From Pseudonocardia alni (GTDB taxonomy: Bacteria; Actinomycetota; Actinomycetes; Mycobacteriales; Pseudonocardiaceae), in the NCBI RefSeq assembly GCF_002813375.1, contig NZ_PHUJ01000003.1:248001-312000 (forward strand): a stretch of 64,000 nucleotides of DNA. The letters run 5' to 3'. The translations under genes and the position numbers were made by a program. The notes under the pieces are model-generated. The model did not search any database and had not been told where the DNA came from. It saw only the letters and a list, made by a program, of their open reading frames with translations. Shown piece after piece: positions 1 through 64,000 of the stretch. Numbering within the stretch: position 1 is the first letter of the stretch; the number at the start of each line of letters is the position of its first letter.

Positions 1-2
1 GT

Positions 3-491
3 CCGGCCCGTCCGCACGGCGCCGACCTGCGCACCGTCGGGGACTGGATGCGCAGGCCCGAGGTGGTGCGCTTCTTCGGTCAGCCCTGGCCCGACGAGCG
101 CTGGGCTCGTGAGCTGGACGGCCACGGCGCCGGGTCGGGTACCGCCGCCGTGCTCGTGGAGCCCGCCGGCGACCCGGCCGCCGGACCGATCGCGTACCTG
201 GAGATCTACCGCCCGGTGCGGCACGCGCTGGCCCGCGCGTTCCCGGTCGGCCCGGGCGACGTCGGCGTGCACGTCTGCGTCGGTGCCGCGCACCGGCGTG
301 GCACCGGTGGCGCGCTGCTCGCCGCGGTCGCCGACGCGCTGACCGCCGCGGGGTGCCCGCGGGTGCTCGCCGAGCCCGACGCCCGCAACACCGCCGCGCG
401 GGGGGCGTTCGGCCGGGCCGGGTTCGACGAGGCCGAGCGGATCGCGCTGCCGCACAAGGACGCCGTCGTCATGGTGCGCACGGCGGCCTGA
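3..491 (+). CDS. GNAT siderophore-type acyltransferase (IucB/MbtK-like), 5' partial
   Basis: The reading frame is open from the left edge, so the start is missing; an internal ATG at 48 is probably not the true start because homologous sequence (ADLRTVGDWM) precedes it. The order of motifs (W-M-x-x-P-x-V-x-x-F-F, then Q-P-W-P, then ELDGHG, YLEIYRP, a G-x-H-x-x-V-G acetyl-CoA loop region, EPDARN and a final LPHKDA) matches the acyl-CoA N-acyltransferases that acylate hydroxy-lysine or similar amines in siderophore assembly (IucB, RhbD, MbtK). This would act in the cytoplasm. It ends 3 bp before the convergent permease. An iron-siderophore binding protein lies 1.5 kb away, which fits. The exact amine substrate cannot be told; other siderophore genes may lie to the left. 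Confidence 0.75.
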   Translation, partial: PARPHGADLRTVGDWMRRPEVVRFFGQPWPDERWARELDGHGAGSGTAAVLVEPAGDPAAGPIAYLEIYRPVRHALARAFPVGPGDVGVHVCVGAAHRRGTGGALLAAVADALTAAGCPRVLAEPDARNTAARGAFGRAGFDEAERIALPHKDAVVMVRTAA

Positions 492-494
492 GCC

Positions 495-1895
495 TCAGCC
501 GAGCGGCCCGCCGTCCCCGGAGGGGCGCCGGTCGGCGGGGAGCAGCGCGTGCAGGGCGTGGTAGCCGACGAGCACCACGATCGTGCCCAGCGCGATCCCG
601 GACAGCTCGAACCCGCCCACCGACAGGCTCGCCCCGCCGATGCCGATGATCAGCCCGGCGGACAGCGGCACCAGGTTCGCGGCGTGGGCCAGGTCGACCC
701 CGTTGCGGATCCAGATGGCCGCCCCGAGCAGCCCGACCATGCCGTAGAGGACCACGGTGAGCCCGCCGAGCACCCCGCCCGGCACCGCGACGATCAGTGC
801 CCCGAACTTCGGGCAGAACCCCAGCAGCACCGCGACGGCCGCGGCCACCCAGTACGCGGCGGTGGAGTAGACCCGGGTCGCGGCCATCACGCCGATGTTC
901 TCCGCGTAGGTCGTGGTGGGGGAGCCGCCGACCAGGCCGGCCAGCGTGGTGCCCGCGCCGTCCGCGGCCAGCGCCCGGCCCAGGTACGGGTCGAGGCGCT
1001 CGCCGGTCATCCCCTCGACGGCCTTGACGTGCCCGGCGTTCTCCGCGACCAGCGCGATCACCGAGGGCAGCACGAGGAGCGCGAAGGCGAACGAGAACGT
1101 CGGCCAGTGCCAGCCGGCGATCTCCATGCCGTCCGGTCCGGTCTGGGTGGCGGGCGGCAGCCCCACCCAGTCCGCGGACCCGACCCCGGACAGGTCGACC
1201 CGCATCCGGGTGCCGACGTCCCCGTTCGCGTCGGGCGCGGTGATCGGACCGGTCGTGGCGTCGAGCAGCAGCGAGAAGGCGAACCCGGCGACCAGGCCGA
1301 TCAGCACCCCGATCCGGCCCCAGAACCCCGGCAGCAGTACCGCGGCGGCGATCACCACGACCATCGTCACCAGCGCGGCCCACTGGTCCTGTGGCCAGTA
1401 GACGGTCGAGGCGACCCCGGCGAGGTTGAACCCGATCAGCATGACGACGGCGCCGGTCACCGCGGGTGGCAGCAGCCGGGACACGACGCGGGCGCCGACC
1501 AGGTGCACGACCACACCGACCAGCAGCAGCACCACCCCGGCGACGACGATCGCGCCGGTCACGGCCGCGGAGTCCCCGCCCTGGGCGCGGATCGCCGCGA
1601 CCCCGCCGACGAACGACGCCGAGGACCCCAGGTAGCTGGGGATCCGGCCGTGGGTCATCAGCAGGAACAGCGCGGTCGCGACGCCGGACATCAGGATCGC
1701 GATGTTGGGGTTCAGTCCCATGAGGACCGGGAAGACGAACGTCGCCCCGAACATCGCGATCACGTGCTGGCCGCCGAGGCCGACGGTGCGCGGCCAGGAC
1801 AGCCGCTCCTGCGGGCCCACGACCTCGCCGGGCGGCGGGGCCTTGCCGCCGTGCACCACGGTCCAGCCGCGCCGTCGTTCCCGCGTCGAAGTCAC
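495..1895 (-). CDS. NCS2 family uracil/xanthine permease
   Basis: A 466-residue, strongly hydrophobic protein with about 12-14 membrane segments. The N-terminal stretch (GGKAPPPGEVVGPQERLSWP, then GLGGQHVIAMFGATFVFP) and the later LGSSASFVGG, IGFNLAG and AENAGHVKAV segments are typical of nucleobase:cation symporter-2 proteins related to UraA/RutG, which import uracil or other nucleobases with protons. The length is normal for the family. The chosen GTG start has GAGGGG 5 bases upstream. The gene is transcribed away from the iron-binding lipoprotein and tail-to-tail with the acyltransferase. Uracil is the most likely substrate but xanthine cannot be excluded. Confidence 0.85.
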   Translation of the reverse strand: MTSTRERRRGWTVVHGGKAPPPGEVVGPQERLSWPRTVGLGGQHVIAMFGATFVFPVLMGLNPNIAILMSGVATALFLLMTHGRIPSYLGSSASFVGGVAAIRAQGGDSAAVTGAIVVAGVVLLLVGVVVHLVGARVVSRLLPPAVTGAVVMLIGFNLAGVASTVYWPQDQWAALVTMVVVIAAAVLLPGFWGRIGVLIGLVAGFAFSLLLDATTGPITAPDANGDVGTRMRVDLSGVGSADWVGLPPATQTGPDGMEIAGWHWPTFSFAFALLVLPSVIALVAENAGHVKAVEGMTGERLDPYLGRALAADGAGTTLAGLVGGSPTTTYAENIGVMAATRVYSTAAYWVAAAVAVLLGFCPKFGALIVAVPGGVLGGLTVVLYGMVGLLGAAIWIRNGVDLAHAANLVPLSAGLIIGIGGASLSVGGFELSGIALGTIVVLVGYHALHALLPADRRPSGDGGPLG

Positions 1896-2023
1896 CGAGC
1901 CCCCTCACCGTGGCCCGCCGCCCTGACGGGGCCGCGATCACAGTCGTCGGCGCGGCGGGGCGGGACAAGGGGTTGCGCGCACCGGTGACGTGACGTTCAC
2001 GGCACCGGTGCGCGGGCGCCGGC

Positions 2024-3013
2024 TCAGCTGCCGGGGGCCCGGCCCTGCAGCGCCGCGTCGAGCTGCGGCACGACGGTGTCGATGGCGTAGGGCAGCGACA
2101 GCGGGCTGGAGTAGCCCAGCGCGGCGGCGAACTCGGTCTCGAACGGCCCGAGGTAGGCGACCCGGCCCTGCTGGACCGCCGGGATCGCGCGGAACACCGG
2201 GTCGGCCTCGGACTCGGCGCGCGAACGGCCCAGCACCACGAGCACGTCGCTGTCGAGGTCGCCCTGACGCTCCAGCGAGAGGGTCTGCGAGTCCGGCCGG
2301 ACGGTGAAGCCGAGGCCGGCGAAGATCTGGGCGCGCAGGTCGTCGGTGCCCATGTCGTAGGGGACGCCCTCGATGAAGAAGTCCATCTTCAGGTTCGTGC
2401 CCGCGAAGTCGGGGTGGGCCGCCTTGGCCTCGTCGAACTCGGCGCGGGTCGCGGCGATGACCTGCTCGGCCTGCTCGGTGCGCCCGGTGGCCTGCCCGGT
2501 GATGCGGGTCTGCTCCTCCCAGCCCGCGGCGTTCGTGCCGTCGGGGGTGCCCTGGGCGACGGTCGGCGCGATCTGCGACAGCGCGGTGTAGGTCGCCTGG
2601 TCCATGAAGGAGTAGACGCCGAGGATCAGGTCGGGCTGGAGTGCGGCGACCTGCTCGACCGGGATCTGGGACCCGGTCAGCAGCTGCGGCTGCGTCCCGC
2701 CGAGTGCCTCCTGCGCCCAGGGGCGCTTCGCGTAGTCGTAGTCGCCGATGTTCTCGCGGACCCCGACCGGCTTCACGCCGAGGGCGAGGGCGAAGTCGGC
2801 GTCGTTGAAGCCGACGGTCACGACCCGCTGCGGCGCGGCGGGGATCGTCGTCTGCCCGAAGGCGTGGGTGAGGGTGACCGGGAACGCCCCGGTGGGGGCG
2901 TCGTCGGCGGGGGCGGGCGGTGCCGCGTCGCCGGAGCCCCCGGAGGAGCAGCCGGCGAGTGCCAGCAACAGGACCACGCACGCGGCGAGCGCGCGGAGCA
3001 GGGGTCGGGGCAT
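2024..3013 (-). CDS. Iron-siderophore ABC transporter substrate-binding lipoprotein (FecB/FepB type)
   Basis: A 329-residue lipoprotein. The N-terminus has a basic start, a hydrophobic run and an LAGC lipobox (mature Cys around residue 21). The body has a PeripBP_2 fold signature: PQRVVTVGFNDADFALALGV, then LQPDLILG, DLDSDVLVVLG and a final GRVAYLG segment, as in Fe3+-siderophore and haem/cobalamin binding proteins. The ATG at 3013 is preferred over an upstream in-frame ATG at 3055 because GAAAGGA lies 8 bases before it and the signal peptide starts there. No permease or ATPase gene sits next to it, so it probably works with a transporter encoded elsewhere. A possible iron box lies upstream. 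Confidence 0.85.
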   Translation of the reverse strand: MPRPLLRALAACVVLLLALAGCSSGGSGDAAPPAPADDAPTGAFPVTLTHAFGQTTIPAAPQRVVTVGFNDADFALALGVKPVGVRENIGDYDYAKRPWAQEALGGTQPQLLTGSQIPVEQVAALQPDLILGVYSFMDQATYTALSQIAPTVAQGTPDGTNAAGWEEQTRITGQATGRTEQAEQVIAATRAEFDEAKAAHPDFAGTNLKMDFFIEGVPYDMGTDDLRAQIFAGLGFTVRPDSQTLSLERQGDLDSDVLVVLGRSRAESEADPVFRAIPAVQQGRVAYLGPFETEFAAALGYSSPLSLPYAIDTVVPQLDAALQGRAPGS

Positions 3014-3090
3014 GGGGGCGGTCCTTTCGACGGGACCCGTGCGGGCGGGGTGCACCGGGCGCCGGGGGATCAGGTCAGTACACCCTTCCG

Positions 3091-3109
3091 GGTGGACAGG
3101 CGAACCTTA
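3091..3109 (-). promoter_or_regulatory. Possible DtxR/IdeR iron box upstream of the siderophore-binding lipoprotein
   Basis: The 19 bases match the mycobacterial/corynebacterial iron-box consensus (TTAGGTTAGGCTAACCTAA) at 12 positions; one half is nearly intact (AGGCGAACCTTA on the plus strand) and the other is weak. It lies 78 bp upstream of the ATG at 3013, in a 106-bp gap that must hold the promoter. Iron control of such a gene is expected from family knowledge; the site itself is only a by-eye match. Confidence 0.4.
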
Positions 3110-3119
3110 CCCACGGCGG

Positions 3120-4556
3120 TCACGATCGGGCAGACAGGACATCCCACACGACCTCGAGGTGCTCGCGGCCCGTGGTGACCCCGCCGAAGGCCACCCGCAC
3201 CAGCGGGTGCCCGTCGACCTCGGTGCCGGTGAGCAGCACCCGTCCGTCGGCGTTGGCGCGCTCCAGCAGCGCGGTGGTCGCGGCGTCTCCGGAGCGCGAG
3301 CGGAGGCAGACCAGGGACAGCACCGGCGCGCACGCCAGCTCCAGGTCGTCGTGCCCGCGGACCCGCTCGGCCAGCTCGGCGGCGAGGTCCACGTGGCCGC
3401 GCAGGTGCGACCGCAGCCCGGACAGCCCCTGGCCGTGGAGCACCGCCCACAGCTTCAGTGCCCGGAACCGGCGCCCGAGCGGGACCTGCCAGTCCCGGAA
3501 GTCCACGACGGCGCCGGTGTCGGAGTGCGCGTCGCGCAGGTAGGCCGGGGTGATCGACAGCGCGGCCGGCAGCGCGCGGGCGTCGCGCACCCAGAGCAGC
3601 GAGGCGTCGAACGCGGTGAGCAGCCACTTGTGGGCGTCGGTGCAGAAGGAGTCGACGCCGGGCCCGGGGCCCGGGTTCACGCCGTCGAGCACCCAGCGGT
3701 GCTCCGGGCAGAGCGCGGCGACGCCCGCCCACGCGGCGTCGACATGCACCCAGGCCCGGTACGGTCGCGCCGCCGTGACCAGCGCCGCGACCGGGTCGCT
3801 CGACCCGGTCGAGGTCGTCCCGACCGTCGCGCACACCAGGACCGGGACCAGCCCTGCGGCGACGTCCGCGGCCAGGGTGGCGGCCAGCGCGGCCGGGTCC
3901 ATCGCCCGGGAGCCCGGGGTGCACGGGACGGTCCGCAGCCCGTCCGCGCCGAGCCCGGCCACCCGCACCGCCTTGGCCAGCGACGAGTGCGTCTCGGCCG
4001 TGACGTAGACGCGTTCCCGGCCGGTCACCCCGCGCGCGCGCCAGCCGGAGTCCGGGTCCGGGGCGGCCCGGTGCAGCGCGGCGGTCAGCGCGACCAGCGC
4101 CGCCGAGGACGCCGAGTCCTGGATCGAGCCGCCCCCGCCGCCGTCGTGGGTGAACGTCTCGTCCAGCCCGAGCGCCCGGGCCACCTGGTCGGTGACCGCC
4201 TGCTCCACCTCGGTGCACGCGGGCGAGGTCGACCAGAGCATCCCCTGCGCCCCGGCGCCGCCGGAGAGCAGCTCACCCAGCAGCGAGGTCAGCGACGCGT
4301 TCGCCGGGAAGAACGCGTGGAACCCGGGGTGCTGCCAGCGGGTGTCGGCGTCACCGGTGACGGCCTCGACCAGCGACGGGAACGCCGCGAGCGGCTCGGG
4401 GTCCTCGTTCGCCTCGCGGGGGAAGCGGGCCCGCACGGTGCCGGGCTCGACGACGTCGCGGACCGGGTGACGTTCGATCCCGGCGCGGGCGTCGGCGACG
4501 GCGTCGACGAACAGGTGGCCGAGGGCTCGGAACTCGTCCGGGGTGAGGTCGGGCAC
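3120..4556 (-). CDS. PLP-dependent aromatic-L-amino-acid decarboxylase family protein
   Basis: A 478-residue group II decarboxylase. Features in order: WQHPGFHAFFPAN (about 73-85), GMLWSTSPACTEVE (about 105-118), GGGGSIQDSASSA (about 139-151), HVDAAW with the PLP-ring Asp (about 271-276) and DAHKWLLT with the Schiff-base Lys at about 310. These are the hallmarks of tyrosine/DOPA/tryptophan decarboxylases (EC 4.1.1.28 type), which make aryl-ethylamines from aromatic amino acids. The GTG start at 4556 is chosen because the alignment to the family begins PDLTPDEFRALGH; the frame stays open far upstream but the code there is the shadow of the next gene. It is separated from the metallochaperone by only 11 bp and may be co-transcribed with it. 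It is not of the DesA (lysine decarboxylase) type. Confidence 0.85.
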   Translation of the reverse strand: MPDLTPDEFRALGHLFVDAVADARAGIERHPVRDVVEPGTVRARFPREANEDPEPLAAFPSLVEAVTGDADTRWQHPGFHAFFPANASLTSLLGELLSGGAGAQGMLWSTSPACTEVEQAVTDQVARALGLDETFTHDGGGGGSIQDSASSAALVALTAALHRAAPDPDSGWRARGVTGRERVYVTAETHSSLAKAVRVAGLGADGLRTVPCTPGSRAMDPAALAATLAADVAAGLVPVLVCATVGTTSTGSSDPVAALVTAARPYRAWVHVDAAWAGVAALCPEHRWVLDGVNPGPGPGVDSFCTDAHKWLLTAFDASLLWVRDARALPAALSITPAYLRDAHSDTGAVVDFRDWQVPLGRRFRALKLWAVLHGQGLSGLRSHLRGHVDLAAELAERVRGHDDLELACAPVLSLVCLRSRSGDAATTALLERANADGRVLLTGTEVDGHPLVRVAFGGVTTGREHLEVVWDVLSARS

Positions 4557-4567
4557 GTGCCCGGACG

Positions 4568-5725
4568 CTACCCGGCCACGGGCGTGTGCTCGTGGATCCC
4601 GTGGTCGTGCAGGTCGTCGAGGTCCCAGGTGGGCAGCGGGTCGTCCAGGTCGCGCCAGGAGCCGGGCCCGGCGAGCAGCTCGTCGTCGGTGAGCAGGGCC
4701 GGGTCGAGGCGCGCGGTGACGGCCGCGCGGGTCAGGCCGAGCCCGATGAACACGATCTCCTGCCCGCGCGGCCCGTCGAACGACGACCACGGCGCCGCCG
4801 GATCCAGGGCCATGTTCGGGCCGGCCTGCGACCACAGGCCGGCGACGTCGGGCCGGGTCGCCAGCCAGCAGAAGCCCTTGCTGCGCAGCAGTCCGGGCCA
4901 CTCGGCGAGCGCGTCGAGCAGCCGGGCGGGGTGGAAGGGGCGTCCGGCCCGCCAGGTCACGCTGGCGATCCCGTACTCCTCGGTCTCGGGGGTGTGGCTG
5001 CCGTTGAGCTCCTGCGCCCAGCCGGGTGTCGCGGACGCCGCCGCCGGGTCGTAGCGGTGGGTGTCGAGCAGCTCGGCGACCGGCACGTCGCCACGCACCG
5101 CGCGGACGCGGCGTGCGCCCGGGTTCATCCGCGACAGCAGCGCCTCGATCCGGCCCAGCGCGTGCGGCGCGACGAGGTCGGTCTTGTTGAGCACCAGCAG
5201 GTCCGCGAACTCGACCTGGTCGGCGAGCAGGTCCGACAGGGTCCGCTCGTCGCCCTCGGCGGCCTGCAGCTCGCGGTCGGCGAGCGAGTCCTCGCTGGTC
5301 AGGAGCGTCTCGAAGGTCGAGGCGTCGACGAGGGTGACCATCGTGTCCAGCCGCGCGACGTCGGAGAGCGCGGTGCCGTCGTCGAAGGTCCACTCGAACG
5401 TCGCCGCGACCGGCATCGGCTCGGAGATCCCGGTCGACTCGACGACGACGTGGTCGTAGCGCCCCTCCGCGGCGAGCTCGCCGACCGTGGTCAGCAGGTC
5501 CTCGCGCAGCGTGCAGCAGATGCAGCCGTTGGTGAGCTCGACCAGCTTCTCCTGGCTGCGGTGCAGGTCGACCAGCGCGCCGTCGATGTTGACCTCGCTC
5601 ATGTCGTTGACGACGACGGCGATCCGCCTGCCGTCGCGGTTCGCGAGCAGGTGCTCCAGCAGCGTCGTCTTCCCCGCGCCGAGGAAGCCGGACAGGATCG
5701 TGACGGGAACGCGACGGTCGGCCAT
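4568..5725 (-). CDS. COG0523 GTPase metallochaperone (CobW/ZigA-like, probable zinc)
   Basis: A 385-residue G3E GTPase. It has a P-loop (GFLGAGKTT, residues 13-21), the diagnostic metal-binding GCICC motif (67-71), ESTGISEP (switch/Walker B region), an NKTD guanine-specificity motif near residue 175, a CobW C-terminal domain, and a His-rich end (DDLHDHGIHEH). Members with this form deliver Zn or Co to client proteins and are often induced by Zur under zinc limitation. The ATG at 5725 is followed directly by the conserved VTILSGFLGAGKTT. A possible Zur box lies 9-21 bp upstream. Divergent from the Trp leader and trpS; the decarboxylase follows 11 bp downstream. The metal is inferred from motif type and context. 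Confidence 0.85.
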   Translation of the reverse strand: MADRRVPVTILSGFLGAGKTTLLEHLLANRDGRRIAVVVNDMSEVNIDGALVDLHRSQEKLVELTNGCICCTLREDLLTTVGELAAEGRYDHVVVESTGISEPMPVAATFEWTFDDGTALSDVARLDTMVTLVDASTFETLLTSEDSLADRELQAAEGDERTLSDLLADQVEFADLLVLNKTDLVAPHALGRIEALLSRMNPGARRVRAVRGDVPVAELLDTHRYDPAAASATPGWAQELNGSHTPETEEYGIASVTWRAGRPFHPARLLDALAEWPGLLRSKGFCWLATRPDVAGLWSQAGPNMALDPAAPWSSFDGPRGQEIVFIGLGLTRAAVTARLDPALLTDDELLAGPGSWRDLDDPLPTWDLDDLHDHGIHEHTPVAG

Positions 5726-5733
5726 AGATTCAC

Positions 5734-5746
5734 GATAACCATTGTC
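5734..5746. promoter_or_regulatory. Possible Zur (zinc uptake regulator) box between the metallochaperone and the Trp leader
   Basis: GATAACCATTGTC is an imperfect 13-bp dyad that differs at two positions from a GATAAT-C-ATTATC type Zur core. It sits 9-21 bp upstream of the COG0523 start codon and about 26 bp upstream of the leader-peptide start on the other strand, in an AT-richer patch. Zur control of COG0523 genes is well known; whether this site is real needs a motif scan or binding test. Confidence 0.4.
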
Positions 5747-5771
5747 GATAATCGCGGTGAAGGGTGCCCCC

Positions 5772-5822
5772 GTGCGCACCTCCCGTCCGGTCTGGTGGCG
5801 GCTGCTCCCCGCAGCCGCGTAG
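5772..5822 (+). CDS. Trp leader peptide of the trpS attenuator (16 aa, tandem Trp)
   Basis: A 16-codon ORF (GTG start, TAG stop) reading MRTSRPVWWRLLPAAA with two adjacent TGG codons at 5793-5798. A strong Shine-Dalgarno (GAAGGG, 5759-5764) lies 7 bases before the GTG. It is followed by two mutually exclusive hairpins and then trpS. A ribosome stalled on the Trp codons would cover the 5' arm of the first hairpin. This is the classic arrangement of a ribosome-mediated attenuator. It is far below the size normally annotated. The reading is direct; function is inferred. Confidence 0.85.
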   Translation: MRTSRPVWWRLLPAAA

Positions 5823-5861
5823 ACGCACGTCACCGTCATCCCGGGCTGCCGAGCAGCCCGG
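5798..5861 (+). promoter_or_regulatory. Tryptophan-responsive transcription attenuator upstream of trpS
   Basis: Four segments can be read. Segment 1 (5798-5805, GCGGCTGC) pairs perfectly with segment 2 (5811-5818, GCAGCCGC). Segment 3 (5841-5848, CCGGGCTG) pairs perfectly with segment 4 (5854-5861, CAGCCCGG) as the terminator-like stem. Segment 2 can instead pair with segment 3 through GCAGCC (5811-5816) and GGCTGC (5844-5849), giving an antiterminator. The Trp codons end exactly at segment 1, so stalling would free segment 2. There is no U-tract after the 3:4 stem, which is common in actinomycetes. An auxiliary, indolmycin-resistant TrpRS gene in Streptomyces coelicolor is known to be regulated in this way. 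Confidence 0.8.
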
Positions 5862-5908
5862 CGGCAACCGGTGTGTCTCGTGCAGCTCCCCGTTCCCAGG
5901 AGCTGATC

Positions 5909-7006
5909 ATGGATTCCCTCGCCGCCACCGCCACCGTCGCCCGGATGCCCGCGCTGCGTGCCGCCGTCGCCCGGATGCCCGCGCTGCGTGCCGCCGTCGC
6001 CGCCGACCCGTCGTCGCACCGGGTGCTGACCGGGGAGCGGCCGACCGGCCCTCTGCACCTCGGGCACCTGGTGGGCAGGATCTCCGAACGCGTCCGGCTG
6101 CAACGGTCCGGAGTGGACGTGCTGGTGATCCTCGCCGACTACCAGGTGATCACCGACCGTGACGTCGCCGACCGGCTGTCGGACCACGTCCGCGACGCGG
6201 TGCTCGACCAGCTCGCCGCCGGGCTCGACCCGGACCGCACGACGGTGTTCGCCCACTCCGCGGTGCCCGCGCTGAACCAGCTCATGCTGCCGTTCCTGTC
6301 GCTGGTCACCGAGGCCGAGCTGCACCGCAACCCGACGGTGAAGGCCGAGCACGCCGCGTCCGGACGGGCGTTGTCGGGGCTGCTGCTGACCTATCCGGTG
6401 CACCAGGCCGCGGACATCCTGTCCTGCCGCGCCGACCTCGTGCCGGTGGGCAAGGACCAGCTCCCGCACATCGAGCTCACCCGGGCGCTGGCCCGGCGCT
6501 TCGCCGAGCGCTACGGCCCGGTGTTCACCCCGCCCGAGCCGATGCTGACCGACACCCCGGAGCTGCCGGGGCTCGACGGGCACACGATGTCCACGTCCCG
6601 CGGCAACGCCGTCCCGCTCGGCGCGACCGCGGACGAGACCGCGGCGCTCGTGCGCCGCGCCCGCACCGACCCCGAGCGGCGCATCACCGTCGACCCGGAC
6701 GGCAGGCCCGGGGTGTACGGGCTGCTCACGACCGCGGCCCTGTGCCTGGGCCGCGACCCGCACGAGCTGGCCGCGACCCTGGACGGGGCCGCCGCGCTGA
6801 AACGGCTCACCACCGACGCGGTCAACGACCACCTCGCCGGACACCGCGCGCGGCGCGCCGAGCTGGCCCGCGACCCCGGGCTCGTCGACGACGTGCTGGC
6901 CCGCGGCAACTCCCGCGCGAACGACCTGGCCGACGAGACACTCGACGCGGTCCGCGCGGCCATGGGGATGCGCTACGGGCGGGTCAGGACGCGGTCCGCC
7001 GGGTGA
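5909..7006 (+). CDS. trpS: Tryptophanyl-tRNA synthetase, auxiliary (TrpRS1-like) type
   Basis: A 365-residue class I synthetase that charges tRNA-Trp. The HIGH motif is PLHLGH (residues 48-53). The KMSKS loop reads TMSTS (226-230), so both lysines are replaced, an unusual state. VLTGERPTGPLHLGHLVG, ADYQVITDRD, TYPVHQAADIL and PVGKDQLPH are characteristic of the second actinomycete TrpRS type, whose Streptomyces member is indolmycin-resistant. The ATG at 5909 is preceded by AGGAG. A perfect 30-bp in-frame duplication near the N-terminus repeats RMPALRAAVA (residues 12-31). Expression is probably controlled by the attenuator upstream. Its end overlaps the convergent MOSC gene by 23 bp. A housekeeping TrpRS is likely elsewhere. 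Confidence 0.9.
   Translation: MDSLAATATVARMPALRAAVARMPALRAAVAADPSSHRVLTGERPTGPLHLGHLVGRISERVRLQRSGVDVLVILADYQVITDRDVADRLSDHVRDAVLDQLAAGLDPDRTTVFAHSAVPALNQLMLPFLSLVTEAELHRNPTVKAEHAASGRALSGLLLTYPVHQAADILSCRADLVPVGKDQLPHIELTRALARRFAERYGPVFTPPEPMLTDTPELPGLDGHTMSTSRGNAVPLGATADETAALVRRARTDPERRITVDPDGRPGVYGLLTTAALCLGRDPHELAATLDGAAALKRLTTDAVNDHLAGHRARRAELARDPGLVDDVLARGNSRANDLADETLDAVRAAMGMRYGRVRTRSAG
5941..6000 (+). repeat. Perfect 30-bp tandem duplication inside trpS
   Basis: Bases 5941-5970 and 5971-6000 are identical, 30 bp each, and encode RMPALRAAVA twice in the N-terminal extension before the catalytic core. Perfect identity at the DNA level suggests a recent duplication by slippage or recombination; it keeps the frame. 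Confidence 0.95.
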
Positions 7007-7622
7007 CCGTCTCCCGGATCCGCGGCAGCAGGTGCTCGCCCGCGGCCAGCAGATCCGGGAGGCGGGCGGGCTCGGCGAGCAGTGCCCGGAACGCGTCGGC
7101 GACGGTGACGCCGTGCCCGGGCCGGTGCTCGACGGTCACAGCGTCGCCGGCGCGGATCCCCCCGGGGGACAGGACCCGCAGGTAGGCACCGGGGCGGGCG
7201 GCCGCGGTGAAGCGCTTCACCCAGCCCGTCCGCTCCAGGTGCGCGGCGAAGGTCCGGCACGGGATGCGCGGCGCGGTCACCTGCAGCAGCACTCCGCCGA
7301 CCTGCCAGCGCTCGCCCAGCTCCGCGCCGCACACGTCGACGCCGCGGGTGGTGAGGTTCTCCCCGAACATCCCCGCCCGCAGCGGGCCCAGCTCGGGGGC
7401 GAAGAACTCCAGGTCCTCCCGGGCGTAGGCGTAGACGGCCTGGTCCGGGCCGCCGTGGTGGTCGGCGTCGCAGATCGTGTCGCCGGCCAGCCCGCTCGCC
7501 GCGGGCGCTGGGATGTCCACCCGGACCGGACCGGGTACCGGCCGCTTGTCGATGCCCGAGGTCCCCGCCTTGGCGAGGATCGGACGGGACACCCCGGTGT
7601 TCACGGACTCCACGACGGACAC
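6984..7622 (-). CDS. MOSC domain-containing protein (YiiM-like)
   Basis: A 212-residue protein with the single-domain YiiM pattern: N-terminal GTSGIDKRPV, then DHHGGPDQAVYAYAREDLEFF, MFGENLTTRGVD, and PRIPCRTFAAHL with the conserved MOSC Cys (about residue 122). MOSC domains occur in molybdenum cofactor sulfurases and in mARC/YcbX/YiiM enzymes that reduce N-hydroxylated compounds; the partner and substrate here are unknown. GTG start at 7622. Its 3' end overlaps trpS by 23 bp, tail to tail. Confidence 0.85.
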   Translation of the reverse strand: MSVVESVNTGVSRPILAKAGTSGIDKRPVPGPVRVDIPAPAASGLAGDTICDADHHGGPDQAVYAYAREDLEFFAPELGPLRAGMFGENLTTRGVDVCGAELGERWQVGGVLLQVTAPRIPCRTFAAHLERTGWVKRFTAAARPGAYLRVLSPGGIRAGDAVTVEHRPGHGVTVADAFRALLAEPARLPDLLAAGEHLLPRIRETVTRRTAS

Positions 7623-7670
7623 CCCCGCGACGCTAGGCGTCCCACCGCCGCCGACGCGAGCGGGTTCGTC

Positions 7671-9182
7671 TCACACGGACCCGTGGAGACGGCGCAGCTC
7701 GGTCTTGAGCACCTTGCCCGACGGGTTGCGCGGTAACACCTCCACCAGCGCGAGCCGGCTCGGCTGCTTGTAGCGGGCCAGCCGGTCGGCGCACCACGCG
7801 GTGAGCGTGTCCAGGTCCGGCGGGGCGGCGGGGTCGGCGGGCACGACCACGGCGAGCGGGGTCTCGCCCCAGCGCGGGTCCGGCACCCCGACGACCGCGA
7901 CGTCGGCGACGCCCGGGTGCGCGGCCAGCACCTCCTCGACCTCGGCGCTGTATACGTTCTCCCCACCGGAGATGATCATGTCCTTGGCGCGGTCGACGAC
8001 GTAGTAGAAGCCGTCCGGGTCCTCGCGCACCAGGTCACCGGAGTGGAACCAGCCGCCGCGGAACGCCTCGGCCGTCGCCTCCGGGCGGCCCCAGTACTCC
8101 CGCATCACGGTCGGACCGCGGTAGACGATCTCGCCGACCTCGCCGCGCGGCACATCGTTCATGTCCGCGTCGACGACCCGCACCTCGACGCCGACCATCG
8201 GCGTCCCCACGGAACCGATCTTGCGCACCGAGTCCTCGCCCCGCAGCGCGCAGGTGACCGGGCTGCACTCGGTCTGCCCGAACGCGGTGACCACCATGGC
8301 CTGCGGGAACGTGTCGATCATGGTGCGGATCAGCGTCGTCGACGCGGGGGCGGCCCCCCAGGTGATCCGGCGCAGCGCCGACAGGTCCCGCTGCGCGATG
8401 CCGGGCACGGCGCAGATCGCCTGCCACTGCGCCGGGACGAAGAAGCACGACGACACGCGCTCCCGCTCCAGGGTGTCGACCGTCGCGACCGGGTCGAAGC
8501 CGCCCGACGGCGGGATGATCACCCGGCCGCCCGCGATCAGGGTCGGGAGCATCCCGGACAGCCCGGCGATGTGGAAGAGCGGAGCCCCGGACAGCGAGAC
8601 CCGGTCGTCGCCCGCGGTGCCCAGGTGCGTGATCGACAGGAACGCGTGCAGCATCAGGTTGCGGTGGGTCAGCACCGCGCCCTTCGGGCGGCCGGTCGTC
8701 CCCGAGGTGTACATGATGTAGGCGGGCTCGTCGTCGGCGACGTCGTCGCCCCAGTCGCCGGGGTCGGTCCCGGCGAGCAGCGCGCCGAACCCCTCGCCGA
8801 GGGTGAGTACCGTCCGCACCGACGGTGCCTGCTCCCGCGCGGTCCCCACGGTCGCGGCGAACCCGTCGTCGCAGAGCACGGCGGTGGGGGTGCAGTCGGT
8901 GAGCTGGAAGGCGACCTCGCCCGCGGTCAGCCGGAAGTTCAGCGGCACGCAGATCGCGCCGCGGCGCAGCACCGCCAGGTAGCTCTCGACGAGCTCGACG
9001 GAGTTGAGCCCGAGCACCGCGACCCGGTCCCCCCGGTCGACCCCCCGGTCGGCGAGCACGGTCGCCAGCCGGGACACCCGGTCGTCGAGCTGCGCCCAGG
9101 TCCGCGACGTCCGCGGGTCGGCCAGCGCCGGCCCGTCCGGTGTGGTCCGTGCGTGCCGCGCGACGATGTCCGCCGCGGTCAT
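7671..9182 (-). CDS. AMP-forming acyl-CoA ligase (fatty-acid-CoA ligase, FadD-like)
   Basis: A 503-residue ANL-superfamily enzyme that activates a carboxylic acid to acyl-AMP and then acyl-CoA. Visible motifs: P-loop-like YTSGTTGRPKG (about 155-165), FGQTECSP, GGWFHSGDL, DRAKDMIISGGENVY (hinge and A8) and the C-terminal Lys in PSGKVLKTEL. Start choice: the ATG at 9182 gives MTAADIVARHA, the usual beginning of the family; an in-frame start at 9254 would add 24 residues unlike the family. The Shine-Dalgarno before 9182 is weak. Divergent from the MFS gene. The acyl substrate is unknown. Confidence 0.85.
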   Translation of the reverse strand: MTAADIVARHARTTPDGPALADPRTSRTWAQLDDRVSRLATVLADRGVDRGDRVAVLGLNSVELVESYLAVLRRGAICVPLNFRLTAGEVAFQLTDCTPTAVLCDDGFAATVGTAREQAPSVRTVLTLGEGFGALLAGTDPGDWGDDVADDEPAYIMYTSGTTGRPKGAVLTHRNLMLHAFLSITHLGTAGDDRVSLSGAPLFHIAGLSGMLPTLIAGGRVIIPPSGGFDPVATVDTLERERVSSCFFVPAQWQAICAVPGIAQRDLSALRRITWGAAPASTTLIRTMIDTFPQAMVVTAFGQTECSPVTCALRGEDSVRKIGSVGTPMVGVEVRVVDADMNDVPRGEVGEIVYRGPTVMREYWGRPEATAEAFRGGWFHSGDLVREDPDGFYYVVDRAKDMIISGGENVYSAEVEEVLAAHPGVADVAVVGVPDPRWGETPLAVVVPADPAAPPDLDTLTAWCADRLARYKQPSRLALVEVLPRNPSGKVLKTELRRLHGSV

Positions 9183-9297
9183 CCCGTGTCCCGTGATCGT
9201 GCCCACCGGTGGCCTCCCGAGCCTCGACTGCCCTGCCACTGTGGTCCCGATCACCCCGGTGGGGCAAGATCACGGGCCGCCGTGCAGGGTGACGCCG

Positions 9298-10539
9298 GTG
9301 AGCACGACCCCCGACGGCAGCGGTCCCGACGGAGCCGACCCCGACGGAGCCGACCCCGGCGGTGCCGTCCCCGACGGCACCCGGCGGCTCCGGCTGCTGC
9401 AGCTGGCGTCGCTGACCAGCACCGTCGACCGGTTCGCGATCGCGCCGCTGCTGGTCCCGATCGCCGCGTCGTTCTCGGCGCCGCTGGCCGCGGCGGCCGG
9501 CGCGGCCGGGGGCTACTTCCTCGCCTACGGCCTCATGCAGGTCGTGTGGGGGGTGCTGTCCGACCGGATCGGCCGGGTCCGGGTGATGCGCCTGGCCCTG
9601 GTCGGCGCGGTGCTGGGCGGGGTCGCCTCGGTGCTGGCCCCGACCCTCGCAGTGCTGGTCGTCGCCCGGGTCGTCACCGGCGCGTGCACGGCGGCGCTGA
9701 TCCCGGCGGCGCTGGTGTACGTCGGTGACACCTGGCCCGCCGCGGTCCGGCAGCGGCCCCTGTCGGACCTGCTCGCCGCGACCGCGCTCGGCACCGCCGT
9801 CGCCACGGCCGGGGCGGGCCTGCTGGCCGACCTGGCCGGGTGGCGCGTCGTCCTCGGTGCGACGGCGGCCGGCTGCGCGGTGCTGTTCGTCGCGCTGCGG
9901 GCGCTGCCCGAACCCGACGGTGCCCGCACCACCTCGCGCGGGATCGTCGACGCGGTGCTCCGCCCGCTGGCCGCGGTCGCCGGGAACGGCTGGGCGCGGC
10001 TGGTCCTGGCGCTCGCCTTCGTCGAGGGCGCCGTCGTGCTCGGGGTGCTGACCTACCTGGCCCCGTCGCTGCAGGCCGGGGGCAGCTCCGCCGCGCTGGC
10101 CGGGCTCGCCGCCGGGGGCTACGGCGTCGGCGCGGTGCTGTTCTCCCGGGTCGTGCGACGCCTGGTCGGGCGCCTGCGCCCCGCCGCGCTGGCCGCCGTC
10201 GGCGGCGGGTTCCTCGTGATCGCCTGGGTGTTCCCGCTGGTCGTCGTGCACCCGGCGACGGTCGCCGTGGCCGGGCTCTGCCTGGGTGGGGCGTGGGCGT
10301 TCCTGCACTCGACCCTGCAGACCTGGGCGACCGAGGTCGTCCCGCAGGCCCGCGCGACCGCCGTCGCGCTGTTCGCGACACTGCTGTTCCTGGGCAGCTC
10401 GGCCGGGACCACGCTGGGGGCCCCGCTCGCCGACGCCGGGCGCTTCGCCCCGCTGTTCGCCGCCGCCCTGGTGGCCTCGGTGCCGCTGGCGCTGGTCGCC
10501 GCGTGGACCCGGGCCCGCTACGCCCGCCGGGCCGCCTGA
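9298..10539 (+). CDS. MFS transporter
   Basis: A 413-residue 12-segment major facilitator. After an unusual Asp/Gly/Pro-rich cytoplasmic N-terminus made of near-repeats (DGADP), the membrane domain starts at LLQLASLTSTVDRFAIAPLL and carries the loop 2-3 signature GVLSDRIGRVRVMR. Start: a GTG at 9298 has CAGGG 8 bases upstream; a GTG at 9289 is also in frame. The family covers drug efflux and small-solute carriers; I cannot name the substrate. It is followed by a strong bidirectional hairpin terminator. Confidence 0.8.
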   Translation: MSTTPDGSGPDGADPDGADPGGAVPDGTRRLRLLQLASLTSTVDRFAIAPLLVPIAASFSAPLAAAAGAAGGYFLAYGLMQVVWGVLSDRIGRVRVMRLALVGAVLGGVASVLAPTLAVLVVARVVTGACTAALIPAALVYVGDTWPAAVRQRPLSDLLAATALGTAVATAGAGLLADLAGWRVVLGATAAGCAVLFVALRALPEPDGARTTSRGIVDAVLRPLAAVAGNGWARLVLALAFVEGAVVLGVLTYLAPSLQAGGSSAALAGLAAGGYGVGAVLFSRVVRRLVGRLRPAALAAVGGGFLVIAWVFPLVVVHPATVAVAGLCLGGAWAFLHSTLQTWATEVVPQARATAVALFATLLFLGSSAGTTLGAPLADAGRFAPLFAAALVASVPLALVAAWTRARYARRAA

Positions 10540-10546
10540 CCCGCGC

Positions 10547-10607
10547 CGTGTGTTCCCAGGGTCACTCTCGTGGCTTAGAGCGCCACGAAAGTGACCCTGG
10601 GAGCACG
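10547..10607. terminator. Bidirectional terminator hairpin between convergent genes
   Basis: A long inverted repeat with a stem of more than 20 bp. The arms are built around CCCAGGGTCACT..TCGTGGC (left) and GCCACGAAAGTGACCCTGGG (right), with the short loop TTAGAGC at 10575-10581. It lies between the convergent MFS and acyl-CoA ligase stop codons, where a shared terminator is expected. The AT-containing, nearly palindromic sequence differs from local coding DNA and could be a dispersed repeat. Confidence 0.8.
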
Positions 10608-10615
10608 GTGGGGCG

Positions 10616-12151
10616 TCACACGTAGCGGTCGCGCAGCTCCCGCTTGACCAGCTTGCCGGTGGGGGTGCGCGGCAGGAAGTCGGTGAAGTCCACCGACGAC
10701 GGCGCCTTGTAGTGCGCGATCCGCTCCCGCACGAAGTCGATCAGCTCGCGCTCCAGCTCCGGGCCGGCGTCGACGCCCTCCGGGGGCTGGACGACGGCCT
10801 TGACCTTCTCGCCCATCTCCTCGTCGGGCACCCCGATGACGGCGACGTCGAGCACCTTGGGATGCAGCGCGAGGGCGTCCTCGACCTCCTGCGGGTAGAT
10901 GTTCACCCCGCCCGAGATGATCATGAACGCCTTGCGGTCGGTGAGGAAGAGGAAGCCGTCCTCGTCGAGGTAGCCCAGGTCCCCGGTGGTGGTCCAGTTC
11001 TCGTGCTCGGGGTGGGTCGCGGCGAGGGTCTTGCCCGGGTCGTTGTGGTACTCGAACGGCCGGACGTCGCGCTCGAAGTAGACCGTCCCGATCTCGCCCG
11101 GGGCCAGGACGGCGCCGGTGTCGTCGGCGATCCGGATGGTGCCGAGCCCGGCGCGCCCGACCGAGCCGGGACGTTCGCTCCACTGCGCCGAGTCGATGAA
11201 GGTGATGCCGTTGGACTCGGTCGCGGCGTAGTACTCGTGCAGGACCGGACCCCACCAGTCGATCATCGCCTGCTTGACGTCCACCGGGCACGGCGCGGCC
11301 GCGTGGATCGCGACCCGCATCGAGGACACGTCGTAGGACGCGCGGACGGACTCCGGGAGCTTGAGCATCCGCACGAACATCGTCGGCACCCACTGCGAGT
11401 GGCTGACCGAGTACCGCTGGATCAGCGCCAGGGCCTTCTCGGGCTCGAAGCGCTCCATCACCACGACGGTGCCGCCGAGTGCCTGCACCGTGGCGGTGAA
11501 CCGCAGCGGCGCGGCGTGGTAGAGCGGGGCCGGGTTCAGGTAGACGGTGTCGGTGTCGAAGCCGTACATCGACCCGAACAGGGCCTGGTAGGTGTCGCCC
11601 GGCTCGTCGACCTGCCGGTCGGGCAGCGTCGGCTTGATGCCCTTGGGTCGGCCGGTGGTGCCCGACGAGTAGAGCATGTCCGCCCCGCGCGGCTGGTCGG
11701 CCGGCGGCTCGGCCGGCACCGCGGCGAGGGTCTCGTCGTAGTCGGCGTAGCGCGACGCACCGGGGATCTCACCGCCGAAGGCCAGCCGCACCGGGGTGTC
11801 GACGTGGTCCTCGATCGCCGCGGCCAGACCGGCGACACCGGCCGAGACGACGAGCGCCTTCGCGCCGCAGTCCCGCACGATGTAGGCCGCCTCGGGCGCG
11901 GAGAGGTGGTGGTTCACCGCGGTGATGTAGAGCCCCGACCGCTGGGCGGCCCAGTAGACCTCGTAGACCCGCGCGGTGTTCTCCGCGACGAGTGCGACGA
12001 CGTCGCCCCGCTGCAGACCGGCCGCACGCAGGTGGTTCGCGAGCCGGGCGGACCCCTCCTCCAGCTCACGGAACGTCAGGGTCGCGCCCGAGCCCCCCAT
12101 GATCACGGCCGGCTTGTCGGGGGTCGTGGCGGCGTGCGTGCCTGGGTACAT
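10616..12151 (-). CDS. AMP-forming acyl-CoA ligase (FadD-like)
   Basis: A 511-residue ANL enzyme. Motifs: LYSSGTTGRPKGIKP (about 160-174), YYAATESNG (A5 region), TTGDLGYLDEDGFLFLTDRK, MIISGGVNIYPQEVE (hinge and A8) and the C-terminal TPTGKLVKREL with the adenylation Lys. The ATG at 12151 has AGAGG 8 bases upstream and gives MYPGTHAATTPDKPAV, a normal family N-terminus; the longer frame to 12220 has no such support. It likely activates a fatty or branched acid for beta-oxidation or lipid synthesis. It differs from the 7.7-kb ligase enough that recent duplication is unlikely. Confidence 0.85.
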   Translation of the reverse strand: MYPGTHAATTPDKPAVIMGGSGATLTFRELEEGSARLANHLRAAGLQRGDVVALVAENTARVYEVYWAAQRSGLYITAVNHHLSAPEAAYIVRDCGAKALVVSAGVAGLAAAIEDHVDTPVRLAFGGEIPGASRYADYDETLAAVPAEPPADQPRGADMLYSSGTTGRPKGIKPTLPDRQVDEPGDTYQALFGSMYGFDTDTVYLNPAPLYHAAPLRFTATVQALGGTVVVMERFEPEKALALIQRYSVSHSQWVPTMFVRMLKLPESVRASYDVSSMRVAIHAAAPCPVDVKQAMIDWWGPVLHEYYAATESNGITFIDSAQWSERPGSVGRAGLGTIRIADDTGAVLAPGEIGTVYFERDVRPFEYHNDPGKTLAATHPEHENWTTTGDLGYLDEDGFLFLTDRKAFMIISGGVNIYPQEVEDALALHPKVLDVAVIGVPDEEMGEKVKAVVQPPEGVDAGPELERELIDFVRERIAHYKAPSSVDFTDFLPRTPTGKLVKRELRDRYV

Positions 12152-12247
12152 CGGGGCCTCTCCGTCGGGGCGCGCCGCGGATCGCCCGGCGCACGTCTCT
12201 CGTCGGCCCGATCCTGCCATCCGGGGCGACCCCGGCGGCGGCAGCGG

Positions 12248-12592
12248 TCAGGAGTGCGCGTTCTGATAGGCCTCGAGAACCGAGGACGGGATACGCCCGC
12301 GCTCGGAGATCTTCATGCCCTGGGCCACCGCCCATTCCCGCACGGCGCGGTTCGCGGCGCGTTCCGAGGAGCTGGAACCGTTCGACGACGAGGTGCCGGA
12401 AGCGGGACCGCGCCGACCGGACCCGCGACGGGCGGCCGCGACGTAGGGCGCCAACGATTCCCGCAGCTTCTCGGCATTCCCGGCGGACAGGTCGATCTCG
12501 TAGGCGCGGCCGTCGACGGAGAACTCCACCTGCTCGTCGGCCTCGGTGCCGTCGAGGTCGTCGACCAGTGTGATGGTCGTCTGCTGCGCCAC
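12248..12592 (-). CDS. lsr2: Lsr2 nucleoid-associated protein
   Basis: A 114-residue actinomycete-specific H-NS-like protein. The N-terminal dimerisation part (QTTITLVDDLDGTEADEQV, then VDGRAYEIDLSAGNAEKL) is followed by a Gly/Ser-rich linker and the C-terminal DNA-binding domain with WAVAQGMKISERGRIPSSV; the central RGR inserts into the minor groove of AT-rich DNA. It silences horizontally acquired and AT-rich genes. Length is typical (about 112). GTG start at 12592 with AAGGA 8 bases upstream. The 218-bp upstream gap (12593-12810) is richer in A/T than its surroundings and should hold its promoter. Confidence 0.95.
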   Translation of the reverse strand: MAQQTTITLVDDLDGTEADEQVEFSVDGRAYEIDLSAGNAEKLRESLAPYVAAARRGSGRRGPASGTSSSNGSSSSERAANRAVREWAVAQGMKISERGRIPSSVLEAYQNAHS

Positions 12593-12810
12593 GTCGTCAT
12601 TCCTTCCACGGGGAATCACCGGATCGGCCGGAGACGGGAATCGCCCGGTCGGAGCCGGAACCGATTCTTCGGGCAGAACGATAATGGATGCCGAACCGAC
12701 CTGTCGAACCCCTGCCCGGAAATAGTCCGGCGCCGTCGTTTCGGGTCGGGGGATACGGCGTCCGGGCGACGGGAATGGGCGAAAAGGGTCAGCGGCGAAC
12801 GTGACGTGAA

Positions 12811-13956
12811 TCAGCGCGCGGTCGGCCACCACGGTTCGGTGGGAACCGCGGCGCGCGCGTCGTCGACGGTCGTGACGCCGGTCAGGTCGATCCGCTCGCC
12901 CGGACGCGGCAGGGCCAGGACCACGTCCTGGTCGGCGGCGGCCTTGCGGGCCCGCTCGGCGGGCTCGTCCCACGGGTGGAAGCCCAGGTTGAACGTCGCC
13001 CAGTGGATCGGCAGCAGCACCCGGCCGCCCAGCTCGCGGTGCGCGGCGACGGCCTGCTCCGGGTCGGCGTGGATGTCGGGCCACAGGTCGGCGTAGGCGC
13101 CGATCGGCAGCACCGTCAGGTCGAACGGGCCGTGCGCGGCCCCGGTGCGCGCGTGCGCCCGGGTGGCGCCGGTGTCCCCGCCCAGGTACGCGGTGTGCCG
13201 CGGCCCCGCGACCTTCCAGGCGGCCCACAGCGTCGTGTTGCGGCGCAGCCCGCGCCCGGAGAAGTGCCGGGTCTCCAGGCAGGTCAGTTCCAGCCCGGCG
13301 ACGGTCACCACGCCCTCCCAGTCGCGCTCGACGACCCGGTGCCCGGGCACGCCCCAGGCCCGCAGGTGCGCGCCCACCCCGAGCGGGCCGACGAACACCG
13401 CGGAGGTGTCACGGGCCAGCGCGGTGACCGTCGGACGGTCGAGGTGGTCGTAGTGGTCGTGGCTGATCACGACGACCTCCGGGGGCCCCAGCGCGGACAG
13501 CGGCCCGACCGGCGGGTGCAGGCGGCGCGGCCCGAAGCGCGGCACGGGGGAGGCGTACTCCGACCAGACCGGGTCGGCCAGGACCCGTCGGCCGTCGATC
13601 TCCAGCAGCACCCCGGCGTGCCCCAGCCAGGTCACCGCCAGCCCGGCGGGCTCGTCGGGGGTCCGCAGCGGCGCGAGCGGCACGGTGGCCGGCGCGACGC
13701 CCTCGGACCGGCGGCCCACCAGCATGTTCAGGATCATCCTGGCGGAGGCCTTGGCCCGCGGCAGACCCGGCTCGGTGTTGGCGAACACGCCGTCGACGGC
13801 GTTCGGCGACCCGGAGGCGATCCGGTGGAGGTCGCCCGCGCGGGCCCCCATGTTGCGGCGCACGTGCACGCCGAGCGCGGCGAGGGCCCCGGTCAGGGCG
13901 AGCGGGACGGACAGGACGGCCGCGGTCGGCACGCGCTTGCTGCGGGACACGATCAC
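12811..13956 (-). CDS. MBL-fold metallo-hydrolase (NAPE-PLD-like)
   Basis: About 381 residues. A hydrophobic N-terminus (VPTAAVLSVPLALTGALAAL) suggests a membrane anchor or signal. The catalytic metallo-beta-lactamase core has WLGHAGVLLEIDG, ADPVWSEYASPVPRFGPRR, the metal ligand motif SHDHYDHLDR, ETRHFSGRGLRRNTTLWAAW and GGDTG, then PIHWATFNLGFH. This order matches N-acyl-phosphatidylethanolamine-specific phospholipase D and related bacterial enzymes. The real substrate in bacteria is uncertain. Three possible GTG starts (13950, 13956, 13959) lie together; 13956 is used. Divergent from the enoyl-CoA hydratase. Confidence 0.8.
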   Translation of the reverse strand: MIVSRSKRVPTAAVLSVPLALTGALAALGVHVRRNMGARAGDLHRIASGSPNAVDGVFANTEPGLPRAKASARMILNMLVGRRSEGVAPATVPLAPLRTPDEPAGLAVTWLGHAGVLLEIDGRRVLADPVWSEYASPVPRFGPRRLHPPVGPLSALGPPEVVVISHDHYDHLDRPTVTALARDTSAVFVGPLGVGAHLRAWGVPGHRVVERDWEGVVTVAGLELTCLETRHFSGRGLRRNTTLWAAWKVAGPRHTAYLGGDTGATRAHARTGAAHGPFDLTVLPIGAYADLWPDIHADPEQAVAAHRELGGRVLLPIHWATFNLGFHPWDEPAERARKAAADQDVVLALPRPGERIDLTGVTTVDDARAAVPTEPWWPTAR

Positions 13957-14001
13957 CACAGTACGAAGGCCCGGGCCCGCTCCCCACCTACAGTCGAGAT
14001 C

Positions 14002-14772
14002 GTGACGGACGGCATGACGGGGACACGGGTGACCACCGAGCGGCACGGGCACGTGCTCCTGATCCGGATGACGCGCCCGGACAAACGCAACGCCGTCGAC
14101 GCCGCGATGACGGCGGGGCTCGACGAGGCGCTCAACACCCTCGACGACGACCCGGACCTGTGGTGCGGCGTGCTCGCCGGGGACGCGACGGCGTTCAGCG
14201 CGGGCACCGACCTGGCGGCGGGCTCCGGCGGGCCGACGCCGCGCGGCGGCAACTACGGCGTCGTCCGGCGCGACCGGCGGCGCCCGCTGATCGCCGCCGT
14301 CGAGGGCGTCGCCTACGGCGGTGGGTTCGAGATCGTGCTGGCCTGCGACATGGTCGTCGCGTCGACGACGGCGCGGTTCGGGCTGCCCGAGGTCGCCCGC
14401 GGCCTGGTCGCGAACTGCGGGGCGCTGTTCCGGGCGCCGCGGCCGCTGCCGCTCAACATCGCCAAGCAGCTGCTGGTCACCGGGCGACCGCTGGACGCCG
14501 AGCGCGCGTACACCCTGGGACTGGTCTCCGAGCTCGTCGAGCCGGGCGGGGCGGAGGCGGCGGCGCTGGCGCTCGCGGCCGCGGTGTGCGAGAACTCGCC
14601 GCTGGCGGTGTCGGTGTCGCTGCGCGCGCTGGAACGTGTGGTGTCCGAGCCGGACGAGCGCGGCTGGAACGCCACCGAGATCGCCTCGGCGGCGATCGAC
14701 CGGTCCGCGGACAGGACCGAGGGGATCGCGGCCTTCCTGGAGAAGCGCCCGCCGCGCTGGACGGGGCGCTGA
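14002..14772 (+). CDS. Enoyl-CoA hydratase/isomerase (crotonase) family protein
   Basis: A 256-residue crotonase. Visible: RMTRPDKRNAVDAAM (N-terminal core), the oxyanion-hole segment AFSAGTDLAAG, and VEGVAYGGGFEIVLACDMVVAS with GLPEVARGL. In classic hydratases two Glu residues are catalytic; here the second region reads FGLPEVARGLV, keeping one Glu. It probably handles enoyl-CoA intermediates of beta-oxidation, in line with the ligases and dehydrogenase nearby. GTG start at 14002; an in-frame ATG at 14014 is the alternative. A MarR gene follows 42 bp downstream on the same strand. Confidence 0.85.
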   Translation: MTDGMTGTRVTTERHGHVLLIRMTRPDKRNAVDAAMTAGLDEALNTLDDDPDLWCGVLAGDATAFSAGTDLAAGSGGPTPRGGNYGVVRRDRRRPLIAAVEGVAYGGGFEIVLACDMVVASTTARFGLPEVARGLVANCGALFRAPRPLPLNIAKQLLVTGRPLDAERAYTLGLVSELVEPGGAEAAALALAAAVCENSPLAVSVSLRALERVVSEPDERGWNATEIASAAIDRSADRTEGIAAFLEKRPPRWTGR

Positions 14773-14814
14773 CCCGCGCCCGGTATGTCGCCGCACGCGA
14801 CTAGGCTCGTCGGC

Positions 14815-15306
14815 ATGCCTGCCCGGACGCGACGTGAGGACCTGGTCGCGCTGCTGCAGGACTACGCGGGCGAGGCCGAGCTGCTCGGCCAGGAGTTCGC
14901 CGGGCGGCACCGGCTGCACCCCACCGACCTGCACGCACTGCTCGCGGTGATGCGCGCGGACTCCGCGGGCGAACCGCTGACCCCGGGCGTCCTCGGTGCC
15001 CGGCTCGGGCTGTCCACGGGTGCGACGACCGCGCTCGTCGACCGTCTGGAGCGCGCGGGCCACGTGCGCCGCAGCCGCGAGTCCACCGACCGGCGGCGGG
15101 TGACCCTGCGCCAGGCCGAGAACGCCGCCGAGGTCGGCGGGGCGTTCTTCGGCCCGCTCGGCGCCCGGATGGACGCCGTGCTCGCCGGCTTCGACGACGA
15201 CGAGCTCGCCGCCGCGGCCCGCTTCCTCACCGCGATGAACGCGCTGGTCGCGGACTACCGCGCCGACCTCGCCGCCGGGCCGGCGCAGAAGTCCACGCCG
15301 GCCTGA
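14815..15306 (+). CDS. MarR family transcriptional regulator
   Basis: A 163-residue winged helix-turn-helix protein. LHPTDLHALLAVM, then LTPGVLGARLGLSTGATTALVDRLERAGHVRRSRE (recognition helix) and STDRRRVTL (wing) are the standard MarR features. It may be co-transcribed with the hydratase, 42 bp upstream, and regulate acyl-CoA or drug-related genes nearby; no effector can be named. ATG at 14815 is preferred over an upstream ATG at 14785. It is tail-to-tail with the acyl-CoA dehydrogenase, 4 bp apart. Confidence 0.85.
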   Translation: MPARTRREDLVALLQDYAGEAELLGQEFAGRHRLHPTDLHALLAVMRADSAGEPLTPGVLGARLGLSTGATTALVDRLERAGHVRRSRESTDRRRVTLRQAENAAEVGGAFFGPLGARMDAVLAGFDDDELAAAARFLTAMNALVADYRADLAAGPAQKSTPA

Positions 15307-15310
15307 GGGG

Positions 15311-16597
15311 TCACGCGTTCGCCGCCGCGGTGTCCAGGTACTCCGCGAACTTCCGGCGCGCGGCCTCGGTGCGGGTCGGGACGTGCTCGGTGGGGACCTC
15401 CACCGGGGTGTAGCCGCGCAGGATGCGCCGCGCGACGGACTCCTTGTGCACCTCGTCGGGGCCGTCGTAGATGCGCGCGGCGCGGGCCGCCCGGTACATC
15501 TGCTCCAGCGGCAGGTCCCCGGAGAAGCCCAGCGAGCCGTGCACCTGGATCGCGCGGTCGATCACGTCGTGCAGCACCCTCGCACCCCAGTACTTGATCA
15601 TCCCGATCTCGATCCGGGCGTTCGAGGCGCCGACCTGGTCCATCGTCCACGCCGCGTGCAGGGTCAGCAGCCGCGCCGCGGCCATGTCCGCAGCGGACTG
15701 CGCGATCATGTCCTGCACCATCTGCTTGTCGGCGAGCCGCGTGCCGCTCGCCGTCCGCGACACCGCGCGCTCGCACAGCATGTCGAACGCCCGCCGGGAC
15801 TGGCCCAGCCAGCGCATCGCGTGGTGGATGCGCCCCGGGCCGAGCCGCTGCTGGGCGAGCTTGAAGCCGTCGCCGGGGTTGCCGACCAGGTTCGTCGCCG
15901 GCACCCGGACGTCGCGGTAGAACACCTCGGCGTGGCCGCCGTAGATCTCGCCGCCGACGTCGGGGTGGTCCATCACCGGGATGTCGCGCGCCACGTCGAC
16001 CCCCGGGGTGTCGGTCGGGACGACGATCATCGAGGCCCGCTGGTACGGGGGCGCGTCCGGGTCGGTCACCACCATCGCGATCAGGAAGTCCGAGCCGGTG
16101 GCGTTCGAGGAGAACCACTTGTGGCCGTTGATGACGTAGTCGTCGCCGTCGCGGACGGCCCGGGTGGACAGCATCGTCGGGTCCGCACCGGCGCCGGGCT
16201 CGGTCATCGAGAAGCAGGACCGCAGCTCACCGCGCAGCAGCGGGTGCATCCAGCGTTCCTTCTGCTCCGGCGACCCGCCGATCGCCAGCAGCTCGGCGTT
16301 GCCCGAGTCGGGGGCCTGGTTGCCGAACACCCCCGGCGCGTAGCGGCACTGGCCGAGGATCTCGTGCATCAGCCCGAGGGAGACCTGGCCGAACCCCCCG
16401 CCACCGAGCTCGGGGGGCAGGTGCGCGGCCCACAGTCCCTGCTCCTTGACCTGCTCCTTGAGCGGGGCGGTGATCCGGGCGAAGGTCTCCCGGTCCAGGT
16501 CGAGGGTCTCCAGTGGGATGATCTCGTCGCGGACGAAGCCGCGCATCCACTTCAGCTTCTCCTCGAACTCCGGATCGGTGCTGAAGTCCCACGCCAT
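15311..16597 (-). CDS. Acyl-CoA dehydrogenase family protein
   Basis: A 428-residue flavoprotein that oxidises acyl-CoA to enoyl-CoA. It shows the FAD-binding signature CFSMTEPGAGADP (about 138-150), VINGHKWFSSNA, RLGPGRIHHAMRWLG, and the C-terminal QVHGSLGFSGDLPLEQMYRAARAARI followed by YDGPDEVHKES. The pattern (IHHAMRW, Y-D-G-P-D-E-V-H) fits the longer ACAD10/11- and FadE-like branch found in actinobacteria. The ATG at 16597 has GGGAGG 8 bases upstream. Together with the ligases and crotonase it suggests a beta-oxidation neighbourhood. Its acyl chain preference is unknown. Confidence 0.85.
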   Translation of the reverse strand: MAWDFSTDPEFEEKLKWMRGFVRDEIIPLETLDLDRETFARITAPLKEQVKEQGLWAAHLPPELGGGGFGQVSLGLMHEILGQCRYAPGVFGNQAPDSGNAELLAIGGSPEQKERWMHPLLRGELRSCFSMTEPGAGADPTMLSTRAVRDGDDYVINGHKWFSSNATGSDFLIAMVVTDPDAPPYQRASMIVVPTDTPGVDVARDIPVMDHPDVGGEIYGGHAEVFYRDVRVPATNLVGNPGDGFKLAQQRLGPGRIHHAMRWLGQSRRAFDMLCERAVSRTASGTRLADKQMVQDMIAQSAADMAAARLLTLHAAWTMDQVGASNARIEIGMIKYWGARVLHDVIDRAIQVHGSLGFSGDLPLEQMYRAARAARIYDGPDEVHKESVARRILRGYTPVEVPTEHVPTRTEAARRKFAEYLDTAAANA

Positions 16598-16796
16598 CGC
16601 GTCCGCCTCCCGACGAGCCTCGTTGCCACTGCGAACGTATCCCAGCCCGCCACGACGTGGACAGGGCCGCCGCCGAGCCGGTGGCCGACGGGGCCACAGC
16701 CGACAGGGCCGACGGTCGGTGGTGCCGGTGGTCGACGGAGCCGGTGGTCGGTAGCCGGCCGAGCCGGTGATCGACGATGCGCGCGCAGATCCGCGG

Positions 16797-16822
16797 CCCG
16801 CGCGCGTCCGGACGCGCGCGGG
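16797..16822. repeat. 26-bp perfect palindrome upstream of the tandem array
   Basis: The sequence is self-complementary over 26 bp, centred on GTCCGGAC (16806-16813) with CCCGCGCGC and GCGCGCGGG flanks. With no spacer it is better read as a protein-binding dyad than as an RNA hairpin. It lies between two divergent fatty-acid genes, 23 bp before the tandem array. Confidence 0.8.
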
Positions 16823-16844
16823 GAGCGGATCACCGCGCGGACGG

Positions 16845-16980
16845 TGGATCACCGTGCGGGCGGGATCACCGTGCGGGCGGGATCACCGTGCGGGCGGGAT
16901 CACCGTGCGGGCGGGATCACCGTGCGGGCGGGATCACCGTGCGGGCGGGACCACCGTGCGGGCGGGACCACCGTGCGGGC
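16845..16980 (+). repeat. 17-bp tandem repeat array, eight copies
   Basis: Eight contiguous copies of GGGATCACCGTGCGGGC. Copy 1 starts with T instead of G; copies 2-6 are identical; copies 7 and 8 read GGGACCACC. A partial ninth copy (GGGACCGTGCGC) follows. There are no spacers, so this is a minisatellite-type array and not CRISPR. A unit of 17 is not a multiple of three. It ends 78 bp before the ATG of the acyl-CoA ligase gene, so copy number could affect its promoter. Confidence 0.95.
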
Positions 16981-17058
16981 GGGACCGTGCGCGGACGGCG
17001 GGTCACCGGGCGGGCGGGGGCGATTGCGTGCCCGGGCGCTGCCGGGGAGGCTCGGGGG

Positions 17059-18663
17059 ATGACCGACGAGGCTCCCGTCCCCGTCCACCCGGCGGGTGTC
17101 CCGGCCGACCTGGTGGACCTGTCCTACGAGCCGCTGACCCCCACGGCGTTCCTCGACCGGGCCGCGGCGGCGCACGGCGACCGGGTCGCGGTCGTCGACG
17201 GCGACCTGCGGTTCACCTACACCGAGTTCCGGGACCGCTGCCGGCGGCTGGCGGGCTCGCTCGCCGCGCTGCACGACGGGCGCCCGGTCGCGGTCCTCGT
17301 GCCGAACACCCACGTCGGGCTGGAGGCGGCGCACGCGGTCCCGTGGTCGGGGACGGCGCTGGTCGCGGTCAACACCCGGCTGTCGGCGGGCGAGGTCGCC
17401 TACATCCTGGAGCACTCCCACGCCTCGGTGCTGGTGGCCGACCCGGTGTTCGACGACCTCGTCGCCGAGGCCGTCGCCCGCCTCGACACCCCGCCGCACA
17501 CGGTGCGGGTCGGCCCGGACTACGAGCGCCTCGTCGAGGAGGGGGAGCCCACCGCGGTGCGGCCCGCCGACGAGCGCGGCCTGCTGTCGATCAACTACAC
17601 GTCCGGGACCACCGGGAACCCGAAGGGCGTGATGTACCACCACCGGGGCGCCTACCTGCAGGCGCTGGCGATGGTCGGCCACACCGGGCTGACCGCGTCG
17701 TCGGTGCACCTGTGGACGCTGCCGATGTTCCACTGCAACGGCTGGTGTTTCCCCTGGGCGGTCACCGCGGCCGCCGCCACCCACGTCTGCCTGCCGAAGG
17801 TGGAGCCGACCCGCATCTGGGAGCTCGTGCGCGAGCAGGGCGTCACCCACCTCAACGGCGCCCCCACCATGCTGTCGATGATCGCCTACGCGCCGGAGGC
17901 CGGGCCGGTGGGGACCCCGGTGGCCGTCGCGACCGGGGGAGCACCGCCGAGCCCGGCGATCCTGCGCCGGATGGCCGAGCTCGGGTTCGAGGTGACCCAC
18001 CTCTACGGGCTCACCGAGACCTTCGGCCCGGCGATGATCTGCGACTGGCGTCCGGAGTGGAACGACCTCGACGCCGACGCCCGGGCCCGGATGAAGGCCC
18101 GCCAGGGCGTCGGGAACATGATCGCCTGCGCCGTCCGGGTGATCGACGACGACGGCGCCGACGTCCCCGCCGACGGGGAGACGACCGGCCAGATCGCGTT
18201 GCGCGGCAACAACGTGATGCTCGGCTACCTCGACGACGAGCAGGCCACCCGTGACGCCGCGCCGGACGGCTGGTTCCGGACCGGCGACATCGGCGTCATG
18301 CACCCCGACGGCTACGTCGAGCTCCGTGACCGCTCGAAGGACGTGATCATCTCCGGTGGGGAGAACATCGCCAGCGTCGAGGTGGAACAGGCCATCGCCG
18401 ACCACCCGGCCGTGCTGGAGGTCGCGGTGATCGCCGTCCCCGACGAGCGGTGGGGCGAGGTCCCGGCCGCGTGGGTGACCCTGCGCGAGGGCGAGAGCGC
18501 CACCGAGGACGAGATCGTCGAGCACGTGCGCGGGCGACTGGCGCGGTTCAAGGCCCCCAAGCGGGTCACCTTCGCCGAGCTGCCGAAGACCTCCACCGGG
18601 AAGATCCAGAAGTTCGTGCTGCGCGAGGAGGCGTGGGCAGGGGAGGAACGCCGGATCCGCTAG
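17059..18663 (+). CDS. AMP-forming acyl-CoA ligase (long/medium-chain, AlkK/FadD-like)
   Basis: A 534-residue ANL enzyme. Motifs: NYTSGTTGNPKGVMYHHRGAY (about residues 178-198), LPMFHCNGWCFPW, ATGGAPPSP, HLYGLTETFGPA, GWFRTGDIGVMHPDGYVELRDRSKDVIISGGENI and the final STGKIQKFVLRE with the catalytic Lys. The MFHCNGWCFPW and YHHRGAY segments are typical of the AlkK-like medium-chain and DmdB-type ligases. The ATG at 17059 has GGGAGG 8 bases upstream. The tandem array lies just upstream. The frame stays open leftwards through the repeats, but this is not coding. Confidence 0.9.
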   Translation: MTDEAPVPVHPAGVPADLVDLSYEPLTPTAFLDRAAAAHGDRVAVVDGDLRFTYTEFRDRCRRLAGSLAALHDGRPVAVLVPNTHVGLEAAHAVPWSGTALVAVNTRLSAGEVAYILEHSHASVLVADPVFDDLVAEAVARLDTPPHTVRVGPDYERLVEEGEPTAVRPADERGLLSINYTSGTTGNPKGVMYHHRGAYLQALAMVGHTGLTASSVHLWTLPMFHCNGWCFPWAVTAAAATHVCLPKVEPTRIWELVREQGVTHLNGAPTMLSMIAYAPEAGPVGTPVAVATGGAPPSPAILRRMAELGFEVTHLYGLTETFGPAMICDWRPEWNDLDADARARMKARQGVGNMIACAVRVIDDDGADVPADGETTGQIALRGNNVMLGYLDDEQATRDAAPDGWFRTGDIGVMHPDGYVELRDRSKDVIISGGENIASVEVEQAIADHPAVLEVAVIAVPDERWGEVPAAWVTLREGESATEDEIVEHVRGRLARFKAPKRVTFAELPKTSTGKIQKFVLREEAWAGEERRIR

Positions 18664-18697
18664 CGGTGACGTGCCCCCGCGGGAGACGGCGACCAGG

Positions 18698-20428
18698 TCA
18701 GGGCGGGTCGGCCACCGGCGCGTCCCGCCGTACCAGCGACAGGGCCGTCTCATCGCCCATCGGCACCCGGTGGGCCCGGGGGTGGTGACCCGCCTCGGTC
18801 ACCACGAGGACCACGTGCGTGCCCGGCGCCACCCGGGCGCCGTCCACCGGGACGGCGAGCCGGCCGTCGGGTCCGGTCACCGCCCGGGCCAGCTCGGCGC
18901 CGCCGGCGTCGATCACCGTGCCGACCGCTCCGGCCAGCGGCCGCCCGCGGCCGTCCCGGACGATCCCGCGCACCACGGGTGGGACGCCGCGCATCCGACC
19001 GTCGGCGTGGGCGTCGACGGGGGAGCCGACCGCGGTGTCGGGATCCGCGGTGACCCGAGCCGGCCGTCGTTCGGCTGCGGCGAGCACGAGCGCGAGGAGC
19101 GCGGCGACGACCGCCGACCCCGCCAGGAGCACCCACCCGGCCCGGACCGAGCCGAACTCCGACGGCAGCCCGGTGGTGTGCACGCCGATCACCGAGACGA
19201 GCAGGGCCACGCCCAGCACGGACCCGACCTGGCGGGCGGTGTTGATCAGCGACGAACCCGAACCCCACTGCGGTGCGGGCAGCGCGGAACCGACCACGGA
19301 CGAGAGCGTGGGCAGGATCAGCCCGACGCCGAGCCCGGTGAGCAGCTGCCCGGGGAGCATGCCTGCGGCGTAGTCGGGCGTGAGGCCCAGGTGGGCCAGC
19401 CACCAGACGGGCCCGGCCGCGAAGGCGAGGGCCCCGAGTGCCGCCGTCGCACCGGTCCCGATCCGCGCCGACAGCCGACCGGCGAGCCTCGATACGACGA
19501 CCACGACCATCGGCCCCGGTGCGAGGGCCAGGCCCGCGAGCTGCGCCGTCCAGCCCCAGGTCCCGGTCAGGTAGAGCACGTTCACGACCAGCATCCCGGC
19601 GAACCCGCACGTGAAGGCCACCATCGTCAGCGCGGCGAACCCGACGGCCGGCACCCGGACGACGGCGAGGTCCAGGGCCGGGACGGCGTGCCGCCGCGAC
19701 CGCAGGACGACCGCGACCAGGCCGAGGACCGCGATCCCGCCGGCGGTGAGGACCTCCGCCGAGCGCCACCCGTGATCCGGAGCGCGGACCAGGGCGAAGG
19801 CGAGCGCGCCGATGCCCACGACCAGGGCCAGTGCGCCGAGCAGGTCGGGCATCCCGGTCGGTGCGACGTCCGGCTCGCGCAGTACCCGCGCCCCGGCCAG
19901 CAGCGCCGCGACCCCGACCGGGACGTTCACCAGGAACACCCAGTGCCACGACGCCTGCACGAGCAGCCCGCCCAGGGGTGGGCCCAGCGCCGCGGCGACC
20001 GCGCCGATCGAGGCCCACGCGCCGACGGCGCGGCTGCGGTGCTCGGCCGGGTACGCGGCGAGCAGCAGCGACAGCGAGGTGGGCATGACGAACGCCGCCC
20101 CCACGGCCTGCACCGCCCGCGCCGCCACCAGCAGCCACACGGTCGGCGCCACCGCGCACGCGACCGACGCGAGCGTGAACACGGCGAGCCCGGTCAGGAG
20201 GATCCGCTTGTGCCCGAAGCGGTCGCCGAGCCGCCCGGCGAGGGCGAGGAACGCCGCGAACACCACCGTGTAGCCGTTGAGGATCCACGACATCTGCCCG
20301 AGGTCGGTGCCGGGGAACGACGCGCGGATGTCGGGGAAGGCGATGTTGACGATGAACAGGTCGAGGCTGGACAGGAACGCCGCCGCCGACGTGATCAGCA
20401 GCACGGCACCGGGCCGGGGCGCGGTCAT
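18698..20428 (-). CDS. DHA2-type MFS efflux transporter with C-terminal carboxypeptidase-regulatory-like domain
   Basis: A 576-residue protein. Residues 1 to about 460 form a 14-segment EmrB/QacA-type drug/proton antiporter: SSLDLFIVNIAFPDIRASF (segment 1), RLGDRFGHKR (loop 2-3), and GPPLGGLL (antiporter motif C). A soluble C-terminal tail of about 90 residues (from about 485) reads VRGIVRDGRGRPLAGAVG, then TGPDGRLAVPVDG and HVVLVVTEAGHHP, a carboxypeptidase-regulatory-like beta-sandwich. This extra domain on an exporter is unusual. The ATG start is 17 bp from a TetR-type operator identical to that before the tetR gene, so it is very likely repressed by that TetR and induced by the drug it exports. 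Confidence 0.9.
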   Translation of the reverse strand: MTAPRPGAVLLITSAAAFLSSLDLFIVNIAFPDIRASFPGTDLGQMSWILNGYTVVFAAFLALAGRLGDRFGHKRILLTGLAVFTLASVACAVAPTVWLLVAARAVQAVGAAFVMPTSLSLLLAAYPAEHRSRAVGAWASIGAVAAALGPPLGGLLVQASWHWVFLVNVPVGVAALLAGARVLREPDVAPTGMPDLLGALALVVGIGALAFALVRAPDHGWRSAEVLTAGGIAVLGLVAVVLRSRRHAVPALDLAVVRVPAVGFAALTMVAFTCGFAGMLVVNVLYLTGTWGWTAQLAGLALAPGPMVVVVVSRLAGRLSARIGTGATAALGALAFAAGPVWWLAHLGLTPDYAAGMLPGQLLTGLGVGLILPTLSSVVGSALPAPQWGSGSSLINTARQVGSVLGVALLVSVIGVHTTGLPSEFGSVRAGWVLLAGSAVVAALLALVLAAAERRPARVTADPDTAVGSPVDAHADGRMRGVPPVVRGIVRDGRGRPLAGAVGTVIDAGGAELARAVTGPDGRLAVPVDGARVAPGTHVVLVVTEAGHHPRAHRVPMGDETALSLVRRDAPVADPP

Positions 20429-20444
20429 GGGTGTCCTCTCGTGA

Positions 20445-20460
20445 CGGACCGATCGGTCCG
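20445..20460. promoter_or_regulatory. TetR-type operator, copy 1 (before the MFS efflux gene)
   Basis: A perfect 16-bp palindrome, CGGACCGATCGGTCCG, 17 bp upstream of the efflux pump start codon. It is identical to the palindrome before the tetR gene and nearly identical to those before the tautomerase gene. Confidence 0.9.
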
Positions 20461-20504
20461 ACCCGGCGTACGGGCAGGTGGGACGGGTGCGACGGGTCGT
20501 GGGG

Positions 20505-21134
20505 TCAGGCCCCGACGAGGTGCCGGGTGAGCCGCACAGCGGTGTCGGCGCCGCGCCGGACGTCGGCCGGGTCGCGGTGGGCGGCCTGCATGAACAGCCC
20601 GTCGACGAGCAGGCAGAGCTCGTCGGCGAGCCGGCCGGGGTCGTCGGTCCCGAGCTCGCCGACCAGTCCGTCGATGATCGCCCGAACGTCCGCCAGGTGT
20701 TCCCGGGCCAGGACCGCGGGTGTGTCGGCCCCGGCGGCGGTGTCGGCGGCGTCGGTGGTACCCGCGGCGTCGTCGGCGGGGGTGTCGTCGGGGAACTCGA
20801 CGAGGTAGTTGCGGAAGGCGCAGCCGCGCGAGCCCGTGCGGGTCACCAGGTCGCCGAGCTCGCCGACCAGCGCGACCAGACGGGCGCGCGGGTCGTCGCC
20901 CGCCGCGTCGAGGGCCCGGTGGATCGCGTCAGCCCGGCGCTCGCGGACCCGGGCGAGGTAGCCCGCGACCAGGTCGTCCTTGGTGGTGAAGTGCTGGTAG
21001 AGCAGGTTCTTCCCGGTGCCCGCCTCGGTGATGATCCGGTTCATCCCGATCGCGCGGACCCCGTGCGCGTAGAACAGCCGCGACGCGGTCGCGAGGATGC
21101 GTTCCCGGGTGCCCGGGGCGGGCGTGCGAGCCAT
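20505..21134 (-). CDS. TetR family transcriptional regulator (of the efflux/tautomerase regulon)
   Basis: A 209-residue repressor. The N-terminal helix-turn-helix reads RERILATASRLFYAHGVRAIGMNRIITEAGTG, then LYQHFTTKDDLVAGYL (residues about 9-60). The C-terminal ligand domain includes GCAFRNYLVEFPDD and a low-complexity Asp/Ala stretch. The ATG at 21134 is used; the frame upstream crosses its own operator and is not coding. A perfect 16-bp palindrome lies 14 bp upstream, implying autoregulation, and the same sequence controls the pump and the tautomerase. The ligand is unknown. Confidence 0.9.
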   Translation of the reverse strand: MARTPAPGTRERILATASRLFYAHGVRAIGMNRIITEAGTGKNLLYQHFTTKDDLVAGYLARVRERRADAIHRALDAAGDDPRARLVALVGELGDLVTRTGSRGCAFRNYLVEFPDDTPADDAAGTTDAADTAAGADTPAVLAREHLADVRAIIDGLVGELGTDDPGRLADELCLLVDGLFMQAAHRDPADVRRGADTAVRLTRHLVGA

Positions 21135-21147
21135 CCGGGCATGGTAG

Positions 21148-21163
21148 CGGACCGATCGGTCCG
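21148..21163. promoter_or_regulatory. TetR-type operator, copy 2 (before tetR)
   Basis: CGGACCGATCGGTCCG, identical to the copy before the efflux pump, 14 bp upstream of the tetR ATG. This supports autoregulation. Confidence 0.9.
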
Positions 21164-21211
21164 AGCGTGCTGCCGTGCCGGGGGTGGCTGGTCCCGGCCC
21201 CGGAGCCGGCA

Positions 21212-21652
21212 TCAGGGCCGGCTCGCGGCGGCGCCGTCGAGGGGGACCGGCGCGCCGCGCTCGGCCCACAGGCGCTCGCCCGGGGTCCCGGGGCCCGGTG
21301 GGCGCAGCCCCTGGATGAGCCAGAGGTCACGGGAGGTCTCGTCGACGTGGAGCTCCCAGTCCAGGGACCGCTCGGCCATGAAGGGGGTCAGCAGGTCGCC
21401 GACCCGATCGACCAGGCGGTCGCGTGCGGACGCGTCGGGCAGGGTCCGGGCGATGTGGTCCACCTGGATCCGCACGAACCGCTCCCGGGGTGCCCCGCCG
21501 ATGAACAGCGCGCCGGGCGCGGCCGACTGGTACACGACGCCGACGTAGAACGGCGGCAGCATCGGGTAGATCCCCGTGATGCCCTCGGCCAGGGTACGGC
21601 GGTCGTCGGGGCCGAGGCAGTCTGCGCTGTGGTGGACGGTCCAGAGGGGCAT
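21212..21652 (-). CDS. Tautomerase family protein (cis-CaaD/MSAD-like fold)
   Basis: A 146-residue protein that starts MPLWTVHHSADCL, leaving Pro-1 after Met removal; this is the catalytic base in the tautomerase superfamily. RRTLAEGITGIYPMLPPFYVGVVYQ and the later RERFVRIQVDHIAR with Asp/Arg-rich helices match the longer, fused-subunit tautomerase_3 type. Such enzymes tautomerise or hydrolytically dehalogenate unsaturated acids. Two overlapping TetR operator-like sites lie 40 bp upstream, so it belongs to the regulon with the efflux pump and may chemically modify the same inducer. Confidence 0.8.
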   Translation of the reverse strand: MPLWTVHHSADCLGPDDRRTLAEGITGIYPMLPPFYVGVVYQSAAPGALFIGGAPRERFVRIQVDHIARTLPDASARDRLVDRVGDLLTPFMAERSLDWELHVDETSRDLWLIQGLRPPGPGTPGERLWAERGAPVPLDGAAASRP

Positions 21653-21691
21653 GGGGCGCCTTCCGTCGGTGCCGGGTCGGGTCGACGATAG

Positions 21692-21722
21692 CGGACCGAT
21701 CAGTCCCGGACCAAGCGGTCCG
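21692..21722. promoter_or_regulatory. Tandem TetR-type operators, copy 3 (before the tautomerase gene)
   Basis: Two overlapping sites share base 21707. CGGACCGATCAGTCCC (21692-21707) differs from the perfect operator at two positions; CGGACCAAGCGGTCCG (21707-21722) keeps both arms (CGGACC and GGTCCG) with a changed centre. They lie 40 bp upstream of the tautomerase ATG at 21652. Centre spacing is 15 bp, which could allow cooperative binding of two dimers. Confidence 0.75.
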
Positions 21723-21778
21723 ATTCGTGCGGAGGCGTCCCCGGCGGGCGGTCCACCGGGAGACCGGGGGAGGGGCGG

Positions 21779-23107
21779 TCAGGACAGCGCGCTCAGCGAG
21801 CGCCACTCGTCCCAGGGGATCGTCCAGTCGTAGAGGTCGCCGTCGCGGGCGGTCAGCGGCTGCGAGCTGCCGGTCACCTCGACCGGGTCGCCGAACACGG
21901 CGCCCGCGAAGAACTCCTTCGCGTCACGGGTGGAGAGGTTGATGCAGCCGTGACTGACGTTGCGGTTGCCCTGCGCCCACGACGACGCGGGGTTGGCGTG
22001 GATGAACTCGCCGTTGTTGGAGATCCGGACCGCCCAGAACTGGGGTTCGTCGACGTAGCCGTAGTCGGGGTTGCTCATCAGCACCTTCTCCGACCTGGCC
22101 ATGACCACATGGATGCCGGAGCGGGTCACCCGGCGCGGGTCGGACTCCAGGCCGTAGGAGGCGTCGTAGCGGGCGACCTCCGTGCCGTCGCGGACGACGA
22201 CGATCGCGTGGCTGCGGGTGTCGGCCTTCACGATCTGGCTGCGTCCCACGGTGAAGGCCCGGTCCAGGTCCTCCGTCATGAAGGTGCCGTCGCCCAGGTC
22301 GAGCCCGCGCAGCGCGCCCCGCACGCGGACCTGCGTGTGCGCGGGCCAGTAGGCCTTCGGCCGGTAGTGCACCCGCGAGCCCTCGGCGGTGTCGGGCAGC
22401 CACGCCCAGGCGCCCTCGACCTTCCGCGACGCGGTGACGCTCAGCGCCCGCTCGACGGTGGCCTTCGCGGCGTCGGGGAGCTTCTCGCCGAAGGTGAGCA
22501 CGACCGGGGCGCCGATGCCGACCTCGCCGCCGTCGCGGATGTTCATGGTGGCGTCGACGGTGTCGTCGGGGTCGACGGTGGTGAACGGGGCCGGGGGCAC
22601 CGGGCGCCGGTCCTGCGGGCCCAGCACCCAGCTGCCCGACCAGTGGTAGGTGGTGGCGAGGTCCAGCGGCTCGGTGGCGGTCCAGCTGCGGCCGTCGGGG
22701 GACAGGGTGCCCGCGACGGTGACCGGCCCGTCGTCGCCGTCGGCGGTGAGTGCGACGCCGTCGAGGGTCCCGGTGCTGACCTCGGTGCGGACCGGGCTGC
22801 GCGGGGCGACCGGGGCACCGCCGGCCGGGACGCTGGTGAGGACCTCGGGGACGGGGGGTGCGGGCGGCACGGCCGGGGCCGGACGGAGGCGGTCGACGGC
22901 ACCGGCGAGGTTGCGGGCCAGCGAGTCGACGCCGCCGCCGACGGTGTCGCCGATCCGGCCGCCCGCCATCGCGGCGGTCCCGCCCGCGAGCAGGACCACC
23001 AGTGCGACCAGCGAGGTCGCGAGCACCGCCCAGGTGCGGCGGTGCACCGAGCGTCGCCGCCGGCGTGGGGTGTGGCGCCCACGCGAGTGCTCCCAGGACC
23101 TCGACAT
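21779..23107 (-). CDS. L,D-transpeptidase (LdtMt2-type, Ig-like domains plus YkuD)
   Basis: A 442-residue membrane-anchored cell-wall enzyme that makes 3-3 cross-links in peptidoglycan. There is one N-terminal membrane segment (about residues 29-47), a Pro-rich linker, Ig-like domains (about 90-320) and the YkuD catalytic domain (about 325-430) with the active motif VSHGCINLS, catalytic Cys included, and an upstream His in GEFIHANP. The overall plan is that of mycobacterial LdtMt2. The start is uncertain: ATGs at 23107, 23119 and 23128 are all in frame; 23107 is used. Divergent from the aminotransferase-like gene. Confidence 0.85.
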   Translation of the reverse strand: MSRSWEHSRGRHTPRRRRRSVHRRTWAVLATSLVALVVLLAGGTAAMAGGRIGDTVGGGVDSLARNLAGAVDRLRPAPAVPPAPPVPEVLTSVPAGGAPVAPRSPVRTEVSTGTLDGVALTADGDDGPVTVAGTLSPDGRSWTATEPLDLATTYHWSGSWVLGPQDRRPVPPAPFTTVDPDDTVDATMNIRDGGEVGIGAPVVLTFGEKLPDAAKATVERALSVTASRKVEGAWAWLPDTAEGSRVHYRPKAYWPAHTQVRVRGALRGLDLGDGTFMTEDLDRAFTVGRSQIVKADTRSHAIVVVRDGTEVARYDASYGLESDPRRVTRSGIHVVMARSEKVLMSNPDYGYVDEPQFWAVRISNNGEFIHANPASSWAQGNRNVSHGCINLSTRDAKEFFAGAVFGDPVEVTGSSQPLTARDGDLYDWTIPWDEWRSLSALS

Positions 23108-23214
23108 GCCGAGGATCATGGCTCGCATGTCACCCACACGGGCGGTGCGACACCCCGACGACATGTGATCGTTGCCCGGGCGCGTCCGCGGCGGCGGCGT
23201 GACAGGGTTCCGCC

Positions 23215-24414
23215 ATGAGCTACGACGTCGCCGCCGTCCGCAGCCGTTTCCCCGCCCTGCGCGCCGGGATCGCCCACTTCGACGGGCCCGGCGGCTCCCA
23301 GGTCCCCGACTCCGTCGCCGGGGCGGTGGCCGCCGCCATGACCTCCCCGCTGGCCAACCGCGGGACGGTCACCAGCGGTGAGCGCGCCGCCGACGCGATC
23401 GTGCTCGGCGCCCGCGCCGCGACGGCCGACCTGCTCGGCGCGGACCCGCGCGGGATCGTGTTCGGGCGCAGCATGACCGCGCTGACCTTCGACCTCGCCC
23501 GCACGCTGGCCGCGACCTGGTCGCCGGGCGACGAGATCGTCGTGACCAGCCTCGACCACGACGCGAACATCCGCCCCTGGGTGGGGGCCGCGCAGGCGGC
23601 CGGGGTGACGGTCCGGTGGCTCGACTTCGACCCCGCCACCACCGAGCTCGACGACGTGACGCCGCTGCTGTCCGACCGCACCCGGCTCGTCGCGGTGACC
23701 GGGGCGTCGAACCTGGTCGGGACCCGCCCCGACCTGCCCGCGATCGCCGCAGCCGTGCACGCCGCCGGGGCGCTGTTCATGGTCGACGGCGTGCACCTGA
23801 CCGCGCATGCTCCGATCGACCTCGCCGCGACCGGCGCCGACTTCTACGCCTGCTCGCCCTACAAGTTCCTCGGCCCGCACTGCGGGGTGCTCGCCGCCGA
23901 CCCGGCGCTGCTGGAGACCCTGCGCCCGGCGAAGCTGGCACCGTCGAGCGACGCGGTGCCCGAGCGCTTCGAGCTCGGCACCCTGCCCTACGAGCTGCTC
24001 GCCGGGACCACCGCCGCCGTCGAGTTCCTCGCCGCGCTGGACCCGTCGGCGACCGGGGACCGCCGGGCGCGGCTGCAGGCGTCGATGGCCGCGGTGGAGG
24101 AGCACGAGCGGCCGCTGCGCGAGCGCATCGAGACCCACCTCGCCGCCCTGCCCGGGGTCACGGTGCGCTCCCGGGCGGCCCGGCGGACCCCGACCCTGCT
24201 GGTGACCTTCGACGACCGCGACGCCGCCGACGCCTACCGGCACCTGGCGGAGCGACGGATCGCGGCGCCCGCCTCGTCGTTCTACGCGCTCGAGTGCTCG
24301 CGGCGGCTCGGCCTGGGGGACACCGGATCCCTGCGGATCGGGCTGGCCTGCTACACCGACGACGCCGACGTCGACCGGCTCCTGGACGGGCTCTCCGACT
24401 TCGTCGGGGCCTGA
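23215..24414 (+). CDS. Class V aminotransferase / cysteine desulfurase-like protein
   Basis: A 399-residue PLP enzyme of fold type I. Motifs: HFDGPGGSQVPDSVAGAV, FGRSMTALTFDLARTL, DHDANIRPW, MVDGVHLTAHAPIDL (PLP Asp) and SPYKFLGPHCGVL with the Schiff-base Lys at about 221. It belongs to the cysteine desulfurase-like group; a mobile-loop Cys that true SufS/IscS needs is not obvious (one candidate is ALECSRR near the end). Members release sulfur or act on related beta-substituted amino acids; Moco sulfurase N-domains are distant relatives. Just 23 bp before the ABC transporter operon on the same strand. Confidence 0.8.
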   Translation: MSYDVAAVRSRFPALRAGIAHFDGPGGSQVPDSVAGAVAAAMTSPLANRGTVTSGERAADAIVLGARAATADLLGADPRGIVFGRSMTALTFDLARTLAATWSPGDEIVVTSLDHDANIRPWVGAAQAAGVTVRWLDFDPATTELDDVTPLLSDRTRLVAVTGASNLVGTRPDLPAIAAAVHAAGALFMVDGVHLTAHAPIDLAATGADFYACSPYKFLGPHCGVLAADPALLETLRPAKLAPSSDAVPERFELGTLPYELLAGTTAAVEFLAALDPSATGDRRARLQASMAAVEEHERPLRERIETHLAALPGVTVRSRAARRTPTLLVTFDDRDAADAYRHLAERRIAAPASSFYALECSRRLGLGDTGSLRIGLACYTDDADVDRLLDGLSDFVGA

Positions 24415-24416
24415 TC

Positions 24417-24426
24417 CACATATGTG
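24417..24426. promoter_or_regulatory. 10-bp palindrome before the ABC transporter operon
   Basis: CACATATGTG is a perfect palindrome in the 23-bp gap between the aminotransferase-like stop and the GTG of the binding protein. It is unusually AT-rich for this DNA. A regulatory role is only a suggestion. Confidence 0.35.
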
Positions 24427-24437
24427 AGACTGTTCAG

Positions 24438-25634
24438 GTGACGCGTTCTCGGTGGGTCTTCGCGGCCCTGCTCGCACTGTCCCTCGTCGCCGGGTGCTCG
24501 GCACCCGCCGCGGCACCGCGGGCCCCCGGTGGGACCGGCGCGGCGGCACAGGACTGCGTGCCCGGCGCCGCATCCGCCCCGGACGGCACGGTCGCCTTCA
24601 GCCACGCCACCAACGTCACGATCACCGGCGGCGACGGCTACCGGGTCCTGACCGTCCGCACGCCCTTCCCGGGAGGGCAGCCGCAGTCGGTCGTGCTCGT
24701 CGGCTGCGGACAGGGCGACCCGGCGCTGCCCGCGGCGCTCGCCGGGGCCCCGGTGGTGCACACCCCGGTGAGCGGGATCTTCGCCGGTTCGACCACCCAG
24801 CTACCGATGATCACCGAGCTGGGTGGGCTCGACCGGATCACCGGCGTCGGCGGGGCCGCGCTGGTCACCGACCCGGCCGTGCGCGGTCGCGTCGAGTCCG
24901 GTGCCGCCGTCGACTTCGCGCCGAACGCCACGATCGACGCCGAGGCCGTCGTCGCCGCCGCGCCACCGGTCGTGCTGTCGGCGGGGACCGACGACCCGGC
25001 CTTCCCGGCGCTGGCCGCCGCCGGGATCCCGGTGGTCGGCTGGGCGGACTACCTGGAGACCGGTCCGCTCGGCCAGGCCGAGTGGATCAAGGTCGTCGGC
25101 GCGCTGACCGGGCAGGACGCCCGCGCCGCGGAGGTCTTCGACGGCATCGCGGGCCGCTACACCGACCTCGCCGGTCGTGTGCGCGGTCTGCCGCCGACCC
25201 CGATCGTCGCCGGGCAGCCCTACCAGGGCACCTGGAACGTCCCGGCCGCCGAGTCGACCGCGGGCATCCTGTTCCGCGACGCCGGCGCCACCTGGCTGGG
25301 CGCCGGGATGCCCGGCACCGGCACCCAGGCGCAGTCGCTGGAGCGGGTGCTGGCCGACGACGGCGACGCCCGCATCTGGCTCGCCGACGGCCCGTTCGCC
25401 TCGACGGCCGACGTCGCGACGCTCGACCCGCGGCTGTCCTCGCTCACCGCGGCCCGCCCCGGCGGGCAGCTGTGGACCCGCGACCGGGCCACCACCGCCG
25501 ACGGCGGCAACGCCCTCTACGAGCGCGGCGCGCTCCACCAGGACGAGATCCTCGCCGACCTCGTCGCGATCCTGCACCCGCAGGCCCTGCCCGGGCACGC
25601 GTTCACCTACTACCGGCAGGTGCCCGCCGGATGA
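24438..25634 (+). CDS. ABC transporter substrate-binding lipoprotein (FecB/BtuF fold)
   Basis: A 398-residue lipoprotein: basic start, hydrophobic run and VAGC lipobox (Cys about residue 20). The body has a PeripBP_2 layout: FSHATNVTITGGDGYRVLTV, LPMITELGGLDRITGVGG, NATIDAEAVVAAAPPVVL and a final AFTYYRQ. The segments VSGIFAGSTTQLPM and the long form resemble metal/cobalamin/oxyanion binding proteins rather than classical siderophore ones. It overlaps the permease by 4 bp (ATGA), forming an operon of binding protein, permease and ATPase. The substrate is uncertain; the MoSto genes downstream make molybdate or tungstate a candidate. Confidence 0.85.
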   Translation: MTRSRWVFAALLALSLVAGCSAPAAAPRAPGGTGAAAQDCVPGAASAPDGTVAFSHATNVTITGGDGYRVLTVRTPFPGGQPQSVVLVGCGQGDPALPAALAGAPVVHTPVSGIFAGSTTQLPMITELGGLDRITGVGGAALVTDPAVRGRVESGAAVDFAPNATIDAEAVVAAAPPVVLSAGTDDPAFPALAAAGIPVVGWADYLETGPLGQAEWIKVVGALTGQDARAAEVFDGIAGRYTDLAGRVRGLPPTPIVAGQPYQGTWNVPAAESTAGILFRDAGATWLGAGMPGTGTQAQSLERVLADDGDARIWLADGPFASTADVATLDPRLSSLTAARPGGQLWTRDRATTADGGNALYERGALHQDEILADLVAILHPQALPGHAFTYYRQVPAG

Positions 25635-26752
25635 GGCAGGCCGCACCGGCGTCGCCCGCTCCGGCGCCCCGGGCCCCGGACCGGGCCGGACAGCGCTCGG
25701 GACGCCGGGCGCCGCTGGTCCTGGCGCTGCTCGCCGCCGGTGTCGTCGTGCTGTTCGCCCTCGCCGTCTCGACCGGGTCGGTGGTGATCGGGCTCGACCG
25801 GACGCTGTCGGCGCTGCTCGGCATCGGCACCCCCGACGTCCGTCTCGACCTGCTCGTCACCGACCTGCGGGTGCCGCGGGCGGTGACCGCGACGGCCGTC
25901 GGCGTCGGGCTGGGCACCGCGGGGCTGCTCACCCAGACCCTGTTCCGCAACCCGTTGGCCGAGCCCTACGTGCTCGGGGTCAGCGCCGGGGCCGGGCTGG
26001 GCGTCGCGCTGGTGACCACGCTCGGCGCGGCCGCGGGGACCGCCGCGTTCGCCACCGGCGGGCTCGGCGCCGCACCGGTCGTCGGGGGTCGGCTCACGAC
26101 CGTCGCGGCCGCGGCGGTCGGTGCCGCCGCCGTGCTCGCGCTGGTGCTGGCACTGTCGCGGTTCGCCCGGTCGGTCACCGCGCTGCTCGTGATCGGCGTG
26201 ATGCTGGGGTCGGCGGTCACCTCGGTGGTCAGCCTGCTGCTGGTCTGGACCGACCCGCGCACCGCGCAGCAGTACCTGATGTGGGGCCTCGGCTCGGTGT
26301 CCGGCGTCGGTCGCGGCGAGCTGCCGGTCCTCGGCGGGATCGTCGCGGCCGGGCTGCTGGCGGTGGTCGTGCTGGCCAAGCCGCTCGACGGGCTGTTGCT
26401 CGGCGACGACTACGCCCGCACCGCCGGCGTCGACGTCGCCCGGGTGCGGCTGGCCGTGCTGGGTGTCGCCGCCGTGCTCGCCGGGGCGGTCACCGCGTTC
26501 TGCGGGCCGATCGGGTTCCTCGGCATCGCCGTGCCGCACCTGGCCCGGATGGCGGTCGGCACGGCGCGGCACCGGGTGCTCGTCCCGGCCACCGCCCTGA
26601 CCGGGGCGCTGGTCGGGCTGGCCTGCGCGGTCGTCGCGAACCCGCCGGGGCTGGGCACGGTGATCCCGCTGAACGTGGTGACCTCGCTGGTCGGGGCGCC
26701 GGTCGTGATCGCGGTGCTCCTGCGCTCCCGACGCCTGGGCGCGGCCTGGTGA
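25631..26752 (+). CDS. FecCD-family ABC transporter permease
   Basis: A 373-residue protein with a Pro/Ala-rich cytoplasmic N-terminus and about ten membrane segments. Family signatures: LRVPRAVTATAVGVGLGTAGLLTQTLFRNPLAEPYVLGVSAGAG (shown here as LRVPRAV, LFRNPLAEPYVLG), the MWGLGSVSGV segment, and GPIGFLGIAVPHLARM, the EAA-like loop contacting the ATPase. This is the type II importer class for siderophores, haem, B12 and, in the MolBC system, molybdate. Starts by 4-bp overlap with the binding protein and ends by 4-bp overlap with the ATPase. Confidence 0.9.
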   Translation: MRQAAPASPAPAPRAPDRAGQRSGRRAPLVLALLAAGVVVLFALAVSTGSVVIGLDRTLSALLGIGTPDVRLDLLVTDLRVPRAVTATAVGVGLGTAGLLTQTLFRNPLAEPYVLGVSAGAGLGVALVTTLGAAAGTAAFATGGLGAAPVVGGRLTTVAAAAVGAAAVLALVLALSRFARSVTALLVIGVMLGSAVTSVVSLLLVWTDPRTAQQYLMWGLGSVSGVGRGELPVLGGIVAAGLLAVVVLAKPLDGLLLGDDYARTAGVDVARVRLAVLGVAAVLAGAVTAFCGPIGFLGIAVPHLARMAVGTARHRVLVPATALTGALVGLACAVVANPPGLGTVIPLNVVTSLVGAPVVIAVLLRSRRLGAAW

Positions 26753-27552
26753 GCGCCGGGCTGGTGCTGTCCGGGCTCGACGTCGGGTACGCCGAGGGCG
26801 GGGCGCTGCGCCGCGGCCGGGTGCGCCCGGTGCTGTCCGGGGTGGACGCCGTCGCCGCACGGAGCGAGCTGACCGTGCTGCTCGGGGCGAACGGCGCGGG
26901 CAAGTCCACCCTGCTGCGGACCCTCGCCGGGCTGCTGCCCGCGCTGGGCGGCACGGTCACCCTCGACGGCACCGACCTGCTCGGGCTGCGAGCACCGGAA
27001 CGGGCCCGCCGGGTCGGGGTGGTGCTGACCGACCGGCCGGACCCGGGGCAGCTGACCGGCCGCGACGTCGTCGAGCTGGGGCGGCTGCCGCACACCGGCG
27101 CCACCGGCGTGCTCACCGCCGGCGACGAGGCCGCCGTCGACGCCGCGATCGACGCGGTCCGCGCCGGCCCGCTGGCCGGCCGCCCGCTGGCCCGGATGTC
27201 CGACGGCGAGCGGCAGCGGATGATGGTCGCCCGCGCACTGGCCCAGCAGCCCTCGCTGCTGCTGCTCGACGAGCCGAGCGCGTTCCTCGACGTCTCCTCC
27301 CGGGTCGCGCTGCTCGGGACGCTGCGCCGGCTGGCGGGGGAGCAGGACCTCGCGGTGCTGTTGTCCACCCACGACCTGGAGCCGGCACTGCGTCTGGCCG
27401 ACCGGGCCTGGCTGCTCGACGGCGCGGGCGCGCTGCACACGGGGACGCCCGGTGAGCTGGCAGCCTCCGGGGCGGTGGGGGCGGCGTTCGACACCGACGA
27501 GCTGGCCTTCGACGCGCCCACCGGCACCTTCCGCCTCCGCACCCCAGGGTGA
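26749..27552 (+). CDS. ABC transporter ATP-binding protein (FecE/BtuD type)
   Basis: A 267-residue ATPase. Walker A is GANGAGKST (about 47-55), the signature loop is MSDGERQR (normally LSGGE, a mild variant), Walker B is LLLLDEPSAFLD, and the switch His is in STHDLEPAL. GTG start overlapping the permease stop by 4 bp. Together with the two preceding genes it makes a complete type II importer. The 459 bp after it hold no convincing gene. Confidence 0.9.
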   Translation: MSAGLVLSGLDVGYAEGGALRRGRVRPVLSGVDAVAARSELTVLLGANGAGKSTLLRTLAGLLPALGGTVTLDGTDLLGLRAPERARRVGVVLTDRPDPGQLTGRDVVELGRLPHTGATGVLTAGDEAAVDAAIDAVRAGPLAGRPLARMSDGERQRMMVARALAQQPSLLLLDEPSAFLDVSSRVALLGTLRRLAGEQDLAVLLSTHDLEPALRLADRAWLLDGAGALHTGTPGELAASGAVGAAFDTDELAFDAPTGTFRLRTPG

Positions 27553-28011
27553 CCGCGTCCGCGCCGCCCTTCCCGCACCCGGCCGCGCCGCCGGCGCCAC
27601 CGCTCCCGGCCGCCCGGGAGGTACCCGGTCCGACGGCGGGCGGCCGCCGCCCCACCGGACCCGCGCCGCACGGCGTCCGACCGCACCGCACACCTCCGGA
27701 CATGGGCGGCGGGACCGGAACCTGTGCGACGCCGCGGGTGTGCCGCGGGTGCGGGGCCGGAGCGCGGGATGAGTCGGAGCTGCGGAACGGACGCCGGACA
27801 GTGGTGTGGATCACTCGGATGGCGTCGTGACCAGCGGATGCGGGCCGGTCGTGCACGACCGGCCGCGCCGACGGCGCGGCGCCCGGTCCCGGTACCGCAG
27901 CCCGGTCGGGATGTCCGTGGCGTCGTCGGGCACGACACGACCCGGAGTCGCTAGGTTCGCGCCGGACGCGCCGCCCGTCCGGGTGCGCGCATCGGAACAC
28001 GAGGAGATGCG
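27553..28011. other. 459-bp region before the MoSto genes, no supported gene
   Basis: A Pro-rich frame (27549-27830) overlaps the ATPase stop by 4 bp, but its translation is low-complexity, without motifs, and looks like random GC-rich code. The region holds a 22-bp palindrome (listed) and should contain the promoter of the MoSto pair. A possible weak -10 (TAGGTT, 27953-27958) lies about 55 bp before the first ATG. Confidence 0.5.
27843..27864. promoter_or_regulatory. 22-bp perfect palindrome upstream of the MoSto genes
   Basis: The dyad is centred on CGTGCACG with GGCCGGT and ACCGGCC flanks, perfect over 22 bp with no spacer. It lies 148 bp upstream of the first MoSto start. This is a likely operator, but no regulator gene is adjacent and it does not look like a ModE box. 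Confidence 0.55.
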
Positions 28012-28839
28012 ATGACGCACGCCGCGAGCGCGGCCGAGCTCGAGTCGCTGCTGCTGACCCGGTCGCTCGACGACCCGGAGCTCGCCGCGGCCACCGAGCG
28101 GACCCCCGACATCCGGGTCCTGCCCGACGTGTCCGTGGTCAAGGTCGGCGGGCAGAGCTTCATGGACCGCGGCCGCGAGGCGGTGTTCCCGCTGGTCGAG
28201 GAGCTGCTGGAGGCCCGGTCCGCGCACCGGCTGCTGATCGGCACCGGCGGCGGCACCCGTGCCCGGCACGCGTACTCCCTGGCCGCCGGGCTCGGCCTGC
28301 CCACCGGTGTGCTCAGCTCGGTCGGCAGCGCCGTCGCCGGGCAGAACGCCACCATGCTCGGCTACCTGATGGCCCGGCACGGGGTGCCGGTCGTCGCCGG
28401 GGGCGGGTTCGACGCACTGCCGCTGTCGCTGTCCGAGGTCCGCGCGGCGATCTTCGCGGGCATGCCGCCGTACGCCATGTGGCAGCCGCTGCCCGACGAG
28501 GGCGTCATCCCGCCCTACCGCACCGACGCCGGCTGCTACCTGGTCGCCGAGACCTACGGCTGCAAGAACATGATCTTCGTCAAGGACGAGGACGGTCTCT
28601 ACACCGCGAACCCGAAGAACGACCCGTCGGCGACCCTGATCCCCGAGATCACCGTCGACGAGCTCATCGAGCGGGACCTGCCCGACCTGATCGTCGAGCG
28701 CCCGGTGCTGGAGCTCATGCGGCACGCGACGCACGTCCGCTCGATCCAGATCGTCAACGGTCTCAAGCCCGGCAACCTCACCCGCGCGCTCGCCGGCGAG
28801 CACGTGGGCACGATCATCACCGCGGGAGACGCCCGATGA
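28012..28839 (+). CDS. Molybdenum storage protein subunit (amino acid kinase fold), first subunit
   Basis: A 275-residue protein of the amino acid/uridylate kinase fold. VSVVKVGGQSFMDRG (Lys-Gly-Gly phosphate site), LLIGTGGGTRARH, FAGMPPYAMWQPLP and FVKDEDGLYTANPKND match the MosA/MosB subunits of the Azotobacter molybdenum/tungsten storage protein, which packs polyoxometalate clusters using ATP. ATG at 28012 with GGAG 6 bases upstream. It overlaps the second subunit by 4 bp (ATGA), so they are translationally coupled, as expected for a hetero-hexameric cage. A plain UMP kinase is less likely because two diverged tandem copies are present. Confidence 0.85.
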   Translation: MTHAASAAELESLLLTRSLDDPELAAATERTPDIRVLPDVSVVKVGGQSFMDRGREAVFPLVEELLEARSAHRLLIGTGGGTRARHAYSLAAGLGLPTGVLSSVGSAVAGQNATMLGYLMARHGVPVVAGGGFDALPLSLSEVRAAIFAGMPPYAMWQPLPDEGVIPPYRTDAGCYLVAETYGCKNMIFVKDEDGLYTANPKNDPSATLIPEITVDELIERDLPDLIVERPVLELMRHATHVRSIQIVNGLKPGNLTRALAGEHVGTIITAGDAR

Positions 28840-29633
28840 GCACCACCCACCCCAAGGACGTCGAGTCCCCGCTGGCCCGCCAGACCCTGCTCGACCGCGA
28901 GCAGGTCCGCCCCGTCGACCAGCAGCAGCCGGTCATCCGGATGCTGCCCCGCCTGCGCGTGGTCGTGCTCGGCGGCCGCTCGATCGTCGACCGCGGCCGC
29001 GACGTGCTGCTGCCGCTCGTCGAGGAGCTGCGCGCCGCGATCTCCGGCGACCCGCTGCTGATCGCCACCGGTGCCGGGATCCGTGCCCGGCACGCGCTCG
29101 GCGTCGGCCTCGACCTGGGCCTGCCGACCGGTGCGCTCGCCGAGATCGCCGGCCGTGAGGCCGAGCAGAACGGGCACCTGGTCGCCGCGCTGCTCGCCGA
29201 GCAGGGCGTCGCCTACCTCGGGCACGACACCGTCGCCCACCAGCTGCCGGTGCACCTGGCCGCGTCGAACGCCGCCGTCACCAACGGCTACCCGCCCTAC
29301 GGCGTGCACGAGCTGCCGACGGCGGCCGGGAAGATCCCGGCCCACCGCACCGACACCGGCGCGCTGCTGCTGGCCGACGCGTGGGGCGCCGCCTCGCTGA
29401 CCTACGTCCGCGACGTCGGCGGCGTGCTCGACGGGGACACCGTGCTCCGCGAGGCGTCCGCGGCCGACCTGCTCGCCGACGCCGCCCGGACCCTGCCGAT
29501 CGACCGGGAGGCGCTGCGCACGCTGCAGCGCGCCCGCCACGTCCGGTCGGTGCAGATCGTCGACGGGACCGTCGCCGGGAACCTGACGAAGGCCCTGGCC
29601 GGGGAGCACATCGGGACCGTCGTCTCGGCCTGA
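28836..29633 (+). CDS. Molybdenum storage protein subunit, second subunit
   Basis: A 265-residue paralogue of the preceding gene: LRVVVLGGRSIVDRG, LLIATGAGIRARHALGVG, NGYPPYGVHELP, IPAHRTDTGALLLAD, and the shared end GNLTKALAGEHIGTVV (compare GNLTRALAGEHVGTII in the first subunit). The first-strand Lys of kinases is replaced here (VLGGRS, not VKVGG), so this subunit may bind ATP differently or not turn it over. It starts within the stop of subunit one. The pair would form a cytoplasmic Mo/W cage. The stop is followed by a degraded epoxide hydrolase fragment. Confidence 0.85.
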   Translation: MSTTHPKDVESPLARQTLLDREQVRPVDQQQPVIRMLPRLRVVVLGGRSIVDRGRDVLLPLVEELRAAISGDPLLIATGAGIRARHALGVGLDLGLPTGALAEIAGREAEQNGHLVAALLAEQGVAYLGHDTVAHQLPVHLAASNAAVTNGYPPYGVHELPTAAGKIPAHRTDTGALLLADAWGAASLTYVRDVGGVLDGDTVLREASAADLLADAARTLPIDREALRTLQRARHVRSVQIVDGTVAGNLTKALAGEHIGTVVSA

Positions 29634-29678
29634 CCTCCGAGGACGGGATCCGTCCGGGTCCGGTGCCACGGTCGTGTC

Positions 29679-29930
29679 GTGGCGCCGAACCCGTTCCCCG
29701 TCCCGCAGGCGGAGATCGACCGCCTGCACGCCCGACTCGACGACACCGCCGGCCCGACGTACCGTCCGGCGCCGGGTGGTCCTACGGCGTCCCGCCCGAC
29801 CGTCTGCGCGCGCTCGCCGACCACGGGCGGCACCACGTCGACCGACGGGCGGTGGAGGAGCGGCTGGCCGCGGACTCCGTCGTCGTCGACGACCTCCGGG
29901 CGTTCGCCCACTCCCTCGGACCCGAGTCCG
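29679..29930 (+). pseudogene. Epoxide hydrolase N-terminal domain remnant (frameshifted, truncated)
   Basis: From a GTG at 29679 the frame reads VAPNPFPVPQAEIDRLHARL, the beginning of an epoxide hydrolase N-terminal (EHN) domain. Near 29765-29785 the similarity moves to another frame: GAGWSYGVPPDRLRALADH, then DRRAVEERLAA, which is the rest of that domain (normally W-S-Y-G and Y-D-W-R). The catalytic alpha/beta domain is absent. So this is a gene with at least one frameshift and a 3' truncation. The fragment ends right at a 17-bp inverted repeat. Confidence 0.75.
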
Positions 29931-29933
29931 GCG

Positions 29934-29993
29934 ATCGATCAGTACCTCAGGGCGGTCGCGTGACGGGGGGACAGCGCTGAGGTACTGATCGAT
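29934..29993. repeat. 17-bp perfect inverted repeat with 26-nt loop
   Basis: Left arm ATCGATCAGTACCTCAG (29934-29950) and right arm CTGAGGTACTGATCGAT (29977-29993) are perfect complements. The arms are only about 47 percent GC in DNA that is otherwise above 70 percent, and they abut the truncated epoxide hydrolase fragment. It could be a terminator for the MoSto operon and the convergent TVP38 gene, or the scar or ends of a small mobile element. Confidence 0.8.
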
Positions 29994-30060
29994 GTCGGCG
30001 CGGCCGGGAGCCGGCGAGCGCAGCCCGGGCGGCGCCGGGGCGGGGTCGGGCAGCCGGGCC

Positions 30061-30735
30061 TCAGCCCACCGGGACCGGCGGGACCGGCGGAGCGGCACCG
30101 GGCTCCGTGCGTCGCCGCCGTCGCCGACCCGCGACGAGTGCGGCGCCCGTCAGCAGCACCAGCCCGGCGACGGCCGCCACGAACGGCACCGAGGCCGGGT
30201 CCCCGCCGTAGGCGCCGATCGTCACGAACGCCACCGCCGAGGGCGCCACCCCGAGCACCGACCCGGCCAGGTAGTCGCGCAGCCGGATCGCGGTCAGCCC
30301 GCAGGCGTAGCTGAGCACCGGGAACGGGATCACCGGCAGCAGCCTGCCCCCGGCGACGGCCCACAGCCCGCCCCGGCGCAGCCGCGCGTCGAGACGGCGG
30401 ATGCGGGCGCCGCCGATCCCGGCGACGACCTCGCGGCCCAGCGTCCGCGACAGCACGAAGCCGATCAGCGAGCCCACGGCGACGGCGGTCATCGTCGTCG
30501 CCAGGCCGACGGGCAGGCCGAACAGGACCCCGGCGGCGATGCCCATCACGGTCGCTGGCGCCGGGACCAGGGTGAACCCGACGAACAGCAGGGTGAACAG
30601 GACCGGTGCCGCCCAGCCCGCGGACGCCGTCGTCGCACGGACGCCCTCGACCGTCGGCCAGCCGGTGACCAGCAGTACCGCGGAGCCCGCGGCCACCAGC
30701 GTCACCAGCAGCACGGGCCGCCACCATCGGGCCAC
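30061..30735 (-). CDS. TVP38/TMEM64 family (DedA-superfamily) membrane protein
   Basis: A 224-residue protein with about five to six membrane segments. The conserved SNARE-associated/VTT core is visible: FTLVPAPATVMGIAAGVLFG, then VGSLIGFVLSRTLGR, and RLLPVIPFPVLSYACGLTAI, followed by LRDYLAGSVLG. These proteins are thought to act in lipid (polyprenyl-phosphate or phospholipid) transport. GTG start at 30735 preceded by GGAGG at 9 bases; the frame open to 30948 lacks support. The C-terminus is a basic cluster and a Pro-rich tail. Confidence 0.85.
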   Translation of the reverse strand: MARWWRPVLLVTLVAAGSAVLLVTGWPTVEGVRATTASAGWAAPVLFTLLFVGFTLVPAPATVMGIAAGVLFGLPVGLATTMTAVAVGSLIGFVLSRTLGREVVAGIGGARIRRLDARLRRGGLWAVAGGRLLPVIPFPVLSYACGLTAIRLRDYLAGSVLGVAPSAVAFVTIGAYGGDPASVPFVAAVAGLVLLTGAALVAGRRRRRRTEPGAAPPVPPVPVG

Positions 30736-30865
30736 CGTCGACCACCTCCACCCGGGTCTACGAGTACGGGTACCCGCGGGGTTCGGGTGAGCACCGGCAC
30801 GGACCGGTGAACGGCGACCGGTGTGCGGCGGACGACGGTGTCCGGTGTGACACAGTCTCGGCCTG

Positions 30866-31261
30866 ATGAGACGTCCGGCGCGCACCCGCACCCTGCTGGG
30901 GTGGATCGCCGTCGCGTTCGTCGGGGCGTGGATCGTCGGGACCGTCACGCTGATCGCGGCGGCGGGGGAGCGCGGTGCTGACGACCGGGCCGCGCTCTAC
31001 GAGCGGGGCGAGGCCGCGCTGCGGACCCCCGACGGTGGCGGTGCCCGGTTGCACGAGCTGCTGCTCGACGCCCCGGACCGCGGTTTCGTCGACGACTACG
31101 TCGAACGCCTCCAGGCGGCTGGGTCGCCCGCCGTGCTGCCCACCGGGCCGGACCGGGTCGAGGTGCGCTCGGGACCGGTGCTGGTGACGCTGTCGGTCAC
31201 CGAGGAGGCGGGCCGCTGGTACTTCAGCCTCCTGCCGCCCGGGGAGCGGGAACCGGGCTGA
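30866..31261 (+). CDS. Small membrane-anchored protein of unknown function
   Basis: 131 residues: a basic start, one membrane segment (LLGWIAVAFVGAWIVGTVTL, about 10-29), then a soluble domain of about 95 residues that ends WYFSLLPPGE. ATG start. I do not recognise a family. Its 3' end overlaps the convergent hypothetical gene by 38 bp, so one of the two may be mis-called. Confidence 0.6.
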   Translation: MRRPARTRTLLGWIAVAFVGAWIVGTVTLIAAAGERGADDRAALYERGEAALRTPDGGGARLHELLLDAPDRGFVDDYVERLQAAGSPAVLPTGPDRVEVRSGPVLVTLSVTEEAGRWYFSLLPPGEREPG

Positions 31262-31565
31262 CCACCGGGCGCCACCACGGCGTCCGCGACCGGGGCGCCG
31301 GCCCGGGGCCCGCCGCGACGACGACACCGGGGAACCCGGTCAGCAGCCGCGGCACCGCGCGGCGCAGCCGTCGCACGGCGGCGGCGCCGTCGACGTCGTC
31401 GAGGCGCGCCTGCAGGAACAGCCCGCCCCCGTGGCGCGCGGTCCGCACCCGGGACAGCTCGGGCAGCGTCCGCGCCAGCACACGCAGTTCACCCGCGGTC
31501 AGCGGACAGCCGGCGACGACCACCGTCGCGGTGAAGGGGCGCGTCCCGTCGTGCTCCGAGCTCAT
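31224..31565 (-). CDS. Hypothetical protein, 113 aa
   Basis: A soluble protein (MSSEHDGTRPFTATVVVAG, then LTAGELRVLARTLPELSRVR) with a plausible alternating beta-alpha pattern and a Pro-rich C-terminus. I recognise no family. ATG start. It overlaps the preceding convergent gene by 38 bp at its 3' end. Codon bias (third-position G/C) looks like real code. Confidence 0.5.
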   Translation of the reverse strand: MSSEHDGTRPFTATVVVAGCPLTAGELRVLARTLPELSRVRTARHGGGLFLQARLDDVDGAAAVRRLRRAVPRLLTGFPGVVVAAGPGPAPRSRTPWWRPVVSPVPAPRAAGG

Positions 31566-31647
31566 GGAGTCCCCTACGAGCGGAGCCCCCGTCCGGATGC
31601 GGTCCCGGCCGGGAGATACCCACTTCTCATGACGCCGGGACCTGGGG

Positions 31648-32673
31648 TTACTCCGTCCGCAGCAGCTCCGTGACGTCCGTCCGGAACTGCATCGCCCGAT
31701 AGGGCCAGTTGGTCGTGGTGTTCCACTGGCTGACGACCAGGTGCAGGTCGTCGAGCGTCGAGCCGGGGACGACGTAGCCGCCGTAGAGCTGTGCGACGCG
31801 GCCGGTGGCGTGGTCCTCGTCGTCCCAGCCGCAGCCGGTGAGCACCGTGGTCCGCGGGGCGCGGTGCAGGTCGGCGTCCGGGCGGTCGAGCAGCAGTGTG
31901 TCGATCCGGTAGTTCCCGGCGTCGAAGACGGTGAGCAGCAGGTGCTCGCGACCGTCCGGGCCGGGCACCCGGCGCAGGTTGAGCTCGCCGAACGCGCCGG
32001 GGAGGGTCAGCGTCGGCGGGTTGCCCCAGTCCCAGCGCTCCCCGGCGAAGCCCCACGGCTCCCACGCGTCGCGGTCGGTGATCCGGTCGGCGGGCACCCG
32101 GTGCAGCAGCAGGCCGTCGCGGCGCTGGAAGCCGGTGGTGTAGGCGTAGACGTAGCCGTCGCCGCCGTCGCACCAGGTCAGCTGCTGGAACAGGCCGTCG
32201 TGGTGGTCGCCGGGCCAGTCGCAGCCGGTCCGCTCCCAGGTGACGCCGTTGTCGCGGGAGGCGACGATCTCGCTCCACAGCACGTTGCCGAGGCCCTTGT
32301 TGGCCATGACGTGCAGGTACATCGTGTCGCCGACGGTGATGACGTCGGCCGGCAGGATCGTGGTGACGCGCCGGTGCAGCCGGAACCAGTTCGTCGCCGG
32401 CTTGCTGACCAGGCGGCAGGCGTAGTCGGCCGCGTCGCCGCCGGAGCCGGTCCAGCGCAGGCCGCCGCGGACGTCGTCGGGGTCGGCGAACAGCACGACC
32501 GGGGAGCGCCAGCCGGGCCCGCCGACACCGGCCCGGTCGAAGGTGTCGCCGAAGACGGCGACCAGGCGCCCGTCCGGGGCGGTGGCGAGGATGCCGAGGT
32601 CGGTGCCGCCGATCCCGAACCGGTCGGTGTACCCGGGCCCGGTCAGGTCGGCGATCTTGGTCGTGACGGCCAT
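31648..32673 (-). CDS. DUF4185 domain protein (possible arabinan-active beta-propeller)
   Basis: A 341-residue protein without a clear signal peptide. FGIGGTDLGILATAPDGRLVAVFGDTF at the start and repeated blades (ACRLVSKPATNWFRLHRRVTTILPADVI, YAYTTGFQRRDGLLLHRV, VLTGCGWDDEDHATGRVAQLYGGYVVPGS, seen here in pieces) are the DUF4185 layout. Some DUF4185 proteins are now known as endo-D-arabinanases (GH183) acting on mycobacterial arabinan. With no export signal, a cell-wall role is uncertain. It is the first of a minus-strand run that includes the hydratase 9 bp upstream. Confidence 0.75.
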   Translation of the reverse strand: MAVTTKIADLTGPGYTDRFGIGGTDLGILATAPDGRLVAVFGDTFDRAGVGGPGWRSPVVLFADPDDVRGGLRWTGSGGDAADYACRLVSKPATNWFRLHRRVTTILPADVITVGDTMYLHVMANKGLGNVLWSEIVASRDNGVTWERTGCDWPGDHHDGLFQQLTWCDGGDGYVYAYTTGFQRRDGLLLHRVPADRITDRDAWEPWGFAGERWDWGNPPTLTLPGAFGELNLRRVPGPDGREHLLLTVFDAGNYRIDTLLLDRPDADLHRAPRTTVLTGCGWDDEDHATGRVAQLYGGYVVPGSTLDDLHLVVSQWNTTTNWPYRAMQFRTDVTELLRTE

Positions 32674-32682
32674 GGCGCGACC

Positions 32683-33426
32683 CTACGGGCGGTACCGCGT
32701 GATCGCGTCGCGGGTCGCGGGCAGTGCGAACACCTCCGCGAAGGTGTCGACGCTCGCGTCCACCGAGCCGGTGATGCCCTGCTCGCGCCAGGTCTCGAGC
32801 AGCTCCTTCTGGGCCGACAGGACCTCGCGGGTCGGGGCGAGCAGCGTCGCGACGAGGTCGTCGACGGCGGCGTCGAGCCCGGCGGGGGAGTCGACGAGGC
32901 GGTTCACCAGCGGCGCCGTCCCGGGCTCGTCGATCCTGTGGACACTGCCGGTCAGGACCATCTCCTGGGCGAGCGCGGCACCGACGTAGCGGGGCAGCAG
33001 CGCCGCGTCGACCACCGACGGGATCCCGAGGCGCACCTCGGGCAGCCCCACCCGCACCCCGGCGTGGGCGACGCGCAGGTCGCAGGCCAGCGCCAGCTCG
33101 AACGCCGCACCGAGGCAGGCGCCGTTCAGCCGGGCGATCGTCGGTACCGGTGCGGTGCGCACCGCGCGCAGGCAGGTCGCGAGCCGGGTGATGATCGCGC
33201 GACCGTCGCCGGGGGCGGCGTCGCGGAACACGTCGAGGTGCATCCCGGCGCCGAACGCGCGGTCCCCGGCCCCGGTGACCACCACGACCCGCACCCGGTC
33301 CGGGAGGTCGGTGACGGCCGCGGTGATCGCGTCGACGTCGCCCGTGTGCAGTGCGTTGGCGGCCTCGGGACGGTCCAGGGTGACGGTCCGGACCGCGCCG
33401 TCGTCGTGCACCCGCGGAGTCCCCAT
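32683..33426 (-). CDS. Enoyl-CoA hydratase/isomerase family protein
   Basis: A 247-residue crotonase: TLDRPEAANALHTGD, AFGAGMHLDVFRDAA (oxyanion region), LNGACLGAAFELALACDLRVA and GLPEVRLGIPSVVDAALL. One conserved catalytic Glu (PEVRLG) is present; the region of the other reads GAAFELAL, keeping a Glu. ATG at 33426 overlaps the upstream membrane-protein stop by 1 bp (TGATG), so the two are translationally coupled. Function within lipid or acid breakdown is assumed; the substrate is unknown. Confidence 0.85.
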   Translation of the reverse strand: MGTPRVHDDGAVRTVTLDRPEAANALHTGDVDAITAAVTDLPDRVRVVVVTGAGDRAFGAGMHLDVFRDAAPGDGRAIITRLATCLRAVRTAPVPTIARLNGACLGAAFELALACDLRVAHAGVRVGLPEVRLGIPSVVDAALLPRYVGAALAQEMVLTGSVHRIDEPGTAPLVNRLVDSPAGLDAAVDDLVATLLAPTREVLSAQKELLETWREQGITGSVDASVDTFAEVFALPATRDAITRYRP

Positions 33427-33959
33427 CAGTGCACTGTCCACGGTGGCGGGGCGGTGTGTGGGGGGCGTCGCCGCAGCACCAGGACCAGCACCAGCAGCAC
33501 GATCGCGCCGACGCCGGCCGCGACCGTCGTCAGGATCGCCAGGATCAGCGGGGCGATCCCGGCCGCGGCGACGACCAGCGCGACCCCGATCCCGCGTGCC
33601 CCCGGCGCGGCCGACAGCGTGACGGTGCCCGGCTCGTCGACCTCGAACGACCCGATCAGGAAGCCGGAGCGGGCACCGACGGAGTAGGTCTCGTCCATCG
33701 TCGCCGGGACCAGCGGCATGGGGCCGGACGGGCCGGTCACCGTCGGCAGCGCGTCGGCGGAGCCGTACCCGCTGCGGGTCTCCAGGTACACCCAGCGGGT
33801 CCCGGGCCCGGTGACCGCGACGGGACCGCCGGTGGTCGCGGGGACGGCGACGTCCGCGGGCAGCCCGGCCCAGCGCACCCAGGACAGCAGCGCCAGGAGC
33901 GCCAGCACCGCGACCGCCGCTCCGCCGATCCACCGCCATCCCCGGACCACGACGATCAT
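33426..33959 (-). CDS. Membrane protein of unknown function, two-segment
   Basis: 177 residues with an N-terminal membrane segment (IGGAAVAVLALLALLSWV, about 11-28), an extracytoplasmic beta-rich part (VAVTGPGTRWVYLETRSGYG, then TVTLSAAPG) and a C-terminal membrane region (IAPLILAILTTVAAGVGAIV and onward) with a basic Pro-rich tail. I do not recognise the family. It is coupled to the hydratase gene by a TGATG overlap. Confidence 0.7.
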   Translation of the reverse strand: MIVVVRGWRWIGGAAVAVLALLALLSWVRWAGLPADVAVPATTGGPVAVTGPGTRWVYLETRSGYGSADALPTVTGPSGPMPLVPATMDETYSVGARSGFLIGSFEVDEPGTVTLSAAPGARGIGVALVVAAAGIAPLILAILTTVAAGVGAIVLLVLVLVLRRRPPHTAPPPWTVH

Positions 33960-33990
33960 CGGACCACAGCGGCGGCCGCGACGACAGGTC

Positions 33991-34860
33991 CTACCGGGCG
34001 GCCGCCGCGGCCACCGCGTCGGCGAACACCTGCGGCGCCTCGACCGGGACGAAGTGCCCGACGCCGTCGACGGGGGTGACGGTCACGTCGGTGAAGAACT
34101 CCCCGACCCGGTCGGACCAGTCGCGCGGGAACAGCGGGTCGTGCTCGGGCCACAGGAACGTCGTCGGGACGGTGACGCGGTCGGCCGGGTCGGGCGCGGT
34201 CTCGGCGAGCGAGCGGGCCACCGCGCCGCCGCCGGAGCGGTACCAGTTGATCGACGCGACGAACGCGCCCGGCGCCCCGTACGCGACGGCGAGGTGGTCG
34301 AGGCGCCCGTCGTCGGGGGTGAACCCCGGGCCGGACCAGTGCGACCAGAAGTGGCGCAGGTACGCGCGGGCGGCACGGGCGTCGCCGTCGACGAGCTCGC
34401 GGGCCAGGTCGAGCTGGTGGAAGGACTGGTACCAGAACTCGCGCACCGGCTGCTCCGCGAGGATCCGCCGCCCGACCCCCGGCGCGGGCGGGGTGACCAC
34501 GAGCGCGCGCAGCAGGTCGGGCCGGTCCTTCGCGACCTGCTGGCCGACGCGGCTGCCGACGTCGTAGCCGGCGACGACCACATCGGACAGGTCCAGCTCG
34601 CCCAGCAGCGCGGTCAGCGAGCGCGCCTGCGCGGCCGCCGAGTACTGCTCGGCCGGGTCGCGGTCGTGCGAGTCGGACCCGCCGAACCCGCGCAGGTCCG
34701 GGACGACGACGTCGTGCGCGGGGGCCAGCCGCTCGGCGACGGCGGTCATGTCCGTCCGGTCGCCCGGCCAGCCGTGCAGCAGCAGGACCGGCGGCGCGCC
34801 GGGCTCGCCGTTGCGGTCGTAGGCCAGTCGGAAGCCGTCGGTCGTGGCGGACAGTGGCAT
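33991..34860 (-). CDS. Alpha/beta hydrolase, epoxide hydrolase-like
   Basis: A 289-residue hydrolase: LLLHGWPGDRTDMTAV (oxyanion HGWPG, about 28-33), PDLRGFGGSDSHDRDP, VVAGYDVGSRVGQQVA with an Asp nucleophile (about residue 99) in place of Ser, a lid with FHQLDLARELV and INWYR, an acid in WPEHDPLF and catalytic His in GVGHFVPVE. The Asp nucleophile places it with epoxide hydrolases or haloalkane dehalogenases; the lid Tyr in NWYR favours the former. ATG at 34860 has GGAGG 9 bases upstream. A fragment of another epoxide hydrolase lies 4 kb away. Confidence 0.8.
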   Translation of the reverse strand: MPLSATTDGFRLAYDRNGEPGAPPVLLLHGWPGDRTDMTAVAERLAPAHDVVVPDLRGFGGSDSHDRDPAEQYSAAAQARSLTALLGELDLSDVVVAGYDVGSRVGQQVAKDRPDLLRALVVTPPAPGVGRRILAEQPVREFWYQSFHQLDLARELVDGDARAARAYLRHFWSHWSGPGFTPDDGRLDHLAVAYGAPGAFVASINWYRSGGGAVARSLAETAPDPADRVTVPTTFLWPEHDPLFPRDWSDRVGEFFTDVTVTPVDGVGHFVPVEAPQVFADAVAAAAAR

Positions 34861-34952
34861 CGCGGGGATCCTCCAGGATCGTGGGACGGGCGGCTCGGTG
34901 TACCGAGAAATGATGATGGGGCGCCCGGGTCGCGACGGCGATACTCGCGCGT

Positions 34953-35483
34953 GTGAGTGAGCGCCGGAACCCCGACGTCGAGGTCGACTGGGACGACCCG
35001 GAGACCCCCACCCCGGGCTGGATGGGGTTCCTGCTGGCGCTGTGGCTGCTGCTCGCGCTCGCGTGCGGGTGGTCCGCCGTCGACGACCTGCGCCTGGCCA
35101 GCGGCGCGGTCGGCGCGCCCGGGGTCCTGGAGGTCACGGACTGCACCGACCTGGGGGAGGGTCGCTACGACTGCAACGGCCTGTTCCGGCCGGACGCCGG
35201 CGGTGACCCGATCGCCGTCGACGCCTCGCCGGACTCGTCGGCCGGGGAGGTCGTCGCGGCGCAGCTGACCACTGCCGGTGACCGTGCGGTGCCCACCGGG
35301 ACGACCGGGGTGCTCGCCGCACTGACCCTGCCGTTCCTCGGCGTCGCCCTGCTCGGCTACCTGCCCTGGACGACGGCGGTGGTGCTCGGCACCCGGCGCG
35401 GCCGCCGCGGGCTCGCCGTCCTCGGGCACGTGGTGACGCTCGTCTTCGGGACCGCGACGACTGTCGGCCTGGTCCTCTCCTGA
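34953..35483 (+). CDS. Integral membrane protein of unknown function
   Basis: 176 residues. Acidic N-terminus (VEVDWDDPETPTPGW), membrane segments at about 24-42 (GFLLALWLLLALACGW), 118-140 and 150-175, and an extracytoplasmic loop with two Cys (DCTDLGEGRYDCNG) that may form a disulfide. No family recognised. Start GTG at 34953; the previous codon-shifted GTG at 34951 is out of frame. Divergent from the hydrolase. Confidence 0.65.
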   Translation: MSERRNPDVEVDWDDPETPTPGWMGFLLALWLLLALACGWSAVDDLRLASGAVGAPGVLEVTDCTDLGEGRYDCNGLFRPDAGGDPIAVDASPDSSAGEVVAAQLTTAGDRAVPTGTTGVLAALTLPFLGVALLGYLPWTTAVVLGTRRGRRGLAVLGHVVTLVFGTATTVGLVLS

Positions 35484-35509
35484 CCCGTCCGGTCGAATTG
35501 TCGGGCCGT

Positions 35510-35522
35510 AACGGTTACCGTT
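35510..35522. promoter_or_regulatory. Inverted repeat before the MHS transporter gene
   Basis: AACGGTTACCGTT is a dyad with perfect 6-bp arms around a central T, 35 bp upstream of the transporter GTG at 35557. It is a plausible operator for a local regulator, none of which I can assign. Confidence 0.45.
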
Positions 35523-35556
35523 CGCCGACCGTTCGGCCGACACGTCAGGGGGAACC

Positions 35557-36849
35557 GTGTCCCAGGCACCCACCACCGGAACGACGGAACGTCACCGTCT
35601 CCCGGTCCGGACGCTCGTCGCGGCGTCCATCGGCAACGCGGTCGAGTGGTACGACTGGACGATCTACGCGACGTTCTCGATCTACTTCGCGACGCAGATC
35701 TTCCCGCCCGAGAACGCGGCGCTTGCCCTCATCTCGACGCTCGCAACCTATGCGCTCGCCTTCTTCTTCCGGCCGCTGGGCGGTCTGCTGCTGGGCCGGT
35801 TCGCCGACCTCAAGGGCCGCCGCACCGCGATGCTGGTGACCATCCTGCTGATGGCGGGCGGGTCGTTCGTCATCGGCCTGCTGCCGACGTTCGCGATGAT
35901 CGGCTGGTTCGCCCCGGTCCTGCTGCTGCTCGCGCGCATCGCGCAGGGCATGTCGCTGGGCGGCGAGGTCTCCAACGCCTCGGCCTACCTCGCCGAGATC
36001 GCCCCGCGCGAGCGGCGCGGGCGCTACTCGTCGTTCTTCTACATCTCCACCGGCACCGCGGTGCTGTTCGCCTCCCTCACCGGCTTCGTGCTGGCCGCGA
36101 CGCTGACCGAGGACCAGCTGGCCTCCTGGGGCTGGCGGATCCCGTTCCTGCTCGGCGGGGTGCTCGGGATCATCGGGCTCTGGATGCGGCGCCAGATGAG
36201 CGAGAGCGAGCAGTTCGAGGAGAACAAGGAGTCCGCGGCCCGGATCCGCAACCCGCTGATGCTGACCCTGCGTGAGCACCCGAAGGCGGTCGCGCAGCTC
36301 GTCGGCTTCACGATCCTGCACACGCTCTGCTACTACACCTTCTTCTCCGCGCTGACCCCGTACGCGACGAAGTCCCGCGGGGCCGACGCGTCCGAGGTCT
36401 TCCTCGCGCTGTCCATCGCGACAGCGATCTTCGTACTGCTGCAGTACCCGATGGGGGCCGCCGCCGACCGGTACGGCCGCAAGCCGCAGATGCTGGTCTG
36501 GTCCGCGGCCACCGCGGTGCTCGTCGTGCCGCTGTCGTTCCTGATCGGGCCCGGCTTCTGGAACATGTTCGTCGTGTTCGTCGTCGGGTTGTCCCTCTAC
36601 ACGGCGATGACCTCGGTCGCGCCGGCGATCATGAGCGAGCTGTTCCCGACGAAGGTCCGGGCCCTGGGCATCGGTGCCTGGTACAACCTGACCGTCGCCG
36701 TGTTCGGCGGGACCGCGCCGCTGGTCATCGCCTCGCTGCAGGAGGCGGACCTGGCGATCCTGTTCTTCGTCTACGTCGCCGTCGGGGCGGTGATCTCCTT
36801 CGTCGCGGTGCTGACCCTGCCGGAGACGAAGGGCTCCGCCCTGCGCTGA
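35557..36849 (+). CDS. MFS transporter, metabolite:H+ symporter (MHS) family
   Basis: A 430-residue, 12-segment carrier. ASIGNAVEWYDWTIYATF (segment 1), FFFRPLGGLLLGRFADLKGRR (loop 2-3), RIAQGMSLGGEVSNASAYLAE, PRERRGRYSSFF and GWRIPFLLGGVLG are the hallmarks of MHS proteins such as KgtP, ProP and ShiA, which import carboxylic acids or related solutes with protons. GTG start at 35557 preceded by GGGGGAA. The lower GC of the third positions in part of segment 2 (TTGCCCTC) is not striking. The substrate is unknown; a dicarboxylate or aromatic acid is likely. Confidence 0.85.
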   Translation: MSQAPTTGTTERHRLPVRTLVAASIGNAVEWYDWTIYATFSIYFATQIFPPENAALALISTLATYALAFFFRPLGGLLLGRFADLKGRRTAMLVTILLMAGGSFVIGLLPTFAMIGWFAPVLLLLARIAQGMSLGGEVSNASAYLAEIAPRERRGRYSSFFYISTGTAVLFASLTGFVLAATLTEDQLASWGWRIPFLLGGVLGIIGLWMRRQMSESEQFEENKESAARIRNPLMLTLREHPKAVAQLVGFTILHTLCYYTFFSALTPYATKSRGADASEVFLALSIATAIFVLLQYPMGAAADRYGRKPQMLVWSAATAVLVVPLSFLIGPGFWNMFVVFVVGLSLYTAMTSVAPAIMSELFPTKVRALGIGAWYNLTVAVFGGTAPLVIASLQEADLAILFFVYVAVGAVISFVAVLTLPETKGSALR

Positions 36850-36858
36850 CCGGGTACG

Positions 36859-36888
36859 CTCCATCGAAACGACGCCGTTTCGATGGAG
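36859..36888. promoter_or_regulatory. 12-bp perfect inverted repeat overlapping the RBS of the DUF4334 gene
   Basis: Left arm CTCCATCGAAAC (36859-36870) and right arm GTTTCGATGGAG (36877-36888) flank GACGCC. The inner part (CGAAACGACGCCGTTTCG) is a TetR-type dyad. The right arm contains the GGAG used as ribosome-binding site for the ATG at 36897. It is probably the operator of the TetR encoded by the second gene of this operon; as an RNA hairpin it could also mask the RBS. Confidence 0.7.
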
Positions 36889-36896
36889 AGCTCGCG

Positions 36897-37442
36897 ATGA
36901 CCAGGACCGCACCGGCCGACACGCTGCGCCACCTCGCGCACGGCGCCACGCTCGAGGAGGGCCTCGGGTTCTTCGACGCGCTGCCCGCCGTCGGGGTCGC
37001 GGAGATGCTGGGTGACTGGTCGGGCGGCGAGATCCCCACCGGCAACCCGATGGACGGGCTGCTGGGGCGTTTCGGCTGGCACGGCAAGCGGTTCGACGGC
37101 GTCGACGACGTCCACCCGCTCGTCATGGACCACCCCCGCGGCGGCCGGTTCTCGCTCAACCCCGCCCTGGTCCCCCTGCCCGCGCTGCTGCGCCACCCGG
37201 CCGCGCTGCGCCACGCGACCCTGGCGCGGATCGCCCGCACCGCGGGCCCCGCGCTCGCCACCCGGGCCCCGAAGGCGCGGCTGCGCACCACCGAGTACCG
37301 CGGGGTCGCCAGCGCCACCATGTGCTACGACGACCTGCCGATCCACGACGTCTTCCGCCGCGTCGACGACGCCACCGTCCTCGGTGCCATGGACATGCGC
37401 GGCCTGACCCACCCGTTCCTGTTCTTCCTGCGTCGCGAGTGA
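36897..37442 (+). CDS. GXWXG and DUF4334 domain protein
   Basis: A 181-residue protein. The N-terminal GXWXG domain is visible at MLGDWSGGEIPTGNPMDGLL (about 38-57) and GRFGWHGKRFDGVDDVHPL; the C-terminal DUF4334 domain includes RLRTTEYRGVASATMCYDDLPIHDVFRRVDDATVLGAMD in pieces. Function is not known; the fold may be lipocalin-like and bind a small ligand. ATG start with GGAG in the upstream inverted repeat. The stop overlaps the TetR gene start by 4 bp, so the two are coupled and likely share a ligand. Confidence 0.85.
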   Translation: MTRTAPADTLRHLAHGATLEEGLGFFDALPAVGVAEMLGDWSGGEIPTGNPMDGLLGRFGWHGKRFDGVDDVHPLVMDHPRGGRFSLNPALVPLPALLRHPAALRHATLARIARTAGPALATRAPKARLRTTEYRGVASATMCYDDLPIHDVFRRVDDATVLGAMDMRGLTHPFLFFLRRE

Positions 37443-38014
37443 CCAGCCGCTTCCCCGACGAGCGCCGCCGGGAGGTGCTCGCCGCGACCCGTGACCTCGT
37501 CGCGGAACGCGGCTACTCCTCGACCACCGTCGAGGCCGTCGCCGCGGCGACCCGCACCAGCAAGGCCACGCTCTACCGCCAGTGGGGCGACAAGGCCGCA
37601 CTCGTGGTGGAGGCCGTCTCGGCGGGCAGCCCGCTCGCGATCGACCGGATCGACACCGGGTCGCTGGCCGGGGACCTCGCCGCGGTCGTCGACCAGCTGG
37701 CCGCGCGGGCCGCGGTCGACGTGCCGATCGTGCTGGGGCTGGCCGGGGCCGGGCAGTGCGACCCCGCCCTGCCGGCCGCGTTGTCCGCACGGCTGCTGCC
37801 GCAGGTCGAGGCGCTGCGCGCGATGGTGGCGCGGGCCGTCGCCCGCGGGGAGCTGTCGGCCGACCCGCCCGCCGCCCGGCACCTGCCCTACCTGCTGGCG
37901 GGCGCGGTGGTGGCGCCGACGCTGCTGGACGGGCCGGCCGCCGTCGCCGACGCCGGGTACCTGCGGTCGGTCTGCGACGACGTGCTGCTACCGGCCCTCG
38001 GGGCTCGCGCGTGA
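37439..38014 (+). CDS. TetR family transcriptional regulator
   Basis: A 191-residue regulator: RRREVLAATRDLVAERGYSSTTVEAVAAATRTSKATLYRQW (HTH, about residues 7-47) and a C-terminal TetR_C domain ending DDVLLPALG. GTG start overlapping the DUF4334 stop by 4 bp. It probably represses its own operon through the 30-bp inverted repeat before the DUF4334 gene. Confidence 0.85.
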   Translation: MTSRFPDERRREVLAATRDLVAERGYSSTTVEAVAAATRTSKATLYRQWGDKAALVVEAVSAGSPLAIDRIDTGSLAGDLAAVVDQLAARAAVDVPIVLGLAGAGQCDPALPAALSARLLPQVEALRAMVARAVARGELSADPPAARHLPYLLAGAVVAPTLLDGPAAVADAGYLRSVCDDVLLPALGARA

Positions 38015-38027
38015 GCTCCGCGCGCTC

Positions 38028-39062
38028 CTAGGCGGGCCCGTCGACGACCTGGACGACGCCGTCGGCGGTGCCGGTGACGAACAGCCGTCCGGTGTCCGGG
38101 TCGACCGCGACCGTGTTCGGCTGGCGCACGGTGGGGATCCGGGCGACCTCCCGCGGTGTCGGGTCGGTCATGTCGTAACCGACGAGCAGGTTCGCCCCGG
38201 TCGCGGTGACCCACACGCGGTCCCGGACCGGGTCGTAGGCGATCCCGTAGGGCTCGCCGGGCAGGTCCACCCGTCCGACCTCGGCCGGGGTGCCCGCCGG
38301 TTCGACGACGATCAGGTGCCCGCCCCGGGTGTCGGTCGCGATCATGCGGCCGTGCCGGTCGGCGACCAGGTGGGTCGGGCCGTCGCCGGCCGGGAGCTCG
38401 CGGATGCCGTCGCCGGTGGCGGCGTCGTAGACGGTGAGGGTGTTCTCGCGGACGTCGATCAGTCCGACCCGGTCGCCGACGGGGGCGAGCCCGGCGGGCT
38501 GGGTGACGTCGGTCAGTTGGCGCACCACCCGGTCCCCGCGGACCACGGACACGCTGCCACCCGCCTCGTTGGCGACGAACACGGTCCCGGCCGCCGTCCC
38601 GGTCGCGTCGTGCGCCATCGGGCCGGTCATCACCTCCGACGACACCTGGCCACCGGGCAGCGAGACGCGCAGCAGGCCGTTCGCGCTCTCGCTCGGGACC
38701 AGCACCGGCCCGCCCGGCCCGGCGAGCTGCAGGTGGCGCAGCACGCCCGGCAGCGGCACCCGCCCGACGACGGCGGCGGTGTCGGCGTCGAGCAGCACGA
38801 GCCGGTCGGGCTGCCGCACCCCGACCGCGACGCGGCGCGTCGGCCCGTCGGCGACGATGCCCTCGGGGACGGCGCCGACGGGGACGATCCGGCCGGGTGG
38901 GGCGGCCGTCACCGCCGGGGCGACGCCCGGCTCGGCCGGTGGCGGCAGCGGCTCGGCGAACCGGGCGGGGGTGCCCGCCCGCCCGGGGGCGGCCGGGCCG
39001 TCGGGCGGCGCGGCGCAGCCCACCGCGAACAGGGCCAGGGCCAGGACGGCCGCCCGCTGCAT
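38028..39062 (-). CDS. Secreted beta-propeller lipoprotein (YncE/SMP-30-like)
   Basis: A 344-residue lipoprotein: LALALFAVGCAAPP with lipobox AVGC (Cys about 16), a Pro/Ala linker, then repeated blades such as VAVGVRQPDRLVLLDADTAAVVG, VGLIDVRENTLTVYDAATG, VWVTATGANLLVGYDMTDP and LFVTGTADGVVQVV. This is a seven-bladed propeller of the YncE type, facing outside the membrane; its ligand is unknown. ATG at 39062 chosen because AGGGAA lies 6 bases upstream and the signal peptide follows; ATGs at 39080 and 39134 are in frame. Divergent from the P450, tail-to-tail with tetR. Confidence 0.8.
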   Translation of the reverse strand: MQRAAVLALALFAVGCAAPPDGPAAPGRAGTPARFAEPLPPPAEPGVAPAVTAAPPGRIVPVGAVPEGIVADGPTRRVAVGVRQPDRLVLLDADTAAVVGRVPLPGVLRHLQLAGPGGPVLVPSESANGLLRVSLPGGQVSSEVMTGPMAHDATGTAAGTVFVANEAGGSVSVVRGDRVVRQLTDVTQPAGLAPVGDRVGLIDVRENTLTVYDAATGDGIRELPAGDGPTHLVADRHGRMIATDTRGGHLIVVEPAGTPAEVGRVDLPGEPYGIAYDPVRDRVWVTATGANLLVGYDMTDPTPREVARIPTVRQPNTVAVDPDTGRLFVTGTADGVVQVVDGPA

Positions 39063-39208
39063 GCGTTTCCCTGTCGCCATGGGGTCCAGCATCGTGCCTC
39101 GGTCGGACGCCCGCGCGGCGGCGGAGGAGTGCACCTGCCTGTTGCGCAGCGAAACGATAGATGGCTACCGTTCCGGTGTCCCGATCATGACGACGAGGGA
39201 GTTCCGCC

Positions 39209-40420
39209 GTGCCGACGACCGAGGCCCCGCAGTTGCCCTTCGACCGTCCGAACGTCATCGACGTCGCGCCGCTGTACGCGGTACTCCGCCGCGAGGGGCC
39301 GATCGTGCCGGTGCGCACCCCCGTCGGTGACCCGGCGTGGCTGGTCACCCGGCACGCCGAGGCGCGCTCCCTGTTCGCCGACCCGCGGCTCGGCCGCTCG
39401 CACCCCGCGCCGGAGCAGGCGGCCCGGGTGTCCGAGGCGGCGGTCCTGGCCGGCCCCACCGGCACCGTGGAGACCGAGCAGGCCGAGCACGACCGGATGC
39501 GCAGGCTGCTGGTCCCCGCGTTCTCGGCCAAGCGGATGCGGCGCCTCGGCGACCACGTCGGCGAGCTCGTCGACGGCTGCCTCGACGACCTCGTCGCCGC
39601 GAAGGAGACGTCCCCCGACGGCGTCGCGGACCTGCACGCCCACCTCGCGTTCCCGCTCCCGGTGCTGGTCATCTGCGAGCTGCTCGGCGTGCCCTTCGCC
39701 GACCGCGGCTACTTCAGCGGGCTGTCCGAGCGGGTCGCGACCATCCGCTCCGGCGGCGACGCCGAGACCGCGATGACCGAGTTCCGCGGCTACATGGGAC
39801 GGCTCGCGGCGGCGAAGCGGGAGACCCCGGGGGAGGACGTCGTCACCGACCTCGTGCGGGCCCGGGCCGAGGACCCCGGCTTCGGGGAGGCCGAGCTGAC
39901 CCGGCTCGCCGCCGGGCTGCTGTTCGCCGGGCACGAGACCACCGTCGGGCGCATCGACCTCGGTGTGCTCCTGCTCCTCACCGACACCGCCCGCCGGGAC
40001 GCCTTCGTCGCCGACGTCGACGGCAGGCTGCACGGCACGGTCGAGGAGGTCCTGCGCATGTCGGCCCCCGGCGGGCTCGGGCTGCTGCGCTACGCGCACG
40101 CCGACATCGAGGCCGGGGGCGTCACGATCCGCCGCGGTGACGCGGTGATGATCTCGACGGCGTCGGCGAACCGGGACACCGGGGTGTTCGACGACGCCGA
40201 CGCCTTCGACCCGACCCGCCGGCCCAACCCGCACGTGTCCTTCGGCTACGGCGGCCACTTCTGCATCGGTGCGAGCCTGGCCCGCACCGAGCTCGCGACG
40301 GTGTTCGCGCGGCTGTTCCGGCGGCTGCCCGGGCTGCGGCTCGCCGTCGCCCCGGAGGACCTGGACGTGCGCGCCGAGCAGGTCACCGGGGGAGTGCGGG
40401 CGCTGCCGGTCACCTGGTGA
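39209..40420 (+). CDS. Cytochrome P450
   Basis: A 403-residue bacterial class I P450. Heme-binding loop FGYGGHFCIGASLAR with Cys352; I-helix FAGHETT; K-helix EEVLR; and SANRDTGVFDDADAFDPTR in the meander. It needs an external ferredoxin and reductase, which are not next to it. GTG start at 39209. Such enzymes hydroxylate fatty acids, terpenoids, sterols or macrolides; I cannot name the substrate. A divergent 146-bp gap with the lipoprotein gene contains both promoters. Confidence 0.9.
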   Translation: MPTTEAPQLPFDRPNVIDVAPLYAVLRREGPIVPVRTPVGDPAWLVTRHAEARSLFADPRLGRSHPAPEQAARVSEAAVLAGPTGTVETEQAEHDRMRRLLVPAFSAKRMRRLGDHVGELVDGCLDDLVAAKETSPDGVADLHAHLAFPLPVLVICELLGVPFADRGYFSGLSERVATIRSGGDAETAMTEFRGYMGRLAAAKRETPGEDVVTDLVRARAEDPGFGEAELTRLAAGLLFAGHETTVGRIDLGVLLLLTDTARRDAFVADVDGRLHGTVEEVLRMSAPGGLGLLRYAHADIEAGGVTIRRGDAVMISTASANRDTGVFDDADAFDPTRRPNPHVSFGYGGHFCIGASLARTELATVFARLFRRLPGLRLAVAPEDLDVRAEQVTGGVRALPVTW

Positions 40421-40505
40421 GCCGGTGCCGCGGCGTCCCATGAGCTCGCGCGGCGACCCGCGCACGGGGTGCCGCGGGACCGGGGAGGGGCGCTGCGGGC
40501 CGGGC

Positions 40506-42170
40506 TCACAGCCCGTCGGCCAGGATCCCGTCCATCGCCCGCTCCACGATCGCCGCGATCGTCCACGACGGGTTCGTGCTCCCCGTCGTCCCCGGCACCA
40601 GTGCCCCGTCGACGACGTGCAGTCCCGGGTGCCCGGCCACGCGTCCCCGGTCGTCGGTGACCCGGCCCAGTACCGCGCCGCCCAGCGGGTGCCAGGTGAC
40701 CGGGTCCGCTGCCCCCAGGTCGAGGACCCCGGAGGGTGCGTCCGCGGCACGCGCGACCAGGCCGGAGAGCCCTGCGGGCAGCCGGGAGGCGACGTCGGAG
40801 ACGACCCGTCCGAGGCCGGCGCCGACCGGGGCGTCCGGGGCGATCAACCGCTGGGTGAGGTCGCGGACGGTGCGCTGGGCGTCGGCGTCGCCGTCGGCCG
40901 GCCAGTGCAGCACGGCCTCGCCGGTGGCGCCGTCGAAGCGGAACTCGCCCACCGGGTCGCAGGCCCCGAAACCCGGCAGCGACATCGCGCGGACGTCGAA
41001 CGGCAGCGGCGCGGGACCGAAGGTGAGCGTGACGGCCTCTGCGCGGTCGTCGGTGGGTGGGCGGATGCCGGCCGCCATCGGCCCGGCCTGCGGTCCGCCC
41101 GCCGGTTCGGGGACGCCGACGCGCAGCTGGATGCGGTCGCCGTTGTTCCCCCAGAACCGGCCGGCGTCGGCGGTGAGGTCGGGCAGCGTCCCGGTCTCGC
41201 GGGCCCGCACGAGCAGCCGGGAGGTGCCGGTCGACCCGGCGGCGAGGAACAGCGCGCCGGTGGTGAGCGCGATCCGTTCCCGCACGACGCCGTCGGTGTC
41301 GATCCGCTCGACGTCGAGCCGGTAGCGTCCGCCGCCGACCGCGTGCAGGTCGACCACCCGGTGCAGCGGGGCGACGGTGACCAGTCCGGAGGCCTCGGCG
41401 TCGCGCAGGTAGTTCTTGTCCGCCGACAGCCGCGCCCCGGAGTTGACACCGGTGAAGTACTCGCCGACCGACATCGACGGCGTCGCCCGCCCGGCGAACT
41501 CGGCACGCACGACGTCCCAGTCGGTCGCGTTGGGCAGCAGCTGCGCGGTCAGCCCGGCACGGCGGGCCTGCTCCAGGAACAGCCGGGTGCCGACGTGCGC
41601 GGGGTGGGCCAGGACGTCGTCGGGGATCGGCGAGACCCCGACCCGGGCGGCGGCGCGCGGGTAGTGCACGGCGGCGAGCTCGTCGTGGTCGATGCCGGGG
41701 ACCGCCGCGGAGAACACCGCCGCGTCCGGCCGGATCCACACCCCGGCGTACACCAGCGTCGACCCGCCGACGCCCGCCCCGCAGAGCACGCTCATCCCGC
41801 GCCCGGACACCTTCTCGAACAGGCCGGTGTAGGGCCGGTAGAGGGTCGGCGGCTGGCCGGGGAACACCGGCGCGGGAGTCAGCCACGACGAGCGGCGGTC
41901 CGGGCGCAGGAACGGCGGGAACGTGTCGGCGGCCGGGGTGGTCCAGCGGCGGCCGCGTTCGAGGACCAGGGTGCGCACGCCCGCCTCGGCGAGCCGGGCC
42001 GCGGCGATCGACCCGCCGAGCCCGCTCCCGACGACGACGGCCGGTGCGGACATCGCGGTGACCTCGCGGCGCAGCAGGGCCGGCGCGGCGGTCGCGGTCC
42101 CGGCGGCACCCAGCGCGGCGGCACCGAGCGCGGTCCCGGTCAGGAACCCCCGGCGGCTGGTCACCCGCAT
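40506..42170 (-). CDS. Tat-exported FAD oxidoreductase, GMC/cholesterol oxidase-like
   Basis: A 554-residue flavoenzyme. Twin-arginine signal MRVTSRRGFLTGTALGAAALG with an Ala-rich end (TATAAPA) directs folded export. FAD-binding GSGLGGSIAAARLAEAG (about 48-64) is followed by LCGAGVGGSTLVYAG, RFWGNNGDRIQL and the C-terminal TWHPLGGAVLGRVTDD and GTTGSTNPSWTIAAIVERAM. The WHPLGG His and terminal Asn are active-site features of GMC sterol oxidases (ChoD type). It shares a 5-bp gap with the secreted small protein gene upstream and they form an operon. A sterol or other alcohol substrate is likely but unproved. Confidence 0.85.
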   Translation of the reverse strand: MRVTSRRGFLTGTALGAAALGAAGTATAAPALLRREVTAMSAPAVVVGSGLGGSIAAARLAEAGVRTLVLERGRRWTTPAADTFPPFLRPDRRSSWLTPAPVFPGQPPTLYRPYTGLFEKVSGRGMSVLCGAGVGGSTLVYAGVWIRPDAAVFSAAVPGIDHDELAAVHYPRAAARVGVSPIPDDVLAHPAHVGTRLFLEQARRAGLTAQLLPNATDWDVVRAEFAGRATPSMSVGEYFTGVNSGARLSADKNYLRDAEASGLVTVAPLHRVVDLHAVGGGRYRLDVERIDTDGVVRERIALTTGALFLAAGSTGTSRLLVRARETGTLPDLTADAGRFWGNNGDRIQLRVGVPEPAGGPQAGPMAAGIRPPTDDRAEAVTLTFGPAPLPFDVRAMSLPGFGACDPVGEFRFDGATGEAVLHWPADGDADAQRTVRDLTQRLIAPDAPVGAGLGRVVSDVASRLPAGLSGLVARAADAPSGVLDLGAADPVTWHPLGGAVLGRVTDDRGRVAGHPGLHVVDGALVPGTTGSTNPSWTIAAIVERAMDGILADGL

Positions 42171-42175
42171 CCGGC

Positions 42176-42616
42176 TCAGCCCCCGATCCGGATGTCGGCG
42201 ACGATCTCGCGGATCAGACCGTCGTCGTAACGGAAGGTCTCGTGCACCCGCGCGGTCGTGAGCTCGACCGGACCCGCCCCGACGGACAGCGTGAACTCCG
42301 CGACGACGACGCCGTCCCCGCGCACGCGGTAGGTCTCGTCGGAGACGGCGCGGATGATCCGGTACTGGGGGCCGAACCGCAGGTCGGCGCGCAGCTGGTC
42401 GCCGGAGAACCCGGTCGGCAGCCCCGCCTCGACCCGGGTCGCGTGCGGGTGGAACGGCACCGCCGACGGGTCGTGGTCGGCGAGCGCGGCGACGTAGGCG
42501 CGGGCACCGTCGACCCGGCAGGCGTCGTCACAGGTCGAGGCGGACGCGACACCCGCCCCCGCTCCGGCGACGATCACTCCGACGAGCACCGACAGCAGCA
42601 GACTGCGCGACCGCAT
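42176..42616 (-). CDS. Small secreted protein with NTF2-like (DUF8021-type) domain
   Basis: A 146-residue protein with a Sec signal (LLLSVLVGVIVAGAGAGVASA, cleavage about residue 26) and a compact domain: CDDACRVDGARAYVAALADHDP, then PFHPHATRVEAGLPTGFSGDQL and ETFRYDDGLIREIVADI. The two Cys at the new N-terminus (CDDAC) may pair. The fold is probably NTF2/SnoaL-like and could bind or help turn over the oxidase substrate. ATG with GGAGG 5 bases upstream; immediately before the Tat oxidase gene. Confidence 0.75.
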   Translation of the reverse strand: MRSRSLLLSVLVGVIVAGAGAGVASASTCDDACRVDGARAYVAALADHDPSAVPFHPHATRVEAGLPTGFSGDQLRADLRFGPQYRIIRAVSDETYRVRGDGVVVAEFTLSVGAGPVELTTARVHETFRYDDGLIREIVADIRIGG

Positions 42617-42655
42617 GGCAACCTCCGGGACCTGGGGGAGCGGACGGGGGACGTC

Positions 42656-43309
42656 GTGACGGGAGCGACGCCCGGGGGCAGGCGCCGGGAGACACGGGAC
42701 GACGGCGTGGCGCGCACACGGGCGGCCCTGCTGGCCGCGGCGGCCGACGTGTTCGCCGAGCGGGGCTACGACGGCGCCTCGGTGGACGAGATCGCCCGCG
42801 CCGCCGGGGTGTCGGTGGGGTCGATCTACAGCCGCTTCGGCAGCAAGCAGGACCTGTTCCGGGCGCTGATGACCGGCCACCTGGAGGGCGACCTGCACCG
42901 GGTGCGGTCCGGTATGGACGCGGGCCCCGAACAGGCGCTGGCCGAGCTGGAGACGGTGCTGCTGGAGACCGCCCGCTCGCGCCCGGCGACCCTGCTCGAC
43001 GCCGAGACCTGGGCGGTGGCGATGCGCACCCCGGCGATGCGCGCGGCCGTGGCCGACCACCACCGCAGGGTCCGGGACGAGGCCGCAGCCATGGTGGCGC
43101 GCGGCCGCGCGGCCGCCGGGGTGGACCTCGGCGTGCCGGACGACGAGGTGGCGACCGCGATGATCGCGCTGTTCCACGGCCTCGTCCGGGAGTACCGCCT
43201 CGGTGTGCCCGGCGAGGCGCCGCCCGACCTGTACAGCCGCATGGTGCACGCGCTCGCGACCGGGCTCGCCGCGCTGGCCGCGGACGGCGGGCCGCCCGGC
43301 GAGCCATGA
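42656..43309 (+). CDS. TetR family transcriptional regulator
   Basis: A 217-residue regulator. TRAALLAAAADVFAERGYDGASVDEIARAAGVSVGSIYSRFGSK (HTH, about 20-63, seen in pieces here) and a C-terminal ligand domain. GTG at 42656 with GGGGGA just upstream; a longer open frame leftwards has no gene-like content. Divergent, with a 39-bp gap, from the secreted-protein/oxidase operon, which it probably controls. Confidence 0.85.
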   Translation: MTGATPGGRRRETRDDGVARTRAALLAAAADVFAERGYDGASVDEIARAAGVSVGSIYSRFGSKQDLFRALMTGHLEGDLHRVRSGMDAGPEQALAELETVLLETARSRPATLLDAETWAVAMRTPAMRAAVADHHRRVRDEAAAMVARGRAAAGVDLGVPDDEVATAMIALFHGLVREYRLGVPGEAPPDLYSRMVHALATGLAALAADGGPPGEP

Positions 43310-43342
43310 TCCACAGCGAGCCACGGGCGCAGTCTGGCACGG

Positions 43343-43358
43343 GTGAGCGGGCGCTCAC
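43343..43358. promoter_or_regulatory. TetR-type dyad downstream of tetR and upstream of tex
   Basis: GTGAGCG-GG-CGCTCAC is a perfect 7-bp-arm inverted repeat of the type bound by TetR proteins. It lies 34 bp past the tetR stop and 126 bp before the tex start. It may be a terminator-proximal relic, or control tex. Confidence 0.45.
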
Positions 43359-43483
43359 TCACCGGGTTCTCCATCGGATGTCGGACACTCGTCGACGGTC
43401 ACGGGGGCCGCCGTCCGGACGGGCGCGGACGCGACCCCCCACCCGGCGGTGGCGCCCGCGACACCGTTCGCCACGATGGGGCG

Positions 43484-46000
43484 GTGACAGGCACGGCACC
43501 CCCGGACATCCAGCAGCACCGCTCGATCAACCAGCGCATCGCCGACGAGCTCGGCGCCCGGCCGGACCAGGTCGGGGCCGCGGTGGCCCTGCTGGACGAG
43601 GGCTCGACGGTCCCCTTCGTCGCCCGGTACCGCAAGGAGGCGACCGGCGGCCTCGACGACGCCCAGCTCCGCACCCTGGAGGAGCGGCTGCGCTACCTGC
43701 GGGAGCTGGAGGAGCGGCGCACCGTCGTCCTCGACTCCATCCGGTCGCAGGGAAAGCTCGACGAGTCCCTCGAAGCCACCATCCTCGCCGCCGAGTCCAA
43801 GGCCCGGCTCGAGGACATCTACCTGCCCTACAAGCCCAAGCGCCGCACCAAGGCGATGATCGCCCGCGAGCAGGGCCTGGAACCGCTGGCCGACGCGCTG
43901 CTCGCCGACCCGACCCTCGACCCGCACTCGTCGGCGGCCGCCTACGTGACCGACGAGGTCGCCGACGCCGGCGCCGCGCTGGAGGGTGCTCGCTCGATCC
44001 TGGTCGAGCGGATCGGGGAGAACGCCGACCTCGTCGGCGGCCTGCGCGAGCGCATGTGGGCGCACGGGCGGCTGGTCACCACGGTCCGCGAGGGCAAGGA
44101 GAACGACCAGGCCGCGGCCAAGTTCTCGGACTACTTCGACTTCGCCGAGAAGTTCACGACACTGCCCTCGCACCGGATCCTCGCGGTCTTCCGCGGTGAG
44201 TCCGAGGAGGCGCTCGACGTCACCCTCGACGCCGGGGTCGCCGACGACGAGCCGAACCCCTACGAGGCCCTGATCGCCGCCGAGTACGGCGTCGCCGACC
44301 GCGGCCGCGCCGGCGACGCCTGGCTGCTCGGCGTCGTCCGGTGGGCGTGGCGGACCCGCCTGCTCACCGCGCTCGGCATCGACATCCGGGTCCGGCTGCG
44401 CACCGCCGCCGAGGAGGGCGCCATCGGCGTGTTCGCCGCGAACCTGCGCGACCTGCTGCTCGCCGCCCCCGCGGGCACCCGCGCGACCCTGGGCCTCGAC
44501 CCGGGCCTGCGCACCGGGGTCAAGGTCGCCGTCGTCGACGCGACCGGCAAGGTCGTCGACACCGCGGTGATCTACCCGCACGAGCCCCGCAAGGACCGCG
44601 CCGGGTCGCTGAAGACCCTGGCGGCGCTGTGCACGAAGCACTCCGTCGAGCTGATCGCGATCGGCAACGGCACCGCCTCGCGGGAGACCGACGCGCTGGC
44701 CGGTGAGCTCATCGCGGCGAACCCGGGCCTGAAGCTGACCAAGGTGATGGTGTCCGAGGCCGGCGCGTCGGTGTACTCGGCGTCGGCCTACGCCTCGGCC
44801 GAGCTGCCCGACATGGACGTCTCGCTGCGCGGCGCGGTCTCCATCGCGCGGCGCCTGCAGGACCCGCTCGCCGAGCTGGTCAAGATCGACCCGAAGTCGA
44901 TCGGGGTCGGGCAGTACCAGCACGACCTGCCCGAGTCGTCGCTGTCGCGCTCGCTCGACGCGGTCGTCGAGGACTGTGTGAACGCCGTCGGTGTCGACGT
45001 GAACTCGGCGTCCGCGCCGCTGCTGCGTCGGGTCTCGGGCATCTCCGAGTCCCTCGCCGGCGCGATCGTCGCCCACCGCGACGAGAACGGCCCGTTCCGG
45101 AACCGGACCGCGCTGACCGGCGTCGCGCGGCTGGGGCCCAAGGCGTTCGAGCAGTGCGCGGGCTTCCTGCGCATCCGCGGGGGGGACGAGCCGCTCGACG
45201 TCACCGGCGTGCACCCCGAGTCCTACCCGGTCGTCCGGCGGATGGTGGAGCGCACCACGCTCGACGTGTCCGCCCTGATGGGCAACGCCGCACGGCTGCA
45301 CCAGATCAAGCCCAAGGACTACGTCGAGGACGGCGTCGGGCTCCCGACCGTCACCGACATCCTGGCCGAACTGGAGAAGCCCGGCCGGGACCCGCGGCCG
45401 GCGTTCCGGACCGCGACCTTCGCCGAGGGCGTCCACAAGATCTCCGACCTGCGGCCGGGGATGCTGCTGGAGGGCGTCGTCACCAACGTGGCCGCCTTCG
45501 GCGCGTTCGTCGACGTCGGGGTGCACCAGGACGGCCTCGTGCACGTGAGCGCGATGAGCAAGGACTTCGTGTCCGACCCGCGCGACGTCGCCAAGTCCGG
45601 TGACGTGGTCAAGGTGAAGGTCCTGGAGGTCGACGAGGCCCGCAAGCGGATCTCGCTGACCCTGCGTCTGGACGACGAGCCCGGCGCCGGCGAGCGCGGC
45701 GGCCGGTCCCGCGGGCCCGGCCAGGGCCAGGGCGGAGGCCAGGGCGGCCGGGGCCGCGACGGCGGCGAGCGCGACGGGCGCGGTCCGGGCGGCGGCCGCG
45801 GCCAGGGCGGCGGCGACCGCGGCCGGGGTGGTCGCGACGGTGGCCGTGGCGACCGCGGCCGCGGCGGTCAGGGCGGTGGCCGCGGCGGCTCCGGCGGCCA
45901 GGGCGGTCGCGGCGGCTCCGGCGGCGGCCGGCAGGACCGCGGCCCCGCCAACGACGCGATGGCCGAGGCGTTGCGCAAGGCGGGCTTCGGCAAGTCCTGA
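43484..46000 (+). CDS. tex: Tex family RNA-binding protein with Arg-Gly-rich tail
   Basis: An 838-residue protein. Order: N-terminal helical part (INQRIADELGARPDQVGAAVALL, TVPFVARYRKEATGGLDD), YqgF-like RNase H fold (LGLDPGLRTGVKVAVVD, about 338), helix-hairpin-helix (VNSASAPLLRRVSGIS, then RTALTGVARLGPKAFEQCAGFLRI), and an S1 domain (EGVVTNVAAFGAFVDVGVHQDGLVHVSAMS, about 660-728, in pieces here). From about 735 to 825 there is an unusual run rich in Arg, Gly, Asp and Gln (RGG-like), then ANDAMAEALRKAGF. Tex is linked to transcription and RNA metabolism; the tail should bind RNA and is much longer than in E. coli. GTG start at 43484; the frame upstream is not coding. Confidence 0.9.
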   Translation: MTGTAPPDIQQHRSINQRIADELGARPDQVGAAVALLDEGSTVPFVARYRKEATGGLDDAQLRTLEERLRYLRELEERRTVVLDSIRSQGKLDESLEATILAAESKARLEDIYLPYKPKRRTKAMIAREQGLEPLADALLADPTLDPHSSAAAYVTDEVADAGAALEGARSILVERIGENADLVGGLRERMWAHGRLVTTVREGKENDQAAAKFSDYFDFAEKFTTLPSHRILAVFRGESEEALDVTLDAGVADDEPNPYEALIAAEYGVADRGRAGDAWLLGVVRWAWRTRLLTALGIDIRVRLRTAAEEGAIGVFAANLRDLLLAAPAGTRATLGLDPGLRTGVKVAVVDATGKVVDTAVIYPHEPRKDRAGSLKTLAALCTKHSVELIAIGNGTASRETDALAGELIAANPGLKLTKVMVSEAGASVYSASAYASAELPDMDVSLRGAVSIARRLQDPLAELVKIDPKSIGVGQYQHDLPESSLSRSLDAVVEDCVNAVGVDVNSASAPLLRRVSGISESLAGAIVAHRDENGPFRNRTALTGVARLGPKAFEQCAGFLRIRGGDEPLDVTGVHPESYPVVRRMVERTTLDVSALMGNAARLHQIKPKDYVEDGVGLPTVTDILAELEKPGRDPRPAFRTATFAEGVHKISDLRPGMLLEGVVTNVAAFGAFVDVGVHQDGLVHVSAMSKDFVSDPRDVAKSGDVVKVKVLEVDEARKRISLTLRLDDEPGAGERGGRSRGPGQGQGGGQGGRGRDGGERDGRGPGGGRGQGGGDRGRGGRDGGRGDRGRGGQGGGRGGSGGQGGRGGSGGGRQDRGPANDAMAEALRKAGFGKS

Positions 46001-46007
46001 GCCGACG

Positions 46008-46043
46008 ACCGGGCCCCGCACACCCCGGGTGCGCGGGCCCGGT
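46008..46043. terminator. Bidirectional terminator hairpin between tex and the phosphatase
   Basis: ACCGGGCCC (46008-46016) and GGGCCCGGT (46035-46043) are perfect arms of a GC-rich hairpin whose inner part (CGCACACC and GGGTGCGC) pairs with small bulges. It lies between the convergent stops of tex and the tyrosine phosphatase. Confidence 0.7.
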
Positions 46044-46048
46044 CGCGG

Positions 46049-46870
46049 TCAGTGCGGGAGGACCGGCTCCAGCAGCCGCTCGGCGAGCCGGCGCAGGTCG
46101 TCGTCGCCGACGCCCCACTCGCGCAGCCGGCCCGCCGGGCCGGTGGGGTGCGCGTCGAGGTCGTCGAGCACGGCCTCCAGGGCGGCGGCGTCCACCCCGA
46201 GCAGTGCCTCGTCGTCGGGCTCGGGCTGGCCCCAGGCGCGCAGCCGGTCCCACAGCGTCGGCAGGACCTCGTTGGTGCGCAGGTAGTCCGCGACGACCGT
46301 CGCGCGCGGCACGTCCAGCACGGCCAGCAGCACCCCGACCACGATCCCGGTCCGGTCCTTGCCCGCGGCGCAGTGCACCAGCACCGGGGCGGGCGCGTCG
46401 GCGACGGTCCGCACGATCCCCGCGAGCTCGGCGCCGGCCTCGGCAGCCAGCAGCCGGTAGGCCCACCCGAGCCCGTCCTCACCGGCGGCGGCCGTCGCGA
46501 CCCGCTCCGGGGTCAGCGACGCGCCGAGCGGGACCGGACGGACGTCGGCGACGTCGGCGAGCGGGTGCGGCTCGCGTGTCTCCGCCGCCGAGCGCAGGTC
46601 GACGACGGTCCGCGGCGGCCACGGCGATCCCTCGGGCAGGTCGAGGGCCCGGGCGTCGCGCGGGTCGCCCGGGCGGGGCGCGTCGGACCGGTAGAGCACC
46701 CCGTGCCGTACGCGGTAGCCGTCCGTCGTGCGCAGACCACCGAGATCACGCAGGTTCGCCGGGCGTCGGGTCGCGGCGCTGGAGAGAAATGCCGTCACCC
46801 GACCAGGGTCGGTGATCTCCCCGCGGCCGCGCCGAGGGTCGTGATCAGGGGCATCGGTGGTGTCGGTCAC
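46049..46870 (-). CDS. Tyrosine-protein phosphatase (PtpB-like, dual-specificity fold)
   Basis: A 273-residue phosphatase: ANLRDLGGLRTTDGYRVRHGVLYRSDAP at the start, DLRSAAETREPHPL, and the catalytic P-loop VHCAAGKDRTGIV (Cys-x5-Arg, about residue 170). The Lys in the loop (AAGKDRTG) is typical of the MptpB group, which removes phosphate from phosphotyrosine and phosphoinositides. GTG at 46870 is used (VTDTTDAPD); an ATG at 46903 is possible. It is not obviously exported. Divergent from the helicase gene with 214 bp between. Confidence 0.85.
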   Translation of the reverse strand: MTDTTDAPDHDPRRGRGEITDPGRVTAFLSSAATRRPANLRDLGGLRTTDGYRVRHGVLYRSDAPRPGDPRDARALDLPEGSPWPPRTVVDLRSAAETREPHPLADVADVRPVPLGASLTPERVATAAAGEDGLGWAYRLLAAEAGAELAGIVRTVADAPAPVLVHCAAGKDRTGIVVGVLLAVLDVPRATVVADYLRTNEVLPTLWDRLRAWGQPEPDDEALLGVDAAALEAVLDDLDAHPTGPAGRLREWGVGDDDLRRLAERLLEPVLPH

Positions 46871-47084
46871 GCGGGACCCGACGGACGGACCGCACCGGGA
46901 CATGGCACACTGGTTGATCGACGGCCGTCGGCGACGACGCACGGCCGCGAGCCCCGGAGGTCTGGGTTCACCGGCACATCATCTGGATCGAGATGCCGCA
47001 CGCGGGCCTGGCGGGCTGGGAGAGCGGGCGAGAGCCGCCCGACGACACAGCGCACCCCCCTGCGCACGCCATTTTGAGGACCGA

Positions 47085-49022
47085 GTGAGCATTCTGCTGG
47101 ACCAGCACCCCGACCTGAACGACTCCGGAGACGAGATCACCACTTCCGCCGCCATGACGGACATCGACGCCGACGCGACCGACACCGTGACCGCCGACGC
47201 CGCCCCGGACACCTCCGCCACGCCGGAGGTCACCCCCTCCCGTGAGGCCGTCGAGTTCGAGCCCGCCGCGGTCACGGCCGACGAGCCCGGCGACGACACC
47301 CCCGCCGGACCGACCTTCGCCGACCTGGGCCTCGCGCCCCGGCTGCTCGAGACCCTGGACAAGCTGGGCTACGCCGTGCCGAGCCCGATCCAGGCCGCCG
47401 CGATCAGCCCGCTGATCGCCGGTCGTGACCTGCTGGGACAGGCCGCCACCGGGACCGGCAAGACCGCCGCGTTCGCGCTGCCGATGCTGCAGCGCCTGGC
47501 CGACGGCCGTACCGCCCGCTCCCGCGGCGCCAAGCCGTTCGGCCTGGTGCTCGCCCCGACCCGTGAGCTGGCCATGCAGGTCGGCGACGCGGTCGCCAAG
47601 TACGGCGCCGCCCTCGGTGCCTCGGTCGCCTGCGTCTACGGCGGCGCGCCCATCGGCCCGCAGCTGGGCCAGCTCCGCCGTGGCGTCGACATCGTCGTCG
47701 CCACCCCCGGCCGCGCGATCGACCTGGTCAACCGGGGCGCGCTCGCCCTGGACGCGATCGAGGTCGCCGTCCTCGACGAGGCCGACGAGATGCTCGACAT
47801 GGGCTTCGTCGAGGACATCGAGACGATCCTGGGCGCCACGCCGCGGGGCCGTCAGACCGTGCTGTTCTCGGCGACCATGCCGGGCCGCATCCAGAGCCTG
47901 GCGCGGACCCACCTGAGCGACCCGGCCGACATCCGGATCAAGAAGGAGGCCACGCCCGAGGGCGAGGCCCCACGGGTCCGCCAGACCGCGTACCACGTGC
48001 CCCGCAGCCACGTCACCGTCGCGCTGGGCCGGGTGCTCGAGATGGAGCAGCCGACCGCGGCGATCGTGTTCTGCCGCACCCGCGCCGACGTCGACGCCGT
48101 CACCGAGACCCTCACCGCGCGCGGCCTGCGCGCCGAGGCGCTGCACGGTGGCATGGATCAGGAGCACCGCACCCGGGTCGTCGAGCGCCTGCGCGCCGGC
48201 CGCACCGAGCTGCTGGTCGCCACCGACGTCGCGGCCCGTGGTCTGGACATCGACTCGCTGACCCACGTGGTCAACCACGACGTGCCGTCGTCGCCGGAGT
48301 CCTACGTGCACCGCATCGGCCGGGTCGGCCGGGCGGGACGCGAGGGCGTCGCGATCACCCTGGTCACCCCGGGGTCGGTGCGTCACCTGCGCAACATCGA
48401 GCGCCTCATCGGGGCCTCGGTGCCCAGCGCGCCGGTGCCCTCGCCGGAGGACCTGCGCACCGTGCGGCTCGCCCGCACCGCGCTGGCCCTGCGCGAGCAG
48501 GCCGGTCAGGACGCCGACACCCCGCCGCAGGACGGTGTCGAGCAGCTCGTCGTCGAGCTGGCCCGTGACCACGACCTCGCCTCGATCGCCGCCGCGGCGA
48601 TCCGGATCGCCCGTGCCGACAACTCGGTGCCGGACGACGAGATCGAGATCCCGCAGGTCCGCTCGCGTGGTGGCCGTGACAGCGGCCCCGGCGACCGTGG
48701 CCCGCGCCGCGACCGCGACGGCCGTCCGGGCGGTGCCCGCGGCCAGGGCGCCCGTCCCCCGAAGGCCGGGGCGACCCGCCTGTTCGTCTCGGCGGGTCGT
48801 GCCTCCGGTGTGCGCCCGCAGGACATCGTGGGCGCGCTGGCGAACGAGTCCCGGCTGTCCGGCCGCGACATCGGCGCCATCCAGATCCACGAGCGTCACT
48901 CGCTGGTCGAGGTGCCCGAGCACGCCGCGGACGACGTGCTGCGCTCGCTGCGCGGTGCGACGACGCTGAAGGGCCGCAAGGCCAACGTGCGTCGGGATCG
49001 GGACAACGCCGGCGCCCACTAG
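47085..49022 (+). CDS. deaD: DEAD-box ATP-dependent RNA helicase (DeaD/CsdA type)
   Basis: A 645-residue helicase. After an acidic N-terminus: Q-motif PSPIQAAAISPLIAGRD, motif I ATGTGKT (about 120-126), motif Ia PTRELAMQ, motif II LDEADEML (about 230), motif III FSATMP, and motifs IV-VI (IVFCRTRADVDAV, LLVATDVAARGLDID, HRIGRVGRAGREG). The C-terminus has an Arg/Gly-rich linker and a DbpA-like RNA-binding domain (TRLFVSAGRASGVRPQDIVGAL, then SLVEVPEHAADDVLRSL). GTG at 47085 with GAGGA 4 bases upstream. The long 214-bp leader may hold cold-responsive control. It unwinds RNA in ribosome assembly and mRNA decay. Confidence 0.9.
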   Translation: MSILLDQHPDLNDSGDEITTSAAMTDIDADATDTVTADAAPDTSATPEVTPSREAVEFEPAAVTADEPGDDTPAGPTFADLGLAPRLLETLDKLGYAVPSPIQAAAISPLIAGRDLLGQAATGTGKTAAFALPMLQRLADGRTARSRGAKPFGLVLAPTRELAMQVGDAVAKYGAALGASVACVYGGAPIGPQLGQLRRGVDIVVATPGRAIDLVNRGALALDAIEVAVLDEADEMLDMGFVEDIETILGATPRGRQTVLFSATMPGRIQSLARTHLSDPADIRIKKEATPEGEAPRVRQTAYHVPRSHVTVALGRVLEMEQPTAAIVFCRTRADVDAVTETLTARGLRAEALHGGMDQEHRTRVVERLRAGRTELLVATDVAARGLDIDSLTHVVNHDVPSSPESYVHRIGRVGRAGREGVAITLVTPGSVRHLRNIERLIGASVPSAPVPSPEDLRTVRLARTALALREQAGQDADTPPQDGVEQLVVELARDHDLASIAAAAIRIARADNSVPDDEIEIPQVRSRGGRDSGPGDRGPRRDRDGRPGGARGQGARPPKAGATRLFVSAGRASGVRPQDIVGALANESRLSGRDIGAIQIHERHSLVEVPEHAADDVLRSLRGATTLKGRKANVRRDRDNAGAH

Positions 49023-49034
49023 GCCCGGGATGCA

Positions 49035-49073
49035 CGAGAGGGGCCCCGCGCGATCCGCGCGGGGCCCCTCTCG
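49035..49073. terminator. Perfect 18-bp-stem bidirectional terminator
   Basis: CGAGAGGGGCCCCGCGCG (49035-49052) pairs base for base with CGCGCGGGGCCCCTCTCG (49056-49073) around the loop ATC. It lies between the convergent stops of the helicase and the L,D-transpeptidase genes. Confidence 0.9.
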
Positions 49074-49088
49074 TCGTCCGGGGGTCGG

Positions 49089-49583
49089 TCAGCGCACCTC
49101 GACCCGGTCGCCCTGGCGCAGCTTCCCGAAGAACACCGTGGCGTCCTGGTTGCGCATCTTGACGCATCCCGCGGACCCGGAGTCGCGGTCGCCCTGGTGG
49201 AAGGCGACACCACCCGGGGCGAAGAACACCGACCACGGCATCGGGGCGCCGTCGAACTCGGCGGAGTAGTGCTCGCGGTCCTTGTCGTAGACGGCGAAGT
49301 CACCGGTGGGGGTCTCCGTGCCGTGGCCCCCGGTGGCGACGTCGACGGGACCGTAGGTGATCGAGCCGCCGTTCATCAGCCACGCCTGCTGGGACCCGAG
49401 GTCCACGCAGGCCCTCGCCGACGCCGAGCACGGGGTGCCGGCGACCCCCGGGTCGGCATCGGCCGCGAGGGCGGTGCCCGCGGCACCCAGCCCGACGACC
49501 AGCCCGGCGGTCACGACGGCCAGGGCGCGTCGGCGGCGCGCCCGGCGAGTGCTACGGGGAGTGGGCTCGTTCGTGTGCGCCAT
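49089..49583 (-). CDS. Short secreted L,D-transpeptidase (YkuD) with variant active motif
   Basis: A 164-residue protein: RRARRRRALAVVTAGLVVGLG and ALA-ADADPG look like a basic start, membrane segment and signal cleavage, then a compact YkuD domain: CVDLGSQQAWLMNGGSITYGPV, GTETPTGDFAVYDK, FAPGGVAFHQGDRDSGSAGCVKMRNQDA. The usual Ser-His-Gly-Cys is Ser-Ala-Gly-Cys here, keeping the Cys and the upstream His (FHQGD) but losing the loop His. It likely acts on peptidoglycan cross-bridges, though activity may be altered. ATG at 49583 (MAHTNEPT). Compare the larger L,D-transpeptidase at 21.8 kb with a normal SHGC. Confidence 0.8.
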   Translation of the reverse strand: MAHTNEPTPRSTRRARRRRALAVVTAGLVVGLGAAGTALAADADPGVAGTPCSASARACVDLGSQQAWLMNGGSITYGPVDVATGGHGTETPTGDFAVYDKDREHYSAEFDGAPMPWSVFFAPGGVAFHQGDRDSGSAGCVKMRNQDATVFFGKLRQGDRVEVR

Positions 49584-49759
49584 GAGTGTTGCTCAGGTCC
49601 TCTCGGGTGAACGATGGTGCTGCCGGACGGTTCAACGATCACCCCCGGCGACGGATACGCCCGGACGGGTCATCGGTTGCGACGGGAAACAGGCCTGCCC
49701 CGGCGATCTGCGGGAGGATCGGCCCCGTCCCGACACCGGAGTCCGGCCGAGGAGCGCGT

Positions 49760-51442
49760 ATGACCACCACCCCGTCCCGCAAGCCCCGCAGTCATCAGGT
49801 CACCGACGGCATCGGCGCCACCGCCGCGCGCAGCATGCTGCGCGCGGTCGGCATGCGTGACGACGACTTCGCCAAGCCCCAGATCGGCATCGCCTCGTCC
49901 TGGAACGAGATCACCCCGTGCAACCTGTCGTTGCAACGGCTCGCGACGGCGGCGAAGGAGGGCGTGCACACCGCGGGCGGCTACCCGCTGGAGTTCGGGA
50001 CGATCTCGGTGTCCGACGCCATCTCGATGGGGCACCGGGGCATGCACTACTCCCTGGTCAGCCGCGAGATCATCGCCGACTCGGTGGAGACGGTCGTGGA
50101 GGCCGAGCGGCTCGACGGGACGGTGCTCCTGGCCGGCTGCGACAAGTCGCTGCCCGGGATGCTGATGGCCGCGGCCCGGCTCGACCTCGCCGGGGTGTTC
50201 GTCTACGCCGGGTCGATCATGCCGGGCCGGGTCGGCGACCGGGAGGTCAACATCGGCGACGCGTTCGAGGGCATCGGGGCCTGCGCGCGCGGGCTGATCA
50301 CCCCCGACGAGCTGGACACCCTGGAACGGGCGATGTGCCCGGGGGAGGGCGCCTGCGGCGGCTTCTACACCGCCAACACGATGGCGGCGGCGGCCGAGGC
50401 GCTCGGGATGGCGCTGCCCGGGTCGGCCAGCCCGCCCGCGGTGGACCGGCGTCGCGACGGCGTGGCGCGTGCCTCCGGTGAGGCCGCGGTGGGCATGATC
50501 GCCCGTGGCCTGACGGCCCGGTCGGTGCTGACCCGGGAGGCCTTCGAGAACGCGATCGCTGTCGTGATGGCCTTCGGTGGGTCCACCAACGCGGTGCTGC
50601 ACCTGCTCGCCATCGCCCGTGAGGCCGAGGTGCCGCTGACCCTCGACGACTTCAACACCGTCGGCGACCGGATCCCGCACCTGGCCGACGTCAAGCCGTT
50701 CGGGCGGCACCTCATGTACGCCGTCGACCAGGTCGGGGGCGTACCGGTGATGATGAGGGCACTGCTCGACGCGGGCCTGATCCACGGCGACGCCCGCACC
50801 GTCACCGGCCGCACGGTCGCGGAGAACCTCGCCGAGCTCGACCCGCCGGGCCTCGACGGCTCGGTCATCCACGACCTCGCCGACCCGATCCACCCCACCG
50901 GCGGCCTCACGATCCTGCGCGGCTCGCTCGCGCCCGACGGCGCCGTCGTCAAGTCCGCCGGGTTCGACGCCGCCACCTTCACCGGCACCGCCCGCGTCTT
51001 CGACGGCGAGCAGGGCGCGCTCGACGCCGTCGACGCCGGTGAGATCGGCCCCGGCACGATCGTCCTGATCCGCTACGAGGGCCCGCGCGGCGGGCCCGGG
51101 ATGCGGGAGATGCTCGCCGTCACCGGGCGGATCAAGGGCGCGGGCCTCGGCAAGGACGTCCTGCTGGTCACCGATGGCCGCTTCTCCGGTGCGACGACCG
51201 GGCTGTGCGTCGGGCACGTCGCACCCGAGGCCGCCGACGGCGGACCGATCGCGCTCGTCCGCGACGGCGACACGATCACCCTGGACATGAAGGCCCGCAC
51301 GATCGACATCGGCGTCGAGCCCGCCGAGCTGGAGCGGAGGCGCGCGGAGTGGACGTGCCCGGAGCCGACGAACCGGCGCGGGGTGCTGGGCAAGTACGCG
51401 AAGCTCGTGTCGTCCGCGGCCGACGGGGCTGTCTGCGGCTGA
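49760..51442 (+). CDS. ilvD: Dihydroxy-acid dehydratase
   Basis: A 560-residue IlvD/Edd family iron-sulfur dehydratase. [32 protein letters not shown] and [22 protein letters not shown] contain the three cluster Cys residues; [21 protein letters not shown] is the C-terminal active-site part. It converts dihydroxy-isovalerate and dihydroxy-methylvalerate to the 2-oxoacids of valine and isoleucine synthesis. ATG at 49760 with GGAG 5 bases upstream. It stands alone (no ilvBNC next door). An ACT-domain gene follows after 101 bp and may sense an amino acid made by this pathway. Confidence 0.9.
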
Positions 51443-51543
51443 CCCGCGTGGCCGGTGCGCCCGACGGACGGGCGTGCCGGCCGCGACGCACCCGACACCG
51501 CCCCGACACAGAGTCGCAACATCGGTCCCGCAGGCTGGTGGTG

Positions 51544-52095
51544 ATGAGCACCGATCCCGGGACGACCGACGGCCTCTACCGGGTGCGGGTGCGGCTGCCC
51601 GACGAACCCGGTGCCCTGGCCGGGCTGACGGCGGCGCTGGCGCAGGTGCGCTGCAACATCCTCGCCCTGTCGGTGCACGGTCAGGACGCGCACTCCGTCG
51701 TCGACGAGCTGCTGGTGTCCGGGCCGTGCAGCGTCGGCGAGCTGTCGGTGGCGGTCTGCGGGGCGGCCCCCGGCGGTGGGGTCCTGGTCATGACCGCCGA
51801 CCCGCACGACCTGGTCGACCCGCCCACCCGCGCACTGGACATCGTCGCCGCCGGCCGGAGCCCCGCCGACGGGATCGCCGCGCTGCTCGGCGCGTCGGGT
51901 GTCCGGACGCCGGGCCCGGACGAGCCGGGTGCGCGCGACGAGCACGACCTGGAGCTGACCGCGCCCGACGGCACCCGGCTTGTCGCCCGGCGGGCGGCGC
52001 CGTTCACCGTCACCGAGGTGGCCCGGGCCCAGGCGTTCCTGCGCGCGGTCGCGACGCGCCCGGAGTCCGACCCGCGCGGCTGGGCCGGGGCGTAG
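51544..52095 (+). CDS. ACT-domain protein (paralogue of the module in the next gene)
   Basis: A 183-residue protein. The ACT domain is YRVRVRLPDEPGALAGLTAAL, then CNILALSVHGQDAHSVVDELLV (about 11-62). A second block follows: TADPHDLVDPPTRALDIVAAG and LELTAPDGTRLVARRAAPFTVTEVARAQAFL (about 80-175), possibly a degenerate GAF-like unit. The whole protein aligns to residues about 282-455 of the downstream fusion. ACT domains bind amino acids and regulate metabolism. Start ATG 51544; the frame upstream belongs to shadow code over ilvD. It may bind a branched-chain amino acid, but this is unproved. Confidence 0.75.
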   Translation: MSTDPGTTDGLYRVRVRLPDEPGALAGLTAALAQVRCNILALSVHGQDAHSVVDELLVSGPCSVGELSVAVCGAAPGGGVLVMTADPHDLVDPPTRALDIVAAGRSPADGIAALLGASGVRTPGPDEPGARDEHDLELTAPDGTRLVARRAAPFTVTEVARAQAFLRAVATRPESDPRGWAGA

Positions 52096-52251
52096 CGCAC
52101 TCGGCGCACCGCAGGCGCCGGTCGGCGTAGCACGGAGGTCACGGCGCCGCCACCGCTGGCATCCTTCCGGCAGGACGATCGAGAACGGGCAGTACCCACA
52201 CGGCCTCCGGCGGGCGTCCTCACCATCGCGAAACCGCCGCGACCCGTGGCG

Positions 52252-52275
52252 GCAACGATGGACGGTGATCGTTGC
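52252..52275. promoter_or_regulatory. 8-bp-arm inverted repeat upstream of the maleate-isomerase/ACT fusion
   Basis: GCAACGAT (52252-52259) and ATCGTTGC (52268-52275) are perfect arms around an 8-base spacer, 15 bp before the start codon at 52291. It overlaps where the promoter or RBS region would be and is a good operator candidate. Confidence 0.6.
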
Positions 52276-52290
52276 GTCATGGAGGCCGGT

Positions 52291-53970
52291 ATGGGTGAGC
52301 TGTCGTCCCCGCGGGATCGGGACCGGGTGGGTGTGGTCGTGCCGTACGACTTCGCCCTCGACCGTGAGATGTGGCGGTGGGTCCCCGAGCCGGTCACCCT
52401 GAACGTGACCCGCACGCCGTTCGTCGCGACCCCGGCCGACGCCGCGCAGGCCCGGCTGATCTCCGACCCGGCCATGGTCCGGCAGGCCGCCCGCGACGTG
52501 CTGACACCGGGCCCCGCCGTGGTCGCGTACTCGTGCACCTCGGGCAGCTTCGTCGGTGGCGTGGCGGGGGAGGCCGCGCTGCGCGACGCGGTGCTGGCCG
52601 CGGGCGCGCCGGCGGCGGTCACGACGGCGGGGTCGCTGGTCGCGGCGTGCGCCGAGCTGGGGGTCACCCGGCTCGCCGTCGCCACCCCCTACGTCGACGA
52701 CCTCACCGGGCTGCTCGCCGACTTCCTCGCCGGGTCCGGGGTCGACACCGTCGCCCGGCACGGCCTGGGCCTGCTCGGCCACATCTGGACGACGACCCCG
52801 GAGCAGGTCGCCGCGGCCGTGCGCGCCGCGGACCACCCCGACGCGCAGGCGGTCTTCGTGTCCTGCACCAACCTGCCCACCTACGACGCGATCGCCGTGC
52901 TGGAGCGCGAGCTCGGCAAGCCGGTGCTCACCGCGAACCAGGTGACGATGTGGGCCGCGCTGCGGGCGGCCGGGCACTCCGCCGTCGGCCCCGGGCAGAC
53001 CCTCGTCGACAGCCCGTCCGTCCCGCCGTTGCTGCGGGTGGTGGACACCGCTGCCCCCGGCAGGACGGAACCCGGCCCGGCGGTCCTCGACCCGGCGGTC
53101 CTCGCCACCGCGGCCGAGCCGGGACCGGCGCCGCTGCTCAAGGTCCGCGTCGGGCTGCCCGACGAGTCCGGTGCGCTGGCCCGGCTGACCGCGGCCGTCG
53201 CCGAGGTCGGCGGCAACATCCTGTCGCTGTCGGTGCACGGCCGCGACGCGGGCACCGTCGTCGACGAGATGCTCGTCGGCGGCGGGGTGACCGCGGACCG
53301 GCTGTCGCGGGTGATCCGGCGACGGCTGCGCGGGTCCGGCCCGGACACCGTGCAGGTCACCCCGGCCGACCCGCACGAGCTGGTCGACGGACCCACCCGG
53401 GCGCTCGACCTCGTGGCCGCCGCCCGCGGCCGCGACGGGCTGTTCGACGGCCTCGCCGCGCTCCTGCACGCCGACGAGGTCGGCACCGGCCCGGTCGCGG
53501 CCGGGACGCACGTCCTGGAGCTCACCGCCCCGGCAGGCCCGCCGGTGCTGGCCGCCCGGGACTGGGCGCCGTTCACCGTCACCGAGCGGGCCCGCGGCGA
53601 GGCGTTCCTGCGCGCGGGCGCGGCGACCCCGCCGCCCCGGTCGACGGTGCTGCTGCCCGGCGGGGCCGAGCTCGCCGCGGAACCCGCGTCGGGGGAGGAG
53701 ACCGCCGAGCTCGACGTGCTGCTGCGGACCTGCCTGGCCGGGGCACCGGCCGTGGACTGGACGGCCGCCGACCTCGCGGGGCTGCTGGCGCCCGTCGCCG
53801 GACCGGCGCTGCTGCTGCGCACCGCCGCCGGCGACCTGGTCGGGGTGGCCGCCCTGCTCGGCACCGACACCGGCGTGCCCGAGCCCGTCGTGGTGCTCCA
53901 CCCGTGTCTGCGCGGGGCGGGCGTCGGCCGGTGGCTGCGCGGTCGGCTGGGCTCCGGGGTCGCCGCCTAA
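52291..53970 (+). CDS. Maleate isomerase-like (Asp/Glu racemase fold)-ACT-C-terminal fusion protein
   Basis: A 559-residue multidomain protein. Residues about 10-250 are a maleate cis-trans isomerase/arylmalonate decarboxylase-like domain with RVGVVVPYDFALDREMWRW and two catalytic-type cysteines (Cys82 in VVAYSCTSGSF and Cys192 in VFVSCTNLPTYD), 110 residues apart. About 282-355 is an ACT domain (KVRVGLPDESGALARL, then GNILSLSVHGRDAGTVVDEML). About 360-455 repeats the second block of the upstream gene (PADPHELVDGPTRALDLVAAA, FTVTERARGEAFLRA). About 460-559 is a further unit with LHPCLRGAGVGRWLRGRL, perhaps GNAT-like. Start ATG 52291 with GGAGG 5 bases upstream. I know of no described protein with this architecture; the substrate (a cis-dicarboxylate or related acid) is inferred. 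Confidence 0.75.
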   Translation: MGELSSPRDRDRVGVVVPYDFALDREMWRWVPEPVTLNVTRTPFVATPADAAQARLISDPAMVRQAARDVLTPGPAVVAYSCTSGSFVGGVAGEAALRDAVLAAGAPAAVTTAGSLVAACAELGVTRLAVATPYVDDLTGLLADFLAGSGVDTVARHGLGLLGHIWTTTPEQVAAAVRAADHPDAQAVFVSCTNLPTYDAIAVLERELGKPVLTANQVTMWAALRAAGHSAVGPGQTLVDSPSVPPLLRVVDTAAPGRTEPGPAVLDPAVLATAAEPGPAPLLKVRVGLPDESGALARLTAAVAEVGGNILSLSVHGRDAGTVVDEMLVGGGVTADRLSRVIRRRLRGSGPDTVQVTPADPHELVDGPTRALDLVAAARGRDGLFDGLAALLHADEVGTGPVAAGTHVLELTAPAGPPVLAARDWAPFTVTERARGEAFLRAGAATPPPRSTVLLPGGAELAAEPASGEETAELDVLLRTCLAGAPAVDWTAADLAGLLAPVAGPALLLRTAAGDLVGVAALLGTDTGVPEPVVVLHPCLRGAGVGRWLRGRLGSGVAA

Positions 53971-53979
53971 CCTGCGGGG

Positions 53980-54663
53980 GTGCCCGACCACGCCCCGCAC
54001 GACCACGCCCCGCACGACCACGGCCCGCACGACCCCGCCCTGGCCGACCGCGGTGGACCCCGCGCCGACCCCGGTGAGCCGGGCCCCGGCGGGCTCCCCG
54101 ACGACTGGGAGGCCTGGCGCGCCCGGGTCGACCTCGACGACTACGACCGCAGGTGGGCGGCGATGGCCGCCGCCGGGGAGAACCCGCACGGCGAGGTCGA
54201 CCTGGTCTGCGCGCTGCGCGGGGACGGCCCCGTCCTCGACGGCGGCTGCGGCACCGGCCGCGTCGCGATCGAGCTGGACCGGCGCGGCGTCGCGGTCGTC
54301 GGCGTCGACCCGGACCCGGACATGATCGCCGCGGCGCGGGCCAAGGCGCCTGCGCTGCGCTGGGTCACCACGGGCCTGGAGACCCTGGACCTGCCCGAGC
54401 GGTTCGGGCTGGTCGTGCTGGCGGGCAACGTGATCCCCTACGCCGAGGACCGCGCGGGGGTGGTCGCGGGCTGTGCCCGGCACCTGCGTCCGGGCGGCCT
54501 GCTGCTGGCGGGGTTCGCCGCACAGCCGGGCTGGCCCACCCCCGACGACCACGACGCCTGGTGCGCCTCCGCCGGGCTCGACCCGGTCGCGCGGTGGTCC
54601 ACCTGGGACCGTGCGCCCTGGTCCGGCGGCGACTACGTGGTCGCCCTGCACCGCCGCGCCTGA
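53980..54663 (+). CDS. Class I SAM-dependent methyltransferase with His-rich N-terminus
   Basis: A 227-residue methyltransferase. Motif I is VLDGGCGTGRVAIELDRRG (about 86-104), then VVGVDPDPDMIAAARAKAP and LRPGGLLLAGF. The N-terminal stretch (HAPHDHAPHDHGPHDP) is a His/Asp/Pro repeat from a 15-bp DNA tandem repeat and could bind metal or be disordered. GTG start at 53980, 9 bp after the fusion gene, so co-transcription is likely. The substrate is unknown. Confidence 0.8.
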   Translation: MPDHAPHDHAPHDHGPHDPALADRGGPRADPGEPGPGGLPDDWEAWRARVDLDDYDRRWAAMAAAGENPHGEVDLVCALRGDGPVLDGGCGTGRVAIELDRRGVAVVGVDPDPDMIAAARAKAPALRWVTTGLETLDLPERFGLVVLAGNVIPYAEDRAGVVAGCARHLRPGGLLLAGFAAQPGWPTPDDHDAWCASAGLDPVARWSTWDRAPWSGGDYVVALHRRA

Positions 54664-54673
54664 CCCGGGCGGC

Positions 54674-55483
54674 TCAGGGCCGGTCGGGCACCCGGCAGAG
54701 GACCTCGCCGTGCGGGATGACGATCCACCCGTCGGGGTGCGCCGCCCACTCCCGCCACGCCGCGGAGATCCCGTCCAGCTCGGACTCCCCGGCCAGCCCG
54801 CGCTCGACGGCCATCCGGCCGACGCCGGTGTGGATGCGGTCGGCCCACATCCCGCCCCAGGCGGCGCGGGCCTCCGGGGTCGCGTGGCACCAGACCGACG
54901 CCGACGGCGTCACCTCGGAGAATCCGGCCGCGTGCGCCCAGCCGAGCAGCCGTCGTCCGGCGTCGGGCTCGGCGTCGTTGCCGCGGGCGACGGCCCGGTA
55001 CAGCTCCAGCCAGCGGTCCAGCCGCGGATCGTGCGGCCACCAGTGGAACCCGGCGTAGTCGGCGTCGCGGGCGGCGACCAGGCCGCCCGGTCGGGCGACC
55101 CGGCCCATCTCGCGCAGCACCGCGACCGGGTCGGACACGTGCTGGAGCACCTGGTGGGCGTGCACGACGTCCCAGGTGCCGTCCGGGTCGGACAGGGCGT
55201 AGCCGTCGTCGACGGCGAACTCCACCTCCAGGCCGCGGGCGGCGGCACCGGCGCGGGCCTGCTCCAGAGGTCCGGGCGCCACCTCGACGCCGCGGACCCG
55301 GCCGGGCGCGACCCGCTCGGCCAGGTCCGCGGTGATGCTGCCGGGGCCGCAGCCGACGTCGAGGAGGCTGGTGCCGGGCGTGAGCCGGTCCAGCAGGTAG
55401 GCGCACGAGTCCTCCGCGGTGCGGGCCGCGTGCGACCGGACGACGACGCCCGGATGGCCGTGGGTGTAGGTGTCGCGGGGCAC
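54674..55483 (-). CDS. Class I SAM-dependent methyltransferase
   Basis: A 269-residue enzyme: LLDVGCGPGSITADLAERVAPG (motif I, about 40-61), GVEVAPGPLEQAR, VVHAHQVLQHVSDPVAVLREM and RVARPGGLVAARDADY. This resembles UbiE/MenG-like and small-molecule O- or C-methyltransferases. GTG start at 55483 with no strong Shine-Dalgarno. Convergent with the previous methyltransferase (10 bp apart) and 21 bp downstream of the DUF2256 gene on the same strand. Confidence 0.8.
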   Translation of the reverse strand: MPRDTYTHGHPGVVVRSHAARTAEDSCAYLLDRLTPGTSLLDVGCGPGSITADLAERVAPGRVRGVEVAPGPLEQARAGAAARGLEVEFAVDDGYALSDPDGTWDVVHAHQVLQHVSDPVAVLREMGRVARPGGLVAARDADYAGFHWWPHDPRLDRWLELYRAVARGNDAEPDAGRRLLGWAHAAGFSEVTPSASVWCHATPEARAAWGGMWADRIHTGVGRMAVERGLAGESELDGISAAWREWAAHPDGWIVIPHGEVLCRVPDRP

Positions 55484-55504
55484 GGGGTCAGCCTGGCACG
55501 GCGC

Positions 55505-55879
55505 TCAGCCGGGCACCCGGCGGATCCGGATCGGGCCCTTGGCCGTCGACGGGTCCACGACCCGGCCGGACTGCACGATCTCGACCCGCCCGGCGTCGAC
55601 GAGCCGGCGCGCGGCCATCCGCGCGGGCTCCATGAGGTCGCGCCAGCCGTCGGGGTCGACGGCGCGGGCCGCCTCGGACGGGCAGATCGTCGCCCCGCCC
55701 CGACGCCGGTCGAGGAGCCCGGTGATCGCCGACTCCAGCTCGGTGTCGACCGGGCGGACCTTGCGCCTGCGGCAGCCCTGGGAGCAGTAGCGCACCTGCT
55801 CCCAGTCGTCGGCCCACTTCTTCCGCCACTCGATCCGCCGCCCGCAGACCACGCAGCTCTTCTCCTCCACGACCGCCAT
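55505..55879 (-). CDS. DUF2256 and DUF3253 domain protein
   Basis: A 124-residue protein. DUF2256 is a small Cys4 zinc-ribbon-like unit: [33 protein letters not shown] (Cys pairs at about 9/12 and 31/35, shown in pieces). DUF3253 follows, a winged-helix-like unit: [23 protein letters not shown] and [21 protein letters not shown]. The combination is recurrent in actinomycetes; function is unknown but suggests nucleic acid binding. ATG at 55879; upstream frame is not supported. Confidence 0.85.
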
Positions 55880-55939
55880 GGTCGTCCCGCACGCGGCGCT
55901 CCGCTCACCGAGAATTGTCAGGTGCCTTACTTTCAGGGC

Positions 55940-56280
55940 GTGGCGCGGGTGGGGAAGCGGGTACGGCAGTGGCTGGTCGTCGTGCACGTCGCGGTGTCGG
56001 TGGGGTGGATGGGCGCGGGCGCGGCGAACGTCGTGCTCGCCGCGTCGCGCTGGGTGCGGACCCGGCCACGGCGGCCGCCGGGTACCGGTTCGTCGACGTC
56101 GTCGACCGGTGGCCGGTCATCCCGCTGGCGTTCGCGGCGCTGGTCAGCGGGGTGGTCGTCGCGCTCGTGAGCCCGTGGGGCCTGACCCGGTACTGGTGGG
56201 TGCCGGCCAGCTGCCGCATTCCGTGGGCACCGGCGCGGCGCCGCGCCGGACGGGCCGCCGCGGCCCGGACCCCGGCCTGA
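55940..56280 (+). pseudogene. Frameshifted and truncated integral membrane protein (DUF2269-like)
   Basis: A GTG at 55940 opens [34 protein letters not shown], a membrane segment with the H-x-x-x-x-x-G-W-x-G pattern of small DUF2269-type proteins. At about 56045-56050 similarity continues in another frame: [52 protein letters not shown] (in pieces), then a basic end and stop at 56280. One base lost or two gained explains it. The expected further segments are missing. Call is from frame continuity; the family name is less sure. A sequencing error cannot be ruled out. Confidence 0.65.
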
Positions 56281-56319
56281 GCAGCGCGCCCCCGGACCGT
56301 GGCACCGCCGGGCCGGGGG

Positions 56320-57162
56320 TCAGCTGCGGGCGAGCACGGCCGCGTCGAGCGCCTCGCGCATGGCGGCCTCCGGACCGGGACGCCCGGTCATGAGCTCGAC
56401 CTGCGCGACCGCCTGCTGCAGCAGCATCTCCAGGCCGGACACGATCCGCGCCCCGGCCGCCGCCGCGCCGCCCGCGACCACGGTCGGCCACGGCGCGTAG
56501 ACGGCGTCGAGCAGCACGGTCCCCGGCCGCCAGCGCGCACCGGCCAGTGCGTCGGCCGCCCCCGCCGGGAGGGTGGAGACGACCGCGTCGGCGCCCTCGA
56601 GCAGCCGCGCCGCGGCGGGCGGGTCGGTGAGCACCGCGTGCACCGTCACCTCGGTGCCGAGCCGCTCGGCCGTCCCGCGCAGCGCAGAGGTCCGCCCCGC
56701 GTCGCGGACCAGGACGTCGACGGCGTCGACCTCCATGTCGTGCAGCGCGGCGACGGCGGCCTGCGCGGTCCCGCCCGCCCCGAGCACCACGGCGCGCCCG
56801 CCCCCCGCGCCCGCGGCGCGCAGCGAGCGCGCGATGCCGGTGACGTCGGTGTTGTGCGCGGTCGCACCGGTGCCCTCGAACACCAGGGTGTTGCCGGCGC
56901 CGATCGCGGCCGCGCCGGGAGCGACGTGGTCGGCGACGTCGAGCAGCACCCGCTTGAGCGGCATCGTCAGCGACAGCCCCGCCCACTCCGGGCCGAGCCC
57001 GGCGACGAACCCGGCCAGGCCCGCCTCGTCGACCTCGTGCCGGTCGTAGTACCAGCCGGTCAGCCCGAGCGCGGTGTAGGCGGCGTTGTGCAGCGCGGGC
57101 GAGAGCGAGTGGGCGATCGGGGAACCGAGGACGGCGGCGCGGCGGACGGGGGACGTGCTCAT
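56320..57162 (-). CDS. aroE: Shikimate dehydrogenase
   Basis: A 280-residue NADP-dependent enzyme of the shikimate pathway that reduces 3-dehydroshikimate. VLGSPIAHSLSPALHNAAY (substrate loop), LSLTMPLKR with the catalytic Lys (about 69), AHNTDVTGIARSL with the catalytic Asp (about 105) and VLGAGGTAQAAVAAL (dinucleotide loop). Standard length. ATG at 57162. The usual N-V-T-x-P-x-K is S-L-T-M-P-L-K here, which is common in actinobacteria. pnuC lies 22 bp upstream on the same strand and may be in the same transcript. Confidence 0.9.
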   Translation of the reverse strand: MSTSPVRRAAVLGSPIAHSLSPALHNAAYTALGLTGWYYDRHEVDEAGLAGFVAGLGPEWAGLSLTMPLKRVLLDVADHVAPGAAAIGAGNTLVFEGTGATAHNTDVTGIARSLRAAGAGGGRAVVLGAGGTAQAAVAALHDMEVDAVDVLVRDAGRTSALRGTAERLGTEVTVHAVLTDPPAAARLLEGADAVVSTLPAGAADALAGARWRPGTVLLDAVYAPWPTVVAGGAAAAGARIVSGLEMLLQQAVAQVELMTGRPGPEAAMREALDAAVLARS

Positions 57163-57184
57163 CCGAGCAGTATCCCGTGGCGAC

Positions 57185-57823
57185 TCAGACCGCCCGCGAC
57201 GGCTCCCGCTGCGCGGCTCCCACGGTGCGCCGGGCCAGCGCCCAGCTCCACCAGCCGTGCACGACCAGCCCGGCGAACACGACGTAGACCGCGGCGGAGA
57301 ACCACAGCCCCGAGGCCAGCTGCAGCGGCACGCCGACGGCGTCGACCAGCAGCCAGATCACCCAGAACTCGATGAACCGCAGGCCCTGGGCGAGGAACGC
57401 GACCGCGGTACCGACGAAGATCGCGGCGTCCGGCCAGGGCGCCCAGCTGGCGTCGAGCGCGTCGAGGACCAGCGCCATCACGACGGTGCCGCCGACGAGC
57501 AGCCCGACCAGTCCGAGCCGCTGCGCGGTGCTCGCCCGGCGCACCGCGAGGCCGTAGACCGGGTCGCGCCTGCGCAGCCACGCGACGAGCCCGAACACCG
57601 AGATGGCCAGCACGATGACCTGCCGGAACGCCAGCCCGCCCAGGTGCGCCGAGGCGTAGACGGTGAACAGCAGCACGCAGGCCGCCATCTGCACCGGCCA
57701 GGTCGCGAGGCTGCGCCGGCGCGCCAGGAACACCACGGCGATGGCGCCGATCTGCCCGACGAGCTCGGCCCACGACACGAACTGCCCGAACGCGGTCAGC
57801 CCGTGGTGCAGCAGGAGGTCCAC
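57185..57823 (-). CDS. pnuC: Nicotinamide riboside/mononucleotide transporter PnuC
   Basis: A 212-residue protein with seven membrane segments. SWAELVGQIGAIAVVFLARRR, VFGLVAWLRR, FVGTAVAFLAQGLRFIEFWVIWLLVDAVGVPLQL with the typical W-x-x-W/L-V-D substrate region of PnuC facilitators, then a final SAAVYVVFAGLVV. It brings in an NAD precursor (nicotinamide riboside) by facilitated diffusion, trapped by phosphorylation. GTG at 57823 with AGGGG 8 bases upstream. The upstream 272 bp (57824-58095) stays in frame on this strand but has no gene features; I see no known riboswitch in it. Confidence 0.85.
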   Translation of the reverse strand: MDLLLHHGLTAFGQFVSWAELVGQIGAIAVVFLARRRSLATWPVQMAACVLLFTVYASAHLGGLAFRQVIVLAISVFGLVAWLRRRDPVYGLAVRRASTAQRLGLVGLLVGGTVVMALVLDALDASWAPWPDAAIFVGTAVAFLAQGLRFIEFWVIWLLVDAVGVPLQLASGLWFSAAVYVVFAGLVVHGWWSWALARRTVGAAQREPSRAV

Positions 57824-58095
57824 GACGGTCCCCTTCCCGGACGCGGCGGGCGCGCCCTGTGTCGGCAGACAACGACGGGGCCGGCCCCGCCCATCCCCAC
57901 CCGGTCCGGTGTGAGCGGACCCACACCGGCCTCGGACCGGGTGGACGCCGAGCCGGTCGCGGCGCACCCGGGTGACCGCACGGCCGTCGACCGGCACCAG
58001 GACGGCGTCGTGCGGGTCGACTCCGCACCGCACCGGGCTTCCGCGTCCGACCCCGTGGCGACGACGGTCCGCCACCGGGTGGGAGGCTGCACCGT

Positions 58096-58851
58096 GTGGG
58101 TGGTTCGGAGCGCACGGTCCTGGTCCTGGGTGGTCGCAGCGAGATCGGGCTGGAGGTCGCCGAACGGCTCGCCGCCGGGGACACCGACACGGTCGTGCTG
58201 GCCGCGCGCCGCCCCGGGGCGCTGACCGCGGAGGCCGCCCGGGTCCGGGCCGCGGGCGCCACGGTGGACACCGTCGCCTTCGACGCCGACGACCTCGCCG
58301 GCCACCGCCCGCTGCTCGACGACGTGACGGCGCGCCACGGCCGGATCGACGTAGCCGTCGTCGCGTTCGGGATCCTCGGCGACCAGGCCCGCGCCGAGAC
58401 CGACGCCGCGCACGCCGCCGCGATCGTGCACACCGACTACCTCGCCCAGGTGCACCTGCTCACCGAGCTGGCCCAGGTGCTGCGCGCGCAGGGGAGCGGG
58501 ACGCTGGTCGTCTACTCCTCGGTGGCGGGCGTGCGGGTGCGGCGCGCCAACTACGTCTACGGCAGTGCCAAGGCCGGGCTCGACGGGTTCGCCTCCGGCC
58601 TGGCCGACGCGCTGCACGGGACCGGGGTGCGGCTGGTGCTGATCCGCCCGGGGTTCGTCGTCGGCCGGATGACCGAGGGGATGAGCCCGGCGCCGCTGTC
58701 GTCGACGCCCGCGCAGGTCGCCGACGCGACGGTGCGTGCTGTCCGGCGCGGGCGGGGCAACGCCGACGTCTGGGTGCCCGGCACCCTGCGGCTGCTGTTC
58801 CTCGGGCTGCGGCTGCTGCCCCGTGCCGTCTGGCGTCGGATGCCCCGTTAG
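58096..58851 (+). CDS. SDR oxidoreductase, DprE2-like (decaprenylphospho-keto-pentose 2-reductase)
   Basis: A 251-residue short-chain dehydrogenase. VLVLGGRSEIGLEVAERLA (NAD loop), VAVVAFGILGDQ, VYSSVAGVRVRRANYVYGSAKAGLDGFASGL (catalytic Ser, Tyr, Lys, in pieces), IRPGFVVGRMT and the C-terminal LRLLPRAVWRRMP. The VRRANYVYGSAKAGLDGF segment and basic C-terminus match DprE2, which with DprE1 makes decaprenylphosphoryl arabinose for the cell wall. DprE1 is not next to it here. GTG at 58096 with GGGAGG 8 bases upstream. A paralogue of the family with another substrate is possible. Confidence 0.8.
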   Translation: MGGSERTVLVLGGRSEIGLEVAERLAAGDTDTVVLAARRPGALTAEAARVRAAGATVDTVAFDADDLAGHRPLLDDVTARHGRIDVAVVAFGILGDQARAETDAAHAAAIVHTDYLAQVHLLTELAQVLRAQGSGTLVVYSSVAGVRVRRANYVYGSAKAGLDGFASGLADALHGTGVRLVLIRPGFVVGRMTEGMSPAPLSSTPAQVADATVRAVRRGRGNADVWVPGTLRLLFLGLRLLPRAVWRRMPR

Positions 58852-58971
58852 CGACACGGTCTACAGGCGAACGGTGTCCCGCGATCTGCGTGTGGCACTT
58901 CCCCTGGAGTGACCGGGCTCATATCGTCGCGTGCGCATCCTGTTGGACGACGACGTCTGAGGTGAACCACC

Positions 58972-60096
58972 GTGGGACACACCCGTGGAGCAATCGTTCG
59001 GAGCGCTCCGGGCAAGTACGAGGTCGTCGACCTCGAACTCGACGAGCCGCGCCCCGGCGAGATCGAGGTCAAGATGGTCGCGTCGGGGCTGTGCCACTCC
59101 GACGACCACATCGCCACCGGGGACATCCCGGTCGGCACCTACCCGTTCGCCGGTGGCCACGAGGGCTCCGGCATCGTCACCCGCGCCGGGGCCAACAAGA
59201 AGGGCCTCAAGGAGGGCGACCACGTCGTCTTCTCGTTCCTGCCCTCCTGCGGGCACTGCCGCTGGTGCGCCAGCGGCATGCAGAACCTCTGCGACCTCGG
59301 CGCGGGCCTGCTCGCCGGCACCCGCTGGGAGGAGCCCACCACCCGCCTGCGGCTCGCCGACGACGGCACCCCGGTCGGCCAGATGTGCGGCATCTCGACC
59401 TTCTGCGAGACCACCCTGGTCTCCGAGGACTCCTGCGTGAAGGTCCCCGACGACATCCCGCTCGAGGTCGCCTGCCTCGTCGGCTGCGGCGTCGGCACCG
59501 GCTGGGGCTCCGCGGTCAACGCCGGCGGCGTGCAACCGGGCCACACCACGATCGTCATGGGCATCGGCGGCATCGGGATCAACGCGGTCCAGGGTGCCTC
59601 GCACGCGGGCGCGGCGAACATCATCGCCGTCGACCCGGTCGCGCTGAAGCGCGAGAAGGCCCAGGAGCTCGGCGCCACGCACGCGGTGGAGACGATGGAG
59701 GAGGCCACCGAGATCGCGAAGCAGTTCACCAACGGTCAGGGCGCCGACCAGACCATCGTGACCGTCGGCGTCGTGAAGCCCGACCACGTCGGGCAGGCGA
59801 TGGCCTCGATCCGCAAGGCGGGCACCGTCGTCGTCACCGCGCTCGGTGACATCAACTCCACCGAGCCGCTGCCGGTGTCGCTGGCCGACGTCACCCTGTT
59901 CCAGAAGCGCATCCAGGGCGCGATGTTCGGCATGTCCAACCCGAACTGGGACATCCTGCGCCAGCTGGAGCTCTACCGCGCCGGCGCGCTGAAGCTCGAC
60001 GAGCTGGTCACCACCACCTACACGCTGGACCAGGTCGCGACGGCCTACGAGGACATGCACGCGGGCAAGAACATCCGGGGCATCATCCGCTACTGA
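58972..60096 (+). CDS. NDMA-dependent alcohol dehydrogenase (mycofactocin-type)
   Basis: A 374-residue zinc alcohol dehydrogenase. Catalytic zinc ligands: GLCHSDDH and GGHEGSG; structural zinc four-Cys lobe: PSCGHCRWCASGMQNLC (about 90-106); NAD loop VMGIGGIGINAVQGA. The N-terminus IVRSAPGKYEVVDLELDEP and the inserted segments around LGAGLLAGTRW are typical of the NDMA-dependent, Rxyl_3153-like group, in which a tightly bound NADH is reoxidised via mycofactocin. GTG at 58972 with GAGGTGA 8 bases upstream. No mycofactocin biosynthesis genes are in the window. Likely an alcohol dehydrogenase. Confidence 0.85.
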   Translation: MGHTRGAIVRSAPGKYEVVDLELDEPRPGEIEVKMVASGLCHSDDHIATGDIPVGTYPFAGGHEGSGIVTRAGANKKGLKEGDHVVFSFLPSCGHCRWCASGMQNLCDLGAGLLAGTRWEEPTTRLRLADDGTPVGQMCGISTFCETTLVSEDSCVKVPDDIPLEVACLVGCGVGTGWGSAVNAGGVQPGHTTIVMGIGGIGINAVQGASHAGAANIIAVDPVALKREKAQELGATHAVETMEEATEIAKQFTNGQGADQTIVTVGVVKPDHVGQAMASIRKAGTVVVTALGDINSTEPLPVSLADVTLFQKRIQGAMFGMSNPNWDILRQLELYRAGALKLDELVTTTYTLDQVATAYEDMHAGKNIRGIIRY

Positions 60097-60116
60097 GCAC
60101 TGGCAGGCTCCGGGGC

Positions 60117-61196
60117 ATGGTCTACGTACTCGACGGACACAACGACCTGCCCTGGGCGCTGCGCGAGCTCTCCGGCGGCGACCCGGCGCGCGAGCCGGAC
60201 GTCGCCGCCGGGGACCCGCGGCTGCACACCGACCTCCCACGGCTGCGGGCCGGCGGGGTCGGCGCCCAGTTCTGGTCGGTCTACGTGCCCGGCGAGCTGG
60301 GCCACGACGAGGCGGTCACCGCGGTGCTCGACCAGGTGGACCGGGTGCGGCGGCTGCTCGCCGCCCACCCGGACGCCCTGGCGTTCGCCGACACCGCCGA
60401 CGACGTCGACGCCGTCGTCGGCTCCGGGCGGGTCGCCTCCCTGATGGGGGCGGAGGGCGGGCACTGCATCGCCGACTCCCTCGCCGTGCTGCGGGTCCTG
60501 CGCGGGCTCGGGGTCCGCTACCTGACCCTGACCCACAACCTGAACAACAACTGGGCCGACTCGGCCACCGACACGCCCCGCCACGACGGGCTGTCGGAGT
60601 TCGGCCGAGGGGTCGTCGCCGAGATGAACCGGATCGGCATGATCGTCGATCTCTCGCACGTCGCACCGGCGACGATGCACCAGGCCCTCGCCGTCACCAC
60701 CCGGCCGGTGCTGTTCACCCACTCCGGCGCCCGCGCCGTCACCGACCACCCGCGCAACGTCCCCGCCGACGTGCTGGAGGCCCTGCCCGGCAACGGCGGC
60801 GTGGTCATGGCGACGTTCGTGCCGCGCTTCGTCTCCGGCGCGGTCACCGACTGGGACACCCGCCTCGGCGAGGCGATGACCGCCGCCGGGCTCGACCACC
60901 GCGACCTCGCCGCCCGCGACCGGTTCGCCGCGACCTGGGACGGCCCGCCCGCGCCGCACGCGACGCTGGCCGACGTCGTCGCGCACGTCGAGCACCTGCG
61001 CGAGGCCGCGGGGATCGACCACGTCGGCATCGGCGGCGACTTCGACGGGACCTCCGCACTCCCCGACGAGCTCTCCGACGTCTCCACCTACCCGCGGCTG
61101 CTCGACGCGCTCGCCGACCGCGGATGGAGCGCGGAGGACCTGGCGAAGCTGGCCCACCGCAACGCGCTGCGGGTGCTGCGCGACGCCGACGCCTGA
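60117..61196 (+). CDS. Membrane dipeptidase (peptidase M19 family)
   Basis: A 359-residue amidohydrolase-fold peptidase: DGHNDLPWALRE (first zinc His and Asp), FWSVYVPGEL, MGAEGGHCI with the bridging Glu (about 110), LTLTHNLNNNWADS, VDLSHVAPATMHQAL, PVLFTHSGARAVTDHPRN and IGGDFDGT. This is the full metal-ligand set of renal-dipeptidase-like enzymes that cleave L,D or D-containing dipeptides. No signal peptide. ATG at 60117, 20 bp after the alcohol dehydrogenase stop; co-transcription is possible. Confidence 0.9.
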   Translation: MVYVLDGHNDLPWALRELSGGDPAREPDVAAGDPRLHTDLPRLRAGGVGAQFWSVYVPGELGHDEAVTAVLDQVDRVRRLLAAHPDALAFADTADDVDAVVGSGRVASLMGAEGGHCIADSLAVLRVLRGLGVRYLTLTHNLNNNWADSATDTPRHDGLSEFGRGVVAEMNRIGMIVDLSHVAPATMHQALAVTTRPVLFTHSGARAVTDHPRNVPADVLEALPGNGGVVMATFVPRFVSGAVTDWDTRLGEAMTAAGLDHRDLAARDRFAATWDGPPAPHATLADVVAHVEHLREAAGIDHVGIGGDFDGTSALPDELSDVSTYPRLLDALADRGWSAEDLAKLAHRNALRVLRDADA

Positions 61197-61212
61197 GCGC
61201 CCCGGCGCGAGG

Positions 61213-62724
61213 TCACGGCGTCCCGGTGGGGCGTGGGCCGGCCAGCGCCGTCGCCGCCGCCGCCGCGATCCGCAGCGAGCCGACCGCCGTCGGGTGGAAC
61301 GGGTCGGCGGTGGCGAGCCCCATGATGTCCGGCGGCATCCGGTCCCGGTCCGGGTCGCACAGCGGGGCCAGTGCCGGCGCGGCGGTGCCGAACCCGAAGC
61401 GGGCGGCGCCGTCGGCCAGCACGTCGTTGAGCCGGCGGTTCCGCTCGGCGAGCAGGTCGAGCTTGGCCTGGTCCAGACCCGGGGTGCCGGCCGGGCCGCG
61501 CATGTCCGCGCAGGTCGGGTCGAACCGGGCCGGGAACGGGTCGTAGGACAGGGTGACCACCACCCGGGGGCGCCCCGGCAGCGTGTCGAGGTCGGTGAAC
61601 AGGGCGCCGACGTCGCGGGCGAACCCGGCGAGGCGGGACTCGAACTCGCCGTCGGAGAGCCGGTCGTCGCAGGTGGCGAGGCCGTAGCAGTACAGCAGGA
61701 AGTCCGACCAGGCCAGGTCGTTCGGGCCGACGGCGACGACCACCCACTGCAGGTTCCGGACCTGCTTGAGCCGCCCGACCTGCGGGTCGACGGTGACGCC
61801 CTCGCGCAGCTGCGGCCCGCGCAGCCCGGTCGCGACGCCCGCTCCGGAGCAGGCCAGGTTCAGGACGTCCTCGTCGCGCAGCCGGGCCAGCTCGGCGGCG
61901 GTGGAGTCGGTGCTGCGCCCGCAGGCGCGGTCCTCGGAGGTGACGGTGCCGTCGTCCTGCCGCAGCGGCGGGCCGCCGATCCGGGCCGCGCGGGAGTCCC
62001 CGATCACCGCGCCCGCGACCCCGGTGACCGCGGGCCCGACCGGCGACGGGGTGACCGTCGCCGCCCCGACCAGGTCGGTCAGCGAGGTGACCCTCCCCAG
62101 ACCGGTGAGGGTGCCGTGCAGCGCGGCGACCCCGGCGCCCGCCCACAGCAGCACCGACGCGGTCACCGCGACGACGGTCATCCGCCCGATCGGCCCGGCC
62201 AGGTCGTCCCAGTGCACCGGCCGGTACCGGCCGGTGCGGGTCCGGCGCAGCGCCAGCAGCAGCCGTGCGGTCGCCATCAGCCCGCTGCCCAGCAGCGCGA
62301 CCAGCACCATGCCCGCGGCGCCCCACAGGTACCAGGTCACGAACCCCTCACCGAGGTCGCGGACCGCGTCGCCCGCGCCGTCGACCGTGTGCGGGCCCAG
62401 CACCGGGCCGTTGTCGGCGGGCCGCTTCAACGGCCCGATCGACAACCGCGGACGGATCGGACCCCACACCTGCACGGTCGTGAGGTCGAACTCGGCGTTG
62501 CCGAGCTGGGCGATCTGCGCGGGCCCCGACAGCGTCAGGGGCGGCACCCGGGCGCCCACGCCGACGTCCTGGCCGAACACCTCGACGTGGTTCTCCGGCG
62601 TCAGCAGGATCACCAGCGGGACGCCGACGACGGCGATCAGCCCGAGCAGCGCCAGTGTGGGCAGCGACCGGGCCTCGCGCAGCAGCGCGCGGGGCCACGA
62701 CCGGGAGGTGGGACGGGCGGCCAC
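61213..62724 (-). CDS. Membrane-anchored SGNH/GDSL hydrolase
   Basis: A 503-residue protein. N-terminal membrane segment (LPTLALLGLIAVVGVPLVILL, about 21-41), an extracytoplasmic part, two more segments (about 130-155 and 185-205), then a C-terminal SGNH esterase domain (about 235-500): AVIGDSRAARIGG (block I Ser), a NLACSGAGVATG block, VVVAVGPNDLAWSD (block III Asn) and ADPFHPTAVGS (block V Asp and His). It would deacylate or modify an extracellular lipid or cell-wall acyl group. GTG at 62724. Convergent with the dipeptidase. Confidence 0.8.
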   Translation of the reverse strand: MAARPTSRSWPRALLREARSLPTLALLGLIAVVGVPLVILLTPENHVEVFGQDVGVGARVPPLTLSGPAQIAQLGNAEFDLTTVQVWGPIRPRLSIGPLKRPADNGPVLGPHTVDGAGDAVRDLGEGFVTWYLWGAAGMVLVALLGSGLMATARLLLALRRTRTGRYRPVHWDDLAGPIGRMTVVAVTASVLLWAGAGVAALHGTLTGLGRVTSLTDLVGAATVTPSPVGPAVTGVAGAVIGDSRAARIGGPPLRQDDGTVTSEDRACGRSTDSTAAELARLRDEDVLNLACSGAGVATGLRGPQLREGVTVDPQVGRLKQVRNLQWVVVAVGPNDLAWSDFLLYCYGLATCDDRLSDGEFESRLAGFARDVGALFTDLDTLPGRPRVVVTLSYDPFPARFDPTCADMRGPAGTPGLDQAKLDLLAERNRRLNDVLADGAARFGFGTAAPALAPLCDPDRDRMPPDIMGLATADPFHPTAVGSLRIAAAAATALAGPRPTGTP

Positions 62725-62874
62725 CGTCAGTGTGCGGGGCGGGACACGAGGTGGAGGGGCACGGCCCCATGGTGGCCCGGGGGACGGGCCGGAGTCACGG
62801 ACGTCGTGGGGTGGCGTCGGACTCCCCGGCGGAGGCTCCCGGTGGGTGGCACCCCGGCGCGCGGCCGCGCTGTG

Positions 62875-63393
62875 TCAGGCTCCCGGGCTCCCCGGCGTCC
62901 GGATCCCCCGCAGCCGCGGGGCGAGCCGCGCCGCCGTGACGGCGTCGGCACCCTCCCGTTCGACGTCGTCCGCGAGGGCGTCCGCGTGCCCGGCCAGCCC
63001 GTCGAGGTCCAGCCCGGCCGGGACGGTGATGCCGAGCACGCGCCACAGCCGGACGCCCTCCGCGCCGCGGCGCAGCAGCGCGACGGCGCCGCGGGCGTTG
63101 CCGCGCTGGGCGTGGGTCAGCCCGACCGCGAGCTGCGCCAGCGCCCGCCACAGGTCGCGGGTGTCGTCGCCCGCGTCCTTCCAGGCACCCTCGAGGATCT
63201 CGTGGGCGTTGAAGGGCAGGCCCGAGTCGAGCAGGCGCTGCGCCTCGGTGACGGCGTCGGCGGGGGAGAGCGCCAGGTCCTCGGGCACCCGCCCGACGCC
63301 GGGCGCGCCGTGCGGGAGCGGACGCCCGGCGGCGTCGCGGGGGCGGGCGTTGCGGGCACGGCCCCGGTCGTCGCGGTCGCGGGAACGGGTCAT
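62875..63393 (-). CDS. DUF309 domain-containing protein
   Basis: A 172-residue protein: charged N-terminus with Arg/Asp repeats (RSRDRDDRGRARNARPRD), then AVTEAQRLLDSGLPFNAHEILEGAWKDAGDDTRDLWRALAQLAVGLTHAQRGNARGAVALLRRGA (in pieces here), the alpha-helical DUF309 core in which H-E-x-x-E is conserved. No function is established for the family; it may bind metal through that motif. ATG at 63393 chosen (an upstream frame is antisense to the next gene). Confidence 0.8.
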   Translation of the reverse strand: MTRSRDRDDRGRARNARPRDAAGRPLPHGAPGVGRVPEDLALSPADAVTEAQRLLDSGLPFNAHEILEGAWKDAGDDTRDLWRALAQLAVGLTHAQRGNARGAVALLRRGAEGVRLWRVLGITVPAGLDLDGLAGHADALADDVEREGADAVTAARLAPRLRGIRTPGSPGA

Positions 63394-63430
63394 GGCTGCG
63401 AGGGTGCCAGCTCTCCGGTTAGCGTGCGTC

Positions 63431-64000
63431 ATGATCACCGAACTGTTCGACGTCCGCGGCAGGGTGGCCGTGGTCACCGGCGGCACCAGCGGCATCGGCC
63501 GCATGATCGCGGGCGGTCTCGCCGAGGCCGGGGCGCGGGTCTACGTCTCCAGCCGCAAGGCCGACGCCTGCGCCGACACCGCCGCGGAGATCGGCGGCAC
63601 CGACATCGCCGCGGACCTGTCGTCGGAGGACGAGTGCGTCCGGCTGGCCGCGGAGGTCGGGGAGCGGGAGGAGCGGGTGCACCTGCTCGTCAACAACGCG
63701 GGCGCGACCTGGGGTGCGCCGCTGGAGGAGTTCCCGGCGCACGCCTGGGACAAGGTGCTCGACCTCAACCTGAAGGCGCCGTTCTTCCTGACCCGGGCGT
63801 TCCTGCCGCTGCTGGAGGCCGCCGCGTCGGCCGAGGACCCGGCCCGGGTGATCAACATCGGCAGCATCGACGGGCTGCGTGTCCCCGAGCTGCCGAACTA
63901 CAGCTACTCGGCCAGCAAGGCCGGGGTGCACCAGCTGACCCGGGTGCTGGCCCGCGACCTCGCCGGCCGCGGGATCACCGTGAACGCGATCGCGCCGGGG
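63431..64000 (+). CDS. SDR family oxidoreductase, 3' partial
   Basis: The reading frame runs from ATG 63431 to the right edge with no stop, giving at least 190 residues. FDVRGRVAVVTGGTSGIGRMI is the NAD(P) loop, LLVNNAGATWG the structural motif, INIGSIDGL the catalytic Ser region, and NYSYSASKAGVHQLTR the Tyr-x-x-x-Lys motif; ITVNAIAPG follows. This is a classical 3-ketoacyl-ACP/alcohol reductase-type SDR. The stop lies outside the window. The ATG has no clear Shine-Dalgarno. Divergent from the DUF309 gene. Confidence 0.85.
   Translation, partial: MITELFDVRGRVAVVTGGTSGIGRMIAGGLAEAGARVYVSSRKADACADTAAEIGGTDIAADLSSEDECVRLAAEVGEREERVHLLVNNAGATWGAPLEEFPAHAWDKVLDLNLKAPFFLTRAFLPLLEAAASAEDPARVINIGSIDGLRVPELPNYSYSASKAGVHQLTRVLARDLAGRGITVNAIAPG

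Follow-up and report, generated by a model that had tools for sequence, protein, structure and literature searches.

How might a GC-rich actinobacterium match the expression of a spare tryptophanyl-tRNA synthetase (TrpRS) to its supply of charged tRNA-Trp when the leader of the gene carries Trp codons and competing hairpins and no U-tract? This question is raised by a locus of Pseudonocardia alni, analysed here within a stretch of 64,000 nucleotides (contig NZ_PHUJ01000003.1, positions 248,001 to 312,000), referred to as the window. An earlier note on this DNA had read a complete ribosome-mediated Trp attenuator before an auxiliary trpS gene. Attenuation of the auxiliary TrpRS1 of Streptomyces coelicolor is reportedly the subject of work by Vecchione and Sello. 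In the accessible part of a review, TrpRS1 is listed as indolmycin-resistant.

The auxiliary trpS gene and its neighbours

The genome to which the window belongs carries a divergent second TrpRS at C3:2461250-2462233, 37% identical to the window TrpRS, which marks the window gene as auxiliary. The window TrpRS falls into a clade that has Q in place of the H of the housekeeping copy (ADYQVIT vs VDLHAIT); of the 172 loci fetched, counting duplicates, 166 have DYQV at the place of DLHA in the housekeeping copy. The Q/H position may bear on indolmycin. Among solved structures, 1yi8 and 2a4m come closest; 2a4m bears the title tryptophanyl-tRNA synthetase II, and both are presumably Deinococcus proteins. 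Within trpS, a 30-bp tandem duplication (5936-5995) doubles VARMPALRAA at the N-terminus; the corresponding locus L003 has a single copy.

Divergent from the leader, and starting 46 nt away from it, lies a COG0523-type GTPase gene on the minus strand (4568-5725; best NCBIfam match ZigA, below cut-off), and by sequence the same divergent neighbour starts in L003, L004 and L006. Behind it follows a gene for a PLP-dependent decarboxylase (3123-4568, minus strand), whose NCBIfam matches to diaminobutyrate and other decarboxylases were below cut-off. The gap between the GTPase gene and the leader (5726-5771) contains an imperfect palindrome, CGATAACCATTGTCG, which we take to resemble a Zur box and which would fall at the trpS leader promoter. 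Further downstream, ARAGORN called a tRNA-Arg(tcg) at 9816-9905 inside an ORF (9004-10539), possibly a false call.

Leader ORF and putative transcription start

A 16-aa leader with tandem Trp codons directly before trpS, as the earlier note had described, was borne out (Table 1), and short leader ORFs with codons of the regulated amino acid were found both in the window and in its relatives. The leader is not part of trpS, since its own stop codon ends it.

Table 1. Features of the trpS leader region in the window (positions are those of the window)
Feature	Position	Strand	Remarks
Leader promoter region	5747..5765	+	GATAAT 5747-5752; AAGGGT 5760-5765 aligned with the -10 of relatives
Leader ORF VRTSRPVWWRLLPAAA	5772..5822	+	16 codons, GTG start; present in relatives
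P0, 5' strand, GUGCG at start codon	5772..5776	+	Pairs with 5824-5828; MFE without ribosome, covariation
Tandem TGG (Trp8, Trp9)	5793..5798	+	Second TGG in at least 90% of 39 aligned leaders
Segment A (1) GCGGCUGC	5798..5805	+	Overlaps last Trp codon; pairs with 5811-5818
Segment B (2) GCAGCCGC	5811..5818	+	Partner A or C
P0, 3' strand, CGCAC behind leader stop	5824..5828	+	Pairs with 5772-5776
Segment C (3) CCGGGCUGC	5841..5849	+	Partner B, D or E
C:D loop, CGA	5850..5852	+	Complementary to E in most relatives
Segment D (4) GCAGCCCGG	5853..5861	+	No U-tract behind; no terminator in scan
Segment E CGUGCAGCUC	5879..5888	+	5882-5888 pairs with C 5843-5849
E side of hairpin over trpS Shine-Dalgarno, CAGCUCC	5883..5889	+	Pairs with F
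F, GGAGCUG	5899..5905	+	trpS Shine-Dalgarno AGGAG = 5898-5902
trpS, auxiliary tryptophanyl-tRNA synthetase	5909..7006	+	365 aa; TIGR00233 217.9 bits, cut-off 176.75

The leaders of the relatives would normally be leaderless, because in 44 of 46 loci, several being near-identical, a TANNNT hexamer ends 6-7 nt before the in-frame leader start codon. The background for this spacing was 9 of 3012 other ATG/GTG codons around the same leaders (0.3%). Comparison of the sequences establishes the leader, its Trp codons and this -10 spacing of the relatives. The two exceptions to the spacing are the window itself (L001) and L013. The hexamer aligned with the -10 is TAGGCT in L003 and TAAGCT in L004, both near relatives, and AAGGGT in the window, and a scan for sigma-70 consensus promoters at the window leader found none. 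The putative Shine-Dalgarno sequence of the window leader overlaps this degenerate -10 place, and transcription starting from GATAAT would leave a short 5' UTR with GAAGGG before the GTG. For the species of the window, a leaderless start and a Shine-Dalgarno-led start of the leader are both possible. The 'good Shine-Dalgarno' of the earlier note was therefore not confirmed, the same place being a -10-like TANNNT in nearly all loci, and Shine-Dalgarno-led translation of the leader finds no support as a general rule, the relatives being leaderless as judged by their -10 spacing.

Pairing segments in the window

The four segments that had been proposed to pair 1:2, 2:3 and 3:4 (here A to D) can all do so in the window. 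The attenuator had been called complete; this holds for the leader and segments 1-4, but neither a U-tract nor a terminator was found, and a helix at the 5' end (P0), segment E and the hairpin E:F had been missed. The trpS Shine-Dalgarno lies within E:F, with 80% of its bases paired in the window. The region 5759-5911 (153 nt) folds with -72.1 kcal/mol, a z of -2.2 against dinucleotide shuffles (3 of 200 shuffles were as good), which is modest alone, so the argument rests on the relatives. No Rfam family matched the leader region at its gathering score, and on this ground a T-box or another known Rfam element was rejected.

Trp leaders among relatives and the link to a second TrpRS

Protein searches detected a relative of the window TrpRS in 14 of 62 genomes of the genus (E 1e-60), 42 of 396 of the phylum (1e-80) and 46 of 374 of the class (1e-95). 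A survey of named genomes covered the best 80 among 540 confirmed stretches. At 33 of these 80 loci a leader encodes WW or W-x-W and starts 6-7 nt behind a -10-like element; the other 47 have no leader by this rule. At the named loci, leaders occur in Pseudonocardia, Nocardia, Mycolicibacterium, Tsukamurella, Rhodococcus, Nocardioides, Microbacterium, Brevibacterium, Kocuria, Arthrobacter, Cryobacterium and others; other leader types occur in additional genomes. The rule-negative loci comprise Pseudoclavibacter L020, Nocardia L024 and L037, Luteimicrobium L090, and L055, the rest being from Bifidobacterium and its kin or from Coriobacteriia. Among the actinomycete loci, L020, L024 and L090 are without a leader, and L037 has one with a single Trp codon. 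Within the genus of the window, L012 and L014 encode a TrpRS about 59% identical to the window's and carry another leader type (VRSLSCLSWWPS and VRRFSCLSWWPS). The 8 bases that follow the hairpin include 4 and 3 T, respectively, and one genus thus has two leader types.

Fifty genomes, chosen from earlier matches together with three without a match, were scanned with TIGR00233. Our analysis revealed 28 genomes with a window-type TrpRS and another, 19 with a window-type enzyme alone and three with only another. A Trp leader with a -10 at 6-7 nt occurs in 25 of the 28 genomes with a second TrpRS vs none of the 19 without, an association on few independent lineages because 13 of the 28 belong to the genus of the window and 18 of the 19 come from three families. 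As for the remaining three of the 28, the window genome and G045 have a WW/WxW ORF without the -10, that of G045 without the rest of the attenuator layout, and G760 has none. Among the 19, G403 has a WW ORF without the -10, and G571 offered only 120 nt upstream. These counts suggest that the Trp leader goes with a spare TrpRS, and they support the earlier placement of such a leader before an auxiliary enzyme.

A covariance-model search of the 396 phylum genomes, insensitive because only 8 candidates were scored per genome, returned, apart from the window, two matches, both weak (E 4.8e-4 and 0.006), and the fetched loci contained no relative of trpS. A degenerate DNA pattern matched only the window's own genome among the 396.

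Conservation and covariation of the helices

The alignment comprised 39 leaders, among them L030 with W-R-W and L037 with one Trp codon. Excluded were L012, L014 and L042 for their U-tract or T-rich type, L013 because it lacks a leader with a -10, and L016, L017, L029 and L049 as duplicates or near duplicates. The proportion of paired cells was 99.1% for A:B, 97.8% for C:D and 78.2% for P0, and the mutually exclusive helices B:C and C:D are possible in all 39 leaders, A:B in 38. The leader ORF and the stems put forward in the earlier note are conserved in these relatives.

Over P0, A:B and C:D, 31 cells were changed on both sides vs 14 in shuffles, and 7 pairs showed both-sided changes vs 4.9; the number of further pair types was unexceptional (20 vs 18.3, with 75 of 500 shuffles reaching 20). 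Both-sided changes lie mostly in P0 and the outer C:D pair, and A:B is nearly invariant. Since some genera have P0 in another register, each leader's own strands were compared with foreign ones by duplex energy. The own strand exceeded the typical (median) foreign strand in 34 of 39 leaders for P0, 30 for C:E, 29 for E:F and 28 for C:D, with no signal for A:B (16) and B:C (24); control strands not expected to pair reached 22 (B with F) and 25 (P0b with E), so that the values for C:D, E:F and C:E are modest and only P0 stands out.

C:E is paired in 97.9% of cells over ten pairs, the C:D loop included, and 9 cells are changed on both sides vs 2.4 in shuffles, mostly in one pair; most of the variation on the E side is G-U wobble. 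Both-sided changes fall in only two C:E pairs, against 1.2 in shuffles, and 139 of 500 shuffles do as well; when the partner is shifted by +2, as many as 10 cells are changed on both sides, but with 50% paired. As judged from the alignment, P0, C:D and C:E vary in paired fashion, and these helices, like A:B, are established by the comparison. The compensatory changes named as a check of the stems were found in P0, C:D and C:E, but A:B and B:C are nearly invariant and for this reason draw no support from covariation.

Two groups of leaders differing in the U-tract

Behind the 3:4 hairpin of the window, the tail is CGGCAACC, without a T in 8 bases, and a terminator scan at the window leader found none; a standard intrinsic terminator is unsupported here. 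Hairpins and tails were scored in 75 leaders, 70 of which were kept (L038 and L043 had no hairpin by the rule applied; in L082, L171 and L175 the stretch was too short). Except for L001 this set was selected on the -10, and it therefore gives no evidence for that element. Fewer than four T in the 8 bases behind D were counted in 58 of the 70 leaders, the window included. The 12 with at least four are nine CxxWWR-type leaders together with L012 (Pseudonocardia), L042 (Glutamicibacter) and L156. Of ten CxxWWR-type leaders, whose genomes we read as Streptomyces-like, nine share the layout and add a U-tract behind D; the tenth, L133, has 3 T. The group of VKSLVLVWWLPS and kin arrives at the layout in other letters (GGCCGCC vs GGUGGCC). 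Three U-tract leaders (L112, L132, L135) carry near the trpS start a second C-like copy, GGGCCGTCC, that would pair with D and is unlike the E of other leaders.

Predicted folding with and without a stalled ribosome

At equilibrium, in 44 leaders, about 0.8 of the trpS Shine-Dalgarno bases were paired on average at any ribosome position, and a ribosome mask produced no general change there; a change did occur in five Pseudonocardia rows (L005, L009, L011, L016, L017), which are near relatives or duplicates. With a ribosome on the first Trp codon, C:D was kept in 6 of 8 sequences (B:C formed in L031 and C:E in L035), and a switch must therefore be kinetic.

We simulated base-pair-level kinetic folding during transcription, with the ribosome as a mask, five runs per state and rates uncalibrated to seconds, for 36 of the 39 aligned leaders (L032 and L037 had no record with the trpS start, and in L043 the start was mis-assigned). 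Simulated C:D ended at 0.81 when the ribosome stood on the stop codon and at 0.23 when it was stalled on Trp with the 5' end held, being lower on the stall in 30 of 36 sequences and higher in 3 (p 3e-6); for the window the values were 0.97 and 0.33. Masking the 5' end is an assumption, and the outcome differs strongly from that of runs with the end free, in which the stall left C:D at 0.52 on average and 0.78 in the window, and C:E at 0.16. An initial simulation without the 5'-end mask formed B:C in a minority only, because P0 excludes B:C when pseudoknots are disallowed. The simulation supports the classical decision between B:C and C:D.

Proposed mechanism and alternatives

Based on these results, the leader is very probably an attenuator, of a variant without a U-tract and with extra conserved helices. 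With less assurance, and still as the likelier course, we propose that it is a ribosome-mediated attenuator of the auxiliary trpS with the following steps, the response of expression being a prediction from sequence; stalling, folding order and the level of control are what we infer. A ribosome that normally starts right at the 5' end of a leaderless transcript would translate the leader. When charged tRNA-Trp is ample, it would reach the stop codon and cover B, whereupon C would pair with D, the 'off' signal. When charged tRNA-Trp is scarce, it would stall on the tandem TGG, covering A and leaving B free to pair with C before D is made; C:D would not form and trpS would be expressed. As no U-tract lies behind C:D, this hairpin most likely needs help (Rho, NusG, another factor or a pause) to end or block expression, or alternatively it would feed a second layer at the trpS Shine-Dalgarno in E:F, where C can capture the E strand. 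The three actinomycete loci without a leader, the single Trp codon of L037, the missing U-tract, the lack of an own-strand signal in A:B and B:C, the retention of C:D at equilibrium and the 5'-end hold required in the simulation count against this proposal. The ribosome-mediated Trp sensing of the earlier note is supported by the link to a second TrpRS and by the paired helices; a Shine-Dalgarno-led start as the general rule and a standard terminator are not supported.

The second layer could itself be the main output, by translational attenuation through a toehold relay, which we regard as rather unlikely. On a stall, B would hold C and keep D off; the later-made E would land on the C:D-loop bases, displace B and pair with C, leaving the Shine-Dalgarno in F free. 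With ample Trp, C:D would close and E would cover the Shine-Dalgarno. The C:E conservation described above, loop included, favours such a relay, as does the complementarity of C plus loop to the region between D and the Shine-Dalgarno, which exceeds that to shuffled versions (p up to 0.05) in 47 of 58 leaders without a T-run vs 4 of 12 with one (p 0.002 by Fisher's test, 0.049 when each peptide is counted once). The window itself lies outside the 47, its match alone not being significant (p 0.09). Simulated C:E also rose to 0.33 on the stall vs 0.07 at the stop codon (up in 19 of 36, down in 3; p 0.0003) and fell to 0.00 when loop-to-E pairs were forbidden, which makes a role of the loop-to-E complementarity possible in the model. 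However, simulated Shine-Dalgarno access was 0.43 stalled vs 0.41 at the stop codon (higher on the stall in 13 and lower in 12 of 36 sequences; p 0.83), and in the window C:E was 0 and access 0.20 in both ribosome states. Forced C:E opened the Shine-Dalgarno only partly in the 36 sequences, read row by row (0.20 to 0.41 in the window), and its coverage was alike in leaders with and without a U-tract (0.79 vs 0.82, one row per peptide). The small number of both-sided C:E pairs and the result of the +2 slide weigh on the same side. Over equilibrium and kinetic folding, stalling brought no general change in Shine-Dalgarno release and none in the window, and release as the output has no support from simulation. 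A wider form of the relay is equally doubtful: a class of six segments (A-F) plus the 5'-end helix, in which a ribosome stalled on a leaderless leader would steer the capture of C by one of three look-alike strands (B, D or E), with the loop as landing site of E, relaying starvation to the trpS start without a terminator in several actinobacterial families and in unrelated letters (GGCUGC and GGCCGCC types).

Less likely still is classical attenuation as in trp operons, with an intrinsic terminator that works without a U-tract. It shares the A-B-C-D logic, some relatives do have a U-tract, and the trpS leader of S. lividans, without a uridine-enriched sequence, is described in the accessible part of PMC8079986 as terminated by two hairpins. 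Against it, the window shows no terminator-like site and the T-less tail described above, and the conserved E would be left unexplained. That the short ORF and hairpins arose by chance in GC-rich DNA, to which the modest fold z might point, is highly improbable, being contradicted by conservation in many genera, by covariation and by the link to a second TrpRS.

Comparison with known systems

Published examples exist of Trp attenuators before trpS and of leaderless leaders. An attenuator was predicted before trpS2 of S. avermitilis (Seliverstov 2005, PMC1262725), and as far as the accessible part of that paper goes it resembles the window in preceding an extra TrpRS and in its induction logic. 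The same part calls trpS attenuators classical; compared by description, the window differs in having no U-tract and in adding P0, E and the Shine-Dalgarno hairpin. The trp-operon attenuators of Corynebacterium and Streptomyces treated there share repeated UGG codons and competing hairpins with the window, but they precede a biosynthetic operon and have GC-rich terminators with poly-U tracts, whereas the window leader precedes trpS and has no U-tract. In a reannotation of S. lividans TK24, leaderless leaders include TrpL2 before trpS, which in the accessible part of the paper (PMC8079986) has hairpins and no uridine-enriched sequence, like window-type leaders; it has one Trp codon (MMTRTCTQLWRAA), in contrast to the tandem Trp of the window. 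Leaderless polycysteine short ORFs of mycobacteria (Canestrari 2020, in the accessible part of a review, PMC9031893) likewise sense an amino acid by ribosome speed, although they respond to cysteine and precede other genes, and the likeness concerns the ORFs, not structures.

A literature search joining tryptophanyl-tRNA synthetase, attenuator and Pseudonocardia, with most subscription papers beyond its reach, returned no paper. The remark that such control had not been described in this lineage agrees with this result for Pseudonocardia, but the kind itself has been described for Streptomyces.

Trp leaders before spare TrpRS genes thus occur in many Actinomycete genera, are normally leaderless as judged from their promoters, and in many cases lack a U-tract terminator. 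Leaders with and without a U-tract on homologous genes offer a natural comparison for the ways in which GC-rich actinobacteria may attenuate without U-tracts. If they work as proposed, these leaders may also account for an inducible tolerance of the bacteria to TrpRS inhibitors.
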